Origin: Puniceicoccus vermicola
Lineage (GTDB): Bacteria > Verrucomicrobiota > Verrucomicrobiia > Opitutales > Puniceicoccaceae
Assembly (NCBI RefSeq): GCF_014230055.1
Contig: NZ_JACHVA010000138.1
Coordinates: 1-64,000 of the forward strand
Direction of reading: 5' to 3'
DNA length: 64,000 bases
Below the pieces are notes generated by a model, which was not told the origin of the DNA, did no database searches, and worked only from the letters and a program-made list of their open reading frames with translations. Positions 1 through 64,000 of the stretch are shown here, piece after piece. The position numbers were made by a program, and so were the translations under genes. How positions within the stretch are numbered: the stretch's first letter is position 1; the number at the start of each line of letters is the position of its first letter.

Positions 1-256
1 CCGCGGTATCTCGGTGAGTATGACCGAAGTGAATCATTGCTACGAAAACTCACAGGCCGAACGGCTCAACGGCATACTTAAGCAGGAATACGGACTCGGG
101 AGAAAACTCCCGTCAAAAGCGATGGCAGCAAAGATGGTAGAGCACGCTATCGAGTGCTTCAATACGATCCGTCCACACCGTGCTCTGGAAATGAACTACC
201 CGGAGCGAGTCCATCGCCGCCCCGCCCCCATGGGGGCGAATGTCTCCCTTAATTAA
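1..256 (+). CDS. IS3-family transposase, C-terminal end (partial at window edge)
   Basis: The frame is open from base 2, so this is the 3' end of a gene that begins before the window. The roughly 84 residues seen contain the end of the rve integrase core of IS3-type transposases: the GISVSM stretch, the C-x-E-N-S-x-A-E-R segment that follows the second catalytic Asp region, and a final N-x-x-R-P-H-R-A-L motif typical of IS3 OrfB. The last catalytic Glu of the DDE triad is most likely the E of the N-S-Q-A-E-R segment. The enzyme would cut and join the ends of the element. Whether the upstream part is intact cannot be seen. Confidence 0.85.
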   Translation, partial: RGISVSMTEVNHCYENSQAERLNGILKQEYGLGRKLPSKAMAAKMVEHAIECFNTIRPHRALEMNYPERVHRRPAPMGANVSLN

Positions 257-317
257 TCCTCTTACAACGCAAACAATAACCAAAACTATACTGACAACTT
301 TAAATCAGGATTGGACA
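257..317 (+). mobile_element. Probable right end of the IS3-type element
   Basis: The AT-rich stretch after the transposase stop ends in AATCAGGATTGGACA at about 303-317. This resembles the terminal inverted repeats of IS3-family elements, which usually end in CA. The left end lies outside the window, so neither the inverted repeat nor a target duplication can be checked. The end call is inferred from family resemblance. Confidence 0.45.
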
Positions 318-424
318 CGATTTCACGACTCATTCGACGTTCGAGGTTTAACGTTCCGCACAATTCTGGCGCGCTCGCAACGGCCGTCGAAATCGCTGTC
401 GCGCTTCCGCTACGGGGAAGCGGA

Positions 425-1612
425 TCAGCTCTTGGGCATGGGGATCTTGATTCCGCGGCGGAGGAAGGTGGGCTTGTCGAGGTCTACTCCGTTGTAGGCT
501 TCGACATCCATTCGGCCGAAGAGGCCGCGTTCGTTGTGCTCGAGCAAGGTATCGAATTCGGTCTGAACCCGTTCTTTTCCGCGACGCGGGCGTTTTTGGT
601 CCAGTTTGGATTGGTGGACGGTGACTCTCTCGGGGAGGCGCGGGCGGGAAGCGGCGGAGAGGTCGGTGCGGGCGAAGACGGTGACTTCGATTTGATCGCC
701 GAGGGACGGATCCTCCCAAAAACCAACGATAGCGCTCTCACGAGAGTCGAAAAGTTGGGTCACGGCTTGGGTGAGTTCAGAGAATCCGGAAACGGAAAGG
801 CCTCCACCCGAGCCAACACTGACGATGAGGCGGTCCGCTTTGACGCGCTCCATACCCGCCGAGCGGAAGGGGCAGTTGTAGATGGCTTTGGCGACGGCTT
901 CGACGCCTTCTTCGACTCGGACCCGGCAGGTCGAAAAATGCATACGACTCTCGTCCCCTTTGAGAGCATTGCGAAAGGTAGCCAGATCAGCGGACATGAT
1001 CCCGGGTCGAAAGATCGGCCCGATCAGGGCGGAAACGGCCCGGAACATCCATTCATCGGACGAGTCGAAGAGCTGGTCGGCGCGATCGGATTCCTCCGCC
1101 TCCTGAAAAAGGAGATCATTGGGCAGCTCGACCACGCAGTCCGCACCTTGGCGAACTTCGGAAAGAGCCTTGCGAGCGATGGTGGCCGGTCGTTTCCCCT
1201 CAAACTCGAAGGGGGTCGAGACGAGGGCTACAGTCGGGGTCCCGGATTCTCCGGCGAGAGCGGTGATCCCCGGGAGGGCACCCGAGGCAAAACCGCGCCC
1301 AAGGCAGCCGACGACGATGACTAGATCGTAGCCCGACAGGGCTTGGGAAATCTGTGCGCGATCGCTTTCCGCAGCAAGGCGGCCCATTTCATCATCCCCC
1401 CCGCAACCGAGGCCACGGAGCAGCGAGCGCCCCAAGCGCATGGAAGAAATCTCCGGGTAGCGGTCGAGCTCGCGGGCATCGGTGTCGAATCCCATGAGGT
1501 CGATATCGCCGACCATTTCGGTACGGAAACGCTCGAGAACCCGCATCGCTCCCCCACCGGCTCCGACGAGACAGACGGTCGATTTCTTTGCGCTGTTGGA
1601 TTCTTCACTCAT
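425..1612 (-). CDS. ftsZ: Divergent cell division protein FtsZ
   Basis: This is the last gene of the dcw operon and encodes the tubulin-like division ring protein. FtsZ features that can be seen are a T1-like G-A-G-G-G loop near residue 20, the F-D-T-D motif near 44, the R-G-L-G-C-G T3 loop near 68-73, the T-P-F-E-F-E-G motif near 135-141, the P-N-D-L-L motif, and a C-terminal D-K-P-T-F-L-R-R peptide that normally binds FtsA. The T4 tubulin signature (GGGTGTG) is replaced by a G-C-L-G-R-G-F-A-S-G segment (about 104-113). The T7 loop reads S-A-D-L-A-T where N-x-D-x-x-D is expected. Two in-frame ATGs exist. The one at 1618 overlaps the ftsA stop (ATGA). The one at 1612 has AAGGA five bases upstream and is preferred. 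At 395-397 residues it has normal FtsZ length. Confidence 0.85.
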   Translation of the reverse strand: MSEESNSAKKSTVCLVGAGGGAMRVLERFRTEMVGDIDLMGFDTDARELDRYPEISSMRLGRSLLRGLGCGGDDEMGRLAAESDRAQISQALSGYDLVIVVGCLGRGFASGALPGITALAGESGTPTVALVSTPFEFEGKRPATIARKALSEVRQGADCVVELPNDLLFQEAEESDRADQLFDSSDEWMFRAVSALIGPIFRPGIMSADLATFRNALKGDESRMHFSTCRVRVEEGVEAVAKAIYNCPFRSAGMERVKADRLIVSVGSGGGLSVSGFSELTQAVTQLFDSRESAIVGFWEDPSLGDQIEVTVFARTDLSAASRPRLPERVTVHQSKLDQKRPRRGKERVQTEFDTLLEHNERGLFGRMDVEAYNGVDLDKPTFLRRGIKIPMPKS

Positions 1613-1614
1613 GG

Positions 1615-2823
1615 TCATCCTTTAAAGAGCCGTGAAAATTTCCGGACAACGCCCTCCGGCTTCCGCTTCGGGGCCTGCACGCGCTTGTCGGTCTGGCCTT
1701 CCAAGGCGTAGTGGAGGACGCCGAGAACGGTGCTATACTCGGCCCCGCGCAATTCGTCCGCCACCCACTCCGGGTTCTGAGCAAATCGGGCCGAGAAACC
1801 AAAGACGCGCTCGGCGAGATCGGCACAGCGAGGCAACCGCGCGCCACCTCCGGTCAAAAGGGCACGTACGGCACCGTTCTTCAAATCATTTTGACCACAC
1901 TCGTCCCGGATCAGCTCGAAGAGTTCCTCGAGGCGCACTTCGAGGATGCGGTTGATGGAGGAGGCGTAGAGCGATTTGTCGCCTATCTTGAGATCGCCGT
2001 AAAGATGGTGGGTGCGGCCCTGATCCTCGGGGAGAACCGTCGCCGCCCCATGACGAATCTTGAGATCCTCCGCTCCTTCGCGGACAATCCGCAGACCGAC
2101 GGAAAGGTCGTTGGTGAGGTGCTCTCCGCCCACTGGAATTGAGCCGGTGCGGACGATGCAACCGCGGCGGTAAAAGGCGTAGTCGGTCGTGCCGCGGCCG
2201 ACGTCAATGACGAGGCAACCCGACTTTTTCTCCTCTTCGGAGGCCACCATGCAGGCGGAGGCCACGCTGGCGACAATGACGTCCTCGACCTTGATGTTCT
2301 GGCTGTTGACGACGTGAATATGCTCGGCCACCGCTTGGGAATTGCCGTGCAACAACCAGTAGGTGACTCCGAGCTCCTCGCCTTCCATGCCAACGGGATT
2401 TTCGACAAAGCGTCCGTCGAGCAGGTAATGGTTGCGGATGAAATGGATGTAGAGCCGATCCGAGGCGATCTCCTTGCCCTTGGCTTCCGCGTTCACGCGC
2501 TCCACGTCGGCGGGGGTGACCCGGTTATCCTGACCACGAACGCGGGTTCGCGCCGGATGGGAAATGCCGTCGAGATGCGATCCGGAGACGGCGAGGTAGG
2601 CGCTTTCAATGTTGGCCCCGGCGCTGGTTTCGGCGAGATCGAGGGCCTCGCCGACTTGGTCGCTCGCATCCCGGAAGTTGACGACCCGCCCCTTGGAGAC
2701 TCCGGCCGATTCCACTCGGCTGCGCCCGATGATGTTCAGACTCTGGTCCTCAAAGACTTCGCCGACCAGGACCTTTACGTCCTGGCTGCCAATTTCAATC
2801 GCTGCGACAACCTTACCCGACAT
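1615..2823 (-). CDS. ftsA: Cell division protein FtsA
   Basis: Actin-like ATPase of 402 residues that anchors FtsZ to the membrane. The N-terminus has the actin-fold phosphate-1 motif (A-I-E-I-G-S-Q-D-V-K). The SHS2-type 1C domain follows, then the phosphate-2 motif (V-I-D-V-G-R-G-T-T-D-Y) near residue 205 and the adenosine motif T-G-G-G-A-R-L near 325. The protein ends in a basic amphipathic segment (R-K-F-S-R-L-F-K-G), the expected membrane-targeting helix. The stop overlaps the first possible ftsZ start as ATGA, so the two are translationally coupled. It lies 45 bases downstream of ftsQ. Confidence 0.95.
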   Translation of the reverse strand: MSGKVVAAIEIGSQDVKVLVGEVFEDQSLNIIGRSRVESAGVSKGRVVNFRDASDQVGEALDLAETSAGANIESAYLAVSGSHLDGISHPARTRVRGQDNRVTPADVERVNAEAKGKEIASDRLYIHFIRNHYLLDGRFVENPVGMEGEELGVTYWLLHGNSQAVAEHIHVVNSQNIKVEDVIVASVASACMVASEEEKKSGCLVIDVGRGTTDYAFYRRGCIVRTGSIPVGGEHLTNDLSVGLRIVREGAEDLKIRHGAATVLPEDQGRTHHLYGDLKIGDKSLYASSINRILEVRLEELFELIRDECGQNDLKNGAVRALLTGGGARLPRCADLAERVFGFSARFAQNPEWVADELRGAEYSTVLGVLHYALEGQTDKRVQAPKRKPEGVVRKFSRLFKG

Positions 2824-2868
2824 CTACTTCTTCCTCTTCTCTCAAACGACCGCCTAATTGTCGACTTT

Positions 2869-3774
2869 TCATCTGCGGGATTGCTCACCTGCAACCACTG
2901 GCACCGTTTCATCATAACGGAGGTCGACCCGTTCCAGTGTTTCCATTCCCCGCTCGCGGGTCAGGTCGACAATGTCTTTCAAATTCATCAGCTCGGCGCC
3001 GAAGTCTTCGACCCCAAAAATGATTTCTTTCACGTTGGTCGCCCGAACCCGGATGGCCGAAAACGAAGCAGCGGGATCCGGATCAAAAAGGGACAGATCC
3101 ACGATCCGCCAAGTGCGATAGACTCCCGGGTAGGCACTCTTGGCCGTATCGATCAAATCGGCGACCGTGCGGAACCCGGGAATGGGGGCGAAGCCCGCCG
3201 GAACTTCCACGAGCTGAACACCGGTGAGGAAAGGCATCCTCCTTGTCTCCGAGGGGTCGCGGCCCAATCCGGGGAAGACGGTCCCATCCCGGGCGACAAA
3301 ATAGGTCGCCGGGCCACCATCGGGTCCACGGACGCGCAGACGCAGAACGGGCTTTCTTTCCTCGATCTCAATGTAGAGAGTGGAGGGAAATTTTTTCCGG
3401 ATGATGCAGCTTTTGACCTGTGGATGACCATCGATCTGGCTCTTGAGGTCGAAGATATCGAGGACATTCAGATCGGGATCCTCGGGGAGCTCCAAGCGGG
3501 CGATCAACCAATCCCGGCCCAGGGAACCGTCGGTCTCGAAAATCAACTCTTCGACGGGGGCTTCTCCGCCGGCCTGAAAGACACTCTCCGGCTCAAACAG
3601 CAGGAGGAAGGAGACGAAGATCAATCCGACCGAGAAAGCGATCGCACCGACCCAGACGAGGATGTCTTTTCCGCGACGACGACGGCGGGTTCCGGCCGAA
3701 CGCGGCACCTTTTGCTGAATACTCTTCCAAGACCGCACCTGTGTGGGTCCCTGACTACGCCGTCGTGAACTCAT
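2869..3774 (-). CDS. ftsQ: Cell division protein FtsQ/DivIB-like
   Basis: Bitopic divisome protein of 301 residues. A basic cytoplasmic N-terminus (about 1-40) is followed by one transmembrane helix (about 41-63, A-I-A-F-S-V-G-L-I-F-V-S-F). The rest is periplasmic, with a POTRA-like part (hydrophobic beta strands around the R-K-K-F-P-S-T-L-Y-I-E-I-E-E-R-K-P segment near residue 130) and an FtsQ C-terminal domain. It lies between ddl and ftsA, the usual place, and its ATG overlaps the ddl stop as ATGA. Sequence conservation in this family is low, so the call rests on topology, the POTRA signature and position. Confidence 0.88.
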   Translation of the reverse strand: MSSRRRSQGPTQVRSWKSIQQKVPRSAGTRRRRRGKDILVWVGAIAFSVGLIFVSFLLLFEPESVFQAGGEAPVEELIFETDGSLGRDWLIARLELPEDPDLNVLDIFDLKSQIDGHPQVKSCIIRKKFPSTLYIEIEERKPVLRLRVRGPDGGPATYFVARDGTVFPGLGRDPSETRRMPFLTGVQLVEVPAGFAPIPGFRTVADLIDTAKSAYPGVYRTWRIVDLSLFDPDPAASFSAIRVRATNVKEIIFGVEDFGAELMNLKDIVDLTRERGMETLERVDLRYDETVPVVAGEQSRR

Positions 3775-4697
3775 CTTCTCCGTCTTTGAAACCGGTTAAC
3801 GGCGGGACTCACCAGCTCCACCGCCAAATCCTCAAAGGACAAACCACGACAGGCCGCGCTTTTGGGGAGAAGACTCTCGGCTGTCAGCCCCGGAATGGTG
3901 TTGATCTCGAGGAATCGAGGCCCGTCGTCGCTCAGCCGGAAATCGACCCGGGCAAAATCCCGGCAACCGCAAACGGCGAAGACCGTCTCGGCCCAGTGGC
4001 GGATCATGCTCTCCTCGTCCGGCTCCAAGACCGCGGGGGACCGGTATTCCGTCTTCCCGGCCGTATACTTGTGCTCATAATCGTAGACGCCCCCCTGAGG
4101 GACGATCTCCACCACCCCCATGCTCAAGCCGTTGAGGATGCCAATCGAAACCTCACGACCCTCGATGAACGACTCCAGCAACCAGTGGCGGTTCGGCAAA
4201 GTATCGAGACGCCGCTGCAACTCCCCTGCCCCCTCGACAATGGAGAGAAAAGTGCTGCTGCCGCCGTCGACCGGTTTGACAACGATCCGGCGACCAAGCT
4301 TTTCGCAGATCGCCCGACAATCGATCACCTCTCCCGGCGAGAGGACCATCGAATCCGCTCCCCGGACCCCAGCGGCATCGGCCCGCTTTTTGGCCTGCGC
4401 CTTGTTCATGCAAAGAGCGCTCGAAATGGAATCGGATCCAGAATACTCAAAGCCTCCCTTTTCGAGGAGAGACTGGAGGCCGCCATCCTCCCCAAATTCA
4501 CCGTGCAGGGCCGGAAAGATCAGGCTCTCCCGGGGATCCAATCCCTTGGGCAGCGAAGCCTCGCGCAACTCAATGCCGCGGACCTTAAAATCACACGACA
4601 AAGCTTCCAGAACCGCCTTTCCGGTGACGATCGAAACATCACGCTCCGCACCCACGCCCCCGTAGAGGACGGCAATCTCGCCAGCAAAATCCTTCAT
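3771..4697 (-). CDS. ddl: D-alanine--D-alanine ligase
   Basis: ATP-grasp enzyme of 308 residues that makes D-Ala-D-Ala for the UDP-MurNAc-pentapeptide. The N-terminal motif V-L-Y-G-G-V-G-A-E-R-D-V-S matches the family G-G-x-S-x-E-x-x-V-S. The H-G-x-F-G-E-D-G motif follows at about 84-91, then the ATP-binding V-V-K-P-V-D-G-G-S-S stretch, the R-V-D-F-R metal site, and the terminal E-I-N-T-I-P-G-L-T motif. The start overlaps the stop of the murC-murB fusion as ATGA, so the ligase is made alongside the enzymes that act just before it. Length is normal for the family. Confidence 0.96.
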   Translation of the reverse strand: MKDFAGEIAVLYGGVGAERDVSIVTGKAVLEALSCDFKVRGIELREASLPKGLDPRESLIFPALHGEFGEDGGLQSLLEKGGFEYSGSDSISSALCMNKAQAKKRADAAGVRGADSMVLSPGEVIDCRAICEKLGRRIVVKPVDGGSSTFLSIVEGAGELQRRLDTLPNRHWLLESFIEGREVSIGILNGLSMGVVEIVPQGGVYDYEHKYTAGKTEYRSPAVLEPDEESMIRHWAETVFAVCGCRDFARVDFRLSDDGPRFLEINTIPGLTAESLLPKSAACRGLSFEDLAVELVSPAVNRFQRRRR

Positions 4698-6910
4698 CGC
4701 GCACGCTCCGTTTCCCGGGACGCCTCTTCGGAGAAAATCGACCGGAAGCCCTCACGGCCCAAAAACTTGACCTCGGGCTCTAGAGTTACCCCAAACCGCT
4801 CGCGCACCTCGTCGCGGGCCCGTTTCATGACCGCCACGACCTCGGCCGCCTTCGCGCCCGATTCGGGTTGAATAAAGTTCGCGTGCTTCTCCGAGATCCG
4901 CACCTTCCCGATGCCCTGGCCCTTGAGCCCCGCTGCATCGATGAGCCGGCCCGCCGAATCGCCCTCGGGATTGCGAAAGAGACATCCCGCGCTCGGGCCG
5001 CCGGGCTGGCTCGCCCGCCTACGGGAGGCAAACTCCCGCATTTTCTCCCGGATATTCTCCGGTCGGTCTGTTCCGCAAATATGAAACACGGCGCGGATTA
5101 TGCAAAGGCCTTCCAACTGAGGGCAAGAACGATAGCCAAAGGATAGCGTCTCTCGCGAAAATGAAACTAAACGTCCTGCGGCATCCACGGCGTCGACCTG
5201 CTGGACGAGATCGCCCATCCAGCCTCCCATGGAGCCCGCATTCATCCGGAGCCCTCCGCCAATGGTGCCCGGGATCCCCTCCATAAAAGAAAAACCCTCA
5301 AGCCCCTGCCCTGCGGCCCAGCGGGCCATGCCCGGCATAGTCGTTCCGGCCCCCACCGAGACCGACGTGCCGTCGGCGGAGACCTGCTTGCCCTCCCAAG
5401 GATTCCCCCCGAGATGCACTACAAGCCCCTCAAATCCCTCGTCCGAGACGAGGAGATTCGATCCGTTGCCGACAAACTCGACCGGAACCTCCAGCAAATG
5501 AGCGGTGCGGAGGAGCCAGCGCAGTTCAGCAATCGATCCGGGGGCGACCCACAGCGCCGCCTCTCCGCCGATCCGCATCGTCGTATGCGGGCCCAGTTTC
5601 TCCTGCTCCCGCACGGTTCCCAAATCGATGGCTCGGCGGGCAAGATCGGCCAGGGCTGCGACGCGGGTTGGGCTCTTTTCAACAGCGGCAAGAATCGGAG
5701 CCCACTCGTTGGCATCCCCGGCGCCGATGAAGGCAAATGTTCCCGAATGCGGCGGAAAATCACCGAGCCTCTCGACCCGTTTCACCCGAACTCCTCGCGC
5801 CTCGAGTCCCTCGCGGATGGATTTCAGCGGATTATTTCCCGGTCCCGGGTTTTCCCCCGCCCCGTAGATCGAGTGCAGAACCACTTCATCGAGACCCGAC
5901 AGCGCTTCGACAAATTCGCCGACAAATCGGGTCGTCCGGCTGAAGCGGTGGGGTTGGAAAAAGACACGCAGGGGCTGAGGAAGATTTTGGCTCTCGAGCC
6001 AAGACAGGAAGGCCGAAACTTCGCGTGGATGATGGGCGTAGTCCTCGACCACGGCAAAATCAGTCGCGCGCGCATGAAAGGTCTGTCGCCGCCAGACGCC
6101 GGGGAATCCCTCCAAAGCGCTCGAGGACGGGGCTGATCCGGTCGCAGTGGCAAAGGCCAGGTCGGCCGCGTTTGCATTGCGCGCAAGGAAATCGGCAGCG
6201 GTATCGTCAAAGCTCACGCGAGCCCGATCGGGCAACCAAGTCGGCTCGAGGGCACCCGCGGGAGTTTGCGGATGGATCACGGTACCGGTCGTCCGCTCGG
6301 CGAGGCGACTCCATGCCCCTTGCATGGCGGAGGGATCGCGGTACCGGTCGGCATGGTCCCAGTCGAAATTGAGAAAAACGGAAATCTCCGGGGAGAAGCC
6401 TTCGATGGTGCCATCACTCTCATCGACCTCTGCGATCAACCACTCGCTGCCGCGATTTCGCGCTGGCGTCAGGCCACGCTCGGGGAGACCCCCAATGACA
6501 AAATCAGCGTCCCATTTCTCGCGCACGGCCAAGTGAGCCAGCAAAGCGGTTGTCGTGGTTTTACCATGACTTCCAGCAACGGCGATAAATCGGCGGGTCT
6601 CAGCCAACTTGGCCAGCAGCTCCCCTCGCCGGAGGATGATCGGAGGATTTTCGCCCGCGCCCACGGTCTGCAAGACCGGATGCTCCGGGCGGATGGCACT
6701 GGAAATGACGAGAACCGTGCAATCTGACGAGGTGGGGAGCGAGTCCCACAACCGCACTCCGGCACTGCGCAACAAGGTCTCGGCTCGAGGCGTGAGGCCA
6801 TCATCGAGCCCTTCGACTTCTGCACCACCCTCTCGCACAAAAAGAGCGAGGGGCAGCATTCCCATGCCGCCCACACCTAGAAAGAAAAACTTCTGGTCGG
6901 TCAGGTTCAC
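4694..6910 (-). CDS. murC-murB: MurC-MurB fusion: UDP-MurNAc--L-Ala ligase / UDP-GlcNAc-enolpyruvate reductase
   Basis: A single 738-residue protein joins two cytoplasmic peptidoglycan steps. Residues about 1-440 are MurC: the G-V-G-G-M-G-M nucleotide motif, the G-S-H-G-K-T-T-T-T-A P-loop, a D-E-S-D-G-T motif, and the D-Y-A-H-H-P motif of Mur ligases. Residues about 450-738 are MurB: the T-M-R-I-G-G and G-N-G-S-N-L-L-V-S FAD motifs and the G-I-P-G-T-I-G-G motif. The segment normally carrying the catalytic Ser reads A-G-C-L-F-R-N-P, with Cys at that place. A GTG at 6910 overlaps the murG stop (GTGA) and starts just before the MurC Rossmann motif. An ATG at 6958 would overlap murG by 52 bases and is less likely. 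Its stop overlaps the ddl start. Confidence 0.95.
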   Translation of the reverse strand: MNLTDQKFFFLGVGGMGMLPLALFVREGGAEVEGLDDGLTPRAETLLRSAGVRLWDSLPTSSDCTVLVISSAIRPEHPVLQTVGAGENPPIILRRGELLAKLAETRRFIAVAGSHGKTTTTALLAHLAVREKWDADFVIGGLPERGLTPARNRGSEWLIAEVDESDGTIEGFSPEISVFLNFDWDHADRYRDPSAMQGAWSRLAERTTGTVIHPQTPAGALEPTWLPDRARVSFDDTAADFLARNANAADLAFATATGSAPSSSALEGFPGVWRRQTFHARATDFAVVEDYAHHPREVSAFLSWLESQNLPQPLRVFFQPHRFSRTTRFVGEFVEALSGLDEVVLHSIYGAGENPGPGNNPLKSIREGLEARGVRVKRVERLGDFPPHSGTFAFIGAGDANEWAPILAAVEKSPTRVAALADLARRAIDLGTVREQEKLGPHTTMRIGGEAALWVAPGSIAELRWLLRTAHLLEVPVEFVGNGSNLLVSDEGFEGLVVHLGGNPWEGKQVSADGTSVSVGAGTTMPGMARWAAGQGLEGFSFMEGIPGTIGGGLRMNAGSMGGWMGDLVQQVDAVDAAGRLVSFSRETLSFGYRSCPQLEGLCIIRAVFHICGTDRPENIREKMREFASRRRASQPGGPSAGCLFRNPEGDSAGRLIDAAGLKGQGIGKVRISEKHANFIQPESGAKAAEVVAVMKRARDEVRERFGVTLEPEVKFLGREGFRSIFSEEASRETERAR

Positions 6911-8061
6911 AAAGCCTCTCCTTCCGGGGCGGGCTTCTTCTGCCAAAAGCGCCACCAACTCTGATTCGGCCCATCTGCCGCAACTTGTTCCAGATCGGCT
7001 ACGAGGTCTTCCTTGCGGTTCGCATCCTCGATCATGATCAGATTCTCGCGCATGCGGTCGAGGAAGTCGGGGTTGCGGTAAATCGAAACCACTTCGTCAA
7101 AGAGATTCTCCAAATAGGCCTGATCCAGCACGATACAGCCCCCCTGGGCCTCGAAGTAGCGGGCATTCTCCATCTGGTGATTGTCCGAAGCGTAGGGAAA
7201 CGGGATGAGGACCGACGGGATGACGCATCGCGCCATCTCTGCAATCGATCCGGCCCCAGCGCGGGAAATCGCCAGATCCGCCGCCGAGAGGACCAGATGC
7301 ATCGAATCGCAAAATCCAACCGACTCGTAGCGGCGGGTTTGCCCCCGGCTATCGATCTCCTCCAGCACGCCTTCCGCACCCTTCCCCAATCCGCGGACAC
7401 AGTAAATGTCCATCCCCTCGGAAAGGACTTCCTTGCAGTGAGAATCGACCCACCCGTTCAAGGCCGAGGCTCCCTGGCTGCCGCCAAAAACCACGAGAAG
7501 GAATCCATCCCGGGGCAAGCCGAGCTTTTCCCGGGCCCATCGCCGCGGAGTGCGTCGGAACTCTTTGCGAACCGGATAGCCGTAGTAGCGAACCGTGCCC
7601 ACGGAGACGCGGGAGAGGCGGACCCCTGTCGGCAAGTAAATCCGGGTGGCAAAGCGTTTGAGCAGTCGGACAGCTCTCCCCGCCTTACGATTGGCTTCGT
7701 GCAGAGCGATCGGAATTCCGCCCAGGGAGGCAAAAAGAACAATGCCGAGGGAGAGGAAGCCCCCAAAGGCCAGGACGACGTCGGGCTTCTCGCGCCGAAT
7801 GATCCCGGAGCCCGCCAAGAGTCCCCGAAAGAACCCGAGAAAGAAGCGGGCGATTTCCGCCGGACTTTTTCCAAAGGCAACCCCCGGCACCTTGACGAAA
7901 TCGAGATGCTGATAACGCTGCACGAGCCGCGAATCGACCTGCTTATTGCTGATGACGAGGGCACATTGGTGCCCACGGGAGAGAAGCTCTTCCGCAACAG
8001 CGATCCCGGGAGAGAGGTGCCCTCCGGTTCCACCACAGACGATGAGGAATTTCTTGCCCAT
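6907..8061 (-). CDS. murG: UDP-GlcNAc transferase MurG
   Basis: GT28 glycosyltransferase of 384 residues that turns lipid I into lipid II at the inner membrane face. The N-terminal G-G-T-G-G-H-L-S-P-G motif lies at residues 9-18. The F-G-G-S-Q-G-A-S-A-L-N motif begins the C-terminal domain, and the donor-binding S-R-A-G-A-G-S-I-A-E segment follows. The ATG at 8061 shares one base with the ftsW stop and puts the glycine-rich loop at the normal distance from the N-terminus. The longer frame to 8103 adds 14 residues lying inside ftsW and is rejected. Confidence 0.96.
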   Translation of the reverse strand: MGKKFLIVCGGTGGHLSPGIAVAEELLSRGHQCALVISNKQVDSRLVQRYQHLDFVKVPGVAFGKSPAEIARFFLGFFRGLLAGSGIIRREKPDVVLAFGGFLSLGIVLFASLGGIPIALHEANRKAGRAVRLLKRFATRIYLPTGVRLSRVSVGTVRYYGYPVRKEFRRTPRRWAREKLGLPRDGFLLVVFGGSQGASALNGWVDSHCKEVLSEGMDIYCVRGLGKGAEGVLEEIDSRGQTRRYESVGFCDSMHLVLSAADLAISRAGAGSIAEMARCVIPSVLIPFPYASDNHQMENARYFEAQGGCIVLDQAYLENLFDEVVSIYRNPDFLDRMRENLIMIEDANRKEDLVADLEQVAADGPNQSWWRFWQKKPAPEGEAL

Positions 8062-9218
8062 TATTCGATTTCGACGGGTCGCTGAATGACAGGTGCTTCC
8101 CAATCGCGAAAGGCACTGAGAATAATCCCGGTGAGGAAGCAGACGACCACTAAATTCGATCCTCCGTAACTTAAAAATGGTAGCGACATCCCCTTGGTCG
8201 GGAGAAGTCCGGTGACCACTCCCATATTGATCATGGCCTGTCCGACGATGAATAACAACGCCCCGAAGACGACGTTAAACTCAAAGAGGTCCGGGGCTTT
8301 CCGAAGCTGGGACAAGGCCAGGATGGTGAATCCAGTGAAGAGGAGAACGACGCCTCCGGTGGCGAAGAAACCGAGTTCTTCGCCAACCACTGCAAAAATG
8401 AAATCCGTATGAGCCTCCGGCAAAAAGCTGAGGTGCTGCCGCCCTCTTCCGGGGCCGGCCCCTTCCAGTCCTCCGACGCTGAAGCCGAGAATCCCCTGCC
8501 ACAATTGGTAGCCACCCTCGCTGCGATTCCCCTCCATATCGAGAAACGAGGTCACCCGGTCCATACGCTCCGGACTGTGAAGGATAAGGACGGTGATCGC
8601 GACCGCGAGGAAGAGGACTGCGAGAAAAAGAGCGCGAAACGGTGTTCCGGAGGCAAGGAGGATCGCGCCGGCCACGGCGAGATACAAAACGGTGGTCCCC
8701 AGATCGGGCTCAAGGATCAGCAACAGCCCGAAGGGAGCGACCAGAAGAGCCGGAATAATAAAACCGCGAATGAACTCATTCATGCGCCGACCGTTGCGAT
8801 GAACATACCACGCAAAGAGACAGAGGAAGCCGATCTTCCCAAACTCGGAGGCCTGGAATCGCATCGGGCCGAGATTGATCCAGCGTCGCGCCCCATTCAC
8901 CTCGACTCCGATTCCCGGGAGAAGAACCAATACCAGCGCTACGAGCGCGAGCAAGGCTGCGGGCCAGAGAATGTATCGCATGCGACGGACTCCAAAGAGA
9001 AAGGCCACCAAACCTCCGACGAGTGCGATTGAAAACCAAACCAGCTGACGGGCGAAGTAACTACCGAGGAGCGAGTCCGACGATCCCCCCGCGCTGAGGA
9101 GTACCGTCAAGCCGATCGAGGTCAGCGCCAGTACGCAAAGCAATAGAAGCCAGCCCCGGATGGGAAAGCTTCGCAGGCTACTCCATCCTCTGGCCTCTCC
9201 TTTATTGCGATCATTCAC
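8061..9218 (-). CDS. ftsW: Lipid II polymerase / division protein FtsW
   Basis: SEDS-family integral membrane glycosyltransferase of 385 residues with about ten hydrophobic helices. Family motifs are the N-G-A-R-R-W-I-N-L-G segment near residue 108, the E-P-D-L-G-T-T segment near 168, the L-P-E-A-H-T-D-F-I-F-A loop and the C-terminal L-P-F-L-S-Y-G-G-S segment. It partners the FtsI-type PBP encoded upstream. The first codon is GTG. No convincing Shine-Dalgarno is visible, so the start is provisional. The stop overlaps murG by one base. Confidence 0.95.
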   Translation of the reverse strand: MNDRNKGEARGWSSLRSFPIRGWLLLLCVLALTSIGLTVLLSAGGSSDSLLGSYFARQLVWFSIALVGGLVAFLFGVRRMRYILWPAALLALVALVLVLLPGIGVEVNGARRWINLGPMRFQASEFGKIGFLCLFAWYVHRNGRRMNEFIRGFIIPALLVAPFGLLLILEPDLGTTVLYLAVAGAILLASGTPFRALFLAVLFLAVAITVLILHSPERMDRVTSFLDMEGNRSEGGYQLWQGILGFSVGGLEGAGPGRGRQHLSFLPEAHTDFIFAVVGEELGFFATGGVVLLFTGFTILALSQLRKAPDLFEFNVVFGALLFIVGQAMINMGVVTGLLPTKGMSLPFLSYGGSNLVVVCFLTGIILSAFRDWEAPVIQRPVEIE

Positions 9219-9257
9219 CGGAATTAAAGGAGTGGACGGCCCTTGAACCGGCCCGGA

Positions 9258-10514
9258 TCAACCGCCCGTAGAATCGCGGCGTTCGACCGGAACTTCTTCC
9301 ACTCCACCAAAGTCCTCAAAGATTTCTGCGCCGAAGCCTTCATCTTCTCCGAGTGCCTCGGATTCGACAGGGCTCGGTCCGCTTTCCGGAATGATTTCCG
9401 GTGCGGTCGGTCCGACTTCCTCAGCCGTAATCGTCTCCTCCTCCGTAACGTTGAAGGAGTCCATGGCGCTCGGGGCGCGGGCCGGAAGGAACGGCGTGGT
9501 GTTTGAAGATGACGGCGAGGAAAGCTTGGAGGTCGCCGAAGCCGGGCGGACCTTCAGATCCGTCCCCGCACGAAGACGGCGGGGATCCGAGATGTTATTC
9601 ACGGCCAGCAACTCGGAAACACTCATCCCGTAACGATTGGCGATGCCGGAAAGAGTTTCTCCGGACTTCACTTCATGAACGGCGGTAAACTCCGAAGGAT
9701 TGACCGAAACGGTAGTCTGCTCTTCTTCGACAACCACGATCTCACCAGGAACGATCAGCTTCTGGCCGATGCGGATCCGGTCGCTGGACATGTTGTTCAA
9801 ATTCTTAATGCGGGAAACCGAAGTTCCGGCACGCACGGCGATCTCCGAAAGAGTGTCGCCTCGGCGCACTTCATAAATGGTCGTGCCCGGCACCGTTTCT
9901 TCTTCGATCACGGTGGTGGTTTCCGAAATTTCGCCATAACCGGAGGGAACGAGGATCTCCTGCCCCACTTTCAACTGGCTATTGCGGTCCATCCCGTTTG
10001 CTTCGAGAAGCGCCGGAAAGGAAACATTGTACTCCTTCGACAATCCCCAGAGGGTATCGCCGCTCTGAACGGTGTAAGGAACGTAGCCGGCCGTCGGTCC
10101 GGAATCCATAGGCGAGGCTCCACTGTTGAACCCTCCCCCAAGGCCGGGATTGAACAACGGCTCCGAAGGCTCAGGACCGAAAAGAGGTTCCATCGGCTCA
10201 GGGTCCGTACCCATGTTCCCCATGCCACCCGCGGTGCTGGTGGGACGCGTGGGAGTCGAACGAACGCGGGTCGCGCGGCCGTCTTCACCGGATCCGGAAA
10301 ACCCGTTATTAAACGAAGGATCAATATCCTTCGAATCAACGGGGAGACCTTGTTCCTGGGCCAAGACCGCTTTCGGGACGGTGACGTTTTGTTTCTCGCG
10401 TCGATACTCCTCCCATTGACGATCAATGGACTGGCACCCCTGCTGGAGAAGAAAGGCTCCGATGAGGAGAATGTGACCGACGACAACTAGGCTAAATACT
10501 TTGAAAAACTTCAT
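9258..10514 (-). CDS. Membrane-anchored or lipoprotein-like protein with three LysM domains
   Basis: A 418-residue protein inserted in the dcw cluster between murD and ftsW. From the ATG at 10514 it has a short basic N-terminus, a hydrophobic segment (about 6-28) and a Cys right after it (L-L-Q-Q-G-C). That Cys could be lipidated, although the lipobox is poor. A Pro/Gly/Ser-rich linker follows. Three LysM repeats come next, each with the S-G-D-T-L or R-G-D-T-L motif (roughly 150-195, 215-260 and 280-325). The acidic Pro/Glu-rich tail has no catalytic domain. LysM binds GlcNAc in peptidoglycan, so a structural or targeting role at the wall is inferred. The longer frame to 10559 would precede the signal with 15 hydrophilic residues. 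Confidence 0.85.
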   Translation of the reverse strand: MKFFKVFSLVVVGHILLIGAFLLQQGCQSIDRQWEEYRREKQNVTVPKAVLAQEQGLPVDSKDIDPSFNNGFSGSGEDGRATRVRSTPTRPTSTAGGMGNMGTDPEPMEPLFGPEPSEPLFNPGLGGGFNSGASPMDSGPTAGYVPYTVQSGDTLWGLSKEYNVSFPALLEANGMDRNSQLKVGQEILVPSGYGEISETTTVIEEETVPGTTIYEVRRGDTLSEIAVRAGTSVSRIKNLNNMSSDRIRIGQKLIVPGEIVVVEEEQTTVSVNPSEFTAVHEVKSGETLSGIANRYGMSVSELLAVNNISDPRRLRAGTDLKVRPASATSKLSSPSSSNTTPFLPARAPSAMDSFNVTEEETITAEEVGPTAPEIIPESGPSPVESEALGEDEGFGAEIFEDFGGVEEVPVERRDSTGG

Positions 10515-10574
10515 GAGCGAGGAATAAGAAGATTCACTGCGAGAGCACCCCTCTAGCAAACGTTAAATTCAATT

Positions 10575-11864
10575 TTAGATAGATTCTACGCGGTTTAAAA
10601 GCCCCAAAACCCACTTCCGGAAAGCTTCTCCCCTTTCGGAATAACCCGAAAACTGGTCGAAACTGGCAAATCCGGGGCTGAAGAGAAGATTTGCCGTGGA
10701 AGAAGAATGAGAAAATGCGGAGCTGGCGGCCTCTTCGAGGCAGCTGTGAACCCGCACCGGAATCCCGGTTTTTTCCAGGAAGACAGCCAGTTCTGGACCG
10801 GTCCGCCCAAAGAGATCGGCCGAATCGATCTTTTTCGCGATCTCAGCCGCAAAGGCTCCCAAATCGCCGCCCTTGGGGGCACCTCCGCCAATCCAGCAGA
10901 TGGGAGTCTCGATCGAGTCGCAGGCCGCCAAGGCCGCATGGAAGTTGGTCGCCTTCGAGTCGTTGAAGAAAGAACGCCCTTCATGCTGACCGATGGGCTC
11001 CAAGCGATGCGGCAATCCCTTAAATTTCAGAGCCACCTCCCTCAGCGAACGCGAATCTCTTCCGGAGGCGATCCACCAGGCGTGGGCCAAATCATAGAGC
11101 CGGGAAAATGGCGCGCGGGAGAAGATTCCAGAGGCGGGCCGATCCGCTGCGACTTCCGCGACGGAGAATAAATTCCCGGGGATGGAGAGGCCAAAGGATC
11201 GCGCCGCAATCTCGACATCCGGACCTGCGTAGACCGGCATCCCGCTTTCGACCAGTTTCCACTTCGCACGGAAATAATCCTCCAACGACGGATGCCAATC
11301 GAGATGATCCTCGTCAAAATTGGTCCAAATCGCGGCTTCCGCGACCGGATCCGCCCAGTCGAAGAGTTGGAAGGAACTCATTTCGCAGACCGCCCACTCC
11401 ACCGTCGATTCCTCGGCGGCCAAGGCCGAGAGGGGCTTGCCAATATTTCCACAAACCGCCGCCGTCTCTCCCGCGGCATTGAGGGCCTGCTCCAGCAGAG
11501 AGGTAAGAGTGGTTTTCCCGTTTGTGCCGGTCACGCAAAGAAGCGAACCCTCCCAAGCCGAGGCTCCGAGTTCCAATTCGCCCAACAACGGAATACCCGC
11601 CTGCGCGGCAACTGCGCGCCAGGGATGGTTTTGGGCAAACCCTGGGCTGATCACGCAAAAGGGACACTCGCCCCGCTTCGGGGAAAAAGTCCGCGAAGCC
11701 TCCGGCGCCCGTTCGTCGAAAAGCTGCGGCTCGAGCCCGCGGCGTTCGAGCAAGGTGGCCACGGCGCGACCACTCATCCCCGCTCCGAGAACCGGAATGC
11801 GTTGCCCTTTCAAATCCTCCGGTGAGATCCGGTGTCGTTTCTTGCCTGAACACCCACAAGCCAT
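10575..11864 (-). CDS. murD: UDP-MurNAc-L-Ala--D-Glu ligase MurD
   Basis: Mur ligase of 429 residues that adds D-glutamate. The N-terminal V-L-G-A-G-M-S-G-R motif binds UDP. The V-T-G-T-N-G-K-T-T-L P-loop follows, then N-F-D-E-D-H-L-D-W-H and the C-terminal F-N-D-S-K-A-T-N motif, which is diagnostic for MurD. The ATG at 11864 overlaps the mraY stop as ATGA and is preferred over the in-frame extension to 11921, which would start inside mraY. The first residues (M-A-C-G-C-S-G-K-K) are unusual but not hydrophobic. Confidence 0.96.
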   Translation of the reverse strand: MACGCSGKKRHRISPEDLKGQRIPVLGAGMSGRAVATLLERRGLEPQLFDERAPEASRTFSPKRGECPFCVISPGFAQNHPWRAVAAQAGIPLLGELELGASAWEGSLLCVTGTNGKTTLTSLLEQALNAAGETAAVCGNIGKPLSALAAEESTVEWAVCEMSSFQLFDWADPVAEAAIWTNFDEDHLDWHPSLEDYFRAKWKLVESGMPVYAGPDVEIAARSFGLSIPGNLFSVAEVAADRPASGIFSRAPFSRLYDLAHAWWIASGRDSRSLREVALKFKGLPHRLEPIGQHEGRSFFNDSKATNFHAALAACDSIETPICWIGGGAPKGGDLGAFAAEIAKKIDSADLFGRTGPELAVFLEKTGIPVRVHSCLEEAASSAFSHSSSTANLLFSPGFASFDQFSGYSERGEAFRKWVLGLLNRVESI

Positions 11865-12964
11865 CAGCGTATACGGAGGGAAGCCAATCCGGCGATTGCA
11901 CAGAGCAGGGAGATGATCCAAAACCGAATCACGACCTTGTTCTCATGCCATCCCCGCAGTTCGAAATGGTGATGGATGGGTGCCATCAGGAAAATTCGCT
12001 TCCGCCGGGTTTTATAGGAGCCGACTTGGAGAATCACTGAAACCGCTTCGAGCACGAAAATTCCCCCGACGATCACGAGCGTGAATGGCTGGTGGATCAA
12101 AAATGCGACGATGCCGACCAGTCCCCCGAGTGCGAGTGAGCCAGTATCGCCCATAAAAACTTCGGCCGGGTGCGCATTATACCAAAGGAATCCGAGGCTG
12201 GCCCCGAGAAGTGCAGCGCAGAGAACCGCGAGCTCCCCTGTTCCCGGCAAAAAGCTGATCAACAGATAGTCCGAAATGATCGCATTGCCGGAGAAGTAAG
12301 CCATGAGTCCGAAAGCCATGGCTGAGGTCACCGTGCAGCCGATCGCGAGGCCATCGATGCCGTCCGTGAGGTTGATGGCGTTGCTCGATCCGGAGAGGAT
12401 GAGAAAGAGAAAAGGAAAGAGGACCCAGATCGGCATCGAAGACAGAACGACGTCCTTATAAAATGGAACCCACAGTTCGCGAACATTCTCGGAAGTTGCC
12501 GGGTGCAGGAGCAACACCGTCAGAGCGACCGCGGCGATAGCGGCCTGAGCGAGAAGCTTCAAGCGACCGTTCAGGCCGTCGCTATTCTTTCGGCTGACTT
12601 TGCGGTAGTCGTCGATAAATCCGATTGCCGTCAACCCGGCATACACAAACCAGGAGACGAGAATGTAGACGTTGGGCACGGCAAAGAGAAAGATCGAGAT
12701 CGTGATCGAGCTGAAAATGATAAGCCCGCCCATGGTCGGCGTTTCCTTCTTCCCTTCGTGAAGAACGGCCAGCTGCCCGACCACTTCCTCGCTACGTCCT
12801 GCTTCCCGCATCCGGAGATTCTGCAAATACCGGATAATCTTCGGCCCCAGAACGAGCGCCAAAATAAAAGAAAACAACCCGGCCATCACCGCGCGCACGG
12901 TGATGAAGCCAAAGAGGCGCAAGGGCCCCCAGTAGGATTCAAACTGTTCGAGAAAAGTGAGCAT
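11864..12964 (-). CDS. mraY: Phospho-MurNAc-pentapeptide transferase MraY
   Basis: Polytopic membrane enzyme of 366 residues that attaches phospho-MurNAc-pentapeptide to undecaprenyl phosphate, making lipid I. Family motifs are K-E-T-P-T-M-G-G-L near residue 73, the D-D-Y-R-K catalytic Asp pair near 118, N-L-T-D-G-I-D-G-L-A near 200, and the M-A-P-I-H-H-H-F-E histidine cluster near 330. About ten hydrophobic helices are visible. It lies three bases downstream of the murF stop, and its own stop overlaps the murD start. Confidence 0.97.
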   Translation of the reverse strand: MLTFLEQFESYWGPLRLFGFITVRAVMAGLFSFILALVLGPKIIRYLQNLRMREAGRSEEVVGQLAVLHEGKKETPTMGGLIIFSSITISIFLFAVPNVYILVSWFVYAGLTAIGFIDDYRKVSRKNSDGLNGRLKLLAQAAIAAVALTVLLLHPATSENVRELWVPFYKDVVLSSMPIWVLFPFLFLILSGSSNAINLTDGIDGLAIGCTVTSAMAFGLMAYFSGNAIISDYLLISFLPGTGELAVLCAALLGASLGFLWYNAHPAEVFMGDTGSLALGGLVGIVAFLIHQPFTLVIVGGIFVLEAVSVILQVGSYKTRRKRIFLMAPIHHHFELRGWHENKVVIRFWIISLLCAIAGLASLRIR

Positions 12965-12967
12965 TAA

Positions 12968-14389
12968 CTATGATCTAAGGTTACCCGTTAGAGAATCGAG
13001 AATCTTTTCCAATCGGTATTTCCGGGAGCCTTTGAGAAAGATGACACCGTCGAGGTCCAGAACCGTGGAAACGATCGCGTCCACATCTTCGGCGATCGTC
13101 GGGCGGTCGCCCTCCCCCATTTTCGCCTGGAGTGTCGAAGCCATTTCCGAGGACATTCCTCCGACCAGAAAAACCTGGTCGCCCGGGACAACCGGCAAAC
13201 CGGCTGCCAGCTTGCGATGCCAAGCCGCACTTGAACGACCGAGCTCCTCCATGCCCCCAATCACCCAAATGCGACCGGGTTCCGGAAAGCAACGGTGAAA
13301 ATAGTTCGCGGCATCGGCAAAGGAGGAAGGATTGGCGTTGTAGCAATCGGCGTAAATCGTTCGCTCCCCGATCTCCACGATTTCCCCGCGCTGAGCAGTC
13401 GGATGCCACTCGGCCAGACGTTGCAAAATCAAATCGTCGGCAATCCCTTCTTCCCGCGCGACCATGATCGCCAGACAGGCATTTTCGATCATTCCGGCGG
13501 TGCCATCGGGAGCGGGAAAGACGAGATCCGAACCATTGCGCAAATGTACTTCGCACCCCTCGAGGCCGACCAAGCGGCTCAGGGCGTAGGTCCACAAATC
13601 CCCTTTGGGCGGGCGACATTCCGATTTCGACTGTGGGAGGATCCAATGCGTCTCGGCAAATGAAGCTTCGGTAAAGGCTTGGTGGGCTGCACACGAGGGC
13701 CCGAGAAAAACTCTCTCACTCGCCCGGGACGGCAGCACCGACTTCTCGCGGGCGACGCCTTCGACGGAACCGAGTTTTTCCAAATGAGCCGGCCCTACCA
13801 TCGTCACCACCGCCACTTCCGGAGACAACATCTCAGCCAGCTTGGCCATTTCGCCCCCTTCATTGATACCGGCCTCGAGAACCGCCCGCCGATGATGGGG
13901 ACGCAACTGCAGCTCGCAGAGAGGGATCCCGATAAAATTGTTCAGGTTGCCAGGGGTGACATAGGTCTCCTCCCGACCCAGAAGAAGACCGAGCATTTCC
14001 TTCGTGGAGGTTTTACCACAGCTTCCGGTGACGCCGATTACCCGACCTCCCCATCGTTGACGCCATGCCGCCCCGAGGGTCTGAAGAGCTTGGAGCGGAT
14101 CGCTGACAATGATTTGCGGAAGGGAAAGTTGCGGATCGGGATCGCTCACGAGCGCTGCCGCTGCCCCACTCTCTTGAGCACGGCCGAGGAATTCATGGCC
14201 ATCCCGCTTCTCGGTTCGCAAGGCGACGAAGATCTCCCCGGCTTGCAGAGAGCGCGAGTCGATCGAGAAGCCGCTCGCCCCGGCAAAATTTTCCTCGTGA
14301 ACCCAGGAAGGACGCAGGACTTCGTTCAGAAAAGACAGGTCGAAGACTCGCGCCTCTCCGCCTTCCGCTACGATTTCCCCTTCCCTCAT
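12968..14389 (-). CDS. murF: UDP-MurNAc-tripeptide--D-Ala-D-Ala ligase MurF
   Basis: Mur ligase of 473 residues that adds the D-Ala-D-Ala dipeptide made by Ddl. The N-terminal domain has the I-D-S-R-S-L-Q-A-G-E-I-F-V-A-L motif (about 46-60). The G-V-T-G-S-C-G-K-T-S-T-K P-loop, the E-A-G-I-N-E-G-G-E-M motif and the D-C-Y-N-A-N-P-S-S motif are all typical of MurF. It lies ten bases downstream of murE and three bases upstream of mraY. Length is normal. Confidence 0.96.
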   Translation of the reverse strand: MREGEIVAEGGEARVFDLSFLNEVLRPSWVHEENFAGASGFSIDSRSLQAGEIFVALRTEKRDGHEFLGRAQESGAAAALVSDPDPQLSLPQIIVSDPLQALQTLGAAWRQRWGGRVIGVTGSCGKTSTKEMLGLLLGREETYVTPGNLNNFIGIPLCELQLRPHHRRAVLEAGINEGGEMAKLAEMLSPEVAVVTMVGPAHLEKLGSVEGVAREKSVLPSRASERVFLGPSCAAHQAFTEASFAETHWILPQSKSECRPPKGDLWTYALSRLVGLEGCEVHLRNGSDLVFPAPDGTAGMIENACLAIMVAREEGIADDLILQRLAEWHPTAQRGEIVEIGERTIYADCYNANPSSFADAANYFHRCFPEPGRIWVIGGMEELGRSSAAWHRKLAAGLPVVPGDQVFLVGGMSSEMASTLQAKMGEGDRPTIAEDVDAIVSTVLDLDGVIFLKGSRKYRLEKILDSLTGNLRS

Positions 14390-14399
14390 CGTTGAGTCT

Positions 14400-15989
14400 T
14401 CAAGCTCCTGGTTTGAGTTCTTTCACTTTAATCAGTTCACGGGCGACCTGACGGTCGTCGAAAGGAACAATCGTGTCCCCAAACTCCATGAATGCTTCGT
14501 GACCTTTTCCGGCGATCAACACGGTGTCGTCCGGACCGACTGCATCGAGAGCGAGGCTAATCGCGCGGCGGCGGTCTTCCACAAACTCGACCTGATCCGG
14601 CTTAGAGACGCCTTTTTGCATGTCGTCGAAAATTTGATCCAGCGACTCGGAGCGCGGATTATCGGCAGTCACCCAGCAGAAATCGGCAAAGGTCTGCCCG
14701 ACGTGCATCATCAACGGACGCTTGCCGCGATCACGATCCCCACCGCATCCGAAAACCAGATGAACCTTCCCCGGAGTGATCTCGCGGAGAACTTCAAGAG
14801 TCGAACGGAGGGCATCATCGGTGTGAGCGTAATCGACGAAAACCTCGTAAGGTTGTCCGGTCTCCACCCGCTCCAGACGACCCGGCACTCCTTCAAATTT
14901 CTTCAGGACCGCTGCCACCTTCTTGAGGTCGCAACCCGACTCCGCCGCGACGGCAAGAGCCGCGAGGATGTTCGACAAGTTGAATCGGCCAGCCAGGTTG
15001 GCTTCCAAGGCGATTTCTTCCTTCGGCGTAACGAGACGAAAGCTCACTCCGGTACGGCTGAACTTTACATCCTCGGCCCGATAGCTCGCTTCGGGATGAG
15101 TCCCAAAGGTGATGCATCCTGGGCCTTCGGCGAGTTCGCCGGCGAGGCGGCGCCCGTAGTGGTCATCCAGATTGATGATTGAAAGCTTGGGAGTGGTTCC
15201 AATACCGCCGTCAAAAAGGCGGCGCTTCACTTGGTAATATTCCTCCATGCTCGCATGGTAGTCGAGGTGGTCCTGTGTCAGGTTGAGGAATACAGCCAGA
15301 TCGAAGCTCATGCCTTGAACCCGGCACTGGTCGATGCCGTGTGAGCTCACTTCCATGACCGCCGATTTGCAGTCCGCATTGATCATCTGGCGGAAGAGCG
15401 AAAAGGTATCTACAGATTCTGGAGTCGTCTTGTAGGAAGGAACGGTGCGGCCGCCGAGATCGTAGTGAATCGTACCAATCAGCCCTGTCTTTCCATCCTC
15501 GGCAGCGAGCAGTTCGCGGGCCAGCCAAGAGACGGTTGTTTTTCCGTTGGTCCCCGAGATACCGACCGTGCGCAAACGGCGATCCGGCCATTGATAGAAA
15601 TTTCCGGCGATGGCCGCCAAAGCCCGTGGCACCGATTTCACCTGGAGAAAGACCACCCCGGAGTGCATCCCGGGGGCATCCTCAGAAACGATTCCGGCAG
15701 CTCCGCGGTCGATGGCTTCTTCGACGAAGAGGCGACCATCTGTGCGGAGACCCTTCCGCGCAAAAAAGAGACTACCGGGAATCACGCGACGACTGTCCGT
15801 GATAATCGAGCGGACTTCCTGGTCGAGGGGACCCTTGTGCACCAGCACGTCGACTCCGGCAAGGATGTCCTTGATCCGCTGACCAGCGGGCTGACTCGGA
15901 GGGGTGCCCCCTCCTCCAAACGGGACGACGGTCGGTGACCAAAAGCGGTTCTCGATCAGGGTACTAATTTGAATTTCGGGTAGTCTCAT
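14400..15989 (-). CDS. murE: UDP-MurNAc-L-Ala-D-Glu--diamino acid ligase MurE
   Basis: Mur ligase of 529 residues that adds the third stem residue. The I-T-D-S-R-R-V-I-P-G-S-L-F motif, the G-T-N-G-K-T-T P-loop, the S-S-H-G-I-D motif and the D-Y-A-H-T-D-D-A-L motif are clear. In the C-terminal domain the segment D-N-P-R-S-E fits the D-N-P-R motif of meso-diaminopimelate-adding MurE, so a DAP wall is inferred. The N-terminus is about 35 residues longer than usual and includes a Gly/Pro-rich stretch. The start is still supported by an ATGA overlap with the upstream PBP gene. Confidence 0.95.
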   Translation of the reverse strand: MRLPEIQISTLIENRFWSPTVVPFGGGGTPPSQPAGQRIKDILAGVDVLVHKGPLDQEVRSIITDSRRVIPGSLFFARKGLRTDGRLFVEEAIDRGAAGIVSEDAPGMHSGVVFLQVKSVPRALAAIAGNFYQWPDRRLRTVGISGTNGKTTVSWLARELLAAEDGKTGLIGTIHYDLGGRTVPSYKTTPESVDTFSLFRQMINADCKSAVMEVSSHGIDQCRVQGMSFDLAVFLNLTQDHLDYHASMEEYYQVKRRLFDGGIGTTPKLSIINLDDHYGRRLAGELAEGPGCITFGTHPEASYRAEDVKFSRTGVSFRLVTPKEEIALEANLAGRFNLSNILAALAVAAESGCDLKKVAAVLKKFEGVPGRLERVETGQPYEVFVDYAHTDDALRSTLEVLREITPGKVHLVFGCGGDRDRGKRPLMMHVGQTFADFCWVTADNPRSESLDQIFDDMQKGVSKPDQVEFVEDRRRAISLALDAVGPDDTVLIAGKGHEAFMEFGDTIVPFDDRQVARELIKVKELKPGA

Positions 15990-17767
15990 TGGGTGTTCTC
16001 CGTGAGAGCCATCAAGGGGCCGCCAATGACTCCTGATGGAAGAATGTGTAGGTGGTGAGAAGCGGTTTCTGCGATGCGCCGGAAGACGGGAGCCGCAACG
16101 ACTCCGCCATATCCAACGCCTTTGAGCTGAGGATCTTCAACCACGACGGTGATGACCACCTCGGGATGATCCGCAGGAAGGAATCCGCTGAAAGAAGCGA
16201 CGTGATGGCGGCGCGAATACCGGCCATCGACAATCATTTGGGTAGTCCCGGTTTTTCCGGCGACTCGGAAGCCGTCGAGGAAGGCGCGACGCGCGGTTCC
16301 CTGTGGGCCGACAACTCCTTCGAGAAATCCTGCCATAGTCTCGGCAACTTCTTCCGAGACCACACGGTGCTCCTCGCCGGAATCAAAATTCAAGACGGTC
16401 TCTCCCTCGGCATCAAAGGCACGGCGAACGAGTCGCAATGGGCGACGCACCCCTCCGGCAGCAATCGTTGACATTGCCGAATGGACCTGGACCGGAGTCG
16501 CTGAAACCGCGTGTCCCATGGGAAGACGGGAGATGGTGAGCCCATCCCAATCCTTCACCGGGTGAAGGATGCCGCGAGACTCCGCCCCGAGGCGTAAACC
16601 AGTGCGTTCGCCAAAGCCGAAAGCGCGCGCATACTCATACATCCTCTGATCCCCCAGAGTCATCCCGAGGAGAGCGGCCCCGCGGTTACTGGACTTGATT
16701 ACAATGTCTTTCACCGAAAGCTCTTCGTGGTCGTGGCTATCGGAGGGTAGACGAACGGTGCGTCCTTCGTATTCAACACGGGAAATGCCGCAGTCGTAAA
16801 TCGTGTCCGGTTCGACCAGGTGATCATTCATGGCACCGGCCGAAGCAACGATCTTAAAGGTCGAGCCAGGCTCGTAGACGGTCGTCAGGGCTCGGTTCAT
16901 CCAAGAAGACTTGGGCGACTCGCCGTGAAAATTCGGGTTGAAGGTCGGGCGGTTTGCCAAGGCCAGAATTTCTCCGGTGTCCGGATCCGAGACGATGATC
17001 GAGGCCGACTGGGGGCTATACTCGTCCATGATGAGATCTAGCTCCGACTCCACCTTGGTCTGCAAAACGAGATCCAGCGACAGCTCCACTCCCAGCCCGG
17101 GGCGCGGGGCGACCTCACGCCAACGAAATTGTGCCAACTCACGGCGGCGACCATCCTTTTCCGACTCACGCCATCCGTCCTGGCCTTGAAGGTAGAAGTC
17201 CATGGCTTGCTCGACGCCGTAGTATCCACTCCCGTCGTCGGCAACAAATCCGATCAAGTGAGCAGCCATCGAACCGGCTGGATAAATCCGCTGGTTCTTA
17301 TAGTTTCCATAGACGCCGCGGATATCGAGGTCACGGATCTGGTCATACTCCTCGGGATACACCGCATCTTTGAGCTTCACCCAGCGCACAGAACGCACTT
17401 CCCCAGTCTGTGAGTTGCGCCGCTCTCTCTTTTCAAAGGCAGTGCGAATCTCTTCCTCGGGAATATCGAGGATCTTAGCCAATTCGGGGATCTTGGTAAA
17501 GTCTTCGCGCACCAATGACTGTGGATCGACCCCCAGCTCGATGACCGTCTGGGTCGAGGCCAGAAGATTGCCTGAGCGGTCGACGATCGGGCCACGCGGG
17601 GCCACCAAACGATCATAGCGATCGCGGCTTTCTTCCGCAAACTGTGCGTAGTGCTCACGGTCCAGAACCTGCAAATGCAGCAACCGCGCAAAGACACCGG
17701 CAAAGCCGAGAAAGATCGCGGTAAGAATCAGGCCATAGCGAAGAGCCCCTATGAATGGAGGTAGCAC
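15986..17767 (-). CDS. ftsI: Class B penicillin-binding protein (FtsI-type transpeptidase)
   Basis: A 593-residue divisome transpeptidase that cross-links septal peptidoglycan with FtsW. One N-terminal membrane helix lies at about 11-31. A PBP dimer domain follows, opening with V-A-P-R-G-P-I-V-D-R. The transpeptidase domain carries the active-site S-x-x-K in E-P-G-S-T-F-K (around residue 305), S-S-N, and K-T-G-T-T. No PASTA repeats are present. Translation appears to start at a GTG. The stop overlaps the murE start as ATGA, and the gene is 16 bases downstream of the FtsL-like gene. Confidence 0.95.
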   Translation of the reverse strand: MLPPFIGALRYGLILTAIFLGFAGVFARLLHLQVLDREHYAQFAEESRDRYDRLVAPRGPIVDRSGNLLASTQTVIELGVDPQSLVREDFTKIPELAKILDIPEEEIRTAFEKRERRNSQTGEVRSVRWVKLKDAVYPEEYDQIRDLDIRGVYGNYKNQRIYPAGSMAAHLIGFVADDGSGYYGVEQAMDFYLQGQDGWRESEKDGRRRELAQFRWREVAPRPGLGVELSLDLVLQTKVESELDLIMDEYSPQSASIIVSDPDTGEILALANRPTFNPNFHGESPKSSWMNRALTTVYEPGSTFKIVASAGAMNDHLVEPDTIYDCGISRVEYEGRTVRLPSDSHDHEELSVKDIVIKSSNRGAALLGMTLGDQRMYEYARAFGFGERTGLRLGAESRGILHPVKDWDGLTISRLPMGHAVSATPVQVHSAMSTIAAGGVRRPLRLVRRAFDAEGETVLNFDSGEEHRVVSEEVAETMAGFLEGVVGPQGTARRAFLDGFRVAGKTGTTQMIVDGRYSRRHHVASFSGFLPADHPEVVITVVVEDPQLKGVGYGGVVAAPVFRRIAETASHHLHILPSGVIGGPLMALTENTQ

Positions 17768-17783
17768 AGTCGAGTCGTCCTCA

Positions 17784-18149
17784 TCAATCGTTGAAGGCCA
17801 CTTCCATAGGCTCCCCGTAAGGAACCAAACGAACTACGCGGTTTCCATCCGCGTCAAAGGAACGCTCCACTTGAACGATCTGATGCCAGTCGGGACGCTT
17901 CAGGCCCGCTCCAGCGCGACGGATCAATTCATCCGGCCGATGCGCTTCCGCCAGACGGCTGCTCATGTAGCGGTTCTTGCGCTCGAGGTCCTGCAGGGTC
18001 TTCTCGTGTTCTTCGATCAGGCTAGCGGTCCGGCTGATCTGGCGCTGAATCCAGACCTGCGACAACCCCCCGAGCAACGAAACGGCAAGAAACACCCCGA
18101 GTAAAAGCAGGTTCAAGGGTGGGAGAAATGAGCGTGGAGAAGTTTTCAT
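17784..18149 (-). CDS. ftsL: FtsL-like bitopic division protein
   Basis: A small 121-residue protein with one transmembrane helix (about 13-33) followed by a heptad-rich, probably coiled-coil segment (S-L-I-E-E-H-E-K-T-L-Q-D-L-E-R-K-N, about 43-62) and a short periplasmic tail. The sequence itself is weakly conserved. The call comes from size, topology, the coiled coil and the position between rsmH and the FtsI-type PBP, which is the classical ftsL slot. The start overlaps the rsmH stop as ATGA. FtsL would link FtsQ to the FtsW-FtsI synthase. Confidence 0.8.
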   Translation of the reverse strand: MKTSPRSFLPPLNLLLLGVFLAVSLLGGLSQVWIQRQISRTASLIEEHEKTLQDLERKNRYMSSRLAEAHRPDELIRRAGAGLKRPDWHQIVQVERSFDADGNRVVRLVPYGEPMEVAFND

Positions 18150-19099
18150 GATACAGCGATTTTGACGAGAACCCGGAGCCGGGATGAACGGCTGCGGGGA
18201 TTGTTTTGAATTTCGGTCTCCGTCGGGCGGAGCGGGCGGGTAAAAGGAAGCTTGGCTTCAACCGTCCGCTCTTCCTGCGGACGGGAATCGTTCGCCCCCA
18301 CGGGGCGGCCAGCCCGGGCGCGGAAGAAACGTTTAACGATGCGGTCCTCCAGCGAATGGAAGCTGATGACGGCCATGCGGCCCTCGGGGGCGAGCTTGAG
18401 GAAGCCAGCCGGCAGAGCGCTACGGACGGCGTCCAGTTCACCGTTCACGGCGATGCGGATCCCTTGGAAGCTTCGAGTCGCCGGGTGAAGTCGTCCCCGG
18501 GCGGCAGCCGCAGGCACGGCCGAGCGAATCAGGTCCGCTACGGTTGAGGTGCGGCTGAGCTTTCCGGTTCCGCGAGCGTCGAGAATCGCTCCGACGATGC
18601 GTCGCCAGAACTTTTCCTCCCCGAGGTCGCGAATCGCTTCCACGAGGGAATCTTCCGAAGCGGTTTCCAGAAACTCGGCAGCCGAGATCCCTTGAGTCGG
18701 ATCCATCCGCATGTCGAGAGGAGCGTCGCCCCGAAAGGAGAACCCGCGGTCGACTTCGTCCAATTGGAACGAAGAAACCCCGAGGTCGAAGAGGATGCCG
18801 TCGAAGTCTGACTCCTCCAGGGAGCCGAGATCGCCGAAGTCCATCTTATGAAAGGAGAATCGCCCGGGGAATTCCTCCGCGAAACGCGCAGCCCGCTCCC
18901 CCGCAGCCGGATCACGGTCCAGTGCGGTCAGGTGGTTTGCCGGATTCGCCTCGAGAATGGCACGGGAGTGCCCTCCCCCGCCAAAGGTCGTGTCGAGGAA
19001 GCGGCCGCCACGGTCAGCGCCGAGTCCTTCGATGCATTCCTGCAAGAGGACGGGCTCGTGTCCGGAGGTTTTCATGTTCTGTTCCTGTGCCTCAGACAT
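18146..19099 (-). CDS. rsmH: 16S rRNA m4C1402 methyltransferase RsmH (MraW)
   Basis: SAM-dependent methyltransferase of 317 residues that N4-methylates C1402 in the 16S rRNA decoding centre. Family motifs are H-E-P-V-L-L-Q-E near the N-terminus, the D-T-T-F-G-G-G-G-H-S SAM loop, D-L-G-V-S-S-F-Q-L-D, the P-L-D-M-R-M-D segment, and C-terminal V-I-S-F-H-S-L-E-D-R-I-V-K. The ATG at 19099 overlaps the end of mraZ by eight bases. A second ATG at 19075 (M-K-T-S-G-H-E-P-V-L) is also possible and would leave no overlap. Confidence 0.96.
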   Translation of the reverse strand: MSEAQEQNMKTSGHEPVLLQECIEGLGADRGGRFLDTTFGGGGHSRAILEANPANHLTALDRDPAAGERAARFAEEFPGRFSFHKMDFGDLGSLEESDFDGILFDLGVSSFQLDEVDRGFSFRGDAPLDMRMDPTQGISAAEFLETASEDSLVEAIRDLGEEKFWRRIVGAILDARGTGKLSRTSTVADLIRSAVPAAAARGRLHPATRSFQGIRIAVNGELDAVRSALPAGFLKLAPEGRMAVISFHSLEDRIVKRFFRARAGRPVGANDSRPQEERTVEAKLPFTRPLRPTETEIQNNPRSRSSRLRVLVKIAVS

Positions 19100-19541
19100 T
19101 GATCTGCTTCAGGATGCGGTTCATGAGGTCCGGATCGTTGAGATCCGTGCTTTCGTACTTCTCGGCGGAATGGATGCTGAAGTAGCTGAAGTTCCCGACG
19201 AGAACGGCTTTTTTTCCGATCCCCGCGTGGGAGATCAGCTTGTCGTTCAGATTGATGCGCCCCTGCTTGTCGCAGCCGAAGGAGTGCGCCATCGAACCGA
19301 GTTGGGTAATGAGCTTCTGACCTTCGGCATCGCCGAGGCTGATCTTGGAAACTTGCTCCTCGAAGCGGTCGATCATCTTCGGCGGGTAAACCGTAATGAA
19401 ACCACCGGGATTCGGGAGGGCCAGATACACTTCGGCATCGTCTCCCTGAAACCGCCACTTGGACGGAATCGTGAGACGACCTTTCGCGTCAACGGAGTGC
19501 GAAAACTCCCCGACGTAAAAAGCTCTTTCTGCCGCGACCAT
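19092..19541 (-). CDS. mraZ: Transcriptional regulator MraZ
   Basis: First gene of the dcw operon (149 residues). MraZ is an AbrB-like double-SpoVT fold protein that forms rings and represses its own operon. Motifs seen are H-S-V-D-A-K-G-R-L-T-I-P near residues 14-25 and, in the second half, C-D-K-Q-G-R-I-N-L, matching the paired D-x-K-G-R signatures of the family. The leader contains several phased copies of the MraZ recognition element (separate entry), which fits autoregulation. Confidence 0.95.
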   Translation of the reverse strand: MVAAERAFYVGEFSHSVDAKGRLTIPSKWRFQGDDAEVYLALPNPGGFITVYPPKMIDRFEEQVSKISLGDAEGQKLITQLGSMAHSFGCDKQGRINLNDKLISHAGIGKKAVLVGNFSYFSIHSAEKYESTDLNDPDLMNRILKQINV

Positions 19542-19555
19542 TTATTTCCCTAGGA

Positions 19556-19608
19556 ACCCATTAAAAACCGATTTGCCCCATTTCTCCCCACTTTGCCCCA
19601 CCTGTCAA
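19556..19608 (-). promoter_or_regulatory. MraZ operator boxes and candidate promoter of the dcw operon
   Basis: Read on the minus strand just upstream of mraZ, TGGGG occurs three times at exact 10-base steps (plus-strand 19596-19600, 19586-19590 and 19576-19580). A fourth TGGGT at 19556-19560 falls on the same 10-base grid, with one step skipped. This is the TGGGN-N5-TGGGN arrangement known to bind MraZ. A consensus TTGACA (plus-strand 19603-19608) immediately precedes the first box, so repression would cover the promoter. The -10 box is poor. The remainder of the mraZ-lpxA divergent gap (19609-19874) shows nothing further that I can assign. Confidence 0.75.
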
Positions 19609-19874
19609 CACATTTGCACCCCTCAGAACCCCCAAGTTATTCACAATTCAGGGTATCCAGATGCCCCTCAGACCGGCCTTAAGAAACTCTACTCGAGTAT
19701 CTTACAGATAAATGAACAGGTCTGTCTGGTCGCGGTGGGGCGTTCCCCCACCCATTCCCCACCACCGACGCCCAACCGAGCGGCAGAATGGCGAACGAAT
19801 CTTCCAACCGAGTCCCGCATGATGGCGTCATCTCTTTCCTTGCGCAGAGAATCCTCCCGACTTACGGTCGCCGC

Positions 19875-20648
19875 ATGATTCATCCGACAGCGATCGTCGA
19901 CGAACGAGCAGTCTTAGGAGAAGGGGTCGAGATCGGCCCTTTCTGCATTGTGGAAGGAGCAGTCGAAATCGGGGATCGGACCCACCTGGCCCCGAATGCC
20001 ATTATTCGGAAGAACACCCGGATCGGAGCGGATTGTAAAATCGACTCCTTTTCAGTGATCGGTGGCGAGCCCAACTATCTCGGCTTCGACCCGGCCACGC
20101 CTTCCGGAGTCACTCTCGGCGACCGCTGCGTCATCCGTGAATCCGTGACCATCCACCGATCCATCCACGCCGATACCCATACGACGGTCGGCGACGAGGT
20201 CTTCATGATGGCCAATTCCCATCTCGGACACGACTGCATCATCGGAGATCGTGTGGTTATGGCCAACACGAGCGCGATGGCGGGCCATGTCACGGTCGGA
20301 AACGATACTTTTTTTGGCGGGGGCGCGATGGTCCACCAGTTCGCCCGGATTGGCGAAGGGGCGATGGTCGCCGGACTGTCCCGCATCACCCGGGATATTG
20401 GCCCCTTCATCCTCGTCGGGGAGCGGGACGAGATCAGCGGCCTCAATCTTATCGGCCTCCGCCGCCGAAAGGTCCCGACCGAGACAATCCGGGAGCTCAA
20501 GCATTTGTATCACGCCATCCTTCGGAGCAAAGGGAACCCCATCGAGAACGCGGCCCAACAAACCCGCCCTTCCAGTCCCGAGGCCCGGACCTTCCAGGAA
20601 TTCTTTATTTCAAGCAAAAGAGGATATGCCAAAAACGTCGTCGCCTGA
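19875..20648 (+). CDS. lpxA: UDP-GlcNAc O-acyltransferase LpxA
   Basis: First enzyme of lipid A synthesis, 257 residues from the ATG at 19875. It opens M-I-H-P-T-A-I-V-D-E and continues in hexapeptide repeats of a left-handed beta helix (about 1-190), followed by the helical C-terminal domain. The catalytic His lies in the segment A-N-S-H-L-G-H-D-C, and the G-L-N-x-I-G-L-x-R-R motif (about 194-203) is diagnostic for LpxA. An upstream in-frame ATG at 19788 would add 29 residues unrelated to the family. The gene implies a lipid A outer membrane. No lpxC, lpxD or fabZ is next to it. Confidence 0.95.
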   Translation: MIHPTAIVDERAVLGEGVEIGPFCIVEGAVEIGDRTHLAPNAIIRKNTRIGADCKIDSFSVIGGEPNYLGFDPATPSGVTLGDRCVIRESVTIHRSIHADTHTTVGDEVFMMANSHLGHDCIIGDRVVMANTSAMAGHVTVGNDTFFGGGAMVHQFARIGEGAMVAGLSRITRDIGPFILVGERDEISGLNLIGLRRRKVPTETIRELKHLYHAILRSKGNPIENAAQQTRPSSPEARTFQEFFISSKRGYAKNVVA

Positions 20649-21645
20649 GATTGAAACGCAACCCAAGCCACAGGAGGCCGCCGACCGGCCCCTGCCAAAA
20701 CCGATCGCCATTACCGGTGGAGACCCGGCAGGCATCGGACCCGAGATCGTCGAGGCCTGGTGGGAGAAGCAAACTTCGAATTTCACGGACTACGTCTTCG
20801 TCGGCCCTCCGGACTGGCTGACCCGACTCAACCACATCCGTCCGGTGCGCGGAGTGGAGATCGGACGAACTGGCACTACCCCCGGCCGCCCTACCCTCGA
20901 AACAGCCCGGACGGCCTACGGCTGCCTTGAGTCCGTCGCCAATGGCTGCCTCGTCGGCTCCTATAGTGGAGTCGTCACCGCACCTGTCAGCAAGTCCTGG
21001 CTCGCCAAAGCTGGCTTTCCCCATCCGGGACAAACCGAATTTTTCGCCGAACGCTGGGGTGGCGATCCGACCATGGCCTTCGCCGGAGGGCGGATGCGGG
21101 TCGCTCTCGTCACTTGGCACATTCCGATTCGGGAGGTCCCGCAGGCGATCAGCCGGGCCAACTTGGTCCGCACGATCCGCCATGCCGCGATCCTCGCCCG
21201 AGCCACCGCCGATCTCCAAGAACCGCGCATTGGAGTCTGTGGGCTCAATCCCCATGCGGGTGAAAATGGTGTCCTCGGTCTTGAAGAGAGAGATTTCATC
21301 GATCCGATTCTCGCAGAACTGCAGCCGGAATTTCCCGGTCTCTCCGAGTGCCTGCCAGCCGACACCCTCTTCCTCCGCCACTTGGAGGGCGAATTCGATG
21401 TGGTCGTCGCGCTCTATCACGATCAGGGGCTGGGGCCGTTAAAGACAGTCGACTTTGATTCGGCGGTCAACGTCACCCTCGGCCTCCCCTATGTCCGGAC
21501 CAGCCCCGACCACGGGACGGCCTTCGCCCTCGCGGGCCATCGCGAGGCCTCCCCTCAAAGCTTTTGCAACTCCGTTCATCTCGCCCGGCTCCTCATCACC
21601 CACCGCGAGGATCAGGGGGACTCCGCCACCGCGACGCAAGAATGA
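20626..21645 (+). CDS. pdxA: 4-hydroxythreonine-4-phosphate dehydrogenase PdxA
   Basis: NAD-dependent enzyme (339 residues) of pyridoxal phosphate synthesis. The I-T-G-G-D-P-A-G-I-G-P-E-I motif follows a roughly 27-residue polar N-terminus. T-A-P-V-S-K near the middle, G-L-N-P-H-A-G-E and Y-H-D-Q-G-L-G-P-L-K carry the metal-binding His residues, and T-S-P-D-H-G-T lies at the C-terminus. The ATG at 20626 has GAGG just upstream and overlaps lpxA by 23 bases. The stop overlaps truA as ATGA. Confidence 0.93.
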   Translation: MPKTSSPEIETQPKPQEAADRPLPKPIAITGGDPAGIGPEIVEAWWEKQTSNFTDYVFVGPPDWLTRLNHIRPVRGVEIGRTGTTPGRPTLETARTAYGCLESVANGCLVGSYSGVVTAPVSKSWLAKAGFPHPGQTEFFAERWGGDPTMAFAGGRMRVALVTWHIPIREVPQAISRANLVRTIRHAAILARATADLQEPRIGVCGLNPHAGENGVLGLEERDFIDPILAELQPEFPGLSECLPADTLFLRHLEGEFDVVVALYHDQGLGPLKTVDFDSAVNVTLGLPYVRTSPDHGTAFALAGHREASPQSFCNSVHLARLLITHREDQGDSATATQE

Positions 21646-22394
21646 GCCGCTGGAAGGCCATCTGCTCCTACGACGGGACTGATTTCACCGGTTGGCAGAG
21701 TCAGTCGACCCGGGATGCGGTTCAGGATTTTCTCGAGCACGCTCTCAGCCTGGTCCTCCGCAAGCCGATCCGGATCCACGGCGCCGGGCGGACCGATGCG
21801 GGAGTTCACGCGCGGGGCCAGTGCTTTCATTTCGACCACGACTGGAAACATCCGGGTGAGGCCCTCGTCCGAGCCATCAATACAAAACTTCCGGGAACGG
21901 TTCGACTCGTGACGGTGGAGCGCGTCTCCGATGACTTTCACGCTCGCTTCTCCGCCCGGGGGAAACGCTATGAATACCGTTTCAGCGAGAATCCCGCGAC
22001 CCCATTCTCGATCCGCTACCGGTGGAACCTTCCAGGAAGCTTTGACCCGGGCAAGGTGGTCCCGGTTCTCCCCGTTCTGGCCGGATCCCACGATTTCACC
22101 GCCTTCGCCGGAAAGGTCATCGACGCGGAGAACCCGGTGAAGACGCTAAAGGTCCCCGAGTTGATTGATGAGGGCGGCGGAGATTGGATCCTCCGCGTCG
22201 AAGGCAACGGTTTCCTCTATCGCATGGTCCGCTCCCTGGCGGGTACTTTGGTACGGGTCGCCTCCGGAAAACTTGCCCCCGCGCGAATCGGGGCCCTCCT
22301 CGAAGAAAAGCAACGGACTCCCGAGGTCCATACCGCTCCCGCCTGCGGTCTCTTTCTCGACGAGGTATTCTATGAGGAGGATGACCTCTCCTAA
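21642..22394 (+). CDS. truA: tRNA pseudouridine synthase TruA
   Basis: Makes pseudouridine at positions 38-40 of tRNA anticodon arms (250 residues). Motifs are Y-D-G-T-D-F-x-G-W-Q-x-Q near the N-terminus, the catalytic Asp segment G-A-G-R-T-D-A-G-V-H-A, F-x-A-R-F-x-A-x-x-K-R-Y-x-Y, and the closing G-N-G-F-L-Y-R-M-V-R. The start overlaps the pdxA stop (ATGA), which selects this ATG over the longer open frame. Confidence 0.96.
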   Translation: MSRWKAICSYDGTDFTGWQSQSTRDAVQDFLEHALSLVLRKPIRIHGAGRTDAGVHARGQCFHFDHDWKHPGEALVRAINTKLPGTVRLVTVERVSDDFHARFSARGKRYEYRFSENPATPFSIRYRWNLPGSFDPGKVVPVLPVLAGSHDFTAFAGKVIDAENPVKTLKVPELIDEGGGDWILRVEGNGFLYRMVRSLAGTLVRVASGKLAPARIGALLEEKQRTPEVHTAPACGLFLDEVFYEEDDLS

Positions 22395-23136
22395 GCTCCA
22401 GAAATCCGCCTTCTCCCACTGGGCCAAGTCTCTGCTGGACCTCTTCTATCCCCGCAATTGCCTCCTTTCCGGAGAACCCCTCGGCGACGGCGAGTTTCTC
22501 TACCTGACCGACTGGGTTTCCCGCCGCTTGCCCGTCATCCGCGATCCCCGCTGCCCCGTCTGTGGGCACCCGTTCTTCGGCGATATTGAAGAGAGCCCCG
22601 TCTGCCAACATTGCGAAAACCTGCGCCCCGTTTTCCGCCAAGGCCGCTGTGGCTACCTTCTCAAACGGGATACTCGGACAATTCTTCACTCCTTTAAATA
22701 TCGCAAGAAGGCCTATCTGGCCCCGGACATCGCCCTCCTTCTCGCCAAGGCCCCCGGCTTCCTCGAATTTATTCAGGATGCGGTGATCGTCCCAGTCCCC
22801 CTCCACCCGAGAAAACTCCGGAAGAGGGGCTTTAACCAGACCGAAGAGATTCTCCGTCACCTCGAACCCCATGTGCCCGGAGGACTCAATATCCGTCCAC
22901 TGCTTCAAAGGCTCGTCGACAACGATTCACAGACGCGGGCCGATCGGCAGGAGCGGATGAAACGCGTGAAAGGAGCCTTTGGGATCGCTCCCAACGCAGA
23001 GATCCCCGATTCTCAGACTCGCTGCCTCATCTTTGACGACGTTTTCACCACCGGAGCGACTCTCAATACCTGTGCTCAAATCCTTAACAAAGCGGGAATT
23101 CGGCAAATTGATGTCGCTGCCTTTGCACATGGATAA
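22372..23136 (+). CDS. comF: ComF-family phosphoribosyltransferase-like protein
   Basis: A 254-residue protein of the ComF/GntX family. An N-terminal double zinc-finger (C-P-V-C ... C-Q-H-C, about 60-83) is followed by a type I phosphoribosyltransferase fold with the P-V-P-L-H-P-R-K segment, the R-G-F-N-Q motif and the PRPP loop L-I-F-D-D-V-F-T-T-G-A-T near residue 224. ComF helps DNA uptake during transformation in some bacteria. In others the role is unclear. Two ATGs are close (22372 and 22381). The first has an AGG at usable distance and is chosen. It overlaps truA. Confidence 0.88.
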   Translation: MRRMTSPKLQKSAFSHWAKSLLDLFYPRNCLLSGEPLGDGEFLYLTDWVSRRLPVIRDPRCPVCGHPFFGDIEESPVCQHCENLRPVFRQGRCGYLLKRDTRTILHSFKYRKKAYLAPDIALLLAKAPGFLEFIQDAVIVPVPLHPRKLRKRGFNQTEEILRHLEPHVPGGLNIRPLLQRLVDNDSQTRADRQERMKRVKGAFGIAPNAEIPDSQTRCLIFDDVFTTGATLNTCAQILNKAGIRQIDVAAFAHG

Positions 23137-23199
23137 AAAATTCCTCGCCTCGAAAAGCCGCCGTCGTCTAGCGTAGTAAGTTAATCCTTTCCCTAATAC

Positions 23200-24069
23200 A
23201 TGGCACTTTTCAGCAAACCGAACTATTCCCGAGTCACCGTTAATCGCAAGGACATCCCCAAGGGGCTGTGGACGAAATGTCCAAAATCCGGCGAAATCAT
23301 CTATAATAAGGAGCTCGAGCAGAACCTGATGGTGGTGCCCAAGAGCGGCTACCACTTTCCACTTCCCGCGCCAGCCCGCATTGATTCTCTGATCGACGAG
23401 GGGACCTGGGAAGAAAAAGACAACGATCTGGTATCGGTCGATCCTCTTCAGTTCCGTGGCCCCTCCTCCTCCTATCCGGAGAAGCTGGAGCAGTATCAGA
23501 AAAAGACTCAGCTGAAGGACGCCGTTCTCTCGGGTCACGGTGAACTCTCCGGGATTCCGGTGAACCTGGCCGTCATGGATTTCCGTTTCCTTGGTGCCTC
23601 CATGGGTTCGGTAGTCGGAGAAAAGATCACCCGTGCGATTGAACGTGGGCTCGATGAGAAAACCCCGGTCATTATCGTCTCCACATCCGGTGGAGCCCGC
23701 ATGTACGAAGGGATTCTCAGCCTCATGCAAATGGCCAAGACCAGCGCCGCTCTCGGCAGACTCGCCGAAGCCCGCCTGCCCTACATTTCTATCCTGACCA
23801 ATCCCACGATGGCTGGCGTCATGGCCAGCTTCGCCTCATTGGGAGACCTGATCGTCGCTGAACCCGCAGCCCTAGTCGGTTTTGCCGGTCCTCGCGTCAT
23901 CAAGGAAACCACGCAGCAAGACCTACCGCCCGGCTTCCAAACCTCCGAATTCCTTCTCGATCACGGGCTGATTGACCAAATCATCCCCCGTCTAGAGATG
24001 AAGGCCCGTCTCACCCACTTCCTCACCGCCTTCACCGGCCGGAAGCTCGAAGAGACCGCCGCCTCCTAA
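23200..24069 (+). CDS. accD: Acetyl-CoA carboxylase carboxyltransferase beta subunit, zinc site degraded
   Basis: Beta subunit of the carboxyltransferase that makes malonyl-CoA for fatty-acid synthesis (289 residues). The carboxyltransferase (crotonase-type) core is intact: [25 protein letters not shown] and the G-F-A-G-P-R-V-I motif near residue 228. The N-terminal zinc ribbon normally has four Cys at 27, 30, 46 and 49. Here they read Cys27, Ser30, Val46 and Ser49, while the sequence around them is still recognisable. The partner accA is not in the window. The gene follows comF by 63 bases. Confidence 0.93.
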
Positions 24070-24094
24070 AAAAGGCTTCAGAGAAAAAGCGTAC

Positions 24095-24113
24095 CACAGG
24101 CTGCCAGCCTGTG
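24095..24113. repeat. Short palindromic repeat, copy 1
   Basis: CACAGGCTGCCAGCCTGTG, an 8-base inverted repeat with a 3-base centre, lies 26 bases after accD. The same 19-mer occurs at 24184-24202 and, in the opposite orientation, at 55313-55331, always between genes. It may be a REP-type unit or may act as a hairpin at transcript ends. Confidence 0.7.
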
Positions 24114-24183
24114 CGTTCATCACAGGGCGAACCAACCCTCCGAAAAGTTCTAGCCGCTGAACAGGCCAGCCGAGGAAAAGTAC

Positions 24184-24202
24184 CACAGGCTGCCAGCCTG
24201 TG
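24184..24202. repeat. Short palindromic repeat, copy 2
   Basis: Identical to the 19-base palindrome at 24095-24113 and in the same orientation. Both copies are preceded by TAC (TACCACAGG). It lies between the convergent accD and the small membrane-protein gene, so hairpins could form in transcripts from either side. Confidence 0.7.
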
Positions 24203-24308
24203 AGGATTCCTCCAAAGGATCCCTTCATCTCGGGGGAGACCTCCTTCCCCTCCGCGCGGAGCGTCAACTCTTCGCGAGCCTCTCAGGGGATACGCTGAAA
24301 CCCAGTCC

Positions 24309-24704
24309 TCAACCCAAAGCTTCCAGCCGCTCCTGCAACTTCCGGATCCTCTTCGAATTCTTCGCAAAGATCACCGCGGCGACCGCAAACAGGCAGAGAC
24401 CGAATCCAATGCAGAAGATTGAGGAAAACGAGAATGAATTCAGAAATCCTCGAGAGCTCCCTTCGGAGTTTTCCTGGACCCGACGGACGGTCTCAAACCC
24501 GATGATCTGAACAAACAGACCAAACCCGACCAGCGGGAGACAAAGACGCATCCGCCAGTCTCCGAGGCTCTGCTTCTCCTCCTCCAGCCACTGACGCTCC
24601 GACATCCCCGACTGATCCCCGTCAAAGGTGTCACCCGAAGACGTTTTCAGCTCCTTCAGAATTTGCTTCTGTTGCAGTTCGGTGTGCGGATCTCCGTAGC
24701 TCAT
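24309..24704 (-). CDS. Small membrane protein of unknown function
   Basis: A 131-residue protein that I do not recognise. It has a polar, acidic N-terminal half and two hydrophobic segments (about 54-72 and 92-112). A short basic coiled-coil-like tail (K-N-S-K-R-I-R-K-L-Q-E-R-L-E) ends it. The topology suggests an inner-membrane hairpin with both ends in the cytoplasm. It stands alone between accD (convergent) and the fumarylacetoacetase-family gene (divergent). Confidence 0.65.
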   Translation of the reverse strand: MSYGDPHTELQQKQILKELKTSSGDTFDGDQSGMSERQWLEEEKQSLGDWRMRLCLPLVGFGLFVQIIGFETVRRVQENSEGSSRGFLNSFSFSSIFCIGFGLCLFAVAAVIFAKNSKRIRKLQERLEALG

Positions 24705-24808
24705 AAACTGATCCTATGCGAATTCCTCCCTGCGGCAAGCTTGAGTGCGAAACTCGTCCCTGAGCAAAGATGTTTGAAAGCCCGGCGGGATGGCGTCAGT
24801 TTTGCGTT

Positions 24809-25603
24809 ATGAGAATCGCGAGAATCCTTACGGTCGGCGGCCCGACTTATGCAGTTCAACACGCCGGGGGAGGATTTTCCCGACTCGAAGGAGACCTCTT
24901 CGGAGATCTACACGATACGGGAGAAGCGATCGAAGGCTCACTCCTCACCCCGCTCGTTCCCCCGACCATCTACTGTATCGGACTCAACTACCGGGCCCAC
25001 GCCGAAGAGACCGGGAAAAAAGTGCCGGAGTTTCCTGTCGTCTTCATGAAATCCCCAACCGCCCTGCAGCACCCGGAAAAGCCGATTATCCTCCCTGACG
25101 AATCCGTCACCCAGACCGTCGACTACGAAGCTGAGCTCACCGTCATTATTGGGAAGGACTGCAAGAACGTCTCGCGCGAGAAAGCCCTCGAGGTAGTCTT
25201 CGGCTACACTTGCTCCAACGACGTCAGTGCCCGCAATTGGCAAACCCCACGCGGAGGGGGACAGTTTTGCCGGGCCAAGACTTTCGACACCTTCTGCCCT
25301 CTCGGCCCCGTAATCGTCACCGCAGACGAAATACGAGATCCGGGACAACTCCGGCTCTCGACCACTCTGAATGGAAAGACCATGCAGGACTCCAAAACCG
25401 AGGACCTAATTTTTGACGTCCCAGCCCTCATCGAATTCTTGAGTAAGGATACCACCCTCGCCGCCGGAACCATTATTCTCACCGGCACCCCTCAGGGAGT
25501 TGGGGTCGCGCGGGATCCAGCCGTCTACCTCAAGGATGGAGATGTCGTCGAAATTTCAATCGAAGGAATCGGCTCCCTCCGGAATCCCGTTCAGGCCAAT
25601 TAA
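24809..25603 (+). CDS. Fumarylacetoacetate hydrolase-family protein
   Basis: A 264-residue FAH-fold enzyme. Motifs are I-G-L-N-Y-R-A-H-A-E-E and P-V-V-F-M-K-S-P-T-A, the metal-binding D-Y-E-A-E-L-T-V-I-I-G-K, G-Y-T-C-S-N-D-V-S-A-R, and the C-terminal T-G-T-P-Q-G-V-G-V-A-R. Close relatives act as acylpyruvases, 2-hydroxyhepta-dienedioate isomerases or oxaloacetate decarboxylases, so the substrate cannot be named. The ATG at 24809 is chosen because the earlier in-frame start adds 13 residues unlike the family. Confidence 0.88.
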   Translation: MRIARILTVGGPTYAVQHAGGGFSRLEGDLFGDLHDTGEAIEGSLLTPLVPPTIYCIGLNYRAHAEETGKKVPEFPVVFMKSPTALQHPEKPIILPDESVTQTVDYEAELTVIIGKDCKNVSREKALEVVFGYTCSNDVSARNWQTPRGGGQFCRAKTFDTFCPLGPVIVTADEIRDPGQLRLSTTLNGKTMQDSKTEDLIFDVPALIEFLSKDTTLAAGTIILTGTPQGVGVARDPAVYLKDGDVVEISIEGIGSLRNPVQAN

Positions 25604-25629
25604 TCGCGAAACTGGCACCTACTCTGACG

Positions 25630-25652
25630 ACGACGGGGAGCTTTGTTCTCTC
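25630..25652 (+). repeat. 23-bp direct repeat flanking the MITE-like element, left copy
   Basis: The 23 bases from ACGACGGGGAGC to TTCTCTC directly abut the left end of the element at 25653. A copy with one mismatch lies at 25934-25956, nine bases after the right end. No equivalent flanks the second element at 44267. Confidence 0.7.
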
Positions 25653-25924
25653 ATACCGAATTTAGTAAGTTTTGACCGTTATGGTGCAGCGCAGAATCGA
25701 AGCAGCGCAAGGCGCAGGGATCGGATTCGTATCGAGATACGCTCCGATCCCTGCAACGCCGCGACCTTCGATTCTGGGCGCATCCCCCCTGGGACGGGCG
25801 GGAAATGAGCCTGAGCAGCGTTAGCCCAAATGGCACGGGTCGCAGACCCACCTCCAACTGGGCCGCCTCGCTCAGACTCATTTCCCATCCCGCCATAACT
25901 ATCAAAACTTCCTAAATTCGGTAT
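25653..25924 (-). mobile_element. MITE-like structured repeat, copy A (272 bp)
   Basis: Non-coding element with terminal inverted repeats of about 22 bases (ATACCGAATTTAG at one end, its complement at the other). A near-identical copy in inverted orientation lies at 44267-44536. Inside are two large imperfect hairpins. One has GGGAAATGAG arms and a GGGTC-TGC-GACCC tip. The other has AGAATCGAAG arms, a GCAGGGATCGGA middle and a CGTATC-TC-GATACG tip. TA is present at both outer ends in both copies, compatible with a TA target duplication as in IS630/Tc1-type elements (inference). It carries no transposase. It occupies most of the gap between the FAH-family gene and purH. Confidence 0.8.
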
Positions 25925-25933
25925 TATCTGGCC

Positions 25934-25956
25934 ACGACGGGGAGCTTTGTCCTCTC
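25934..25956 (+). repeat. 23-bp direct repeat flanking the MITE-like element, right copy
   Basis: Matches 25630-25652 except at one position. The pair brackets the element, but the right copy is separated from it by nine extra bases (TATCTGGCC), so it is not a simple target duplication. Confidence 0.65.
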
Positions 25957-25983
25957 CGATCCCGACACCCAATAGGACCCCAC

Positions 25984-26019
25984 AAAAAAGCGGATGCGTC
26001 ACAAGACACACCCGCTTTT
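25984..26019 (-). terminator. Rho-independent terminator downstream of purH
   Basis: A 15-base stem with two mismatches (AAAAGCGG ... CCGCTTTT) has an ACAA loop. On the minus strand it is followed by a run of T. It lies about 30 bases after the purH stop. Confidence 0.8.
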
Positions 26020-26048
26020 GAAAAACACGAAGATTTCGATTTTTCCGC

Positions 26049-27605
26049 TTAGTGGCGGAAGTGGCGGACTCCGGTAAAGACCATGGCCATGCCGCGCTTA
26101 TTCGCTTCGGCAATTACCTCTTCATCCCGGACCGAACCGCCAGGCTGAATCGCTGCCGTTGCCCCAGCGTCAGCCGCCGCTGCAAGCCCATCGGCAAATG
26201 GGAAGAAAGCATCGGAGGCGATTGCCGAACCCTTGAGGGAGAGACCCGCCTCACCGGCCTTCCAGACCGCGATGCGTGAGCTGTCCACCCGGGACATCTG
26301 ACCGGCGCCAATTCCAATCGTGTGCTCGGCACCCGCATACACAATCGCGTTCGACTTGACGTGCTTCACAACTTTCCAGCCGAACATCATCGCCGCCCAT
26401 TCTTCCTCGGTCGGATGACGATCGGTCACCACTTTACAAGCACCGGGTTGGACACGTTTTTGGTCGCGGTCCTGAACCAACAGTCCGCCGGCAACGCTCC
26501 GAATGTCCTGAAGCGAGCTCGATCGCAGCCCCGACTGGGCGACAATCAAACGCAGATTCTTCTTCTTGGAGAAAATGTCCAGAGCCTCCTTCGAAAAGTC
26601 GGGTGCAATGATGACTTCACAGAAAATCTTCGCAATGCGCTCCGCGAGTTCACCGGTTACGCTCTGATTGCATACGATAATTCCGCCGAAGGGAGCCTGA
26701 CGGTCGGTCGCAAACGCCTTTTCCCAAGCATCACAAAGGTCCAACTCCGAAGCGACACCACAAGGGTTCGTATGCTTCAGGATTCCCACTGTCGGCTTTT
26801 CAAATTCACCGATGAGGAATGCAGCTGCCGAAATATCAATGATGTTGTTGAAAGAAAGCGCCTTGCCCTGCAACTGACGAAACGCTTCAGAGAAGCTTCC
26901 GTAGAGGGCCGCCTGCTGATGTGGGTTCTCCCCGTAGCGCAGCTTCTGCTCCAAGGGAGCTTCCGTGCGGAAGATTTCCGGAAAACCCGAGATCGACCCG
27001 AGATCGGGCTCATCGCTTTCGGTCTTCTCTAGATATTCGGTAATGGCCCGGTCGTATTCAGAAGTCCGACGGTAGACCTTGCGGGCAAGACGACGGCGCA
27101 AAGCCAGCGACGCCTTTTCATCATTTTCGCGGAATGATTGGAGAACCTCGTCGTAGTCTCCGGCCTCACATACGACCGTGACCGAGGCAAAATTCTTGGC
27201 AGCACTGCGCAACATCGAAGGACCTCCGATATCGATATTCTCAATGGCATCCTCTTCGCTGACGCCCGGTTTTGCGACCGTCTCCTCAAAAGGGTAAAGA
27301 TTGACCACCACCAGATCGATCATGTCGATCCCCTGCTTTTCGGCCTGATCCAGATGGTCCTGCTTATCGCGGCGGCAGAGAAGACCTCCATGCACCTTGG
27401 GATGCAGGGTCTTCACCCGGCCTTCCATGATCTCCGGAAATCCAGTCATTTCGCTCACATCCGTGACCTCAATCCCCTCTTCTCGGAGCAACCGGGCCGT
27501 TCCGCCGGTAGAGTAGATGCGATAATCGAATTTCTCGACCAGCTCCCTGACGAAAGGCGAAAGCCCCGTCTTATCAGAAACCGAAATAAGCGCGTTTTTC
27601 TTCAT
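26049..27605 (-). CDS. purH: Bifunctional AICAR transformylase / IMP cyclohydrolase PurH
   Basis: Catalyses the last two steps of IMP synthesis (518 residues). The N-terminal methylglyoxal-synthase-like IMP cyclohydrolase domain (about 1-200) has S-V-S-D-K-T-G-L and S-T-G-G-T-A. The C-terminal transformylase domain has [12 protein letters not shown]-x-L-S-F-N-N-I and the catalytic K-H-T-N-P-C-G motif. Length is normal. It is a single-gene unit with its own terminator, downstream of the REP transposase gene on the same strand. Confidence 0.97.
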
Positions 27606-27676
27606 CCTAAACCTCTACCGCCTGCCGCACTGCCTCGGCAACCTTTTCATTGCCGACAACCTCAGTAAGTCGCTGA

Positions 27677-28633
27677 TCAGCGAAACAAGGCCTTCCGTAA
27701 TCCAGTTCCGACCGCCAAACCGCCCCAATCCGAGCCGAGCATCGCATGCGCCTTCCGCGAACGCTTCTCGGCACCCTCTTCGGATTGAATTCTCTCATTC
27801 ACGAAATCCGGAGATCCCAACACCATTCCGTCTGTAAAATACCGCACGCGACAGCGAAGAACCACCGAAAGGGGCAATTTCCCCTTCTCCTTCATCAACA
27901 CCCGCACAGCCTCCTCACGAGAAAGCGAAACCTTCTCCTCCCGAGCCCCTGCTCCGGTTCCATAGAGCGTTTGCCGATACCCGGCCAAGTCGGAATCAAC
28001 AATCGAAAGCCCAGCCCGCGCCAGCCGACCGCCCCCAACCGCTTCGCCATAGCCACAAAACCGATAATCCTTCGGATCCTTGACCAACCCAGCCCGCACA
28101 GCATTGAGGTCAATATATGCCGCAACCGTCCGCAAAGCCCACCGATCCCCCTCAACCAAAACACTCTTAAACCGATCCGCCCAAACCGGCCCAAACCGTT
28201 CCCGCGATCCATTGAACCAAATCGAGAATCGCTGCTTCAACGTCTTCATTAAGTAGGAAATATCATGCATCCGCCCCAATAATGCCTTCCGCAAATCCCT
28301 CCCCTCACTGCTCCCAGAAGCCAAATGCTCAGCCAGAACATCAGCACTCATCGGTTGCCATGCAGTAGGCCGGGGATAAAGAATCCGATACCGCCGCACC
28401 AACTCCTCATCCGAAACACTTCTCTCCCCAGGCACCTCTACAAACAAGTGAAAATGGTTCTTCATGACCGCATAGGTAATCACCCGAACCCCCGAAAACT
28501 CGGCCACCTGCCAAATGATCTTCCGCAAGACCTCCCTCTCACGCCCACCAAACCAAGCCTCACCATTCACCGTCCGACTCATCAGATGATAGTAAGCCGT
28601 ATTTTCCTGTTCTTTAAATCGACGCCTTCTCAT
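27677..28633 (-). CDS. REP-associated tyrosine transposase (RAYT, IS200-like Y1)
   Basis: A 318-residue protein with an N-terminal Y1_Tnp domain. The HUH motif reads K-N-H-F-H-L-F-V-E (about 58-66). A candidate catalytic Tyr lies in the helix D-I-S-Y-L-M-K-T-L-K-Q-R-F-S near residue 129. The central segment A-Y-I-D-L-N-A-V-R-A-G-L-V and a basic C-terminal region (Y-F-T-D-G-M-V-L-G-S) are typical of RAYTs. These enzymes cut single-stranded REP hairpins and are usually single copy and domesticated. An array of REP-like hairpin units lies 3 kb away at 31674-32060. Confidence 0.88.
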   Translation of the reverse strand: MRRRRFKEQENTAYYHLMSRTVNGEAWFGGREREVLRKIIWQVAEFSGVRVITYAVMKNHFHLFVEVPGERSVSDEELVRRYRILYPRPTAWQPMSADVLAEHLASGSSEGRDLRKALLGRMHDISYLMKTLKQRFSIWFNGSRERFGPVWADRFKSVLVEGDRWALRTVAAYIDLNAVRAGLVKDPKDYRFCGYGEAVGGGRLARAGLSIVDSDLAGYRQTLYGTGAGAREEKVSLSREEAVRVLMKEKGKLPLSVVLRCRVRYFTDGMVLGSPDFVNERIQSEEGAEKRSRKAHAMLGSDWGGLAVGTGLRKALFR

Positions 28634-28732
28634 GCATCCAATTCAACAATGCGACCCATGTCAGTCAAACCTAAATGTGTCTGGTTTATTAAATGGAGAT
28701 CTAAGATCGAATCCTAGTGAAAATGGATCCGA

Positions 28733-29338
28733 TTAGATCGGAAAGCAGGCCTGAATTCCCGGACCGTGGACTCCTTCGATCAGGATTCCTTCGACATCGG
28801 CTGTTTTGGAAGGGCCTGTTACCCAAATTACGTTGGGGTCTTTAGGCAGGGATTGGATGGCTTGGACTACTGTGGGAAGGAGGTTGGACTTCTCGACTAC
28901 GGCGATGTGAGTCCATGGGGCCAGGGCGCCCAGCCGGTCCGGGGTTTTCTGGTCTTGGAGGGCTATGGTTCCGGTTTCGGCGATGGCGAAGGTTCCTCGG
29001 GTTACGCCGAAATCGTATTCGTCGACGAGGGAACGGTCGAAGGTGGAACGGAGTTCTACTCCTTCCGGGAGCCAGGGGGATATGATTTCTTGGAGGTCTT
29101 CTGGGCAGTAGCCTACCCTCGCCTTTTCGCGGATTAGGAGGTTTTTCAGGTCTTCTCCGGTTTCCAAGTAGTCTCCGTTGACCCCCTCGAAGTTGCGCTT
29201 GAAGTCCTCCCAATCTCCGGTTCCCCGGCGGGGGCGGGAGATGAAGTCGTCCAGCGGGAGGTCTGGGAGGGGTTCGGGGGTTTCCTTTTCGGCGACAGCC
29301 GAGCGGAGTTCCGTGAAGATTCTTTCGCGATCAGTCAT
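28733..29338 (-). CDS. lutC: LutC-like LUD-domain protein of lactate oxidation
   Basis: A 201-residue LUD-fold subunit of the LutABC iron-sulfur complex, which oxidises L-lactate to pyruvate in the cytoplasm. Family features are the T-R-G-T-F-A-I-A-E-T-G-T-I-A-L stretch and the C-terminal W-V-T-G-P-S-K-T-A-D-V-E segment with G-V-H-G-P-G. The ATG at 29338 overlaps the lutB stop as ATGA. The open frame extends 18 residues further upstream inside lutB, which is not needed. Confidence 0.9.
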   Translation of the reverse strand: MTDRERIFTELRSAVAEKETPEPLPDLPLDDFISRPRRGTGDWEDFKRNFEGVNGDYLETGEDLKNLLIREKARVGYCPEDLQEIISPWLPEGVELRSTFDRSLVDEYDFGVTRGTFAIAETGTIALQDQKTPDRLGALAPWTHIAVVEKSNLLPTVVQAIQSLPKDPNVIWVTGPSKTADVEGILIEGVHGPGIQACFPI

Positions 29339-30738
29339 TTTGCCGCCTTCTTTCGGTTTTTGGCCCAGGACCGGAATTTTCCGCCGCGCCATGCGGGGAG
29401 GGTTCGGTCACGGGTCCAACGACCCAATGGGCCAAAGGGGATTTTTTCGTACGGGAGGAGATTTAACATGTTGGCCGACTTCAACGAGGCACGCCACAAG
29501 GCTGGCGATTGGGCGACCCAAGCCCATGCTCCCATGGGAGGGGTGTCGGCAGCGGCTTGGGCGTTGTGCTCTTGCTTCCCGCGGTCTCTCAGTTTCAAGA
29601 GGAGATCCGGAATGGGAATGTCGACTGGACACACTTCGTTGCACGCACCACAGAGGCTCGAGGCCTTGGGGAGATCGGCCAGTTCGGGAAAGCCTTCGGC
29701 TCCGGCAAGGAGCGGGCTTAGGACTGCTCCAAGAGGTCCGGGATAGACGCTGCGATAGGCGTGTCCAGACGCTTGGCGGTATACTGGGCAGACATTCATG
29801 CAGGCTCCACAACGGATGCAGCGGAGAATTTCCCGACAATTGGAGGCCAACACTTCCGTTCGGCGATTGTTGACAAAGACGACGTGAAATTCTTCCGGGC
29901 CGGATACGGCACCTTCGGCTTTCGGCCCAGCAATGAATTCGGTGTAAACGGTCAGGGCCTGTCCCGTCGCCGAGCGGCCCAACAGGTTCAAAAGAAGGGA
30001 GAGGTCGATGTCCCGCGGGACAATTTTCTCGATCCCCACCAAAGCGATGTGGACGCGTGATCCGGCCAAGCCGAAACGGGAATTCCCCTCATTGGTGACC
30101 ACGCACATCCGGCCCGACTCGGCAGACACGAAATTTGCACCCGTGATGGTCGCTTCGGCCTGCAGATACTTCTTGCGCATGAACTGACGAGCGCGGCGGG
30201 TAATGGTCTCCGGTTCGTCGTTGTACTCCCCTAGCCCATGTTTTTCGAAGGTTCTGGCGATTTCCGACCGGTTCTTGTGAATGATCGGCTTAACAACATG
30301 GCTGGGATGATCGCCGTCGAGCTGGAGGATGAATTCGCCTAAGTCTGTCTCGACGACGTCAAAGCCTCTTTCAGCCAGACTGTCATTCAAGCCGACCTCT
30401 TCGCTGACCATACTCTTCGATTTCGTAACCGTCTTGGCATTGGACTGACGCAGGATCGCCTCGACTTCATCGCAGGCCGCCTTGGCGTCCCACGCGAAGT
30501 GGACTTTGGCTCCATTCGCCTTCAAAGCAGCCTCAGCCTGCTCCAAATATTTATCCAAGTGATCGAGCGTATGCTGCTTCACCTTGCCAGCCAGCTCCCG
30601 CATCCGATCGGCCTCCGGGAAATCTTCGAAGAGGACCTTGTGGCGTTTATCGGTTCCGGCGGCACTTCCCGAGCGAACCGAAGTGCGGACCTCTCCATCG
30701 AGATCCGCGGCGAACTGATCAATGATTTGCGAGGACAT
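29335..30738 (-). CDS. lutB: LutB-like iron-sulfur lactate oxidation protein
   Basis: Central subunit of the LutABC complex (467 residues). The N-terminal two-thirds is a LUD domain with K-S-K-S-M-V-S-E-E. The C-terminal third has two 4Fe-4S motifs, C-I-R-C-G-A-C-M-N-V-C-P (near 310) and C-G-A-C-N-E-V-C-P (near 365). LutB would pass electrons between the LUD domain and the CCG-domain subunit LutA. It overlaps lutA by 20 bases upstream and lutC downstream, a tight three-gene operon. Confidence 0.93.
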   Translation of the reverse strand: MSSQIIDQFAADLDGEVRTSVRSGSAAGTDKRHKVLFEDFPEADRMRELAGKVKQHTLDHLDKYLEQAEAALKANGAKVHFAWDAKAACDEVEAILRQSNAKTVTKSKSMVSEEVGLNDSLAERGFDVVETDLGEFILQLDGDHPSHVVKPIIHKNRSEIARTFEKHGLGEYNDEPETITRRARQFMRKKYLQAEATITGANFVSAESGRMCVVTNEGNSRFGLAGSRVHIALVGIEKIVPRDIDLSLLLNLLGRSATGQALTVYTEFIAGPKAEGAVSGPEEFHVVFVNNRRTEVLASNCREILRCIRCGACMNVCPVYRQASGHAYRSVYPGPLGAVLSPLLAGAEGFPELADLPKASSLCGACNEVCPVDIPIPDLLLKLRDRGKQEHNAQAAADTPPMGAWAWVAQSPALWRASLKSANMLNLLPYEKIPFGPLGRWTRDRTLPAWRGGKFRSWAKNRKKAAK

Positions 30739-31504
30739 AGCTTAGGGAGGATTCGTTCATGGTGTCCCGCAGCAATTCGATGGCATGCTTCGCGGGCAGG
30801 CTTCGTCCAGATTTCTCAGCAAGTCCCTTCAGGTGCATGAGGCAGCTCATGTCACCGGAAACGAGAAGATCTGGCTGGGTTTCGAGAACATTGCCGATTT
30901 TAAGAGTTCCCATGTTCCGGGAAATGTTGGGAAAAGCGACTGAGAAGGTTCCACCAAAACCGCAGCACTGCTCGGGTTCAGCGAAATCGACCAATTCGAG
31001 TCCCTCAATGGTCCCAAGCAAACTCCGAATCGCTTCCGGAGTCCCGGTTCCGCGGGTATGGCAGGAGCTATGGACAGCAATTTTGCCCTTCCAAGACCCA
31101 GTCCACTCCCGAATTCCAAGTCCCCGATAGAGGAAATCGAAAATCTCCCAAGTGCGGGCTCCGGTCTGCTTGACGAGGTCCAGGTCCTTCTCTTTTTCAA
31201 ATTCGAGCGGAGCCCCGTGAAACATCATGGCGCCACAGGATCCGGAGGGAACGATAATAGGATCGTCGCCGGCGAAGACTTCGAGCGTATGACGGACGAC
31301 CGCCCGGCTCGATTTCCAGTCGCCTCCATTGAATGCGGGCTGGCCACAACAGGTTTGCGCTTGGGGAATGACGACCTCGATGCCGAGGCCTTCAAGCACT
31401 TCTACAGACGCTTTGGCCGCTTCATCAAAGAAGGCGTCACAAAGACAGGTGGCCATGAACAAGACGCGTTCAGGGGGGCGGGGAAAAGGAGGACGATCCA
31501 ACAT
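30719..31504 (-). CDS. lutA: LutA-like CCG-domain iron-sulfur protein
   Basis: First gene of the operon (261 residues), with two cysteine-rich CCG domains: A-Q-T-C-C-G-Q-P near residue 50 with S-G-S-C-G, and E-P-E-Q-C-C-G-F-G-G-T-F near 180 with S-C-H. This arrangement matches LutA/GlpC-type subunits that hold special iron-sulfur clusters. In Bacillus the operon is repressed by LutR in the absence of lactate. No regulator gene lies next to it here. The REP-like array starts about 170 bases upstream of its start. Confidence 0.92.
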   Translation of the reverse strand: MLDRPPFPRPPERVLFMATCLCDAFFDEAAKASVEVLEGLGIEVVIPQAQTCCGQPAFNGGDWKSSRAVVRHTLEVFAGDDPIIVPSGSCGAMMFHGAPLEFEKEKDLDLVKQTGARTWEIFDFLYRGLGIREWTGSWKGKIAVHSSCHTRGTGTPEAIRSLLGTIEGLELVDFAEPEQCCGFGGTFSVAFPNISRNMGTLKIGNVLETQPDLLVSGDMSCLMHLKGLAEKSGRSLPAKHAIELLRDTMNESSLSYVLANH

Positions 31505-31673
31505 GCTCGTTTATAGATACACAAAACTATCCACAGGAACGCAAACCCAAGATTCGAGAATTCCCACAAAAACCCTGCTTTTCCCACAATTTCCCAAATT
31601 CCGAGTCGGGAGATCGGCAATTCGAGCTGAAGTCGGACCGAGGGGATCGCGACGGATTGGACGCGAGGCTCAT

Positions 31674-32060
31674 CCTACGCGTCGAAATGGCTATCGCCAT
31701 TCCGCTACACACTTCTCAAACTACCGCGAATGGCTAATGCCGGTGGATTCGCGCTCTTCCTACGCGTCGAAATGGCTATCGCCATTCCGCTCCGCACTTC
31801 TCAAACTAGCCTGGATGGCTAACGCCGGTGGGATTCGCGCTTCTCCTACGCGTCGAAATGGCTATCGCCATTCCGGTCCGCACTTCTCAAACTAGCCTGA
31901 ATGGCTAACGCCAGGGGGATTCGTGCTTCTCCTACGCGCCGAAATGGCTATCGCCATTCCGCTACACACTTCTCAAACAGCCCGAATGGCTAACGCCGGT
32001 GGATTCGCGCTTCTCCTACGCGTCGAAATGGCTATCGCTATTCCGCTCCGCACTTCTTAG
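31674..32060. repeat. Five tandem REP-like units of about 85 bp
   Basis: The segment CCTACGCG(T/C)CGAAATGG starts at 31674, 31759, 31845, 31931 and 32015, giving steps of 85, 86, 86 and 84 bases. Each unit holds two hairpins. One is AATGGCTATCGCCATT, a perfect 6-base stem with a TATC loop. The other runs from GAATGGCTAACGCC to ATTC, with a GGTGG bulge. The last unit ends early at about 32060. The array fills most of the 645-base gap between lutA and the Usp gene. The rest of that gap shows no gene. Confidence 0.85.
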
Positions 32061-32149
32061 CCCTATCGCGGAGAGTGGTGGGGTCCACTTTTCCAATGGA
32101 AAGAATGGGGAGTTTTTGGGTCGGCTAGGACCGGAGGCTCCCTTCTCGC

Positions 32150-33001
32150 TCAATGGAAGCAGAGGACAGGAATCTTGCAGCGGCGGAGCATTTCGGTGGT
32201 GGTGCTACCGATGAGAAAGCGGCGGATGCGGGTATGCCCGTAGGCGCCCATTAGAAGCAGGTCGATATCCTTTCGCTCGACATAGTCTGCAATGGCCTCT
32301 TCAGCCATTCCGCCCAGCATCTCGGCGTCCACCTGATATCCCGCATCGATGAGGCGCTTTTCGGTCTCTTTCAACTTTTTGGCGCACTCCCCTTCGTTTT
32401 CATAGTCTTCCGCAACGGAAAGCAGATGAATGGGAAGCTTCTTCAACCACTCCGAACTCTCGAGAACGGAGAGGAGCTTCCGACAACTGGCCCCATCATC
32501 AAAGGCAAAGGCGACTTTTTTGACCTCACGGTACTGTCGATTGGTCACGAGGCAGGGACGACTGCTAGCGCGCACGACCCGCTCCAGAGTGGAGCCGATG
32601 TGATTCATCGCGTGTTCGGCCGACTCGCCTCTCTTGCCGAGAATGACCAAATCAAAATCCTTTTCGAACTCCTCAATGGTGTCGGAGAGCAAGCCGGTTT
32701 CCGATTTAAAGGAAATCCCCTCGGTAATGCCTTCGCTGGCAAATGCCTTGCGGGTAAAATCCTCGATCAAGTCCGCTTTTTGCTTTTCGGCGTCCTGGAG
32801 GGAGGAGATTAGGCTTTGATATGGCTGAATCCCCAAACTTCCGCCGACGTCCATAATGGTCGGCAGCTCAAATCGGCGCAGGTCCGAGACGTAAAGCGCG
32901 GTAACCTCGGCTCCCGTGACCTTGGAAACCCAAGCGGCGTATTTTAAGGCTTCCTGAGAATAGGAGGAGCCATCAGTGCAAAGTAATATTTTCTTAATCA
33001 T
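32150..33001 (-). CDS. Tandem universal stress protein (two Usp domains)
   Basis: A 283-residue protein with two Usp folds (about 1-150 and 155-283). The first begins I-L-L-C-T-D-G-S and the second V-A-F-A-F-D-D-G-A-S. The second ends with the ATP-binding pattern M-G-A-Y-G-H-T-R-I-R-R-F-L-I-G-S-T (G-2x-G-9x-G-S). In the first domain the matching segment (G-K-R-G-E-S-A-E-H) is altered, so ATP binding may be limited to the second. The ATG overlaps the glgC stop as ATGA, so it is co-translated with ADP-glucose pyrophosphorylase. Confidence 0.92.
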   Translation of the reverse strand: MIKKILLCTDGSSYSQEALKYAAWVSKVTGAEVTALYVSDLRRFELPTIMDVGGSLGIQPYQSLISSLQDAEKQKADLIEDFTRKAFASEGITEGISFKSETGLLSDTIEEFEKDFDLVILGKRGESAEHAMNHIGSTLERVVRASSRPCLVTNRQYREVKKVAFAFDDGASCRKLLSVLESSEWLKKLPIHLLSVAEDYENEGECAKKLKETEKRLIDAGYQVDAEMLGGMAEEAIADYVERKDIDLLLMGAYGHTRIRRFLIGSTTTEMLRRCKIPVLCFH

Positions 33002-34281
33002 CGGAGACTAAATCCTGTGGGTACGGTAACACTCTTGGGGACGATGAGGACGCCATCACGGATGATGACGCCATCCTTGGCATACATATCCGGAAGACCG
33101 GACGGATCGAGGTGTACACCATCGCCGATCCGAGCGTTTTTGTCGATAATGGCATTGCGGATGGTACAGTTTTTGCCGACTCCCACGGGAACCGCACCGT
33201 TGTTGTTCAAGTTGCCGTCTTCGTCCTCGAGCTCGAAGGAATCCGCCCCCATCATGACGACGTTCTCAAGCTTCGATCCTTCACGGATCATTGAGCGGAT
33301 CCCGATCACCACTCGATTCAGGGAGCAGTGAGAGAGGATGCAACCATCGGCGAGGACAGCGCGTTCGATCGAAGCGCCGTTGATTTTGGAAGCGGGAAGG
33401 AACCGCGCCCGGGAGTAAATACGATTCTCCTGGTCGAAGAAATTGAAAGGAGGAACGGTATCGGTAAGGCGAAGGTTGGCCTCAAAGAAGGCGGCCACGG
33501 TCCCGATATCTTCCCAGTAACCGTCGAAAATATAGCTATCCAGTTTCTTCTGACCGAGTAGATTCGGAATAATCTCCTTCCCGAAATCAGCGTCGTTCGA
33601 TGCCAGCGCTTCGCGCAGGACACCGGCATTGAAGAGATAGAGTCCCATAGAGGCGAGGCAGACCCCACCGTCATGTTCTTGGGTCAGAGATCCCTGCAAT
33701 TTTTCACTAATCGTAAGACTATCGATCAAAGCCGGATCTTCCGGCTTCTCCACGAACTCTTGGATGGAAAAATCGTCCTCGACCCGCATCAGACCGAAGG
33801 CCGGGGCCTGGTCTTTGGAAACGGTCGTCGCGGCCACGGTGATGTCGGCCTTCCCTTCAATATGCTGGCGGATCATCGGGTTAAAATCCATCCGGTAGAG
33901 CTGATCCCCGGAAAGGATGAGGAAGAGATCGGAATCCCGGGCTCCGAAGTGCATCAAATTCTGACGAACTGCATCCGCCGTCCCCTGATACCAGGTGTCA
34001 CCGGATTCGGTCTGCTCCGCCGAGAGGATGTCGACAAATCCACCGCCAAAGGGGTCAAACTTGTAGGACTCCTGAATGTGTCGGTGCAACGAAGCAGTGT
34101 TAAACTGGCTGAGAACGTAAATCTGGTTCAGGCCGGAGTTTAGGCAATTGCTGATCGGTATATCGACGAGACGATACTTCCCCGCGAGAGGAACGGCCGG
34201 CTTGCAACGCTGCTGGGTGAGGGGTCGAAGACGGGAGCCTCTGCCACCGCCCATGATCACGCAAATAATCCGCTTCCGCAT
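32998..34281 (-). CDS. glgC: Glucose-1-phosphate adenylyltransferase GlgC
   Basis: Makes ADP-glucose, the glucose donor for glycogen (427 residues). The N-terminal nucleotidyltransferase motif G-G-G-R-G-S-R-L-R-P-L-T is followed by K-P-A-V-P-L-A-G-K-Y-R-L, the L-S-G-D-Q-L-Y-R-M-D catalytic Asp segment and F-V-E-K-P. A C-terminal left-handed beta helix holds the allosteric site. The pattern matches plant/cyanobacterial-type enzymes. No other glg gene is in the window. It is divergent from glmS, with a 103-base gap. Confidence 0.95.
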   Translation of the reverse strand: MRKRIICVIMGGGRGSRLRPLTQQRCKPAVPLAGKYRLVDIPISNCLNSGLNQIYVLSQFNTASLHRHIQESYKFDPFGGGFVDILSAEQTESGDTWYQGTADAVRQNLMHFGARDSDLFLILSGDQLYRMDFNPMIRQHIEGKADITVAATTVSKDQAPAFGLMRVEDDFSIQEFVEKPEDPALIDSLTISEKLQGSLTQEHDGGVCLASMGLYLFNAGVLREALASNDADFGKEIIPNLLGQKKLDSYIFDGYWEDIGTVAAFFEANLRLTDTVPPFNFFDQENRIYSRARFLPASKINGASIERAVLADGCILSHCSLNRVVIGIRSMIREGSKLENVVMMGADSFELEDEDGNLNNNGAVPVGVGKNCTIRNAIIDKNARIGDGVHLDPSGLPDMYAKDGVIIRDGVLIVPKSVTVPTGFSLR

Positions 34282-34384
34282 ATGGGAGAAACACTACTTG
34301 AATCACCGGGAAAGTTCCAGCATCATTTCCGTTTCATTTTACTTCTCTCGTAAAATTTTCTTAAACAAATCCACAAAATCTCAA

Positions 34385-36238
34385 ATGTGCGGAATCGTCG
34401 GTTACATCGGAAATAAAGAAGCAAGCCCCATCCTCCTTCGCGGATTAAAACGTCTGGAGTATCGAGGCTATGACAGCGCAGGGATGGCGATCCGCACGGA
34501 GAAAGGCATCGAAAAGCTCCGCCGGGTGGGACGAGTGCAGAACCTTTCCTTAGCTTTGCAAAGCGACCCTTTGCACGGCACAGTCGGGATTAGCCACACC
34601 CGCTGGGCGACTCACGGGGGCGTGACCGAGGAGAACGCCCACCCTCACATCAGCTCAGACGGCATGTTCTCGCTCGTGCACAACGGGGTGATCGAAAACT
34701 TCTCCTCGATGCGGAAATTTCTCGAGGGCAAGGGTTATACCTTCCGCTCGGAGACGGATTCCGAAGCGCTCGTTAACCTCATCGCCTATCATTACGCCAA
34801 AGAGCCCGAGGACGAGAATGGCGAAAGCCGATTCCTCCGGAGTGTTCGCAAGGCGCTTCTCCACGTAGAAGGCACCTATGGGATCGCGGTCATCTGTGCG
34901 GACTACCCGGATGTAATGATTGGTGCCCGGCTCGGTTCACCCTTGATCGTAGGCCTCGGCAAGGAAGAAAATTTCATCGCCAGCGACGTCGGAGCCCTAG
35001 TGGGAGCGACCCTGAACGTAATCTATCTCAATGATGGCGAGCTCGTAGAGCTGACTCGGGACAACTACCAGGTGATCACCGCCGATGAGGAATGGGTCGA
35101 CGCGGTCATTCACCAAGTCGATTGGGAAGTCGAAGACTCGGAGCTAGGCGACTTTGATCACTACATGCTCAAAGAAATCTTCGAGCAGCCCCGCGCCTTG
35201 GAGAATGCGATGCGTGGACGCTTTTCGCAGGACGGAAGCTCCTCCAAATTCGGCGGCCTGAATATCGGGGCGCGCGAACTTCGACAAGTCGAGCGGATTG
35301 TCTTCTGCGGTTGCGGCACGGCCTGGCACTCCTGCCTCGTGGCGGAATACCTGATTGAGAAATACGCCCGCATCCCGGTCGAGGTAGAATACGCCTCGGA
35401 GTTCCGCTATCGCAACGCGCCGCTGGATAAGGACACCCTCATCTTCGTGGTCAGCCAGTCCGGGGAAACGATCGACACCCTGGCTGCCCTCCGCGAGGCG
35501 AAGCGCAAGGGATACCGCACCCTCGCCATCAACAACGTCGTCGGTTCAACCATCGCCCGGGAAACGGACGGGGGCATCTACCAGCACGCCGGACCGGAAA
35601 TCGGAGTGGCCTCGACAAAGGCCTTCACCTCCCAGCTTGTCCTCGTTTCCATGGTGGCCCTTCACCTCGGCCGCCTTCGCGACATGAGTTTCAGTGCGGG
35701 AGTCAGCTTCGTGAACACCCTGCGGGAGCTTCCGGCATTGGTGGAGAAAACCCTTTTGGTCAACGATCAGTTGAAGGAGATCGCAAACCGATACTCCCAG
35801 TTCGACGACTGTCTTTTCCTCGGGCGTCAGCTCATGTTCCCAGTGGCCCTCGAAGGAGCCCTGAAGCTAAAGGAAATCTCCTACGTCCACGCGGAAGGCT
35901 ATCCCGCCGCGGAGATGAAGCACGGCCCGATCGCACTGATTTGCGAGGAATGCCCGTCCGTCTTCCTCGTCTCGGGCGGAGAAATCTTCCAGAAGACCAT
36001 TGCCAACATGCAGGAAGTCAAAGCACGCAAGGGCAAGGTGATCGCGATCGCTACCGACGACTGCGTGATTCCGGACGGCTTGGTCGACGAGTTGGTGGTG
36101 GTTCCGGCGGTCGACGACCCGGCTCTGCCGATCATCATGAGCATCCCCCTCCAGCTCCTCAGCTATCACATCGCCGTGGCGCGGGGATGCGATGTCGACA
36201 AACCTCGTAACCTGGCGAAGTCGGTCACCGTAGAGTAA
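34385..36238 (+). CDS. glmS: Glutamine--fructose-6-phosphate aminotransferase GlmS
   Basis: Makes glucosamine-6-phosphate for peptidoglycan and lipid A (617 residues). The start is set by M-C-G-I-V-G-Y-I-G, which exposes the nucleophile Cys1 after Met removal. The glutaminase domain (about 1-240) has T-R-W-A-T-H-G and H-N-G-V-I-E-N. Two SIS domains follow, with S-Q-S-G-E-T-I-D-T near residue 360 and the terminal D-x-P-R-N-L-A-K-S-V-T-V-E. The 79 extra in-frame codons upstream are not coding by homology. I see no glmS ribozyme-like element in the short leader. Confidence 0.97.
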   Translation: MCGIVGYIGNKEASPILLRGLKRLEYRGYDSAGMAIRTEKGIEKLRRVGRVQNLSLALQSDPLHGTVGISHTRWATHGGVTEENAHPHISSDGMFSLVHNGVIENFSSMRKFLEGKGYTFRSETDSEALVNLIAYHYAKEPEDENGESRFLRSVRKALLHVEGTYGIAVICADYPDVMIGARLGSPLIVGLGKEENFIASDVGALVGATLNVIYLNDGELVELTRDNYQVITADEEWVDAVIHQVDWEVEDSELGDFDHYMLKEIFEQPRALENAMRGRFSQDGSSSKFGGLNIGARELRQVERIVFCGCGTAWHSCLVAEYLIEKYARIPVEVEYASEFRYRNAPLDKDTLIFVVSQSGETIDTLAALREAKRKGYRTLAINNVVGSTIARETDGGIYQHAGPEIGVASTKAFTSQLVLVSMVALHLGRLRDMSFSAGVSFVNTLRELPALVEKTLLVNDQLKEIANRYSQFDDCLFLGRQLMFPVALEGALKLKEISYVHAEGYPAAEMKHGPIALICEECPSVFLVSGGEIFQKTIANMQEVKARKGKVIAIATDDCVIPDGLVDELVVVPAVDDPALPIIMSIPLQLLSYHIAVARGCDVDKPRNLAKSVTVE

Positions 36239-36244
36239 GGCCGA

Positions 36245-37018
36245 TCAATCCAGCTCTTCCGGAGTGCGCCACTCGATCTTGGTCAGCTCCGCCCAGAAAC
36301 TACCGACGGTTACCTCACCCTGGACCTGAACCGGATAGTTGAGGCGGTCGGAGGTAAACCAAAGGTTCACCTCTGAGTCGCTGCTTTTCTCAAAGACGCC
36401 CCCGAGCTCTCCGGTTTGCGGCTGGATCTTGAACGTATTGAAGTGCCCAGCCTCCACTTTGATCTTCTCCTCGTTATTGATCGGAAGTGAAATCGCCACC
36501 GCTTTCTTCCCATCGGTGACCGCAAAAGTGTAGGTGCTTCCTTTCACAGGCGGGATGCTGCGAAAATAATAGACCGCGCCGACGGGGTCGAGCACAGGCC
36601 CCTCAGGGAGGGCAACTGGTTCCTTTTTCTTCCCATGATTGGCGTAGGTGGCCTCCATCTTGTCCCAGTCAAAGGTCACCTCAATGTCTCGTTTGGTCTT
36701 TCCCTCCCGTTTCTTCTCCTTATAATATAGGGTTCGGGTGAGATCCTCGGAGACCCACGTATCGATTCGAGTTCTCACCTTGAAAAATTTATCGGCAAAG
36801 CTGTTGGTGCGGACGTGAAACGAAAAGTGCCAAGCGGGCTCACCCTGATACTCTTCGAGATCGTGGACCTGAAGACGGGCATAGCCCACTTGAAAAACAC
36901 TCCATTTCAGATCATAGCGCAACGCTTCGCCCGGCCTAAAATTAGGCTCCAGCGCGGAGGATTGAGAGATCCCAAGGCACAACACCCCGAGGAAAAGGTA
37001 GAGAAGGCGGAGTTTCAT
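36245..37018 (-). CDS. Exported DUF3108-type protein
   Basis: A 257-residue protein with a clear signal peptide (about 1-22, cleaved near S-S-A-L). The mature part begins with F-R-P-G-E-A-L-R-Y-D-L-K-W and is rich in beta strands. It includes F-D-W-D-K-M-E-A-T-Y and D-P-V-G-A-V-Y-Y-F-R, features I associate with the DUF3108 family of periplasmic proteins. Function is unknown. Its stop is six bases from the glmS stop (convergent). Confidence 0.8.
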   Translation of the reverse strand: MKLRLLYLFLGVLCLGISQSSALEPNFRPGEALRYDLKWSVFQVGYARLQVHDLEEYQGEPAWHFSFHVRTNSFADKFFKVRTRIDTWVSEDLTRTLYYKEKKREGKTKRDIEVTFDWDKMEATYANHGKKKEPVALPEGPVLDPVGAVYYFRSIPPVKGSTYTFAVTDGKKAVAISLPINNEEKIKVEAGHFNTFKIQPQTGELGGVFEKSSDSEVNLWFTSDRLNYPVQVQGEVTVGSFWAELTKIEWRTPEELD

Positions 37019-37187
37019 TGGTCTACGATCATGGAGCGAAGACTGCGAACCGCAAACACTTCCGGCAAATCCATTCAGGGCTCCCTCCGGCGACTCCCGA
37101 AAAAATCAGGAGATCTCGAGGCTCTTCGCCTTAGAAAATTAAGCTTTACACTTGTTCCGAGCCAAAAACCCACGTATTCAAAACAAC

Positions 37188-37562
37188 ATGGCAATCTCTG
37201 ACTTTCTTCCGGTTTTGATCCAGGTATGTCTCGCTGTTGTGATTGGAGCGGTGATCATCCTGGCCAGCGTCGTTGTCGGTCAACGCGGCAGAAAGAACAA
37301 GATCAAGGACACGGCCTACGAATGCGGGGTGCCGCCCGCCGGAAAATCGCGGACTCGATACGCGGTCAAATTCTATGTCACGGCGATGCTTTTTATCCTC
37401 TTCGATATCGAAGTGGTCTTCCTCATCCCATGGCTTCTCAGCTATCGCGAGTTTCTCGTGAACAGCATCCCGATCGTCGCCCCTATGGCCGTATTTTTTG
37501 GAATCTTCATCCTCGGCCTCGTTTACGAGTTGAAGAAAGGTGCCATCGAATGGGAGCGCTAA
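37188..37562 (+). CDS. nuoA: NADH-quinone oxidoreductase subunit A (solitary)
   Basis: Three-helix membrane subunit of complex I (124 residues), near the quinone site. Helices lie at about 6-29, 62-82 and 92-112. The conserved loop Y-E-C-G-V-P-P and the F-D-I-E-V-V-F-L motif with its acidic residues are intact. The ATG at 37188 gives the usual short N-terminus. No other nuo gene is in the window, so this subunit is encoded apart from the rest of the complex or belongs to a split locus. Confidence 0.94.
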   Translation: MAISDFLPVLIQVCLAVVIGAVIILASVVVGQRGRKNKIKDTAYECGVPPAGKSRTRYAVKFYVTAMLFILFDIEVVFLIPWLLSYREFLVNSIPIVAPMAVFFGIFILGLVYELKKGAIEWER

Positions 37563-37597
37563 GGTAGAATTATTGCTAGCGACCTGCCCCCTCTTAC

Positions 37598-38953
37598 ATG
37601 CATCTTGAGCGCTTCATCACCAAATCACGCATCGTTGAGATAACGAGCAAGGACCTCCTGGGTGCGCTAGAAGAACTGCTCAGCGTTTGCGACGTCGAAG
37701 AGCTCGAGCAATACGGCAAAAAGAAACTTCTCAAAGAACTGCTCGACCGCGAGCACACGATCACGACCAACCTCGGCAACGGAGTGGCTCTCCCCCACGT
37801 CCGCGTTCCGATGAAGCGTCGTTACATCATGGCCATAGGCCGCTGCCCGGAAGGCCTGACCTACGACGGGTCGGATGACTACCGCGACGTAAAGCTGGTC
37901 CTTCTCCTCCTCGCCTCCGAAAACGCCCGGAACTATCTCAACGCCTTGGCCGCCATCGCCGGAGTGTTCCAAGACAAGCGGGTCGTCGAGCGGCTAATGA
38001 TGCCGGGCACGCTGAACGATTTCCGCACGGACATTAAGGCCACGCTGGGTGGAGATCCGCAGATGCCCCGCCAGAAGCCGACCCGAATCAATCGACTCAT
38101 CCTCCGGGAGGCGGAAAAAATCGCCATGAGCGCGCGCTGCCGGTCAGTTCTTATTTTTGGCGACACCTTTGCCGGAGGAGTTGAGCTCACGCGTAGTTTC
38201 AAAGATCTGAAGACGATCCTCGTCACCCAAGCGGGGGCCGAAACGGTCGAGGACGGCGGGAAAGTCACCGAGTTTCTCCCGATTCGATCGTTTTCCCACC
38301 ACCGGATGTCGCAGCTGCGATCGGCGATCCTCATCGGCCTGACCCGGGGAATTTTTGAACCGGACGAACTCATTTGCTGCGTCGGCGGGCTACCTCAAAG
38401 CAATCGCTTTGATTCGATCCTCGTCGTCGATGTGGCTCGGGAATTCCAGACCCTCTTCTCGGATAAAAGCCATACATTGCCGCCCTCTCTTCGCCCTGAG
38501 GTCATGGAGCGGGTACTTGCCATTGCCATGGAGCTCGGGTTGGAAGGCCGCGAAGGCAAGAAAGTGGGCTGCCTCTTCGTCCTCGGCGACACTCAAAAGG
38601 TCTTGGAATACTCGAAGCCTCTCGTCCTCAACCCGTTTTACGGATATCGCGAGGAAGACCGCAACGTGCTGAATCCCTTCATGGACGAAACGGTGAAAGA
38701 ATTTTCCTCGATCGACGGAGCCTTTATTATCCGGGGCAACGGTGTCATCGAAGCCGCCGGCACCCTCCTCCGCGCGCCCGAATATCCCGACCTCCCAGGA
38801 GGCCTTGGAGCGCGCCACGCTGCCGCCGCAGCGATCACGAAGAGCACCCGCAGCCTGGCCATCGTCGTCTCGGAAAGCACCGGCCAAGTTACCCTTTTCT
38901 CACACGGAGACATGGTTTCTCTTCTCGGCCACCCAGTTGGTGGTAATTTTTGA
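37598..38953 (+). CDS. PTS EIIA / pyruvate-kinase-C-like / diadenylate cyclase fusion
   Basis: A 451-residue three-part protein. Residues about 1-150 match a type-2 PTS EIIA domain with the phospho-His pattern G-V-A-L-P-H-V-R-V-P (His67). Residues about 155-300 resemble the C-terminal domain of pyruvate kinase (A-R-C-R-S-V-L-I-F-G-D-T-F-A-G-G). Residues about 310-451 are a DisA_N/DAC-type domain, with the D-G-A motif at 373-375, G-A-R-H-A-A-A-A at 404-411 and I-V-V-S-E-S-T-G-Q-V. DAC domains make cyclic di-AMP from two ATP. The canonical R-H-R motif is R-H-A here (406-408), so activity is probable but not certain. No membrane segment is visible. It sits between nuoA and rpmG. Confidence 0.82.
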   Translation: MHLERFITKSRIVEITSKDLLGALEELLSVCDVEELEQYGKKKLLKELLDREHTITTNLGNGVALPHVRVPMKRRYIMAIGRCPEGLTYDGSDDYRDVKLVLLLLASENARNYLNALAAIAGVFQDKRVVERLMMPGTLNDFRTDIKATLGGDPQMPRQKPTRINRLILREAEKIAMSARCRSVLIFGDTFAGGVELTRSFKDLKTILVTQAGAETVEDGGKVTEFLPIRSFSHHRMSQLRSAILIGLTRGIFEPDELICCVGGLPQSNRFDSILVVDVAREFQTLFSDKSHTLPPSLRPEVMERVLAIAMELGLEGREGKKVGCLFVLGDTQKVLEYSKPLVLNPFYGYREEDRNVLNPFMDETVKEFSSIDGAFIIRGNGVIEAAGTLLRAPEYPDLPGGLGARHAAAAAITKSTRSLAIVVSESTGQVTLFSHGDMVSLLGHPVGGNF

Positions 38954-39004
38954 TTGCAGAGAGGTCCGAAAGGCCTTTTTGTCAGCGGTTTTCCTATTTT
39001 CATC

Positions 39005-39181
39005 ATGCCACGCGATACAATCATTCTAGAGTGCACTGAGGCCCGCAAAGAAAACCAGCGTCCCTCACGCTACATGTCCACCCGCAACAAGAAGGTTCAG
39101 ACCGAGCGGGTCGAGAAAAAGAAGTACAACCCGTACTTGAAGCGCCACACAGTTCATAAGGAACTGAAGAGCGCCAAGTAA
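39005..39181 (+). CDS. rpmG: 50S ribosomal protein L33 (zinc-free form)
   Basis: A 58-residue ribosomal protein starting [12 protein letters not shown]. It keeps the family pattern T-R-N-K-K ... [20 protein letters not shown]. Only one of the four zinc-ribbon cysteines remains (residue 10), so it is a C-minus type. The ATG is 52 bases after the diadenylate-cyclase gene. The upstream in-frame ATG at 38954 is not used by the family. Confidence 0.93.
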
Positions 39182-39241
39182 GGTAGGCTTCCCTTTTTCC
39201 CGAACGACTTATCGAGGCGACGTCCAGTCGCCTCCTCCCTC

Positions 39242-40192
39242 CTAGAGAAATCTAGCGAGGGCGTTCAACAGGTAACCTGTTGCCATAATTGCACCTGCCG
39301 TGATCGCGAAAAACAACGCGATTAACGGCAGTTTCATTGTGCGCCGAAGCATCACGGCCTCGGGTAGACTGAGGGCTGACATGGCCATCATAAAGGAAAG
39401 CGCCGTCCCAATGGGAATGCCCTTTTCAAACAAGACTACGGCGACAGGAACAATGGCGGCACAACTGCCGTAGAGCGGCACCCCCAGGAAAGTCGCGATT
39501 GGCACCGAAAAGACTCCCGTCATCTCCATCCAGCGATGGATCGTCTCTTGGGGCACGTAGTTGTGGAGAAAAGAGCCAATCGCAACTCCGACAAGCACCC
39601 AGATCCAGATCGCCCGGATCACACCAACGACCTCGCCGACCGCAAAGCGGATGCGTTCGCGAAAATTCTCCGGACCGCGACTCTCGGGAACCGACGATTC
39701 GGCGAACTCATCCTCAAGATGTTTCTCCATCTTTAATTTCCCGAGAACAAATCCAGCAACGACGCCAATCAACAGCCCGCTCCCCACATAAACCAGGGTG
39801 ATGGGAATCCCGAAGTCGGCAGCCATGAGCACAACGAGATACTCATTAATAATCGGTGAAGTGATGAGAAAGGAGAAACAAATCCCCAACGGCACCCCGG
39901 CGCGGAGAAAACCGATAAAAATCGGGATCGAGGAACAGGAGCAGAACGGAGTCACCGCGCCAAAAACCGCCGCGATGACGTTCCCCCAAACCCCTCCGCG
40001 GCCCATCCACTCCCGAAGCTTCCGCTCCGGGAGAAAGGTGCGCAGTACGCCGATGATGAAGATCATCCCCGCCAACAGCAGGAAGATCTTCATCGAATCA
40101 TAGACGAAGAACTGAACCGCCCCGCCGAAGCGGGTGTTGGGATCTATTCCGAGAAGACCGTAAACGAGCCAATCCGCGGCATTCAGCAACAT
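39242..40192 (-). CDS. ArsP/DUF318-type permease
   Basis: A 316-residue membrane protein with about eight hydrophobic helices and the family signature T-P-F-C-S-C-S-S near residue 80. A second conserved repeat reads V-P-L-Y-G-S-C-A-A. This family exports organoarsenicals (ArsP) or other metal-linked substrates. It is the last gene of an operon starting with arsR and arsC and overlaps the end of the small Cys-rich gene by ten bases, which supports an arsenic role. It would replace the missing ArsB or Acr3 pump, an inference from context. Confidence 0.87.
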
Positions 40193-40353
40193 TTACCGCC
40201 CTTGCCCCCGTCTTTTTCGGAACCACAGCAGCATTCGCTCTTTTCAGCCTTCTCCTTCAGAGAGGAATCTAGCTTCGCCATTAGGCGTCGGAAAAGCCCC
40301 GGCTTTGGCGATTCACAGTTGGATGACTTCGCATCTTTCTTTTCAGCACTCAT
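40183..40353 (-). CDS. 56-residue Cys-rich peptide in the arsenic operon
   Basis: A small frame between arsC and the permease gene. The peptide begins [14 protein letters not shown], has an amphipathic middle ([16 protein letters not shown]), then [18 protein letters not shown] at the C-terminus. Its TGA lies inside the permease start region (ATGTTGCTGA), so the two genes overlap by ten bases and are probably coupled. Six cysteines in two clusters suggest binding of As(III) or another soft metal. The function is inferred only. Confidence 0.75.
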
Positions 40354-40371
40354 TCTTTGATTTGGTTTTTC

Positions 40372-40884
40372 TTAGATACTTTGGGTTTGAGAAGGACAAG
40401 GTTGCTCCGCCAACGTCATTTCCCCGATTTTGCGGGTCTCCTCCTCAATCGAAGCCCGGAGTTGGTCGAGCTTACTCAGGGGCAGGTTGAGAAAGAGATC
40501 GATTCGGCGGGCGATCTCGGTCGCCACTGCGATGAACACGGACTCCGAATTCGATTCAGCCGGATCCGGCGAGCCCCAGTGAGCAAGGATGGGCTGCCCC
40601 GGCCAAACAGGGCAGCTCTCCCGAGCGTTATCACACACAGTGATGACAAAGTCGAACTGGACGTTCTTGAATTCATCCAACGACTTGCTCCGCGCATCCG
40701 AAGCGTCGATTAGGAACCGCTCTCTCAGCACCTTCAGGGTCAACGGATGAGGACCATCCTTGGGAGCTGCACCCGCACTGTAGGTTTCAAAACGGGAAGA
40801 TGCCTTTTTCCGAAGGATATACTCCCCCATGATGCTGCGCGCACTATTCCCCGTGCAGAGAAAGAGAATCTTTAACTTTTCCAT
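40372..40884 (-). CDS. arsC: Arsenate reductase ArsC (low-molecular-weight phosphatase type)
   Basis: A 170-residue protein of the LMW tyrosine phosphatase-like, thioredoxin-dependent ArsC family. The P-loop is C-T-G-N-S-A-R-S (Cys10) with the following M-G-E-Y, and the V-I-T-V-C-D-N-A-R-E-S-C-P segment carries the two resolving cysteines. It reduces arsenate to arsenite. The ATG at 40884 puts the P-loop at the N-terminus, and the 70 in-frame upstream codons cover the arsR-arsC gap and part of arsR and are rejected. A C-terminal extension of about 35 residues is predicted helical. Confidence 0.93.
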   Translation of the reverse strand: MEKLKILFLCTGNSARSIMGEYILRKKASSRFETYSAGAAPKDGPHPLTLKVLRERFLIDASDARSKSLDEFKNVQFDFVITVCDNARESCPVWPGQPILAHWGSPDPAESNSESVFIAVATEIARRIDLFLNLPLSKLDQLRASIEEETRKIGEMTLAEQPCPSQTQSI

Positions 40885-40906
40885 GATTTTTCGTTTTTGA
40901 GAGAAC

Positions 40907-41275
40907 TTATTCAGAACAACTGGCGCAGCAGGCAGAAACCACGCCCTCATCGCTCCTCGCCAATACCTCTTTGCGCTTTCGAAGATCTTCGGCAAACCGC
41001 AGATCCTCGGGGCCACAATCCTGAAGACACCGTAGATTCTCCTCCACCAGCGGATTCGTCGGAGTCGCAATGCGATAAATCCTCCACTGAGCAACTCTCT
41101 CCACCTCCAGCATCCCCAGCTTCTTCATATACTGCAGCTGCTTCGACATCTTTACCTGATCGGCTTCGAGAATCTCCATGAGGTGGCAAACGCAGAGCGG
41201 CCCCTCCCGCAACAAATTCAGGATACGCAGCCGCTGCACATCACATAGACACTTATAGACACGAACGACATCCAT
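40907..41275 (-). CDS. arsR: ArsR-family As(III)-responsive repressor
   Basis: Winged-helix repressor of 122 residues. The sensor site L-C-V-C-H-L-M-E (about 27-34) is the alpha-3 C-V-C motif of As(III)-sensing ArsR. The recognition helix region Q-V-K-M-S-K-Q-L-Q-Y-M-K-K follows. The C-terminus ends A-C-C-A-S-C-S-E, three more cysteines that could add a third thiol ligand. It is the first gene of the arsRC-peptide-permease operon and probably controls it from the operator just upstream. Confidence 0.93.
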   Translation of the reverse strand: MDVVRVYKCLCDVQRLRILNLLREGPLCVCHLMEILEADQVKMSKQLQYMKKLGMLEVERVAQWRIYRIATPTNPLVEENLRCLQDCGPEDLRFAEDLRKRKEVLARSDEGVVSACCASCSE

Positions 41276-41281
41276 TCACGC

Positions 41282-41320
41282 AATATTCCACCTATAGAAT
41301 ATTCTGTCAATAGAATATAG
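41282..41320 (-). promoter_or_regulatory. Promoter with overlapping ArsR-type operator
   Basis: On the minus strand upstream of arsR, TTGACA (plus-strand 41305-41310) is separated by 17 bases from AATATT (41282-41287), a good -35/-10 pair. The spacer holds the perfect palindrome AGAATATTCT (41296-41305), and a related ATAGAATATAG lies at 41310-41320. A repressor bound there would block RNA polymerase. ArsR as the binder is inferred from adjacency. Confidence 0.72.
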
Positions 41321-41424
41321 TAAACTACAGATTAAAACCGAGAAAGAACGACTGCCTACGCAGGATCGCATTTAAAATCCGCGGGCACAAAAAAAGGCCT
41401 CACCTACCGAAGCCTACCTACGAA

Positions 41425-41661
41425 TTACTTTAATGAATTGCTCTTCGTCTCGCGACGAGCCGAGCGCCACTGTTCGCGATGCTTGCGAATCCAATCGAGC
41501 AGCGCTTTCTCAAACCCAATATCAGTGCCCTGCTTCTCGGACTCGATCCATTTATGGCGCAAGATCTCTTCCCTCTCAGCGAGGAATTCTTTATAGAGAC
41601 TTGATTGCCCAGCGAAGTCGGCCACGGGTTTTTTCTCTGAGGATTTTTTCGGCGATCTCAT
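41425..41661 (-). CDS. Small conserved basic/acidic protein of unknown function
   Basis: A 78-residue protein. After a lysine-rich start it contains L-Y-K-E-F-L-A-E-R-E-E-I-L-R-H-K-W, then D-I-G-F-E-K-A-L-L-D-W and R-K-H-R-E-Q-W-R. This charged helical pattern looks like a small family seen in several phyla, but I cannot name a function. AGGTGG precedes the ATG at 41661 at short distance. An in-frame GTG at 41667 is the alternative. It is probably translated together with mrp, which lies 19 bases upstream. Confidence 0.72.
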   Translation of the reverse strand: MRSPKKSSEKKPVADFAGQSSLYKEFLAEREEILRHKWIESEKQGTDIGFEKALLDWIRKHREQWRSARRETKSNSLK

Positions 41662-41680
41662 TACCACCTATACAGAAAGG

Positions 41681-42772
41681 CTAATTCGATTGATCATTCT
41701 TTGTCAATTTGAACTTATCCCAAATCTTCTGAGCGATTTGGCGGAACACTTGGGAACATTCGAGATCAGGATCACTGACGACAATGGGCACGCCATGATC
41801 ACAGCCTTCCCGAATCCGGGGATCGAGTGGAACTTGGCCCAGTAAATCGGTTTGGAGAAATTCAGCGGTACGAGCCCCGCCCCCTTCGCCGAAGAGATAT
41901 TGACGATCTCCCGACTTTTCATCCAGCAGGTAGCTCATGTTCTCGGCAACTCCCACCAGCGGGACACTGACCTTATCAAACATCATCGCCCCTCGACGGG
42001 CGACATTAACCGCGGCCAACTGGGGAGTCGTAACGACGACAGCACCTTCAAGCGGCACGGTCTGGACGAGCGAGAGCTGGGCATCTCCGGTTCCCGGCGG
42101 CAAATCGATAAAAAGGATCTCGAGCTCCCCCCAATCCACATTGCTGGCGAACTGCTGAATCGTCTTCATCACCATCGGTCCACGCCAGATGACGGGAATA
42201 TCCTCTTCGACGAGAAAACCCATAGACATGACCCGAACCCCAAAATTTTCCAACGGCTGGATCATCCCGTCCACCACTTCCGGGCGACGGTTGACCCCCA
42301 TCATCAACGGAATGGAGGGGCCGTAAATATCGCAATCCATGATTCCGACCGATGAGGGCTTGCCCTCTTCCCGCAAGATGCGGTCCATTGCGCAAGCGAG
42401 GTTCGCGGTAAACGTCGATTTACCGACTCCGCCCTTGCCGCTGGCGACAGCAATAGCAATCCGCACTTTTTGCATCGGACTTTCCTCAGGGGCAGACTGC
42501 TCTTCCTCCTGCGGATTTTTCTTCGACTTCACAGCGACCATCACCTCGGCTTTTGTGACGCCATCGATCGCAGAAATCGCCGCTTCCGCTTCTTTCTTCA
42601 GCGCTGGGGCTACCGCCGGATCTGAACTGGTCAGAGCAAGGGATACGGAAACATCCCCGCCAGAGACCTCGACGGCTTTCACAATACCAAAGGAAACGAT
42701 ATCTCTGGTGAACCCTGGATAGGGCACCTTTGACAACGCGCTGCGAACCATTTCTTCCGTAACTGCTGACAC
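41681..42772 (-). CDS. mrp: Mrp/ApbC-family iron-sulfur carrier ATPase
   Basis: P-loop ATPase of 363 residues that binds and transfers [4Fe-4S] clusters. The N-terminal MIP18/DUF59 domain (about 1-85) is followed by the deviant Walker A G-K-G-G-V-G-K-S-T near residue 116, M-D-C-D-I-Y-G-P-S, and D-L-P-P-G-T-G-D-A-Q-L-S. The usual C-x-x-C near the C-terminus is not evident: the region reads N-M-S-Y-L-L-D-E-K, without cysteines. Cluster binding may therefore differ. The GTG start is preceded by AAAGGAGG, a strong Shine-Dalgarno. Confidence 0.93.
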   Translation of the reverse strand: MSAVTEEMVRSALSKVPYPGFTRDIVSFGIVKAVEVSGGDVSVSLALTSSDPAVAPALKKEAEAAISAIDGVTKAEVMVAVKSKKNPQEEEQSAPEESPMQKVRIAIAVASGKGGVGKSTFTANLACAMDRILREEGKPSSVGIMDCDIYGPSIPLMMGVNRRPEVVDGMIQPLENFGVRVMSMGFLVEEDIPVIWRGPMVMKTIQQFASNVDWGELEILFIDLPPGTGDAQLSLVQTVPLEGAVVVTTPQLAAVNVARRGAMMFDKVSVPLVGVAENMSYLLDEKSGDRQYLFGEGGGARTAEFLQTDLLGQVPLDPRIREGCDHGVPIVVSDPDLECSQVFRQIAQKIWDKFKLTKNDQSN

Positions 42773-42929
42773 AGCCTCCTTTCAACAGAATCGTAACCTT
42801 GATTGCAAAGGGAAACGAAGCGTTCCCGAAAGAATTCAATATTTGGAGACATCCGACCGCCCCATCCCCGCTATGAAAGAGGGAATAAATCCTCGCCTTT
42901 ACGCTCTCCATTTATAGTAACCGATTTTT

Positions 42930-44033
42930 ATGAAAACACCGAAACCCAATCTCCTCTTCCTTCTTCCGGCAATACTCACCCTATTACTAAGTGGGTGCGC
43001 CACGATCTCTCCATCGACTTACCGGGGGACTGCGAACGGATACAATGTCGCCATGCAAAAGGTAGGCGAGGAGCAGTTGCTCCTCAACATCGTCCGCCTC
43101 CGCTACCGCGACGCTCCATACTTTTTCGAAGCCTCTTCCATTACCTCCCAACTTGATCTGAACAGCAGCCTCGGGGTGGCTGGCACCTTTCCTCTCTCGG
43201 GCAGCGCCCCGGATGCACTTTCCGGGAACACTGGCATCAGCTTTGCGGAACGCCCGACCATTTCCTATACACCTCTCCAGGGAGATGATTTTTTCAACCG
43301 TCTTCTCGGCCGGATTACTTTTGAAGACATTTCTCTCCTGACAAATTCCGGTTGGAGTATGGACACCGTTTCCCGCATGGTCATTCAACGCACCAATGGC
43401 ATGAACAATGCGATGGGTGCCTCAGGTCCGACGCCGGAGATTCTGCCCCAGTTCAAGGAATTCCGTGAGGTGGCCGATACGCTCTTTCAGCTCCAACGAC
43501 ACAACGCGATTCAAATGGGGGAAGTGCAGTCCGAGAACGGTTACGAACCCGTTATTTTTCTTCCCGCCCCAGGCAGCAATGAAGATGCCGATCGTTTGCG
43601 CGAACTCCTCTCGCTCGATCCGGAACTCGACGTCTACCGGGTCAGACCGGGTGCAGCGGCAGTCCCGAGTTCCAATGGGGACTTGATCGAGATCAACACC
43701 CGCTCTCTTCTCGGGGTTCTCTTCTTCCTTTCCCAGGGCGTCAACGTACCCGAAAAGGATGTTGAATCCGGCAAAGTCACGAAGACTCTTTACGACGATG
43801 GGACCGTCTTCGATTGGAATGAGCCGCTGGACGGCCTCTTCCGTGTCGAAAGCTCCAACAGTGAGCCCGACAACGCATCCACCGCGGTGCGCTACCGGGG
43901 GACTTGGTTCTACATCAAGGATGATGACCTTCTGAGTAAGGCCACCTTTATGCTTCTATCGCAAATGTTCGCGCTCCGCACTGGCGATGCCCAAGGTCAG
44001 ACTCCGGTTTTGACGATTCCCGTGGCGAACTAG
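42930..44033 (+). CDS. Lipoprotein of unknown function
   Basis: A 367-residue protein with a classic lipoprotein signal (hydrophobic 9-20, lipobox L-L-S-G-C, Cys at about 22) followed by A-T-I-S-P-S-T-Y. The mature part contains L-L-L-N-I-V-R-L-R-Y-R-D-A-P-Y-F and a region with N-T-R-S-L-L-G-V-L-F-F-L-S-Q-G-V. I have seen this pattern in uncharacterised bacterial lipoproteins but know no function. It stands alone with a strong terminator 30 bases downstream. Confidence 0.8.
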   Translation: MKTPKPNLLFLLPAILTLLLSGCATISPSTYRGTANGYNVAMQKVGEEQLLLNIVRLRYRDAPYFFEASSITSQLDLNSSLGVAGTFPLSGSAPDALSGNTGISFAERPTISYTPLQGDDFFNRLLGRITFEDISLLTNSGWSMDTVSRMVIQRTNGMNNAMGASGPTPEILPQFKEFREVADTLFQLQRHNAIQMGEVQSENGYEPVIFLPAPGSNEDADRLRELLSLDPELDVYRVRPGAAAVPSSNGDLIEINTRSLLGVLFFLSQGVNVPEKDVESGKVTKTLYDDGTVFDWNEPLDGLFRVESSNSEPDNASTAVRYRGTWFYIKDDDLLSKATFMLLSQMFALRTGDAQGQTPVLTIPVAN

Positions 44034-44060
44034 TCGTTCGATCGATCCTTTTCGATTCCG

Positions 44061-44097
44061 AGAGGGGAAGTGCTCTGGCACTTCCCCTCTTTTGTTT
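44061..44097 (+). terminator. Rho-independent terminator after the lipoprotein gene
   Basis: A perfect 13-base stem (AGAGGGGAAGTGC / GCACTTCCCCTCT) with a TCTG loop is followed by TTTGTTT on the plus strand. Confidence 0.9.
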
Positions 44098-44266
44098 CGG
44101 TTTCTTCCGCCGCAGACAGAATCTACGCGCACCACGATCAAAAATCGAGCCGGCTCAGATACGGTCCAGATGGGCTGAACCATCTGGAACCTCATGCCCC
44201 ATTCCTCAAAAAGGGATCACTCAGCCTGATGAGGATTTACGCGAGGAGAACCGGGCGAAGGGTTAA

Positions 44267-44536
44267 ATACCGAATTTAGGAAGTTTTGATAGTTATGGCG
44301 GGATGGGAAATGAGTCTGAGCGAGGCGGCCCAATTGGAGGCGGGTCTGCGACCCGTGCCATTTGGGCTAACGCTGCTCAGGCTCATTTCCCGCCCGTCCC
44401 AGGGGGATGCCCCAGAATCGAAGGTCGCGGCGTTGCAGGGATCGGAGCGTATCTCGATACGAATCCGATCCCTGCGCCTTGCGCTGCTTCGATTCTACGC
44501 TGCACCATAAGGATCAAAACTTACTAAATTCGGTAT
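44267..44536 (+). mobile_element. MITE-like structured repeat, copy B (270 bp)
   Basis: Inverted copy of the element at 25653-25924, matching it over its full length with scattered base changes and two fewer bases. It has the same terminal repeats (ATACCGAATTTAGGAAG / its complement), the same two internal hairpins and TA at each outer end. It occupies the gap between the lipoprotein terminator and the next gene. The bases around it (44098-44266 and 44537-44631) show no gene. Confidence 0.8.
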
Positions 44537-44631
44537 AAGATCAGGCAGGTTTGAGACTTCCCGAACTTCGCTTTGTCCCCGCAAGCAAACGGTTGCCTTT
44601 CGCCGCCGATCCTCACAGGATTTTGATTCGA

Positions 44632-45318
44632 ATGGTTCGGACAAGTAAGAATAAAGAAGCTACCCTCACTGGCGTCCTTATCGGAGCCGCCGCCGCCGCA
44701 ATCCTCGGAGTCATCCTCGGCTTCACCTACGAGGTCCGCAGAACTCCCGATTTAGTCCGCTCCCGCTCAGCCTTAGAAAGCGAAAAGGATCCTCTCACAG
44801 AGAGATTCCGCTTCGGCAGCACGAGCTCCTCGGGAGGGTGGCAGCAACTCATGCAATCCGCCCAGAATAGTTTGACGAGCAACCAAAGTATCAGGCTACG
44901 CGAGGGGGAGCTCAACCAGATCGCCAGCCAATATTTAAATTTCACATTGGGAAAGCAACAATCCCAGCAGAACGAGACACCTTCCTACGCCCTGCTGCCC
45001 GACACTCCCAACTTCGCCATCTCGGACAGCGACCTCCAAATGATCATCCCCTTTGAGGTGCTTTTTTTCGGTATGGAAGCCGAAGGATTTCTGATTGCCC
45101 AAGGCGACTTCACTAATGGTGGAGAAGGCCCTCACTATTCGGTTGGAGAAGCTTGGATCAACTCAGCCCGCATTCCTCCTTTTCTCGCGAAGCTCTTTGT
45201 CTCGCGGCTCGCCACATCCGTACAAGAGATGTCCAGCGACTCTCCGATCGTCACGGCCTGGTCACAGATAAAGTCGATCTCGATTGAGAACGACACCATG
45301 ACTCTCCAACCCCGGTAA
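44632..45318 (+). CDS. Membrane-anchored protein of unknown function
   Basis: A 228-residue protein with one N-terminal helix (about 12-30, L-I-G-A-A-A-A-A-I-L-G-V) and a soluble, probably periplasmic remainder. The central part reads L-R-E-G-E-L-N-Q-I-A and later D-L-Q-M-I-I-P-F-E-V, which suggests a beta-rich domain of the type found in proteins with an LptC- or DUF-like fold. No family is recognised. It lies 29 bases upstream of the next gene and probably forms an operon with it. The ATG at 44632 is chosen because it directly precedes the basic residues before the helix. Confidence 0.72.
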   Translation: MVRTSKNKEATLTGVLIGAAAAAILGVILGFTYEVRRTPDLVRSRSALESEKDPLTERFRFGSTSSSGGWQQLMQSAQNSLTSNQSIRLREGELNQIASQYLNFTLGKQQSQQNETPSYALLPDTPNFAISDSDLQMIIPFEVLFFGMEAEGFLIAQGDFTNGGEGPHYSVGEAWINSARIPPFLAKLFVSRLATSVQEMSSDSPIVTAWSQIKSISIENDTMTLQPR

Positions 45319-45347
45319 TCCGGCTCCACTCCAGTTTCCCTCGACCG

Positions 45348-46658
45348 ATGAAATGGATTTCCGCATCCCTCGTTTCCCTGCTCACGCTGGGAATCTCTGC
45401 CAGCTGGGCTCAAAAATCCCTAGATGTTGGCCAAACTCCCCAGTCAGACGACAAGCCCCAAATCTTCGAAGGCCGCGCCGGTACTTTTGAGTTCGTAGCG
45501 GCCGACCAAGGCTCTCTGCAGATCGCCCGCAAGATCGGGCGCCAAGTTCTGGAAGTCTGCGACGGACTCTTGACCCCGCCGCTGGAACGAATCCCAATCA
45601 TCACCGTAAAACTGGCCCCCGATGGATCCGGAAATCTGGAGGGCCAATCCTACATGCTGTATCAAGACATCGCGGGAGACTACGGCCTCGCCATTGCCTG
45701 GAACGAAAATCTCTCCGCCTCCCTCTTCACCCAAGTGCTGACAGAGGCATACCTCCGGCAGCTCGTGTACACCCTATCCGACCGACAGCGAGCCGAGCAA
45801 GTTCCTGCCTGGCTGATCGCTGGTGCAAATCTTGAGGTACAGGTCGGCATCCGCCCGGCTTTGGAAGAATATCTTAAAGAGCTCGGAAAAGAATCCGAGA
45901 TGGTTTCGCTGGAGGAGATGGTCAACAAGACCGACCTCGATCAATTGACACCCTCCGAGCGCATTGCCTCCTACTGGTTTCTACAACTTGTCACCCGTCA
46001 ACTGGGCAAAGAAAAAGCGATCCGCAACTACTTCGACAGCATCGTCGCCGGACGTTCACCACTGGAAGTTCTGCTGCAGCTGGACGAGGAGATCGGCACC
46101 TTCCCTGGCGGAATTGAAGGATGGTGGGTGATTGGATTCCAAGACATTGTTCACCGGGAGAACGGAATCGTGCTTCCCATCACCCGAAGCGCCAAACAAC
46201 TACTCATTCTCGACCGGTTCGAACTGATCGAAAACGGCGTTCCACTCATCACCACCTCGGTCGAGTTGTGGGACCTTCGGAAAAATGCGACGATCAAGCA
46301 ATCCATCACCAACCGACTCCGCGACATTGAGAGCATACTGCCCAGGGTCAATCCAGTCTTCTACAACGCCTTCCGTAGCCTTGGTCTCGTCTTCCAATCC
46401 CTTCTGGACGGAAACGAGGACGAGTTCCAGAAAGCAGCGAAGAGCTTTTCCGAAGAAGTCGATTTTGCCGCCAATCTAGCCCGCGATGCAGAAATGCTCT
46501 CCGAAAATCCTCAAGCGATTCTTCCCACACCGAGTCCGGCTCCGGCGAAGCCTTCGGATGAGGGCAGCCAAGACCCAGAGCCTTCCAATGCAGCGGCTCC
46601 GGCGACCAATGTGCCCGCGAGTGCAATTCCCTCTGCGGCCACGAAGGACGATTCCTAA
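45348..46658 (+). CDS. Exported protein resembling a peptidase-MA fold without its active site
   Basis: A 436-residue protein with a signal peptide (about 1-21, A-S-W-A). The segment T-E-A-Y-L-R-Q-L-V followed about 22 residues later by V-P-A-W-L-I-A-G-A-N-L-E-V resembles the H-E-x-x-H ... P-x-W-x-x-E-G region of gluzincin-type metallopeptidases. The histidines and the third ligand Glu are absent, so it would be non-catalytic. A Pro/Ala/Ser-rich tail (about 395-436) ends the protein. It ends four bases from the convergent metG stop. The family link is my inference from pattern only. Confidence 0.68.
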   Translation: MKWISASLVSLLTLGISASWAQKSLDVGQTPQSDDKPQIFEGRAGTFEFVAADQGSLQIARKIGRQVLEVCDGLLTPPLERIPIITVKLAPDGSGNLEGQSYMLYQDIAGDYGLAIAWNENLSASLFTQVLTEAYLRQLVYTLSDRQRAEQVPAWLIAGANLEVQVGIRPALEEYLKELGKESEMVSLEEMVNKTDLDQLTPSERIASYWFLQLVTRQLGKEKAIRNYFDSIVAGRSPLEVLLQLDEEIGTFPGGIEGWWVIGFQDIVHRENGIVLPITRSAKQLLILDRFELIENGVPLITTSVELWDLRKNATIKQSITNRLRDIESILPRVNPVFYNAFRSLGLVFQSLLDGNEDEFQKAAKSFSEEVDFAANLARDAEMLSENPQAILPTPSPAPAKPSDEGSQDPEPSNAAAPATNVPASAIPSAATKDDS

Positions 46659-46662
46659 GCGC

Positions 46663-48192
46663 TCAGCGTTCCGGACGGGGGAAAAGAATCGTCTTCTCCC
46701 CAAGAGACGCTCCTTCCAGGGAAGAGCCCCACTCCATCGAATCATCCCAAAGCTCGACGGGTTGCGCGCCAACGAGATCGAAAATCCGTTCGCAGATTTC
46801 CGGCATCACCGGACGCAGGGCTCCTGCAGCCAAACGCAAGCCTTCAGCCATTAACGCCAGTGAGGTTTCGAGAATGACACGATCGGCCGGATCCTCCGAC
46901 TTGGCCAACTTCCAAGGAGCTCTGACCTCAGCATAACGATTGATCGATTTGATGAAGTTGAAAATCTCTTCGAGTGCGATGTGGAAGAGGAAACCGTCGA
47001 ACGCTTCGCGGGCCTTCCCCCAACAATCGATCCAGCTCTTCTTTAAGATTTCTTCGGGCTCCTCGGAAATCGTTGCGGCCGGCACCTGTCCGCCGGCATA
47101 GCGACCTCCCATGTTGAGGAGACGGCTCAGGAGATTGCCCAAGTCATTCCCGAGCTCACCATTGTAGCGGTTCAGGAATAGATCTTCGGAGAAATCGCTG
47201 TCTTGGCCGACAGTCATCTCCCGCATGACGAAGTAGCGGAACGAATCGGCGCCGAACTGATCCACCATCTCCAGAGGATTGACGACCTTGCCCGTGCTCT
47301 TGGACATTTTCGCACCTGAGAGTGTCCACCAGCCATGAACAAGAAGGTGCTTCGGCAACTCAATTCCACAAGCGTGCAGCATGATCGGCCAATAAACCGA
47401 GTGCGGAGGAAGCATGATGTCCTTGCCGATGACGTGATAGTCCGCGGGCCAAACTTCATCAAACTTAGGCGTGCCATACCCCACGGCCGATATGTAGTTC
47501 ACCAATGCATCAAACCACACGTAGGTGACAAATTTCTCATCGAACGGAAGTGGAATCCCCCAAGAGAGTCGCTCGATCGGACGCGAAATGCAGAGATCGT
47601 TCAGAGGTTCCTTGAGAAATTCCTGAACCTGCTTCAGGCGGTAACGGGGATAAATGAAATCCGGATTGTCCCGCAAAAACTGAATCAACCATTCCTGATA
47701 GCGGCTCTGACGGAAATAGTAATTGCGCTCCTTAATTTCCTGAACTTCGCCAAATTCTTCAGGCCACTCACCGTCGATCTTATCCTTTTCGAGAACGAAC
47801 TGTTCGGCGCGGGTGCTGTAAAAACCAACATACTCAGCCTCATAGATCTCGCCTGCGTCGTAGAGGCGCTGCAGAAGCTCTTGCACGACCTTTCGGTGGC
47901 GCTCTTCGGTGGTCCGAATAAAGTCGTCGTTGGAGATATTCAGGTCTTTGCAGAGACCAAGAAAATGCTCGGCAATCCCGTTCGTGAATTCGATAGGCTG
48001 GATCCCCTGACGCTGCGCAGATTGTTGGACCTTCTGCCCATGCTCGTCCATGCCGGTTAGGAAATACACGTCCTCGCCGACCATTCGACGACTCCGGGCA
48101 ATGACGTCAGTCAGAACCTTCTCATACGCATGCCCGAGGTGGGGCATGCCGTTGGCGTAGTCAATAGCGGTGGTTATGTAGAACTTTTTCAT
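46663..48192 (-). CDS. metG: Methionyl-tRNA synthetase
   Basis: Class I synthetase of 509 residues. The HIGH-type motif H-L-G-H-A-Y lies near residue 18 and K-M-S-K-S near residue 297, with F-D-A-L-V-N-Y in between. It lacks the zinc-knuckle cysteines of the four-Cys form (the region reads Y-S-T-R-A-E-Q-F-V). It also lacks the C-terminal EMAP-like tRNA-binding domain, so it is the short form. It is transcribed alone. Confidence 0.96.
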   Translation of the reverse strand: MKKFYITTAIDYANGMPHLGHAYEKVLTDVIARSRRMVGEDVYFLTGMDEHGQKVQQSAQRQGIQPIEFTNGIAEHFLGLCKDLNISNDDFIRTTEERHRKVVQELLQRLYDAGEIYEAEYVGFYSTRAEQFVLEKDKIDGEWPEEFGEVQEIKERNYYFRQSRYQEWLIQFLRDNPDFIYPRYRLKQVQEFLKEPLNDLCISRPIERLSWGIPLPFDEKFVTYVWFDALVNYISAVGYGTPKFDEVWPADYHVIGKDIMLPPHSVYWPIMLHACGIELPKHLLVHGWWTLSGAKMSKSTGKVVNPLEMVDQFGADSFRYFVMREMTVGQDSDFSEDLFLNRYNGELGNDLGNLLSRLLNMGGRYAGGQVPAATISEEPEEILKKSWIDCWGKAREAFDGFLFHIALEEIFNFIKSINRYAEVRAPWKLAKSEDPADRVILETSLALMAEGLRLAAGALRPVMPEICERIFDLVGAQPVELWDDSMEWGSSLEGASLGEKTILFPRPER

Positions 48193-48330
48193 CGAAAACC
48201 TCTAGGGAATCCCCACCCCGGCCCAAACTCAACCCCGGAAATTCCCGGATCGGGTCAAAGAGGAAGATTCACCGCAAAAATCAGGGCCAACGACAAACCT
48301 CGAAGCGATCTCTCGCCCCAACGCGGGCGA

Positions 48331-49989
48331 TCATTCCTCGCCCGAGGGAGAATGTTTCGGCAGAGAGAACCAGACCGTCGTCCCTTTCTTTTCCTCACTC
48401 TCGATCCGCATCTCCTGACCACCGCGGCGGAGAAGGTCCCGGCAAATGAGAATCCCGATTCCCGATCCTTTCTCGCGCCCCACCGGCAAGGAAGCTCGAT
48501 TTCTGCCAGCGGTCAGTATTTCCCGTATCCGCTGCGGGCTCATACCTGCGCCCTCATCCCGCACAAAGATCTCCATGGTCTCGTCGGTTTCCTCTCCCAC
48601 GCCAATCAAGATCATAGACCCTTTCGGTGAATACTTGATGGCATTCGAGGTCAGATTGCGGAGGACCGTCTCGAGAATCCGTCGGTCAAAGAAGGTTTTT
48701 GTTCCCTCGGGAACCTTATTGTGAACCACGAGAGATTTACTCCGCAAAGCGGGCTGGAAAGACGATCTCACATCCTCACACAAGAGGCCGAGGTCAACCT
48801 CCTCGGCGTGCGTCATCCTCCCATGCTCACGGGAACGGACCCAGTTCAGCAGATTTTCCAGAAGGAAAAGGCTTTCATTGGAGCTCTGGTGAATCATCTC
48901 CAGTATCTCCCGCTGATCTTCCGACAATGGAGAATCGCCCGGCTCGAGTAACTCGTGAGAAAGGGAAGAGACTCCCGAAATCGGAGAACGCAAATCATGA
49001 GCAATCACGGAAAGCAGCCGATTTTTGTCTTCATCCAGCTCCCTCAACTGTTCACGAGAGGTTCGCAACTTCATGATCGCTCCAGCCAGAAAGCTTATCA
49101 GGACCGCGATAATCGCCGAACTCCCCACCATGAGAATCAGCATGGTCCGGTCTTGGTCCAAGTATCCCGACCAACCACCGACGGGGTATCCTCCGAGGAT
49201 CCATTCACCATCGGGCAGTTGAATCGCGACCTTGACGGGATTATTGTCAAAAACTGCCGGATCCCCGAAAAAGACAGCTCCCGCCTCCCCTTTTCCGTCA
49301 TAGCCTCTGAGAGCAATTCTGGCATTGTCCTCCGTTTCACTCAGCCCAGCGGCAGCGAAGAGCTCACTCTCCAGAATGACAATATCGGTCATTCCCCAAA
49401 ATTCCCACGGGCCGTCGGTCGTCTTGTCGAAAATCGGAGTGTAACTGATGAAGGCGATCCCGCCTTCCACTAACTCGACAGGTCCGGCGACATAGGTCTT
49501 CCCGGTACGAATCGTTTGTTCGACGATGCGGCGGCGCTCCGGGTGATCCAAAAGGTTCAAGCCGATCGCCGCTTCGTGACCTTCGGTGGGATGGATTGCG
49601 GTAATCACCCCATCGGAAGCTAATGACATGGTATTGATGACCTCATCCGTCCCCACCAGTTCTGCGGCGAGATTGTGAAATTCATCGTCTTCAATTTCTG
49701 GATGGAGGGAAACATAGGCGGCAACGCTCTTGGTGTAGTAAATCCTTGCGTAGAGCTGATTCTCCAAGCTCGACCTCAAGGAAACCAAAACCTCCCCGAT
49801 TCGGCTTCTCTCATCCTTTTCCCAAATCTCCTTTGACCAGCGTATGTAGGAGTAGATTCCAACCCAGAGAACGATCAAACATATCATCCCGCACAAGATC
49901 GACAGAGCGAAACGGCGCTTACCTTCTTTTTTGTCTAATGACACGGTTACAGGATGCCTGCAATAAGCCCACCCATCAACCGAATTCAA
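48331..49989 (-). CDS. CHASE-domain sensor histidine kinase
   Basis: A 552-residue membrane kinase. Helix 1 lies at about 27-49. A periplasmic CHASE-type sensor (about 65-260) contains D-G-V-I-T-A-I-H-P. Helix 2 lies at about 283-303. HisKA follows with S-V-I-A-H-D-L-R-S-P-I-S (His near 330), then HATPase_c with N-A-I-K-Y-S, D-E-G-A-G-M-S and G-S-G-I-G. All catalytic boxes are present. CHASE domains sense small ligands such as cytokinin-like molecules. No receiver or response regulator is adjacent. The ATG lies 40 bases after another kinase gene on the same strand. A GTG at 49944 is an alternative start. Confidence 0.9.
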   Translation of the reverse strand: MNSVDGWAYCRHPVTVSLDKKEGKRRFALSILCGMICLIVLWVGIYSYIRWSKEIWEKDERSRIGEVLVSLRSSLENQLYARIYYTKSVAAYVSLHPEIEDDEFHNLAAELVGTDEVINTMSLASDGVITAIHPTEGHEAAIGLNLLDHPERRRIVEQTIRTGKTYVAGPVELVEGGIAFISYTPIFDKTTDGPWEFWGMTDIVILESELFAAAGLSETEDNARIALRGYDGKGEAGAVFFGDPAVFDNNPVKVAIQLPDGEWILGGYPVGGWSGYLDQDRTMLILMVGSSAIIAVLISFLAGAIMKLRTSREQLRELDEDKNRLLSVIAHDLRSPISGVSSLSHELLEPGDSPLSEDQREILEMIHQSSNESLFLLENLLNWVRSREHGRMTHAEEVDLGLLCEDVRSSFQPALRSKSLVVHNKVPEGTKTFFDRRILETVLRNLTSNAIKYSPKGSMILIGVGEETDETMEIFVRDEGAGMSPQRIREILTAGRNRASLPVGREKGSGIGILICRDLLRRGGQEMRIESEEKKGTTVWFSLPKHSPSGEE

Positions 49990-50029
49990 TGAATCGCGCT
50001 ATTCCTGAGGGGCCACACCGCCACCGGAG

Positions 50030-51367
50030 CTATTCAGTCAAATGACCTAGCGGCAGAGAAAAATAGAAGACGCTCCCCTTTCCTTCCTCTGCAGAGATAG
50101 AGAGACGATCTCCATTCGCGGAGATGAATTCGTCACAAATTCGCAGCCCGATTCCGAAGCCCTTTTCCTGGTGAGTTCCCCGTCTCGGCTTCTGGATTTG
50201 GCCCCGCCGCATAGCGCGAATCGACTCTTCGGAAATCCCCACCCCGCTATCGGATACAACGATGAGAACCTTTCCTCCCCGTAGCTCGGTATGGATCCGA
50301 ACCTCTCCACCTCCCGGAGTAAATTTGATTCCGTTCGAGACCAAATTCCTGAGTGCCGTCTGAATCTGGGCCTGATCTGCCCGCACCCAGTGTTTCTCGT
50401 CGGCATCGTTCACCAATTGAATCTTCTTTCGACCCGCCGCTTCGGTTTGGATCCGAAAAACCTCCTCCACTTGATTCCGAATAGAATAATCGACGGGATA
50501 CGGCTCGATTCGCTGCAACTGGGTAGACGCCCATCCCAGAAGGTTCTCCAGCAGCCCTTCCAGATTTCCAACCTCTTGACCCAACTCTTCCAAGAATTCT
50601 TCACTTTCCTTCTGGGTCAACTCCCCCGCCCTTAACAGATCCAGCACAGACCGAACATTACCGACCGGACCTCGCAGATCATGGCCGAGGATCGCAAAAA
50701 GCCGCTCCTTGGAATCATTGGCTTCCGCCATCTGGGTCGCTTGCTCCTCCAACTGCTTATGCTGTTTCTCCAACTGTCCATGCTGTTCCTCGAGGAGCTG
50801 CCGATAGTTGCGATTCACGACACGGAAAACCTCGAGGAAAGCGACCAGTCCGAGGAGAAAAAGAACAAGATTGGTCGCATGGTGTAAAAATGAGACGCCC
50901 GAATTACTCATTCCGCAGCTCTCATACAGAAGATACTTCGCATAGATAAAGAAGGCTCCCTCGGCGACAGAGATCGACCAGCGAGTGAGCCGATTGTCGA
51001 ACATGAACATGGTGGCCACGATTCCGGTGACCAAGAAGTTCTCCGCGCCATTATCGAAAAGAACTGACGAGACAAAAAACGAGACCATGGCCGAAGCCGA
51101 AATCACGGCAAAGGAGACCCGGTACATTTGAATCAAAGTCAGGACTACCCCAAACACCCCTCCCATAAAAAGAAGCCTATTTTGGGGAACGAGAAAATCA
51201 CTCCCGATCAGAGAATTGTACACCGTGAAGAATAATCCTCCGATCGCCATCGACACGGAGAGCCCGAAAGTAATGTACCGGCGGATCTTCTCTGCGATCG
51301 GCAGATGGTCCTCGGCCCGAAAGTCGAGAAATTTGAGCCAGGCCGGTAAAAGCGAATTAGAATTCAT
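50030..51367 (-). CDS. Membrane histidine kinase (7TM-like sensor), paralogue 1
   Basis: A 445-residue kinase with about six hydrophobic helices in the N-terminal 190 residues. A coiled coil follows (E-E-Q-H-G-Q-L-E-K-Q-H-K-Q), then HisKA with I-L-G-H-D-L-R-G-P-V-G-N-V and HATPase_c with N-G-I-K-F-T, D-S-G-V-G-I-S and G-F-G-I-G-L. It is closely similar along its whole length to the kinase at 52324-53694. The ATG at 51367 matches that paralogue's N-terminus (L-L-P-A-W-L-K-F-L-D-F-R). There is no receiver domain, and its output partner is elsewhere. Confidence 0.9.
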   Translation of the reverse strand: MNSNSLLPAWLKFLDFRAEDHLPIAEKIRRYITFGLSVSMAIGGLFFTVYNSLIGSDFLVPQNRLLFMGGVFGVVLTLIQMYRVSFAVISASAMVSFFVSSVLFDNGAENFLVTGIVATMFMFDNRLTRWSISVAEGAFFIYAKYLLYESCGMSNSGVSFLHHATNLVLFLLGLVAFLEVFRVVNRNYRQLLEEQHGQLEKQHKQLEEQATQMAEANDSKERLFAILGHDLRGPVGNVRSVLDLLRAGELTQKESEEFLEELGQEVGNLEGLLENLLGWASTQLQRIEPYPVDYSIRNQVEEVFRIQTEAAGRKKIQLVNDADEKHWVRADQAQIQTALRNLVSNGIKFTPGGGEVRIHTELRGGKVLIVVSDSGVGISEESIRAMRRGQIQKPRRGTHQEKGFGIGLRICDEFISANGDRLSISAEEGKGSVFYFSLPLGHLTE

Positions 51368-51447
51368 CGAATGATTCCGGAAGTTGATCCTATCGGAGCC
51401 GTGATTCCAACCCAATAAAGGCGGCGGTCAATTCCGCCCCCTGACTC

Positions 51448-51495
51448 AAAAATAAAAAATCTCCGAGAACGTTCCTTTTGAAACGCCCCGGAGAT
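51448..51495 (-). terminator. Rho-independent terminator after the DJ-1-like gene
   Basis: Inverted repeat CGGAGAT / ATCTCCG with a roughly 23-base loop. On the minus strand it is followed by TTTTTATTTTT. It lies 24 bases after the DJ-1-like stop and separates that gene from the kinase downstream. Confidence 0.7.
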
Positions 51496-51518
51496 GAATC
51501 GATGCTAAAAATGTCTCT

Positions 51519-52274
51519 CTACTTCGATCCTTGAAGAATCTTCACAATCGCCTCAGCGGCCGCTTCGGCCGAAGCCGGATTTTGACCTGTTACCAGGCGT
51601 TCATCCGTCACGACCTGCTCCTGAAAATCCGCACCAGCGACAAAATCGCCTCCGCGTTCTTCGAGACGGCTCTCGAGAAGAAACGGAACCGTGTCGGTCA
51701 ATCCAACAGCCTCTTCCTCTGAATTGGTAAAGCCCCCGACCTTCTTCCCTTCAACCAGGTAAGATCCATCAGAGAGCTGAATATTGACCAACGCCGCAGG
51801 ACCATGACATACCGCCCCGACCGCGCCACCGCTTTCGTAAATGGAGACCGCCGTTTCCTGGAGATCGGAATCTTCCGGAAAATCCCACATTGCCCCATGA
51901 CCTCCGGCGAAAAAGACAGCAGCAAATTCATCCGGATCGACTTCTTCCAAAGAGAGAGTCGTAGCGAGGCCCTCGACGGCATCAAGGTTTTGCCAGAATT
52001 CAAGGTTTACCGAATCCTCCAGATCAAAACTCTTGGGGTCCATCGGCGCAAAACCTCCCTCCGGACTCCCGAACACCACCTCATAGCCCGCATCACGGAA
52101 AACCTTCCAAGGATGGGCAACTTCGGAGAGAAAATACCCCGTTTCTTTACCGGTATCTCCCAGCTCGGAGTGATTCGTCACCACCAATAAGATGGAATCC
52201 TTCGCCCAGAGACCAGAAATCGGCAAAGCCAGCAAAATTGAAATGAAAATGAGTGAAAGAGATTGGCGAGACAT
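51519..52274 (-). CDS. Exported DJ-1/PfpI-family (Hsp31-like) protein
   Basis: A 251-residue protein with a signal peptide (about 1-23, L-A-L-P-I-S-G-L-W-A). The mature domain is DJ-1/PfpI: F-F-A-G-G-H-G-A-M-W-D near residue 118 and the nucleophile elbow G-A-V-C-H-G-P-A-A-L near 153, with Cys and His in place. The size fits the Hsp31/HchA-like branch of class I glutamine-amidotransferase-like proteins, which includes glyoxalase III and deglycase or chaperone activities. Export is unusual for this family. The ATG at 52274 begins the signal. A TTG four codons earlier is less likely. Confidence 0.88.
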   Translation of the reverse strand: MSRQSLSLIFISILLALPISGLWAKDSILLVVTNHSELGDTGKETGYFLSEVAHPWKVFRDAGYEVVFGSPEGGFAPMDPKSFDLEDSVNLEFWQNLDAVEGLATTLSLEEVDPDEFAAVFFAGGHGAMWDFPEDSDLQETAVSIYESGGAVGAVCHGPAALVNIQLSDGSYLVEGKKVGGFTNSEEEAVGLTDTVPFLLESRLEERGGDFVAGADFQEQVVTDERLVTGQNPASAEAAAEAIVKILQGSK

Positions 52275-52323
52275 AGAAGCAAACAAGCCAAAGCCCGGAC
52301 AGTTTCAACTGACATTGAAGATT

Positions 52324-53694
52324 CTATTCCGCGCTCAAAGCTCTACCGTCCAAGTCCAGATCCCCATCGGCACGATTTGACTCATCAGTCCTACCTTTCC
52401 GCAGAGAAAAGTAGAATTGACTCCCCTCACCATCCGTTGAGTCGATCGACAATCGTGCCCCGTTGGCTGAAATAAATTGATCACAGATCCTGAGTCCGAT
52501 CCCGAAACCTTTCTCCCGGTTCGTGCCTCGAGACGGTTTCTGAATATTGCCGCTGCGCAAGGTGACAATCCTCTCCGCGGAAATTCCAATCCCGCTGTCC
52601 ACCACCATGATCAGGATCATATCTCCTCGATCCTTGGAGGACACCCGCACCTCCCCTTCCTGAGGAGTGAACTTAATCCCATTCGACACCAGATTCCGCA
52701 AGACCGTCTGGATTTGAGCCCGATCTGCGCACACCCAATGCGTAGAATCGACATCATTGATTAGACGAATATTCTTCCGCGAGGCTGATTCATACTGCAC
52801 CTGTAACACCTCTCCAACCTGATCGCACAACCGATAGTCCACAGGATACGGAACCAACTGCTGCAACTGGGTCGAAGCCCACCCCAGAAGATTGTCGAGT
52901 AAAACCTCCAGATTTCCAACCTCCTGAATCAACTCATCTTGCAGTTTCCGGCGATCCTCTTGAGAGAGATCGTCCGATTGCAGGAATTCCAGAAAGGATC
53001 GCACATTTCCAACTGGCCCCCGAAGATCATGGCCAAGAATAGCAAACAAGCTCTCTTTCGATTCGTTGGCGAGCGTCAGCTCTTCAGCTTGCTGTTCCAA
53101 GCTTTTGTGCTCCTTCTCCATCTGCAAACGAGATTTTTGATTCACGACCCGAAAGACCTCGAGAAAGGCGATCGTCCCCAAAAGAAAAACCCAAAGGCTG
53201 ACGGAATAGTAGAGTGGCGAGATGGCGAGATCATCCGAGCCCGGACTCCCGAGAAGGATCAACTTCGCTGCATTCAGAAAAATTCCGTCAATTACCGCGA
53301 TAGACCAACGCACCAGTCGATTGTCGAACATGAGCATCGACGCGATGATCCCCATGATTAAGAAATTCTCGGCACCATTGTTGAAACGAATGGCCGACGA
53401 AGCGAAGGCGATCATCGCCACCATCAAAATTATACCCAAGGCCGTCCGATGCAGTTGGAAGGCCCCCAAAATGATCCCACTCAATCCGCCAGTCATCAAC
53501 AGGAGATTGAGCGGCAGCAGCACATCGTTTCTGGCAAACAAATTGTAAACGAGAAATACGAACCCGCCAATCGACATCGGGATGGACAATCCCATGAGAA
53601 TATACCGCCGAACCTTCTCCGAAATTGGCAGGCTACCTTTCATGCGAAAATTGAGAATGCTCAACCAGCTCGGCAACAGGGAACGCTCAATCAT
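52324..53694 (-). CDS. Membrane histidine kinase (7TM-like sensor), paralogue 2
   Basis: A 456-residue kinase with the same layout as the one at 50030-51367: an N-terminal L-L-P-S-W-L-S-I-L-N-F-R segment, about six helices to residue 190, a short coiled coil, HisKA with I-L-G-H-D-L-R-G-P-V-G-N-V-R, and HATPase_c with N-G-I-K-F-T, D-S-G-I-G-I-S and G-F-G-I-G-L. The ATG at 53694 is chosen by comparison with the paralogue. An earlier in-frame start would add 19 residues. It lies upstream of the DJ-1-like gene on the same strand (about 50 bases). Confidence 0.9.
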   Translation of the reverse strand: MIERSLLPSWLSILNFRMKGSLPISEKVRRYILMGLSIPMSIGGFVFLVYNLFARNDVLLPLNLLLMTGGLSGIILGAFQLHRTALGIILMVAMIAFASSAIRFNNGAENFLIMGIIASMLMFDNRLVRWSIAVIDGIFLNAAKLILLGSPGSDDLAISPLYYSVSLWVFLLGTIAFLEVFRVVNQKSRLQMEKEHKSLEQQAEELTLANESKESLFAILGHDLRGPVGNVRSFLEFLQSDDLSQEDRRKLQDELIQEVGNLEVLLDNLLGWASTQLQQLVPYPVDYRLCDQVGEVLQVQYESASRKNIRLINDVDSTHWVCADRAQIQTVLRNLVSNGIKFTPQEGEVRVSSKDRGDMILIMVVDSGIGISAERIVTLRSGNIQKPSRGTNREKGFGIGLRICDQFISANGARLSIDSTDGEGSQFYFSLRKGRTDESNRADGDLDLDGRALSAE

Positions 53695-53805
53695 TGAGAG
53701 AATGTAAGACCAACGCCATCGCTGTAGGAAAATGAGAGGAGAAACAGCCATACCTGCATTTTTTTGCCACCTGAGGAGGGAGAAAGATCGAGACCATTTG
53801 AGATC

Positions 53806-54249
53806 CTAACCACCGTTCCGAACCACCGATTCACAATCCTTGAGGAATTGTATTTGCGAACATTCTGCTTCCCGAATCGCCCGAGCGCATTCCAACGCTT
53901 TTTGGGATATCTTGGGATCCGGATGGATTTTTGCTACTCCTTCATACAGAACGATTCTTTCTTCGGCAGATCGATCCTCCACGCCTTCAAGGGCGCATTC
54001 GACCAGAAAACAAATCTGATGATCGACGAATTTCATGGGATGAAGCGACCTCTTCTCCGAGACCCAAGCGGCTGCTGCCAACAAGCAGCACGTACATGCC
54101 GCGCTGCGTAGCCCTGCTGAAATTGGTCTAAAAGAATCAAGGTAACCTAAGCTATTCTGTGAAATATTGAATTCCCCATTTGGAATATCCCATTTCTCTT
54201 GTGCGGGACAGTCCCTACGTCTTAACTGCTTACTCCATAAACAGGCCAA
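53806..54249 (-). CDS. Possible small protein, Cys-rich
   Basis: Up to 147 residues, not recognised. The C-terminal 76 residues (from an ATG at 54036) look most protein-like, with helical pattern A-E-E-R-I-V-L-Y-E-G-V-A-K and K-A-L-E-C-A-R-A-I-R-E-A. The stretch before it (A-A-C-T-C-C-L-L-A-A-A-A-W) could be a signal or a membrane segment. It is divergent from the XRE regulator. No known domain was recognised, so it may not be a gene. Confidence 0.4.
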   Translation of the reverse strand: MACLWSKQLRRRDCPAQEKWDIPNGEFNISQNSLGYLDSFRPISAGLRSAACTCCLLAAAAWVSEKRSLHPMKFVDHQICFLVECALEGVEDRSAEERIVLYEGVAKIHPDPKISQKALECARAIREAECSQIQFLKDCESVVRNGG

Positions 54250-54283
54250 AACATTAACTCAGTCAACATAAAATTGGAGCAAG

Positions 54284-54727
54284 GTGCAAAATTTCGCCGA
54301 TAGAGTACGCAAACTTCGCAATTCCTACGGGATCTCTCAGGAAAAATTTGCCAAACGCCTGGGCATCAGCCGTGATTATTTAAGCCAGCTCGAAAATGGC
54401 AGAGAACCGGGTCGTCACGTACAGAAGATTATCGAACTCTTTGAAAGTGCCAATATTAACCCAGTAGGCAACTCTCCTCAATCAGACGAAACCGACCTCC
54501 CGGCCACACACCAAGTTAACGAAGATTCCGGAAACGAGTACTTAAAACGGAGAAAGGAGTGCGAGGAGCATCTAAAAAAATACCTCGACCGAACTGCAAC
54601 CGTCCCCGGAGCGGTGGATCACGCGCTTATCCAGCTCCGCTTACACCTACCCCTTTCGGATGTCGCCCGACTTGCGAAAGATCAATTGGCCGACAAATCA
54701 TCCGACGCTTCACAGGCCCAGCATTAA
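54284..54727 (+). CDS. XRE-family helix-turn-helix regulator
   Basis: A 147-residue protein with an N-terminal Cro/C1-type HTH (about 4-60): R-K-L-R-N-S-Y-G-I-S-Q-E-K-F-A-K-R-L-G-I-S-R-D-Y, then L-S-Q-L-E-N-G-R-E-P. The C-terminal half is charged and helical (E-Y-L-K-R-R-K-E-C-E-E-H-L), perhaps for dimerisation, with no recognised ligand domain. The start is a GTG with GGAG six bases upstream. Its targets are not evident. The neighbours on both sides are an unknown small frame and an exported protein. Confidence 0.85.
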   Translation: MQNFADRVRKLRNSYGISQEKFAKRLGISRDYLSQLENGREPGRHVQKIIELFESANINPVGNSPQSDETDLPATHQVNEDSGNEYLKRRKECEEHLKKYLDRTATVPGAVDHALIQLRLHLPLSDVARLAKDQLADKSSDASQAQH

Positions 54728-54807
54728 AGAGTTTAGAAAATCTATAAAAGGATGGCCGGAAGCTTCCCGGCCTTGACTCTTGGTTCCCATTTCGACGGGA
54801 TCATCCC

Positions 54808-55251
54808 ATGAACAATCGCTTTCGCTCTCTAGCCCTAGTCCTTTTCATCGCCGCCTTGGCCCCTTTCACCGCAGCTCGCGGAGAGACATTCGTCGGAGTA
54901 AATCTCTCGAGCCCCCTGATTTTAAGTGGAAACGCCGGGCTCTATCTCAGCGACAAGGTCGAGGTCGGAAGCATTCCCCTGCGTCCTGTGCTGGAAGGAG
55001 AAGTCGGCATCGGTGGAGGGAAAGTGATGATCGGGATGGACTCGATCGGCGATGGTCTCGGTTTCGGCGTTAAGGCCAGTGTTCTCCGGACCTGGTTCGA
55101 ACCAATTGGTGCCGATAGAAACGTCACCTACATGGGGGTCGAGCTTCAAGGAAGTCTCTCTTCCTTTGTCCTCTCGCTCGGTGGATACCGTCGAGTAGAA
55201 GGCGACGGAGACGGATGGCTCGGCGCAGTCTCCATCGGACTCCGGATCTAA
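54808..55251 (+). CDS. Small exported protein, probably beta-rich
   Basis: A 147-residue protein with a signal peptide (about 1-25, T-A-A-R-G). The mature part alternates Gly/Ser-rich and hydrophobic strands and ends in G-A-V-S-I-G-L-R-I, which suggests a small beta barrel or a periplasmic beta-sandwich. No domain was recognised. It lies 80 bases after the XRE gene. Confidence 0.72.
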   Translation: MNNRFRSLALVLFIAALAPFTAARGETFVGVNLSSPLILSGNAGLYLSDKVEVGSIPLRPVLEGEVGIGGGKVMIGMDSIGDGLGFGVKASVLRTWFEPIGADRNVTYMGVELQGSLSSFVLSLGGYRRVEGDGDGWLGAVSIGLRI

Positions 55252-55312
55252 ATTTCCGATTCCCCGAGGCCCGTCAACCGCCTCAGCTGCGGGGGCCGCT
55301 CACGGGAAACGC

Positions 55313-55331
55313 CACAGGCTGGCAGCCTGTG
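55313..55331. repeat. Short palindromic repeat, copy 3
   Basis: CACAGGCTGGCAGCCTGTG, the reverse-orientation copy of the palindrome at 24095 and 24184, lies between two convergent genes (the exported protein and the hybrid kinase). The bases after it (CTACC) match the complement of those before the other copies (GTACC) apart from one base, so the conserved unit extends past the hairpin. Confidence 0.68.
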
Positions 55332-55419
55332 CTACCTTGAATCGACTTTTCCGCGATCCGACGATCGCTCTGCAAACGGGTCTGCGCTCAACACTTCCCA
55401 TTTCCAAGGATCCGCCGAA

Positions 55420-58400
55420 TCAAAAACTCTCTTCGAGGGTACGCCCGTCGAGATAGCGACGGACCAAGTCGACGAGAACCTCAACTGAGAACGGTTTGGC
55501 CAAAACCTCGTTCATGCCAGCTTCGACACATTCGCGAATCTGATGCTTCATAGCATTTGCCGTCACTCCAATGATGGGAATATCCCGAAATGCCTCACCT
55601 GCTTCTCCACTCCGAATGCGCAGCGTCGTTTCGATTCCATCCATGACTGGCATCCGAACATCCATGAGGATAAGGTCATATGGTTCCTTAGGCAGGAGCT
55701 CGAGGACAATCTGGCCATTGCGAACCGTTTGATAGGAGAGATTCGCCTTTTTAAGGATCATCTCGATAACCTCCTGATTGATTGGATTGTCCTCGGCCAC
55801 GAGAACCTTCTGGCCCTTCAGTTTCACATCCGCCCAACCCTTGTCATCGACTTTGACCTCTTCTCCGCAAGTTTTGAGAGGGGCCGAAACCCAGAAATGC
55901 GATCCCTCGCCGGAAACGCTCTCCACACCGATATCTCCTCCGAGCCAATCGACCATGGCCCGGCAAACCGTGAGCCCCAATCCCAATCCAGACTCTCCCG
56001 CAGATTCATCCGAACTCAGGCAAACGAAAGGATCAAAGATCTCTTTCACATTCTCCGGAGAAATCCCCATTCCGGTGTCTTCCACTTCACACAGAAGAGT
56101 CAAATTCTTGCCGTCTCTACGATCGACCGAGAACCGGAGGTCGACCGCCCCCTTTTCCGTGTAGCGCAAAGCATTCTCGATAAGGTTCGCCAAAATTTTC
56201 CGCAGATGGATTCGCTCCCCAAAAAGGAGATCCGGAACGTTAGGCGCTGTATGGACCCGGAAAACCAATCCCTTCTCCTCCATCCGGGGGAGAAAAGACT
56301 CGCTCAATTCGCGCACTAGTTTTGAAAGCCGGAAGTCCACAGGTTTCCGGATCAAATTTCCGGATCGCATCTCGGATATCTCCACCAAGTCGTCGGAAGC
56401 CGAAAGGAACATCTCACCAATTTCCGAAACCGATCGCACCCAACCTGTTTCCTCCTCAGACAAACTCTTCCGGGAGAGAACTTCGGTCATCCCAATCAAT
56501 ACATTCATCGGAATCCGAAGCTGTGTCCCCATATTAGCAAGAACTCGATTCTGGGCGAAAAGAGCGGCCTCCAGCGAACGAGTCTTTTGCTGCAACTCCA
56601 ACTGCAATTGATGCTCTCGATCCGCCAGTTGAACCGATCCAAAGACCCAGAACCCTGTGTCCTCCCGTGGTTCTGCATATCCCGAAATGACGACCCGATG
56701 CCGATCTCCGGAAAGTGTCCGAATTTCCAAGTCCTCCGTAAAGTTTTCTCCACTTAAAACCGCTTTCTGAAGGGAATCGAAAAGAGCCCTCCGCGACTCT
56801 CGGGACGGAAAGAAGAGAGGCATACGCCAGAGACTCGATTCAAAATCAGCAGGGACCCCAAAAATCTCGCGAACTTCGGGAGTCCAGACCAGATTGCGCG
56901 TATCTGGATCGATTCCCCAGCCGCCCGTCCTCGTCACCTTGCAGGTCAACGCATCCAAGTCGAAGCCCTTCTTCCCTCCGGGCGCTTCGAAATCGCTATG
57001 AGTAATTCTGAGATGCTTGCGCCGCACCAGCGAAACGAGAAACGAGGCTACGAGCAAGGAGACACCTCCTCCAACAGCGGCAGACTTCGCGACCTCGGTT
57101 TTCCACAAGGTCCCTTCGCTTTCGACTGCCCGAAGCTGCAGGTAAAGAGGGCTTCCAAAGAAAAATCCTGGTATAACCAAGTCTTCAATCGATGCGGAAT
57201 AAGAGGCGAGTTGCCCCACGGGAATATCTCCGGAATCCGCCTCCGCACCTTCGAAAAACCAACGATTGAGGGTTAGAGAAAAGGAGGAAACTTCCTCCGC
57301 CAGCACACCAAGATCCAAACGAAGCGCCATCAATCTCTGAGAGGTCGGACTTTCTCCTGGGTCATTCAGCAGGGAGACAAAAATGACGAACCCTGAATCT
57401 TCACTCTCTCCCGGCCCATCGGAAGCAGGCCACCACACGACCGCTTCGCCGGAATTCTTTGCCGCGAGAATTGCCTTATTCCTCTCAGGTCCTGCCCGGT
57501 TCCCTAAACTCTTCCAAGGCTCCCCTTTTGGCAAAGAGTCTCTTGTAAAAGAAAATGCCTCGTGCTCTTCGGTTTCCTCTTCTGAAAAGACTCGTATTGC
57601 CACCACGCCCGAGTGCTCGAAGGCTTCTTCGCAGGCGGCTTGGAGAACCTCTCGATCCCCTCCCTTTTCTGCATTGGCAAAAAGGGCCGCCAAAAGAGGA
57701 ATCTCATGCTCTTCCAGCGTGTGCAAAGTCTGGAAAAGAAAATATCCCTCCCGAAATGACTTCTCTAAAAAAACCTCCTGCGCCTCGACTCGAAGACGAT
57801 GCTGATAGTTCCAAGAGAAGAATCCGGTAAGCACCAAACCCGCAACTCCCAGAGCCAAAGGCTCAAGGCAATTCCAAAGAAGACCATTCCTCCGTGTCTC
57901 CCTCTCTGATCGAATCCAAAAGAGGACTCCCATCCCTATAATCAAGGCAACGGACCCGGCCCCCATCCAAAATAAATGAGATCGGTCCTCCGCAAATAAG
58001 ACATTCCATTGGGCAAGCGGAAAGGTCGCTGATGCCACAACCTCAACTCCTTCGCCTTCCCGCGAAAATACCGGTGCACTCGTGGCGACTTCGCCTCCTC
58101 CAGCCCCTCCCAGGAGCGTGTAAGGCTGCCCATTTTGGAACACAACCTCCGAGCACTGGATGGATCGCTCATCGATGGAAATCGAGCCCGCCGATTCATT
58201 TCCCCATGAGGAGACCGCACGTAAGGTTTCGTCACCGTCTCGAGTATAAAGCCATACGTTCGACGCACCATAGATCTCGCGAAAACTTCTCACATACTGT
58301 GAGAGAAGCTCCCGCTCGTGCCCTTTTCCCGGCTCAACAGTATTCAAAATTGTATCTTCCTGAAAATTCCGAATCTCCCGCACCAAGGAATCAAGGCGTC

Positions 58401-58524
58401 CGGCTACTTCGACCGCCACTAACTCCTCAGCCCTCGACTCTGCGCTGCGATCCAAGACCGCGACAAAAATCCCAACCACGATGATCGAACTTATGACAGG
58501 GAGAAATGCTCGGGGTGATTTCAC
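55420..58524 (-). CDS. Hybrid sensor kinase lacking the phospho-accepting His
   Basis: A 1034-residue protein. N-terminal helix (about 9-25) and periplasmic region. A second helix (about 182-202) and others up to about 230 follow, then a second extracytoplasmic part to about 480 and a helix near 500. A PAS-like domain comes next (about 530-650, I-D-P-D-T-R-N-L-V-W). HisKA reads N-M-G-T-Q-L-R-I-P-M-N where S-H-E-L-R-T-P is expected, so Thr667 replaces His. HATPase_c (E-N-A-L-R-Y-T, D-T-G-M-G-I-S, G-L-G-L-G-L) and the receiver (L-V-A-E-D-N, L-M-D-V-R-M-P, A-K-P-F) look intact. The first codon is a GTG. It stands alone on its strand. Confidence 0.9.
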   Translation of the reverse strand: MKSPRAFLPVISSIIVVGIFVAVLDRSAESRAEELVAVEVAGRLDSLVREIRNFQEDTILNTVEPGKGHERELLSQYVRSFREIYGASNVWLYTRDGDETLRAVSSWGNESAGSISIDERSIQCSEVVFQNGQPYTLLGGAGGGEVATSAPVFSREGEGVEVVASATFPLAQWNVLFAEDRSHLFWMGAGSVALIIGMGVLFWIRSERETRRNGLLWNCLEPLALGVAGLVLTGFFSWNYQHRLRVEAQEVFLEKSFREGYFLFQTLHTLEEHEIPLLAALFANAEKGGDREVLQAACEEAFEHSGVVAIRVFSEEETEEHEAFSFTRDSLPKGEPWKSLGNRAGPERNKAILAAKNSGEAVVWWPASDGPGESEDSGFVIFVSLLNDPGESPTSQRLMALRLDLGVLAEEVSSFSLTLNRWFFEGAEADSGDIPVGQLASYSASIEDLVIPGFFFGSPLYLQLRAVESEGTLWKTEVAKSAAVGGGVSLLVASFLVSLVRRKHLRITHSDFEAPGGKKGFDLDALTCKVTRTGGWGIDPDTRNLVWTPEVREIFGVPADFESSLWRMPLFFPSRESRRALFDSLQKAVLSGENFTEDLEIRTLSGDRHRVVISGYAEPREDTGFWVFGSVQLADREHQLQLELQQKTRSLEAALFAQNRVLANMGTQLRIPMNVLIGMTEVLSRKSLSEEETGWVRSVSEIGEMFLSASDDLVEISEMRSGNLIRKPVDFRLSKLVRELSESFLPRMEEKGLVFRVHTAPNVPDLLFGERIHLRKILANLIENALRYTEKGAVDLRFSVDRRDGKNLTLLCEVEDTGMGISPENVKEIFDPFVCLSSDESAGESGLGLGLTVCRAMVDWLGGDIGVESVSGEGSHFWVSAPLKTCGEEVKVDDKGWADVKLKGQKVLVAEDNPINQEVIEMILKKANLSYQTVRNGQIVLELLPKEPYDLILMDVRMPVMDGIETTLRIRSGEAGEAFRDIPIIGVTANAMKHQIRECVEAGMNEVLAKPFSVEVLVDLVRRYLDGRTLEESF

Positions 58525-58737
58525 TATTTAACGAACCCGGAAAAGAAAAAGAGAAAGGAGAGAGAGAAATGATCGAAGATACCGACAATCAATTTACCTC
58601 TTTTTAACAATCCGGGACAAAGGGTCAATTTATTTTAAATAATTTTTACACAACTTCAATCAGCCCCGTTTCTTCTACTCTTTTTGTAAATCGGAGTATC
58701 TCTTGCGTAACAAAATTTCCTGTGCCAACTTGAGCGC

Positions 58738-59568
58738 ATGTCTTGGACTGGCCTTACCCTCCCCATCCTACTCCTCTTTCTTACGTCTGCGAGTGGTCGT
58801 GAAATCCGCGGCACCATTACCGAAAGCGAACCAGCGAAACAACAGGTCTCCCTCACTCTGGAATCTGGAAAAACCCTGGGTCCGCTCGAAGTCGGCTCTG
58901 GGGACGCAGCCATCGGATATGAGAATCAAGAAATCGTTGGCGATCTCACTGAAAGCGGAAAAACGATGCGTTTGACCCACATCTGGCCCGATAATCAAAT
59001 TCTGGCCAACGCGATGGCTGGCGTGAATCGCTCTCTCATCCGCAACGCAGCCACTCTTGGGCGAAACGATAGCTTAGTCCGAGGCGACTATCTTCCCGAT
59101 TTCGCTCTCTATAACCAAAGAGGCGAGCCCGTCTACTCTTCTCATCTGCGCAAGAGCCCGACCGTCCTCACCTTTCTCTTCACACGCTGTGGCGATCCAA
59201 ACATGTGTCCCGCGACCGCTGCCCGACTCTCCGAACTTGGTGATCGAGCAGCGAAGGCGGGTTGGGATCAGGCCCGCTTTGTTGCAGTCTCTTTCGATCC
59301 CGAATACGACACCCCGGGGGTTCTCCACCAATATGGTGAGGTCATGGGGATGAATACTCCTTCCTTCGAACTTCTGACCGGAGATCCCGAGGCGATCGAG
59401 GCCCTGCTCCGCTTGGTCGGGGTTCGCACCTTCGATGAGGACGGCACGATCGTCCACAACCTCGTGACCCTACTTACCGACAGTCACGGACGTATCGTTC
59501 TCCGCCAAGACGGAAGCCGCTGGTCAGCCGATGCGATCTACGAACGCTTAGAGGAGATGAACGAGTGA
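58738..59568 (+). CDS. SCO1/SenC-like copper-binding protein
   Basis: A 276-residue exported protein. Signal peptide about 1-19. An N-terminal domain of about 100 residues is followed by a thioredoxin-fold SCO domain. The copper motif is F-T-R-C-G-D-P-N-M-C-P (near residue 148), a Cys-x5-Cys variant of the usual Cys-x3-Cys. The D-P-E-Y-D-T-P and V-H-N-L-V-T-L-L-T-D segments with the third ligand His are present. SCO proteins insert copper into cytochrome oxidase or act as reductants. The stop overlaps the next GTG start, so it is the first gene of a three-gene operon. Confidence 0.9.
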   Translation: MSWTGLTLPILLLFLTSASGREIRGTITESEPAKQQVSLTLESGKTLGPLEVGSGDAAIGYENQEIVGDLTESGKTMRLTHIWPDNQILANAMAGVNRSLIRNAATLGRNDSLVRGDYLPDFALYNQRGEPVYSSHLRKSPTVLTFLFTRCGDPNMCPATAARLSELGDRAAKAGWDQARFVAVSFDPEYDTPGVLHQYGEVMGMNTPSFELLTGDPEAIEALLRLVGVRTFDEDGTIVHNLVTLLTDSHGRIVLRQDGSRWSADAIYERLEEMNE

Positions 59569-60440
59569 AGACCTCCACCAAAAAATGGGGCATGATCGGG
59601 GGACTCACGATTGGTTTTGCCGCCCTCTTCTTCGGCCTCCGGGCGATCCCCGTCTCCGAGTGCAAATTCCTCCACTATGAAGCGGTCGAGAACTCTCTCG
59701 GGTCAAACGACGAACTCTGCAGTGTCGCCCCGGTTCCCTTTGTCGATGTAGAAGCCAATCCGTATCCAGTCGAGTTGAAGATTCATTCCATCCGGCCCAC
59801 GGAAAACGAGGAGGTCGCAATGCGCTTTTCCATTCTCGGCCCAGACGGCAGCCCATTACTGCCCCATCAACTCGCCGTGACCCATACCCGTCGTATTCAC
59901 TTCATGCTCATCGACGAGTCGCTCAACTCCTACCATCACCTCCATCCCGAGCCTCTCGGCGATTCGGGAGACTATCGTGTCACCTTCGTTCCCCGCTCCA
60001 AGGAATACCGCTACTTCGCCGAGTTTGTCCCCCTCCAGACACGACTCATCTCGGTCGCCGATGGCTCCTTTGAGGTATCTCCCTCACAAGTCGTCTCCAC
60101 CGAATCTGAAGTGCCGATCCAATTCAATTTGAGTGGGATTGAGCAACCGCTCCGGCCCAACAGCGACCATCGACTCACCCTGCGATTGGCCAATGAAAAG
60201 AAAGGTCGCGCACTCCCCCTGGAAGAGACAATGGATGCCTACGCCCACCTCGTCGGATTCGAGGATTCACTTTCTGGATACGCCCACATGCACCCTCTCA
60301 CCGTCGACCCTACGATTGGCGAAACCGCTGAGATGGAATTCCTATTTCATCCGACGCGCAGCGGAAATTTCCGCATCTGGGTTCAAATTCGTGCGGAAGG
60401 AAAAGACATCTTCCGCCCCTTTGACGTTCAGGTCCTGTGA
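59565..60440 (+). CDS. Membrane-anchored His-rich protein in the SCO operon
   Basis: A 291-residue protein that I do not recognise as a named family. A GTG start overlaps the SCO stop (GTGA). One N-terminal helix (about 8-25) anchors it. The periplasmic part has two beta-rich repeats, each centred on a His cluster: S-Y-H-H-L-H-P-E-P near residue 128 and Y-A-H-M-H-P-L near 244. Both clusters have the H-x-H-P form seen in copper-handling periplasmic proteins, so a role in copper transfer with the SCO protein is inferred. Confidence 0.78.
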   Translation: MKTSTKKWGMIGGLTIGFAALFFGLRAIPVSECKFLHYEAVENSLGSNDELCSVAPVPFVDVEANPYPVELKIHSIRPTENEEVAMRFSILGPDGSPLLPHQLAVTHTRRIHFMLIDESLNSYHHLHPEPLGDSGDYRVTFVPRSKEYRYFAEFVPLQTRLISVADGSFEVSPSQVVSTESEVPIQFNLSGIEQPLRPNSDHRLTLRLANEKKGRALPLEETMDAYAHLVGFEDSLSGYAHMHPLTVDPTIGETAEMEFLFHPTRSGNFRIWVQIRAEGKDIFRPFDVQVL

Positions 60441-60862
60441 GTCGACCCAAAATCTCTCCACTTTGGCTGGGAATCCTCATTGGCATCCCCACCCTCGCCG
60501 CTTTACTCCTGCATAGCTGTAGCGCCGACTCCCACGAACTCACCGAATTCAGCGAAACTTATGAAAAACTTCACGAAGCAGGTGATGTCGAAGGAATTCT
60601 CGATCTGATCGAAATCCAAGGCCACGATCCAGCGGTTGAGCGTCAAGTCCGCCGCGCCCTGAGCGAGGAAACCCGATGGCCCATCGCCCGCACACGCTTC
60701 GAATCTCTATCTCCAGAGGAAACTCAAACGCTCAGTGCCAGCTACCCCGCTCCTCCGCAGTGGCGATTCCTCGTCACCTTGGACACCGAAGATCACCTCA
60801 CGGCCTCCTGGCTCGTCGGAGAGACCCCCGAAGGGATCCGGCTCTTGCTAAAGGGCCAGTAA
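60437..60862 (+). CDS. Small anchored or lipoprotein-like protein in the SCO operon
   Basis: A 141-residue protein with a GTG start overlapping the previous stop. A hydrophobic segment (about 9-26) ends in L-L-L-H-S-C-S-A, a weak lipobox. The rest is mostly helical (Y-E-K-L-H-E-A-G-D-V-E-G-I) with a short beta C-terminus. No family recognised. Coupling to the two genes before it suggests one function. Confidence 0.72.
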   Translation: MSRPKISPLWLGILIGIPTLAALLLHSCSADSHELTEFSETYEKLHEAGDVEGILDLIEIQGHDPAVERQVRRALSEETRWPIARTRFESLSPEETQTLSASYPAPPQWRFLVTLDTEDHLTASWLVGETPEGIRLLLKGQ

Positions 60863-60899
60863 GAAACTTGGCCAAAGCCGCAGGAGTGCGGCCCCTGCC

Positions 60900-61841
60900 T
60901 TATTTGCGGAACTGATGACCGGCTGGAACTTCGATCGCACGGAGGGAGCGTTTGACGGCCTCCTCGGCTGAAGTTAACTCGATTCCGGCCGAGAGGATCT
61001 TTCCGGTCTCCATGACACAATTCGAGCGCGGGGTCTTGGCCGCGATCTTCATGAATTCTTCCTCGGACTCGAAAAAATCGAACTCTTCGGGGAACGGGTT
61101 GGCCAATCCCAGAGACTTTCGGCGCTCCCCTTCTTCCTTGATCCATTGAACGACCTGCGAAGTCAGGATCGAGCCAGGTTGGGTTACATTATAGGTCCCG
61201 GGTTCTGCTCCCTTTTCCCAAAGCTCGAAACAGGCACGAACGTATTCCCCGAGGTGGGAAATGGAGTTCTCCGCCTCGAGCAGACGGGCATAGGCCATGA
61301 CTTTGACCAAGTAACTCCGTGGGCTCACCGTTTCGTCGAAAGGAATGCGCAGGCGCCAGATGTAGCAATTCTCTGCCCCGTCGAGGACTTCCTCTCCGAG
61401 TGCTTTCGTTCCGCTATAGAAGCTGCAGGGTCCGTCGCGAAAAGAAAAATTGGGCTCGTCGACCTCATCGAATCCACGACCGGAAGGATGCCGGCCCGAG
61501 AAGATGCAACCCGAAGAAACATGGCCCCAAGTCACCCCCTGGTCCTCACAGGCCTCACGAATGATTCCCGGCAGGACAGCATTTCCCTGCAGAGTTTCAG
61601 CCTTGTGCAGCTCGCAAGCGTCCACGTTCGGCTTGCCAGTATATCCAGCGGCGTTGATCAGAAAAGCGGGCTTCTCCTCAGCCAGAAGCCCGATTAACGC
61701 ATCTTTCTGCGAATAATCGACCTCCGCCCGGGAAACATTGCGAAAGGAGATACCACGCCCCGACAGATAGTCTTGAAACGCCTTACCGACATATCCCGAA
61801 CCACCGAGAAGAAGAATTCTTTGCGAGTTAGCACTGCTCAT
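60900..61841 (-). CDS. UER1/RmlD-like sugar-nucleotide reductase
   Basis: A 313-residue short-chain dehydrogenase of the RmlD side of the family. Nucleotide motif L-L-L-G-G-S-G-Y-V-G-K near residue 10. I-N-A-A-G-Y-T-G-K-P-N-V-D-A-C-E-L-H-K resembles the plant and viral nucleotide-rhamnose synthase/epimerase-reductase proteins (UER1, NRS-ER), which complete dTDP- or UDP-rhamnose. The catalytic Y-S-G-T-K is present, as is R-L-R-I-P. The ATG at 61841 is chosen because the earlier frame adds 20 residues that overlap the terminator upstream. Substrate not certain. Confidence 0.82.
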   Translation of the reverse strand: MSSANSQRILLLGGSGYVGKAFQDYLSGRGISFRNVSRAEVDYSQKDALIGLLAEEKPAFLINAAGYTGKPNVDACELHKAETLQGNAVLPGIIREACEDQGVTWGHVSSGCIFSGRHPSGRGFDEVDEPNFSFRDGPCSFYSGTKALGEEVLDGAENCYIWRLRIPFDETVSPRSYLVKVMAYARLLEAENSISHLGEYVRACFELWEKGAEPGTYNVTQPGSILTSQVVQWIKEEGERRKSLGLANPFPEEFDFFESEEEFMKIAAKTPRSNCVMETGKILSAGIELTSAEEAVKRSLRAIEVPAGHQFRK

Positions 61842-61880
61842 CGAAATACCATTGGAGACGAAAACGCTGGGGACAACTGC

Positions 61881-61914
61881 AAAAAAAGGCCCCTCACGCA
61901 ATGGTGAGAGGCCT
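61881..61914 (-). terminator. Rho-independent terminator after the OmpW-like gene
   Basis: Stem GGCCTCTCAC / GTGAGGGGCC around a short loop, followed on the minus strand by TTTTTTT. It lies 27 bases after the stop of the barrel-protein gene and just before the reductase gene. Confidence 0.85.
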
Positions 61915-61940
61915 CTTGAAGAAGTCGTCTTCCGCGTAGC

Positions 61941-62879
61941 TTAGAAGGTGTAAGCAATACCGAAGCCGTAGGCAATGTGGTCGCCGGGGAACTTAGCCGA
62001 TCCCGAAGGTGTCGTGTTCGAGGCCGGCGTGAAGTAATAGTCGACGTCAATATCGACCGAGACGTAGCGGATATACAGGTTAACCGAGAGGTGTTCGATA
62101 ATCTGATAATCAACCCCGCCCGCGATCACGAACCCGGTGGAGTTGTCCGCATCGAAGCGATTGATGACGGTATTTCCGCCGTCGGAGAAAGTCCAATCAT
62201 CCTTCGCGTTAAAGTCAGCGCTGTAGAAGGCAACCCCGACTTCGGCGAAAGGAGTGAAGGCACTGCCGTTCTCAAAACGTCCGAACCCATAAAGGATGGG
62301 ACCGCTCAGATCGAAAGTTCCATCCCCTCCTCCACTGTCAAGGGTCACCACCTTGAACTGGTCGTAGGATAAACCAAACCCGAAGTAAGGAGTAAGGGCA
62401 TACTCCGCATAAAAGTAAACGGGAGCCGGATCCTGATCTTCGGTGGTCCGGTTTAAACTACCGATGAAGGATCCACTGAACTCATCGCCGCTCTCCGTAT
62501 CCGTCAAAGAATACCAGAGCATGCGGGTTCCCACCGTCAACCGGTCATGAATATAGGTCTCGTAAAAAGAGTCTTTTTTGGAGACCGGAATTCTTTCCCT
62601 CTTTTTGGGAGCGGGAGTCACCTTCACGGTTTCTTCTTCCGCAACCATCGAACCTCCGCTGTCTCGGATCACCGTATCGGTCTCGGTCACCGTATCGGCG
62701 TCAGAGCCTGAGCCGACTTTGGCGGTCGTTTCGACCTCGTCAGCCGAGAAGTCTCCATTCATAGGAGCTTCCGGTTCCGGAGGCGGAATTTCGGAAACTT
62801 GACCGTTAAGCTGAGGAACAATCAAAGTTCCCACTGCGAGAATAGCGGAAACGAGACAAGAAGCACTAGAATCTTTCAT
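61941..62879 (-). CDS. OmpW/Omp25-like outer-membrane barrel protein
   Basis: A 312-residue protein with a signal peptide (about 1-26), a low-complexity acidic region (about 28-85, with T-D-T-V-T-E-T-D-T-V), and a C-terminal eight-stranded-type barrel (about 105-312). Strands show alternating aromatic residues (P-V-Y-F-Y-A-E-Y, F-G-F-G-L-S-Y) and the last residue is Phe (A-Y-G-F-G-I-A-Y-T-F), the usual barrel signal. It has its own terminator. Confidence 0.85.
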   Translation of the reverse strand: MKDSSASCLVSAILAVGTLIVPQLNGQVSEIPPPEPEAPMNGDFSADEVETTAKVGSGSDADTVTETDTVIRDSGGSMVAEEETVKVTPAPKKRERIPVSKKDSFYETYIHDRLTVGTRMLWYSLTDTESGDEFSGSFIGSLNRTTEDQDPAPVYFYAEYALTPYFGFGLSYDQFKVVTLDSGGGDGTFDLSGPILYGFGRFENGSAFTPFAEVGVAFYSADFNAKDDWTFSDGGNTVINRFDADNSTGFVIAGGVDYQIIEHLSVNLYIRYVSVDIDVDYYFTPASNTTPSGSAKFPGDHIAYGFGIAYTF

Positions 62880-62944
62880 GATTTGAGATCGGAGTTAATG
62901 ATCGGAGCAGGTTCTAAACCAATATCCTGTAAAAAATGCAAATC

Positions 62945-63700
62945 CTATCTTTCGGCGACCGCCCGCGCCGGAATGCCCACCGAAACGCTACGAGGAGCAA
63001 TATCCCGATTCACGACCGCCGAAGCTCCTACCACCGAACCGTCTCCAATCTGGACGCCATCGAAGACCACCGCATGGGCAGCCACCCAGACATCATCACC
63101 GATGACCACGCCCCCCTTGCCCTCAAAGTCATACTGGAGATTCATGGGAATATCCGTCCGATCCGTTCGATAAGTCCCCCCTCCGAGGATATAAACATAC
63201 GCCGCGATCATAACATCCTCTCCGATCTCGACCTTATTCGAGGAGAAGACTTCGGAGTGAAAACCGATATTACTGCGGGCGCCGAGACGAATGGTTCCGC
63301 CCTTGCAGGAAAGGATGGAACCCCTTCCGATGAAAACACCGTCGGCCAGCTCGATCCCCGAATGCTCATCCCCTTTCGCATCCAGCATCACCCCATCGTC
63401 AATGATCACGCCGGAACCGATCTTGATCTTACCCGGATGACGTAGGACCACATCGCGGCCGAAGACGACTCCGCTGCCGCACTCCCCCAGCAGAAATGGA
63501 TAGAGCTTCTTGCGCAGGACCAATCCTAAGGCCCCCGGAACCCACGACGCCATCAACTGGACCATTTCATAAAGAAAAAGATCCCGCCAGCGCCGCGAGC
63601 CGATCACCAGATCCTGGTAGCGGCGGAGACTGGATTCCTTCTCACCAGCAATCTCCGACTGGACCTTGAAGCGCTTGGATTCGGACATGCGGTTCAACAT
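62945..63700 (-). CDS. Hexapeptide-repeat acyltransferase
   Basis: A 251-residue protein. An N-terminal helical part (about 1-75, with a hydrophobic patch V-Q-L-M-A-S-W-V-P-G-A-L-G-L-V) is followed by a left-handed beta helix with hexapeptide repeats (G-K-I-K-I-G-S-G-V-I-I-D, V-E-I-G-E-D-V-M-I-A). The motif G-A-S-A-V-V-N-R-D-I-A-P near the end is typical of WcaF/maltose-acetyltransferase-like enzymes. It probably O-acetylates a sugar in capsule or LPS. The acceptor is unknown. An internal ATG at residue 5 is the other possible start. Confidence 0.85.
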   Translation of the reverse strand: MLNRMSESKRFKVQSEIAGEKESSLRRYQDLVIGSRRWRDLFLYEMVQLMASWVPGALGLVLRKKLYPFLLGECGSGVVFGRDVVLRHPGKIKIGSGVIIDDGVMLDAKGDEHSGIELADGVFIGRGSILSCKGGTIRLGARSNIGFHSEVFSSNKVEIGEDVMIAAYVYILGGGTYRTDRTDIPMNLQYDFEGKGGVVIGDDVWVAAHAVVFDGVQIGDGSVVGASAVVNRDIAPRSVSVGIPARAVAER

Positions 63701-64000
63701 AGGACTCTACGAGACCCCGGCAAGACTAAGCGGTGAAACGCCGAAAGTTCGCCCGGGCCCGAGAAAGGACCGCCCCGACACAGCGTCCGGATAGCCTTCC
63801 ATTCAAGGAGTCGTTCATGTCCAAAGAACCCCTCCACCAGCTGGAGCGGGTTCCCCCTCCCCCTCTGCAAACCATATCCTCACACACACGCCTAATGCTC
63901 TGGACGGTCTCGAAAACGCAAGAACATGGGAGCGAGGAATTTATTCGGCTCCGCATGCAAATCAGACCTTTCGCCTTAGATTCTGAGGGAAACTTTTCAT
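63701..64000. other. Window end without a convincing gene
   Basis: Only short frames are present. The longest (76 codons, minus strand, 63726-63956) has a Cys/Arg/Gly-rich product with no protein-like pattern. No tRNA, terminator or repeat was recognised. The promoter of the acyltransferase gene probably lies here. Confidence 0.5.

Follow-up and report, generated by a model that had tools for sequence, protein, structure and literature searches.

A 451-residue protein of Puniceicoccus vermicola, encoded in the stretch of 64,000 nt analysed here (the window), joins a PTS EIIA type-2 domain, a DacZ_P domain with the fold of the pyruvate kinase C-terminal domain and a diadenylate cyclase (DAC) domain in a single chain. 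This EIIA–DacZ_P–DAC fusion is the standard DAC of the order to which the species belongs, and is usually its only one. The protein is probably a soluble, competent diadenylate cyclase, whose output of c-di-AMP, an essential second messenger, would be set by the PTS phosphate relay through His67. The signals that adjust c-di-AMP synthesis are described as largely unknown (PMC11323494); here a classical PTS acceptor domain, built into the cyclase, lets the probable signal be read from its own sequence.

The open reading frame (37598–38953) is translated without internal stops, and the coordinates of its parts are collected in Table 1. The matches to PTS_EIIA_2 (PF00359; residues 36–142, E 5e-19), DacZ_P (PF21755; residues 164–285, E 2e-14) and DAC (PF02457; residues 314–438, E 6e-23) reach 69.1, 53.6 and 81 bits against Pfam cut-offs of 27, 27.4 and 27, respectively. 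An AlphaFold model, for which 62 sequences (the window protein and relatives) served as input, has a mean pLDDT of 85 and a pTM of 0.59; because the latter is modest, no claim is made on the packing of the domains. In this model, residues 1–153 superimpose on E. coli IIA-Ntr (1a6j; Z 18.7, rmsd 2.4, 146 aligned) and also fit mannitol IIA (Z 14.1), residues 160–285 superimpose on the C domain of M. tuberculosis pyruvate kinase (5wrp; Z 13.8, rmsd 2.8, 121 aligned), and the DAC part (approximately residues 294–444) superimposes on DisA (9y9y; Z 15.7) and CdaA (8c4n; Z 15.1). Likewise, a search of the PDB with a profile of the DacZ_P domain alone returns chiefly pyruvate kinases (best E 0.004), with a designed protein as top match (E 0.001). 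Pfam and the model agree with the preliminary description of this DNA, in which an EIIA-2, a pyruvate-kinase-C-like and a DAC domain had been read in one protein, and both place the DAC domain in its C-terminal part.

Table 1. Position of the fusion gene, its domains and key residues, and of the gene upstream, in window coordinates
Feature	Position	Strand	Remarks
nuoA (NADH-quinone oxidoreductase subunit A)	37189..37562	+	35 bp upstream of dac; Pfam Oxidored_q4 E 1.7e-30
EIIA–DacZ_P–DAC protein gene (very probably DacD-type diadenylate cyclase)	37598..38950, stop 38951–38953	+	ATG start, 451 codons
EIIA type-2 domain, EIIA-Ntr-like, residues 1–153	37598..38056	+	Pfam and model match
Arg51, partner of phospho-histidine	37748..37750	+	R in 123/125 EIIA-bearing relatives
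His67, predicted phosphorylation site, motif GNGVALPHVR	37796..37798	+	H in 120/125 EIIA-bearing relatives
DacZ_P domain, pyruvate kinase C-terminal fold, residues 160–285	38075..38452	+	Pfam, model and profile matches
DAC catalytic domain, residues 294–444	38477..38929	+	Pfam; DisA/CdaA model matches
DGA motif, Asp373-Gly374-Ala375	38714..38722	+	D, G 129/129; A 125/129
G-A-R-H-A (404–408), counterpart of GxRHR	38807..38821	+	G, R, H 129/129; A408 121/129
S-E-S (425–427), counterpart of SEE	38870..38878	+	S425 129/129; S427 128/129

Mapping over genome collections, which the preliminary description had proposed, shows that the architecture recurs. A scan of public genomes gave 80 kept loci, in all of which the query is matched from residue 1 to approximately 443; their titles are mostly those of Opitutae or Puniceicoccaceae-type Verrucomicrobiota, with one labelled Pseudomonadales. 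The presence of the full-length architecture in these 80 independent contigs, and in most of the further loci, rules out an artefact of assembly joining or fusion. Across the phylum a DAC domain is found in 372 of 388 sampled genomes; in the order of the window it is found in 59 of 63, and the same 59 genomes have DacZ_P. Elsewhere in the phylum, the DAC matches are mostly stronger and lie in CdaA-sized frames (about 290 aa). DacZ_P occurs in eight genomes outside the order, several of them with the full EIIA fusion, while three genomes (loci L149, L150 and L151) carry DacZ_P–DAC without EIIA. One of these proteins (L149) was at first sight an 840-aa form, yet Pfam matches nothing in its additional N-terminal stretch, which seems to come from reading through an open frame; the protein was therefore treated as DacZ_P–DAC. 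A DAC tree bearing on whether EIIA was gained once is weakly supported and derives in part from truncated rows.

In the P. vermicola genome (96 % complete) profile searches find the 451-aa protein as the sole DAC, which must therefore supply c-di-AMP if any is made. Conservation of its catalytic residues was counted over 129 aligned relatives. The D-G-A that the preliminary description had placed at residues 373–375 is present, and so is the R-H-A that it had singled out in place of the usual R-H-R, although as a family norm and not as a peculiarity of this protein. R-H-A was considered as a sign of inactivity and rejected on the same ground, and also because the third residue of RHR is absent from the ten residues that a review gives for the ATP site of CdaA (PMC7288161). 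A second substitution, which the preliminary description had not noted, is also family-wide: SEE has become S-x-S, with Ser427 at the position of Glu124 of CdaA, the last Glu of SEE, which coordinates metal (PMC7288161). CdaA-type proteins of the same phylum have GTRHRA in 26 of 30 cases and mostly keep SEE; with Ala at 408 and Ser at 427, the window protein lacks the full GxRHRxA and SEE motifs of that subfamily, and it reaches 34.4 bits with the NCBIfam CdaA model, for which the cut-off is 188.8. Judged by these residues, an active diadenylate cyclase is expected, possibly with altered use of metal.

Several known systems share parts of this makeup. With CdaA/DacA, DisA, CdaS and CdaM the protein has in common the DAC fold and the DGA, RH and Ser motifs, but it differs in having no transmembrane or DNA-binding region and in its RHA and SxS motifs. 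With EIIA-Ntr (PtsN) and other regulatory EIIA-2 proteins it shares the fold, the G-x-G-x-x-x-P-H site and the conserved Arg; here, however, the EIIA is fused to a second-messenger synthase and has a Tyr at the second active-site His. Control by the PTS in trans follows the same logic, in that the phosphorylation state of an EIIA sets the level of a messenger, as where phosphorylated EIIA-Glc acts on adenylate cyclase. In Caulobacter, phosphorylated EIIA-Ntr stimulates (p)ppGpp accumulation in trans, via SpoT (PMC4848567), which sets a precedent for such control. The fusion, by contrast, unites EIIA and synthase in a single chain, and its messenger is c-di-AMP. A PK_C-fold domain is also found N-terminal to DAC in archaeal DacZ/DacY–CdaZ (PMC6741144), represented by the DacZ of Haloferax volcanii and the CdaZ of Methanocaldococcus jannaschii, which differ from the 451-aa protein in having no preceding EIIA. 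The kinship to archaeal DacZ suspected in the preliminary description is borne out by the NCBIfam DacZ model NF041371, which is the best NCBIfam match (residues 200–440, E 1e-37), though its 129.6 bits are far below the equivalog cut-off of 430.

The DacD class of diadenylate cyclases, which we take to be defined by an EIIA domain, is very probably the EIIA–DacZ_P–DAC family. In the class listing of a 2019 article, DacD has five representatives, which include Opitutae, Puniceicoccaceae, Coraliomargarita and Lacunisphaera, and the class scheme is attributed to Corrigan & Gruendling 2013 (PMC6741144). These published representatives come from the same lineage in which the fusion is the standard DAC, a likeness by lineage alone. 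The EIIA addition had been put forward as one not known to be described. It has probably been catalogued already, given the DacD class, the curated Pfam entry for DacZ_P and the existence of a survey of DAC architectures from 2023 (Galperin, J Bacteriol 205:e0002323, cited in PMC12974146); the regulatory hypothesis attached to it is unusually readable. No experimental study of EIIA–DacZ_P–DAC or DacD proteins was found in the literature searched.

The EIIA domain carries both marks of an EIIA-2, a phospho-acceptor His (His67) and a conserved Arg (Arg51). His67 had been named as the phosphorylated residue in the preliminary description, and its setting (G-N-G-V-A-L-P-H) and retention in the relatives agree with that role. 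In alignment with N. meningitidis IIA-Ntr, the second active-site His of canonical EIIA corresponds to Tyr113, which is found in 120 of the 126 relatives with a residue at this position. In our judgement the second His is a common rather than a defining feature of EIIA-2. With Tyr113 in its place, phosphotransfer may differ from that of canonical EIIA, and a Tyr would suit a terminal acceptor.

The donors for such a site are encoded in the genome, where the search proposed earlier found a separate EI (595 aa) and an HPr that has both His15 and Ser46. The genome also carries a complete operon for a fructose PTS, comprising FruB (a single chain with EIIA, HPr and EI), FruK and FruA. Profile searches for EIIA-2 and EIIA-Man found two EIIA-2 domains in the genome, those of FruB and of the DAC fusion, and no EIIA-Man. 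Within the order, EI is found in all 63 sampled genomes. Exactly one EIIA-2 domain is found in 57 of 103 genomes, and by hand count this single domain sits in an ORF of fusion length (433–537 aa) in 53 of the 57. Of twenty loci retrieved from the EIIA-2 survey, 19 have EIIA, DacZ_P and DAC in one ORF, and 17 of these 19 belong to the 53; the remaining locus (G395) is interrupted by a contig end. The presence of EI and HPr, together with an intact Arg51/His67 dyad under apparent selection, supports the link between the protein and the PTS that had been proposed from the window alone; that PTS phosphorylation directly governs the cyclase is our inference.

Reduced genomes offer a natural test of this link: a site phosphorylated by the PTS should decay where the relay has been lost. 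The Arg51/His67 dyad is intact in 50 of 55 genomes larger than 1.3 Mb and broken in all 10 reduced genomes (≤1.3 Mb), a contrast whose Fisher p of 1.7e-8 is an overstatement, the cut-off having been set after inspection of the data and kinship of the sequences being ignored. The lesions in the reduced genomes are varied (R51H, R51S, R51Q in two families, H67Y in two families), and the DGA and RH motifs of the same proteins are intact. In one reduced genome with H67Y (G437), tblastn found no EI in the 919 kb read of an incomplete genome; its HPr (L244, 6890–7141) has Thr as the counterpart of R17, with the Ser46 region (NGKSIMGL) intact. In another, with R51S (G407), neither EI nor HPr was found in 835 kb, the genome again being incomplete, and the only match to the EI search is a pyruvate-phosphate-dikinase-like protein, so named from 23 % identity. 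Here His67 is retained and Arg51 lost instead. The two genomes, both without detectable EI, have thus broken the same active site in different ways. Four genomes of family f4 and one of family f9 make up the five exceptions among the larger genomes. In these two families His67 is lost despite the presence of EI, and the EIIA domain is kept without its phospho-His. The EIIA of the fusion is degenerate in the f4 lineage (L164, L165, L166 and L193), and two f4 genomes (G149 and G176) have separate short EIIA ORFs of 161 aa. The reduced-genome pattern gives moderate support to the use of His67 as a PTS phosphorylation site.

In the proposed mechanism, phosphate would pass from PEP to EI and on to HPr, and phosphorylated HPr would modify His67 of the EIIA domain. 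This domain would be a terminal regulatory acceptor, making no donation to a sugar permease. Its phosphorylation state, probably in concert with a DacZ_P ligand, would alter how two DAC domains are oriented towards one another, and with it how fast c-di-AMP is made. The c-di-AMP would be removed by a PgpH-like phosphodiesterase, and transport proteins with RCK_C (TrkA_C) domains would be its likeliest receptors. We infer the enzyme activity, the phosphorylation of His67, the allosteric step, which could act in either direction, and the receptors. As for the ligand, the pyruvate kinase loop T-x-S/T-G-x-S/T, its effector-phosphate loop, aligns with F-G-D-T-F-x-G-G in DacZ_P, where Asp189 is nearly invariant (D in 124/129 relatives); since the loop differs in sequence and has this Asp, the effector of pyruvate kinase is not necessarily the ligand of DacZ_P.

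The near invariance of Asp189 also suits a different reading, in which the real input is a metabolite bound to DacZ_P and the EIIA has become vestigial or plays a structural part, such as that of a platform for dimerization or docking. The existence of DacZ_P–DAC proteins without EIIA, the several lineages that keep an EIIA without phospho-His and the Tyr113 substitution point the same way. We nevertheless consider this unlikely: Arg51 and His67 are kept in most larger genomes and lost by varied lesions in reduced ones, as would be expected if the site is in use and decays once its donor disappears. This coupled loss supports real phosphorylation of the 451-aa protein by the PTS.

Flux through the fructose PTS could be the phosphate input, via FruB, and the DAC would then report sugar uptake rather than general PEP/pyruvate or nitrogen state. 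The complete fructose operon of P. vermicola would permit this, but in many genomes of the order EI occurs once and the sole EIIA-2 lies in an ORF of fusion length, hence no FruB-type EIIA, and in structure the domain comes closest to EIIA-Ntr, with mannitol IIA as a further fit; such an input appears rather improbable. Still less probable is that the protein is a pseudo-enzyme, or a cyclase making another product. The invariance of the catalytic D, G, R, H and S positions, the position of the protein as sole DAC and the presence of PgpH all speak against this, and outweigh the family-wide changes of RHR to RHA and SEE to SxS that could be cited for it. Regulation of an active c-di-AMP synthase through His67 is a question approachable in vitro with three proteins (EI, HPr and the EIIA–DacZ_P–DAC protein) and PEP, with natural controls at hand in the reduced genomes that have lost the site and in the DacZ_P–DAC proteins that have no EIIA.

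The gene directly upstream of dac in the window is nuoA, which encodes subunit A of respiratory complex I. Among the related loci L004–L082 the same arrangement recurs, and 64 of 76 orthologous loci show it; the distance between the two genes has a median of about 100 bp. The linkage extends to divergent families, in which NuoA is only 44–50 % identical. Adjacency conserved to this degree points to co-transcription, and nuoA and dac are probably co-transcribed. The nuoA of the window is apparently solitary, with no other nuo gene beside it in the window. A broader proposal may tentatively be raised: throughout the order, the fusion could have brought c-di-AMP under the PEP-phosphotransferase relay, with the cyclase as main non-transport acceptor, co-expressed with nuoA. 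If true, c-di-AMP signalling would be tied to both the glycolytic (PEP) and the respiratory state.

A link to glmS (34.4–36.2 kb) was also considered, given that cdaA and glmM are linked in Firmicutes, and was set aside as not conserved, being found in only 2 related loci. A role in defence was likewise rejected; PADLOC matches only a generic diadenylate cyclase model, and no defence gene is found among the flanking genes examined.

The genome search for further components of c-di-AMP signalling, also suggested in the preliminary description, yielded no second DAC. It did yield a candidate phosphodiesterase of the PgpH type (7TMR-HDED domain) and twelve TrkA_C matches, ten of them over the cut-off; RCK_C (TrkA_C) is a known type of c-di-AMP receptor domain. 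No c-di-AMP riboswitch (RF00379) was found in the genome. The HPr gene of P. vermicola lies about 2.6 kb from a gene for an Asp-Al_Ex permease with TrkA_C (RCK_C) (L176, contig C142; 2089–3699 and 6279–6593).

In two genomes outside the class, other EIIA-bearing genes lie near the EIIA–DAC gene: an amino-acid permease with a C-terminal EIIA and a Zn-ribbon–EIIA protein at L153 (713–2578 and 5258–6145), and a Zn-ribbon–EIIA protein at L154 (206–1120). These neighbours look like a cluster of EIIA-regulated proteins and suggest that EIIA is a general regulatory module there. Directly downstream of dac in the window, on the other strand (39242–41275), are an ArsP-type permease, a low-molecular-weight-phosphatase-like (ArsC-type) ORF and an ArsR-type regulator. 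The adjacency of this arsenic-resistance-like cluster to dac is not conserved. Additionally, the translation of 31516–31895 of the window contains repeated peptides (PTRRNGYRHS...HFSN), which suggests short tandem extragenic repeats, and a different repeat lies downstream of the HPr gene (L176, 5243–6194).
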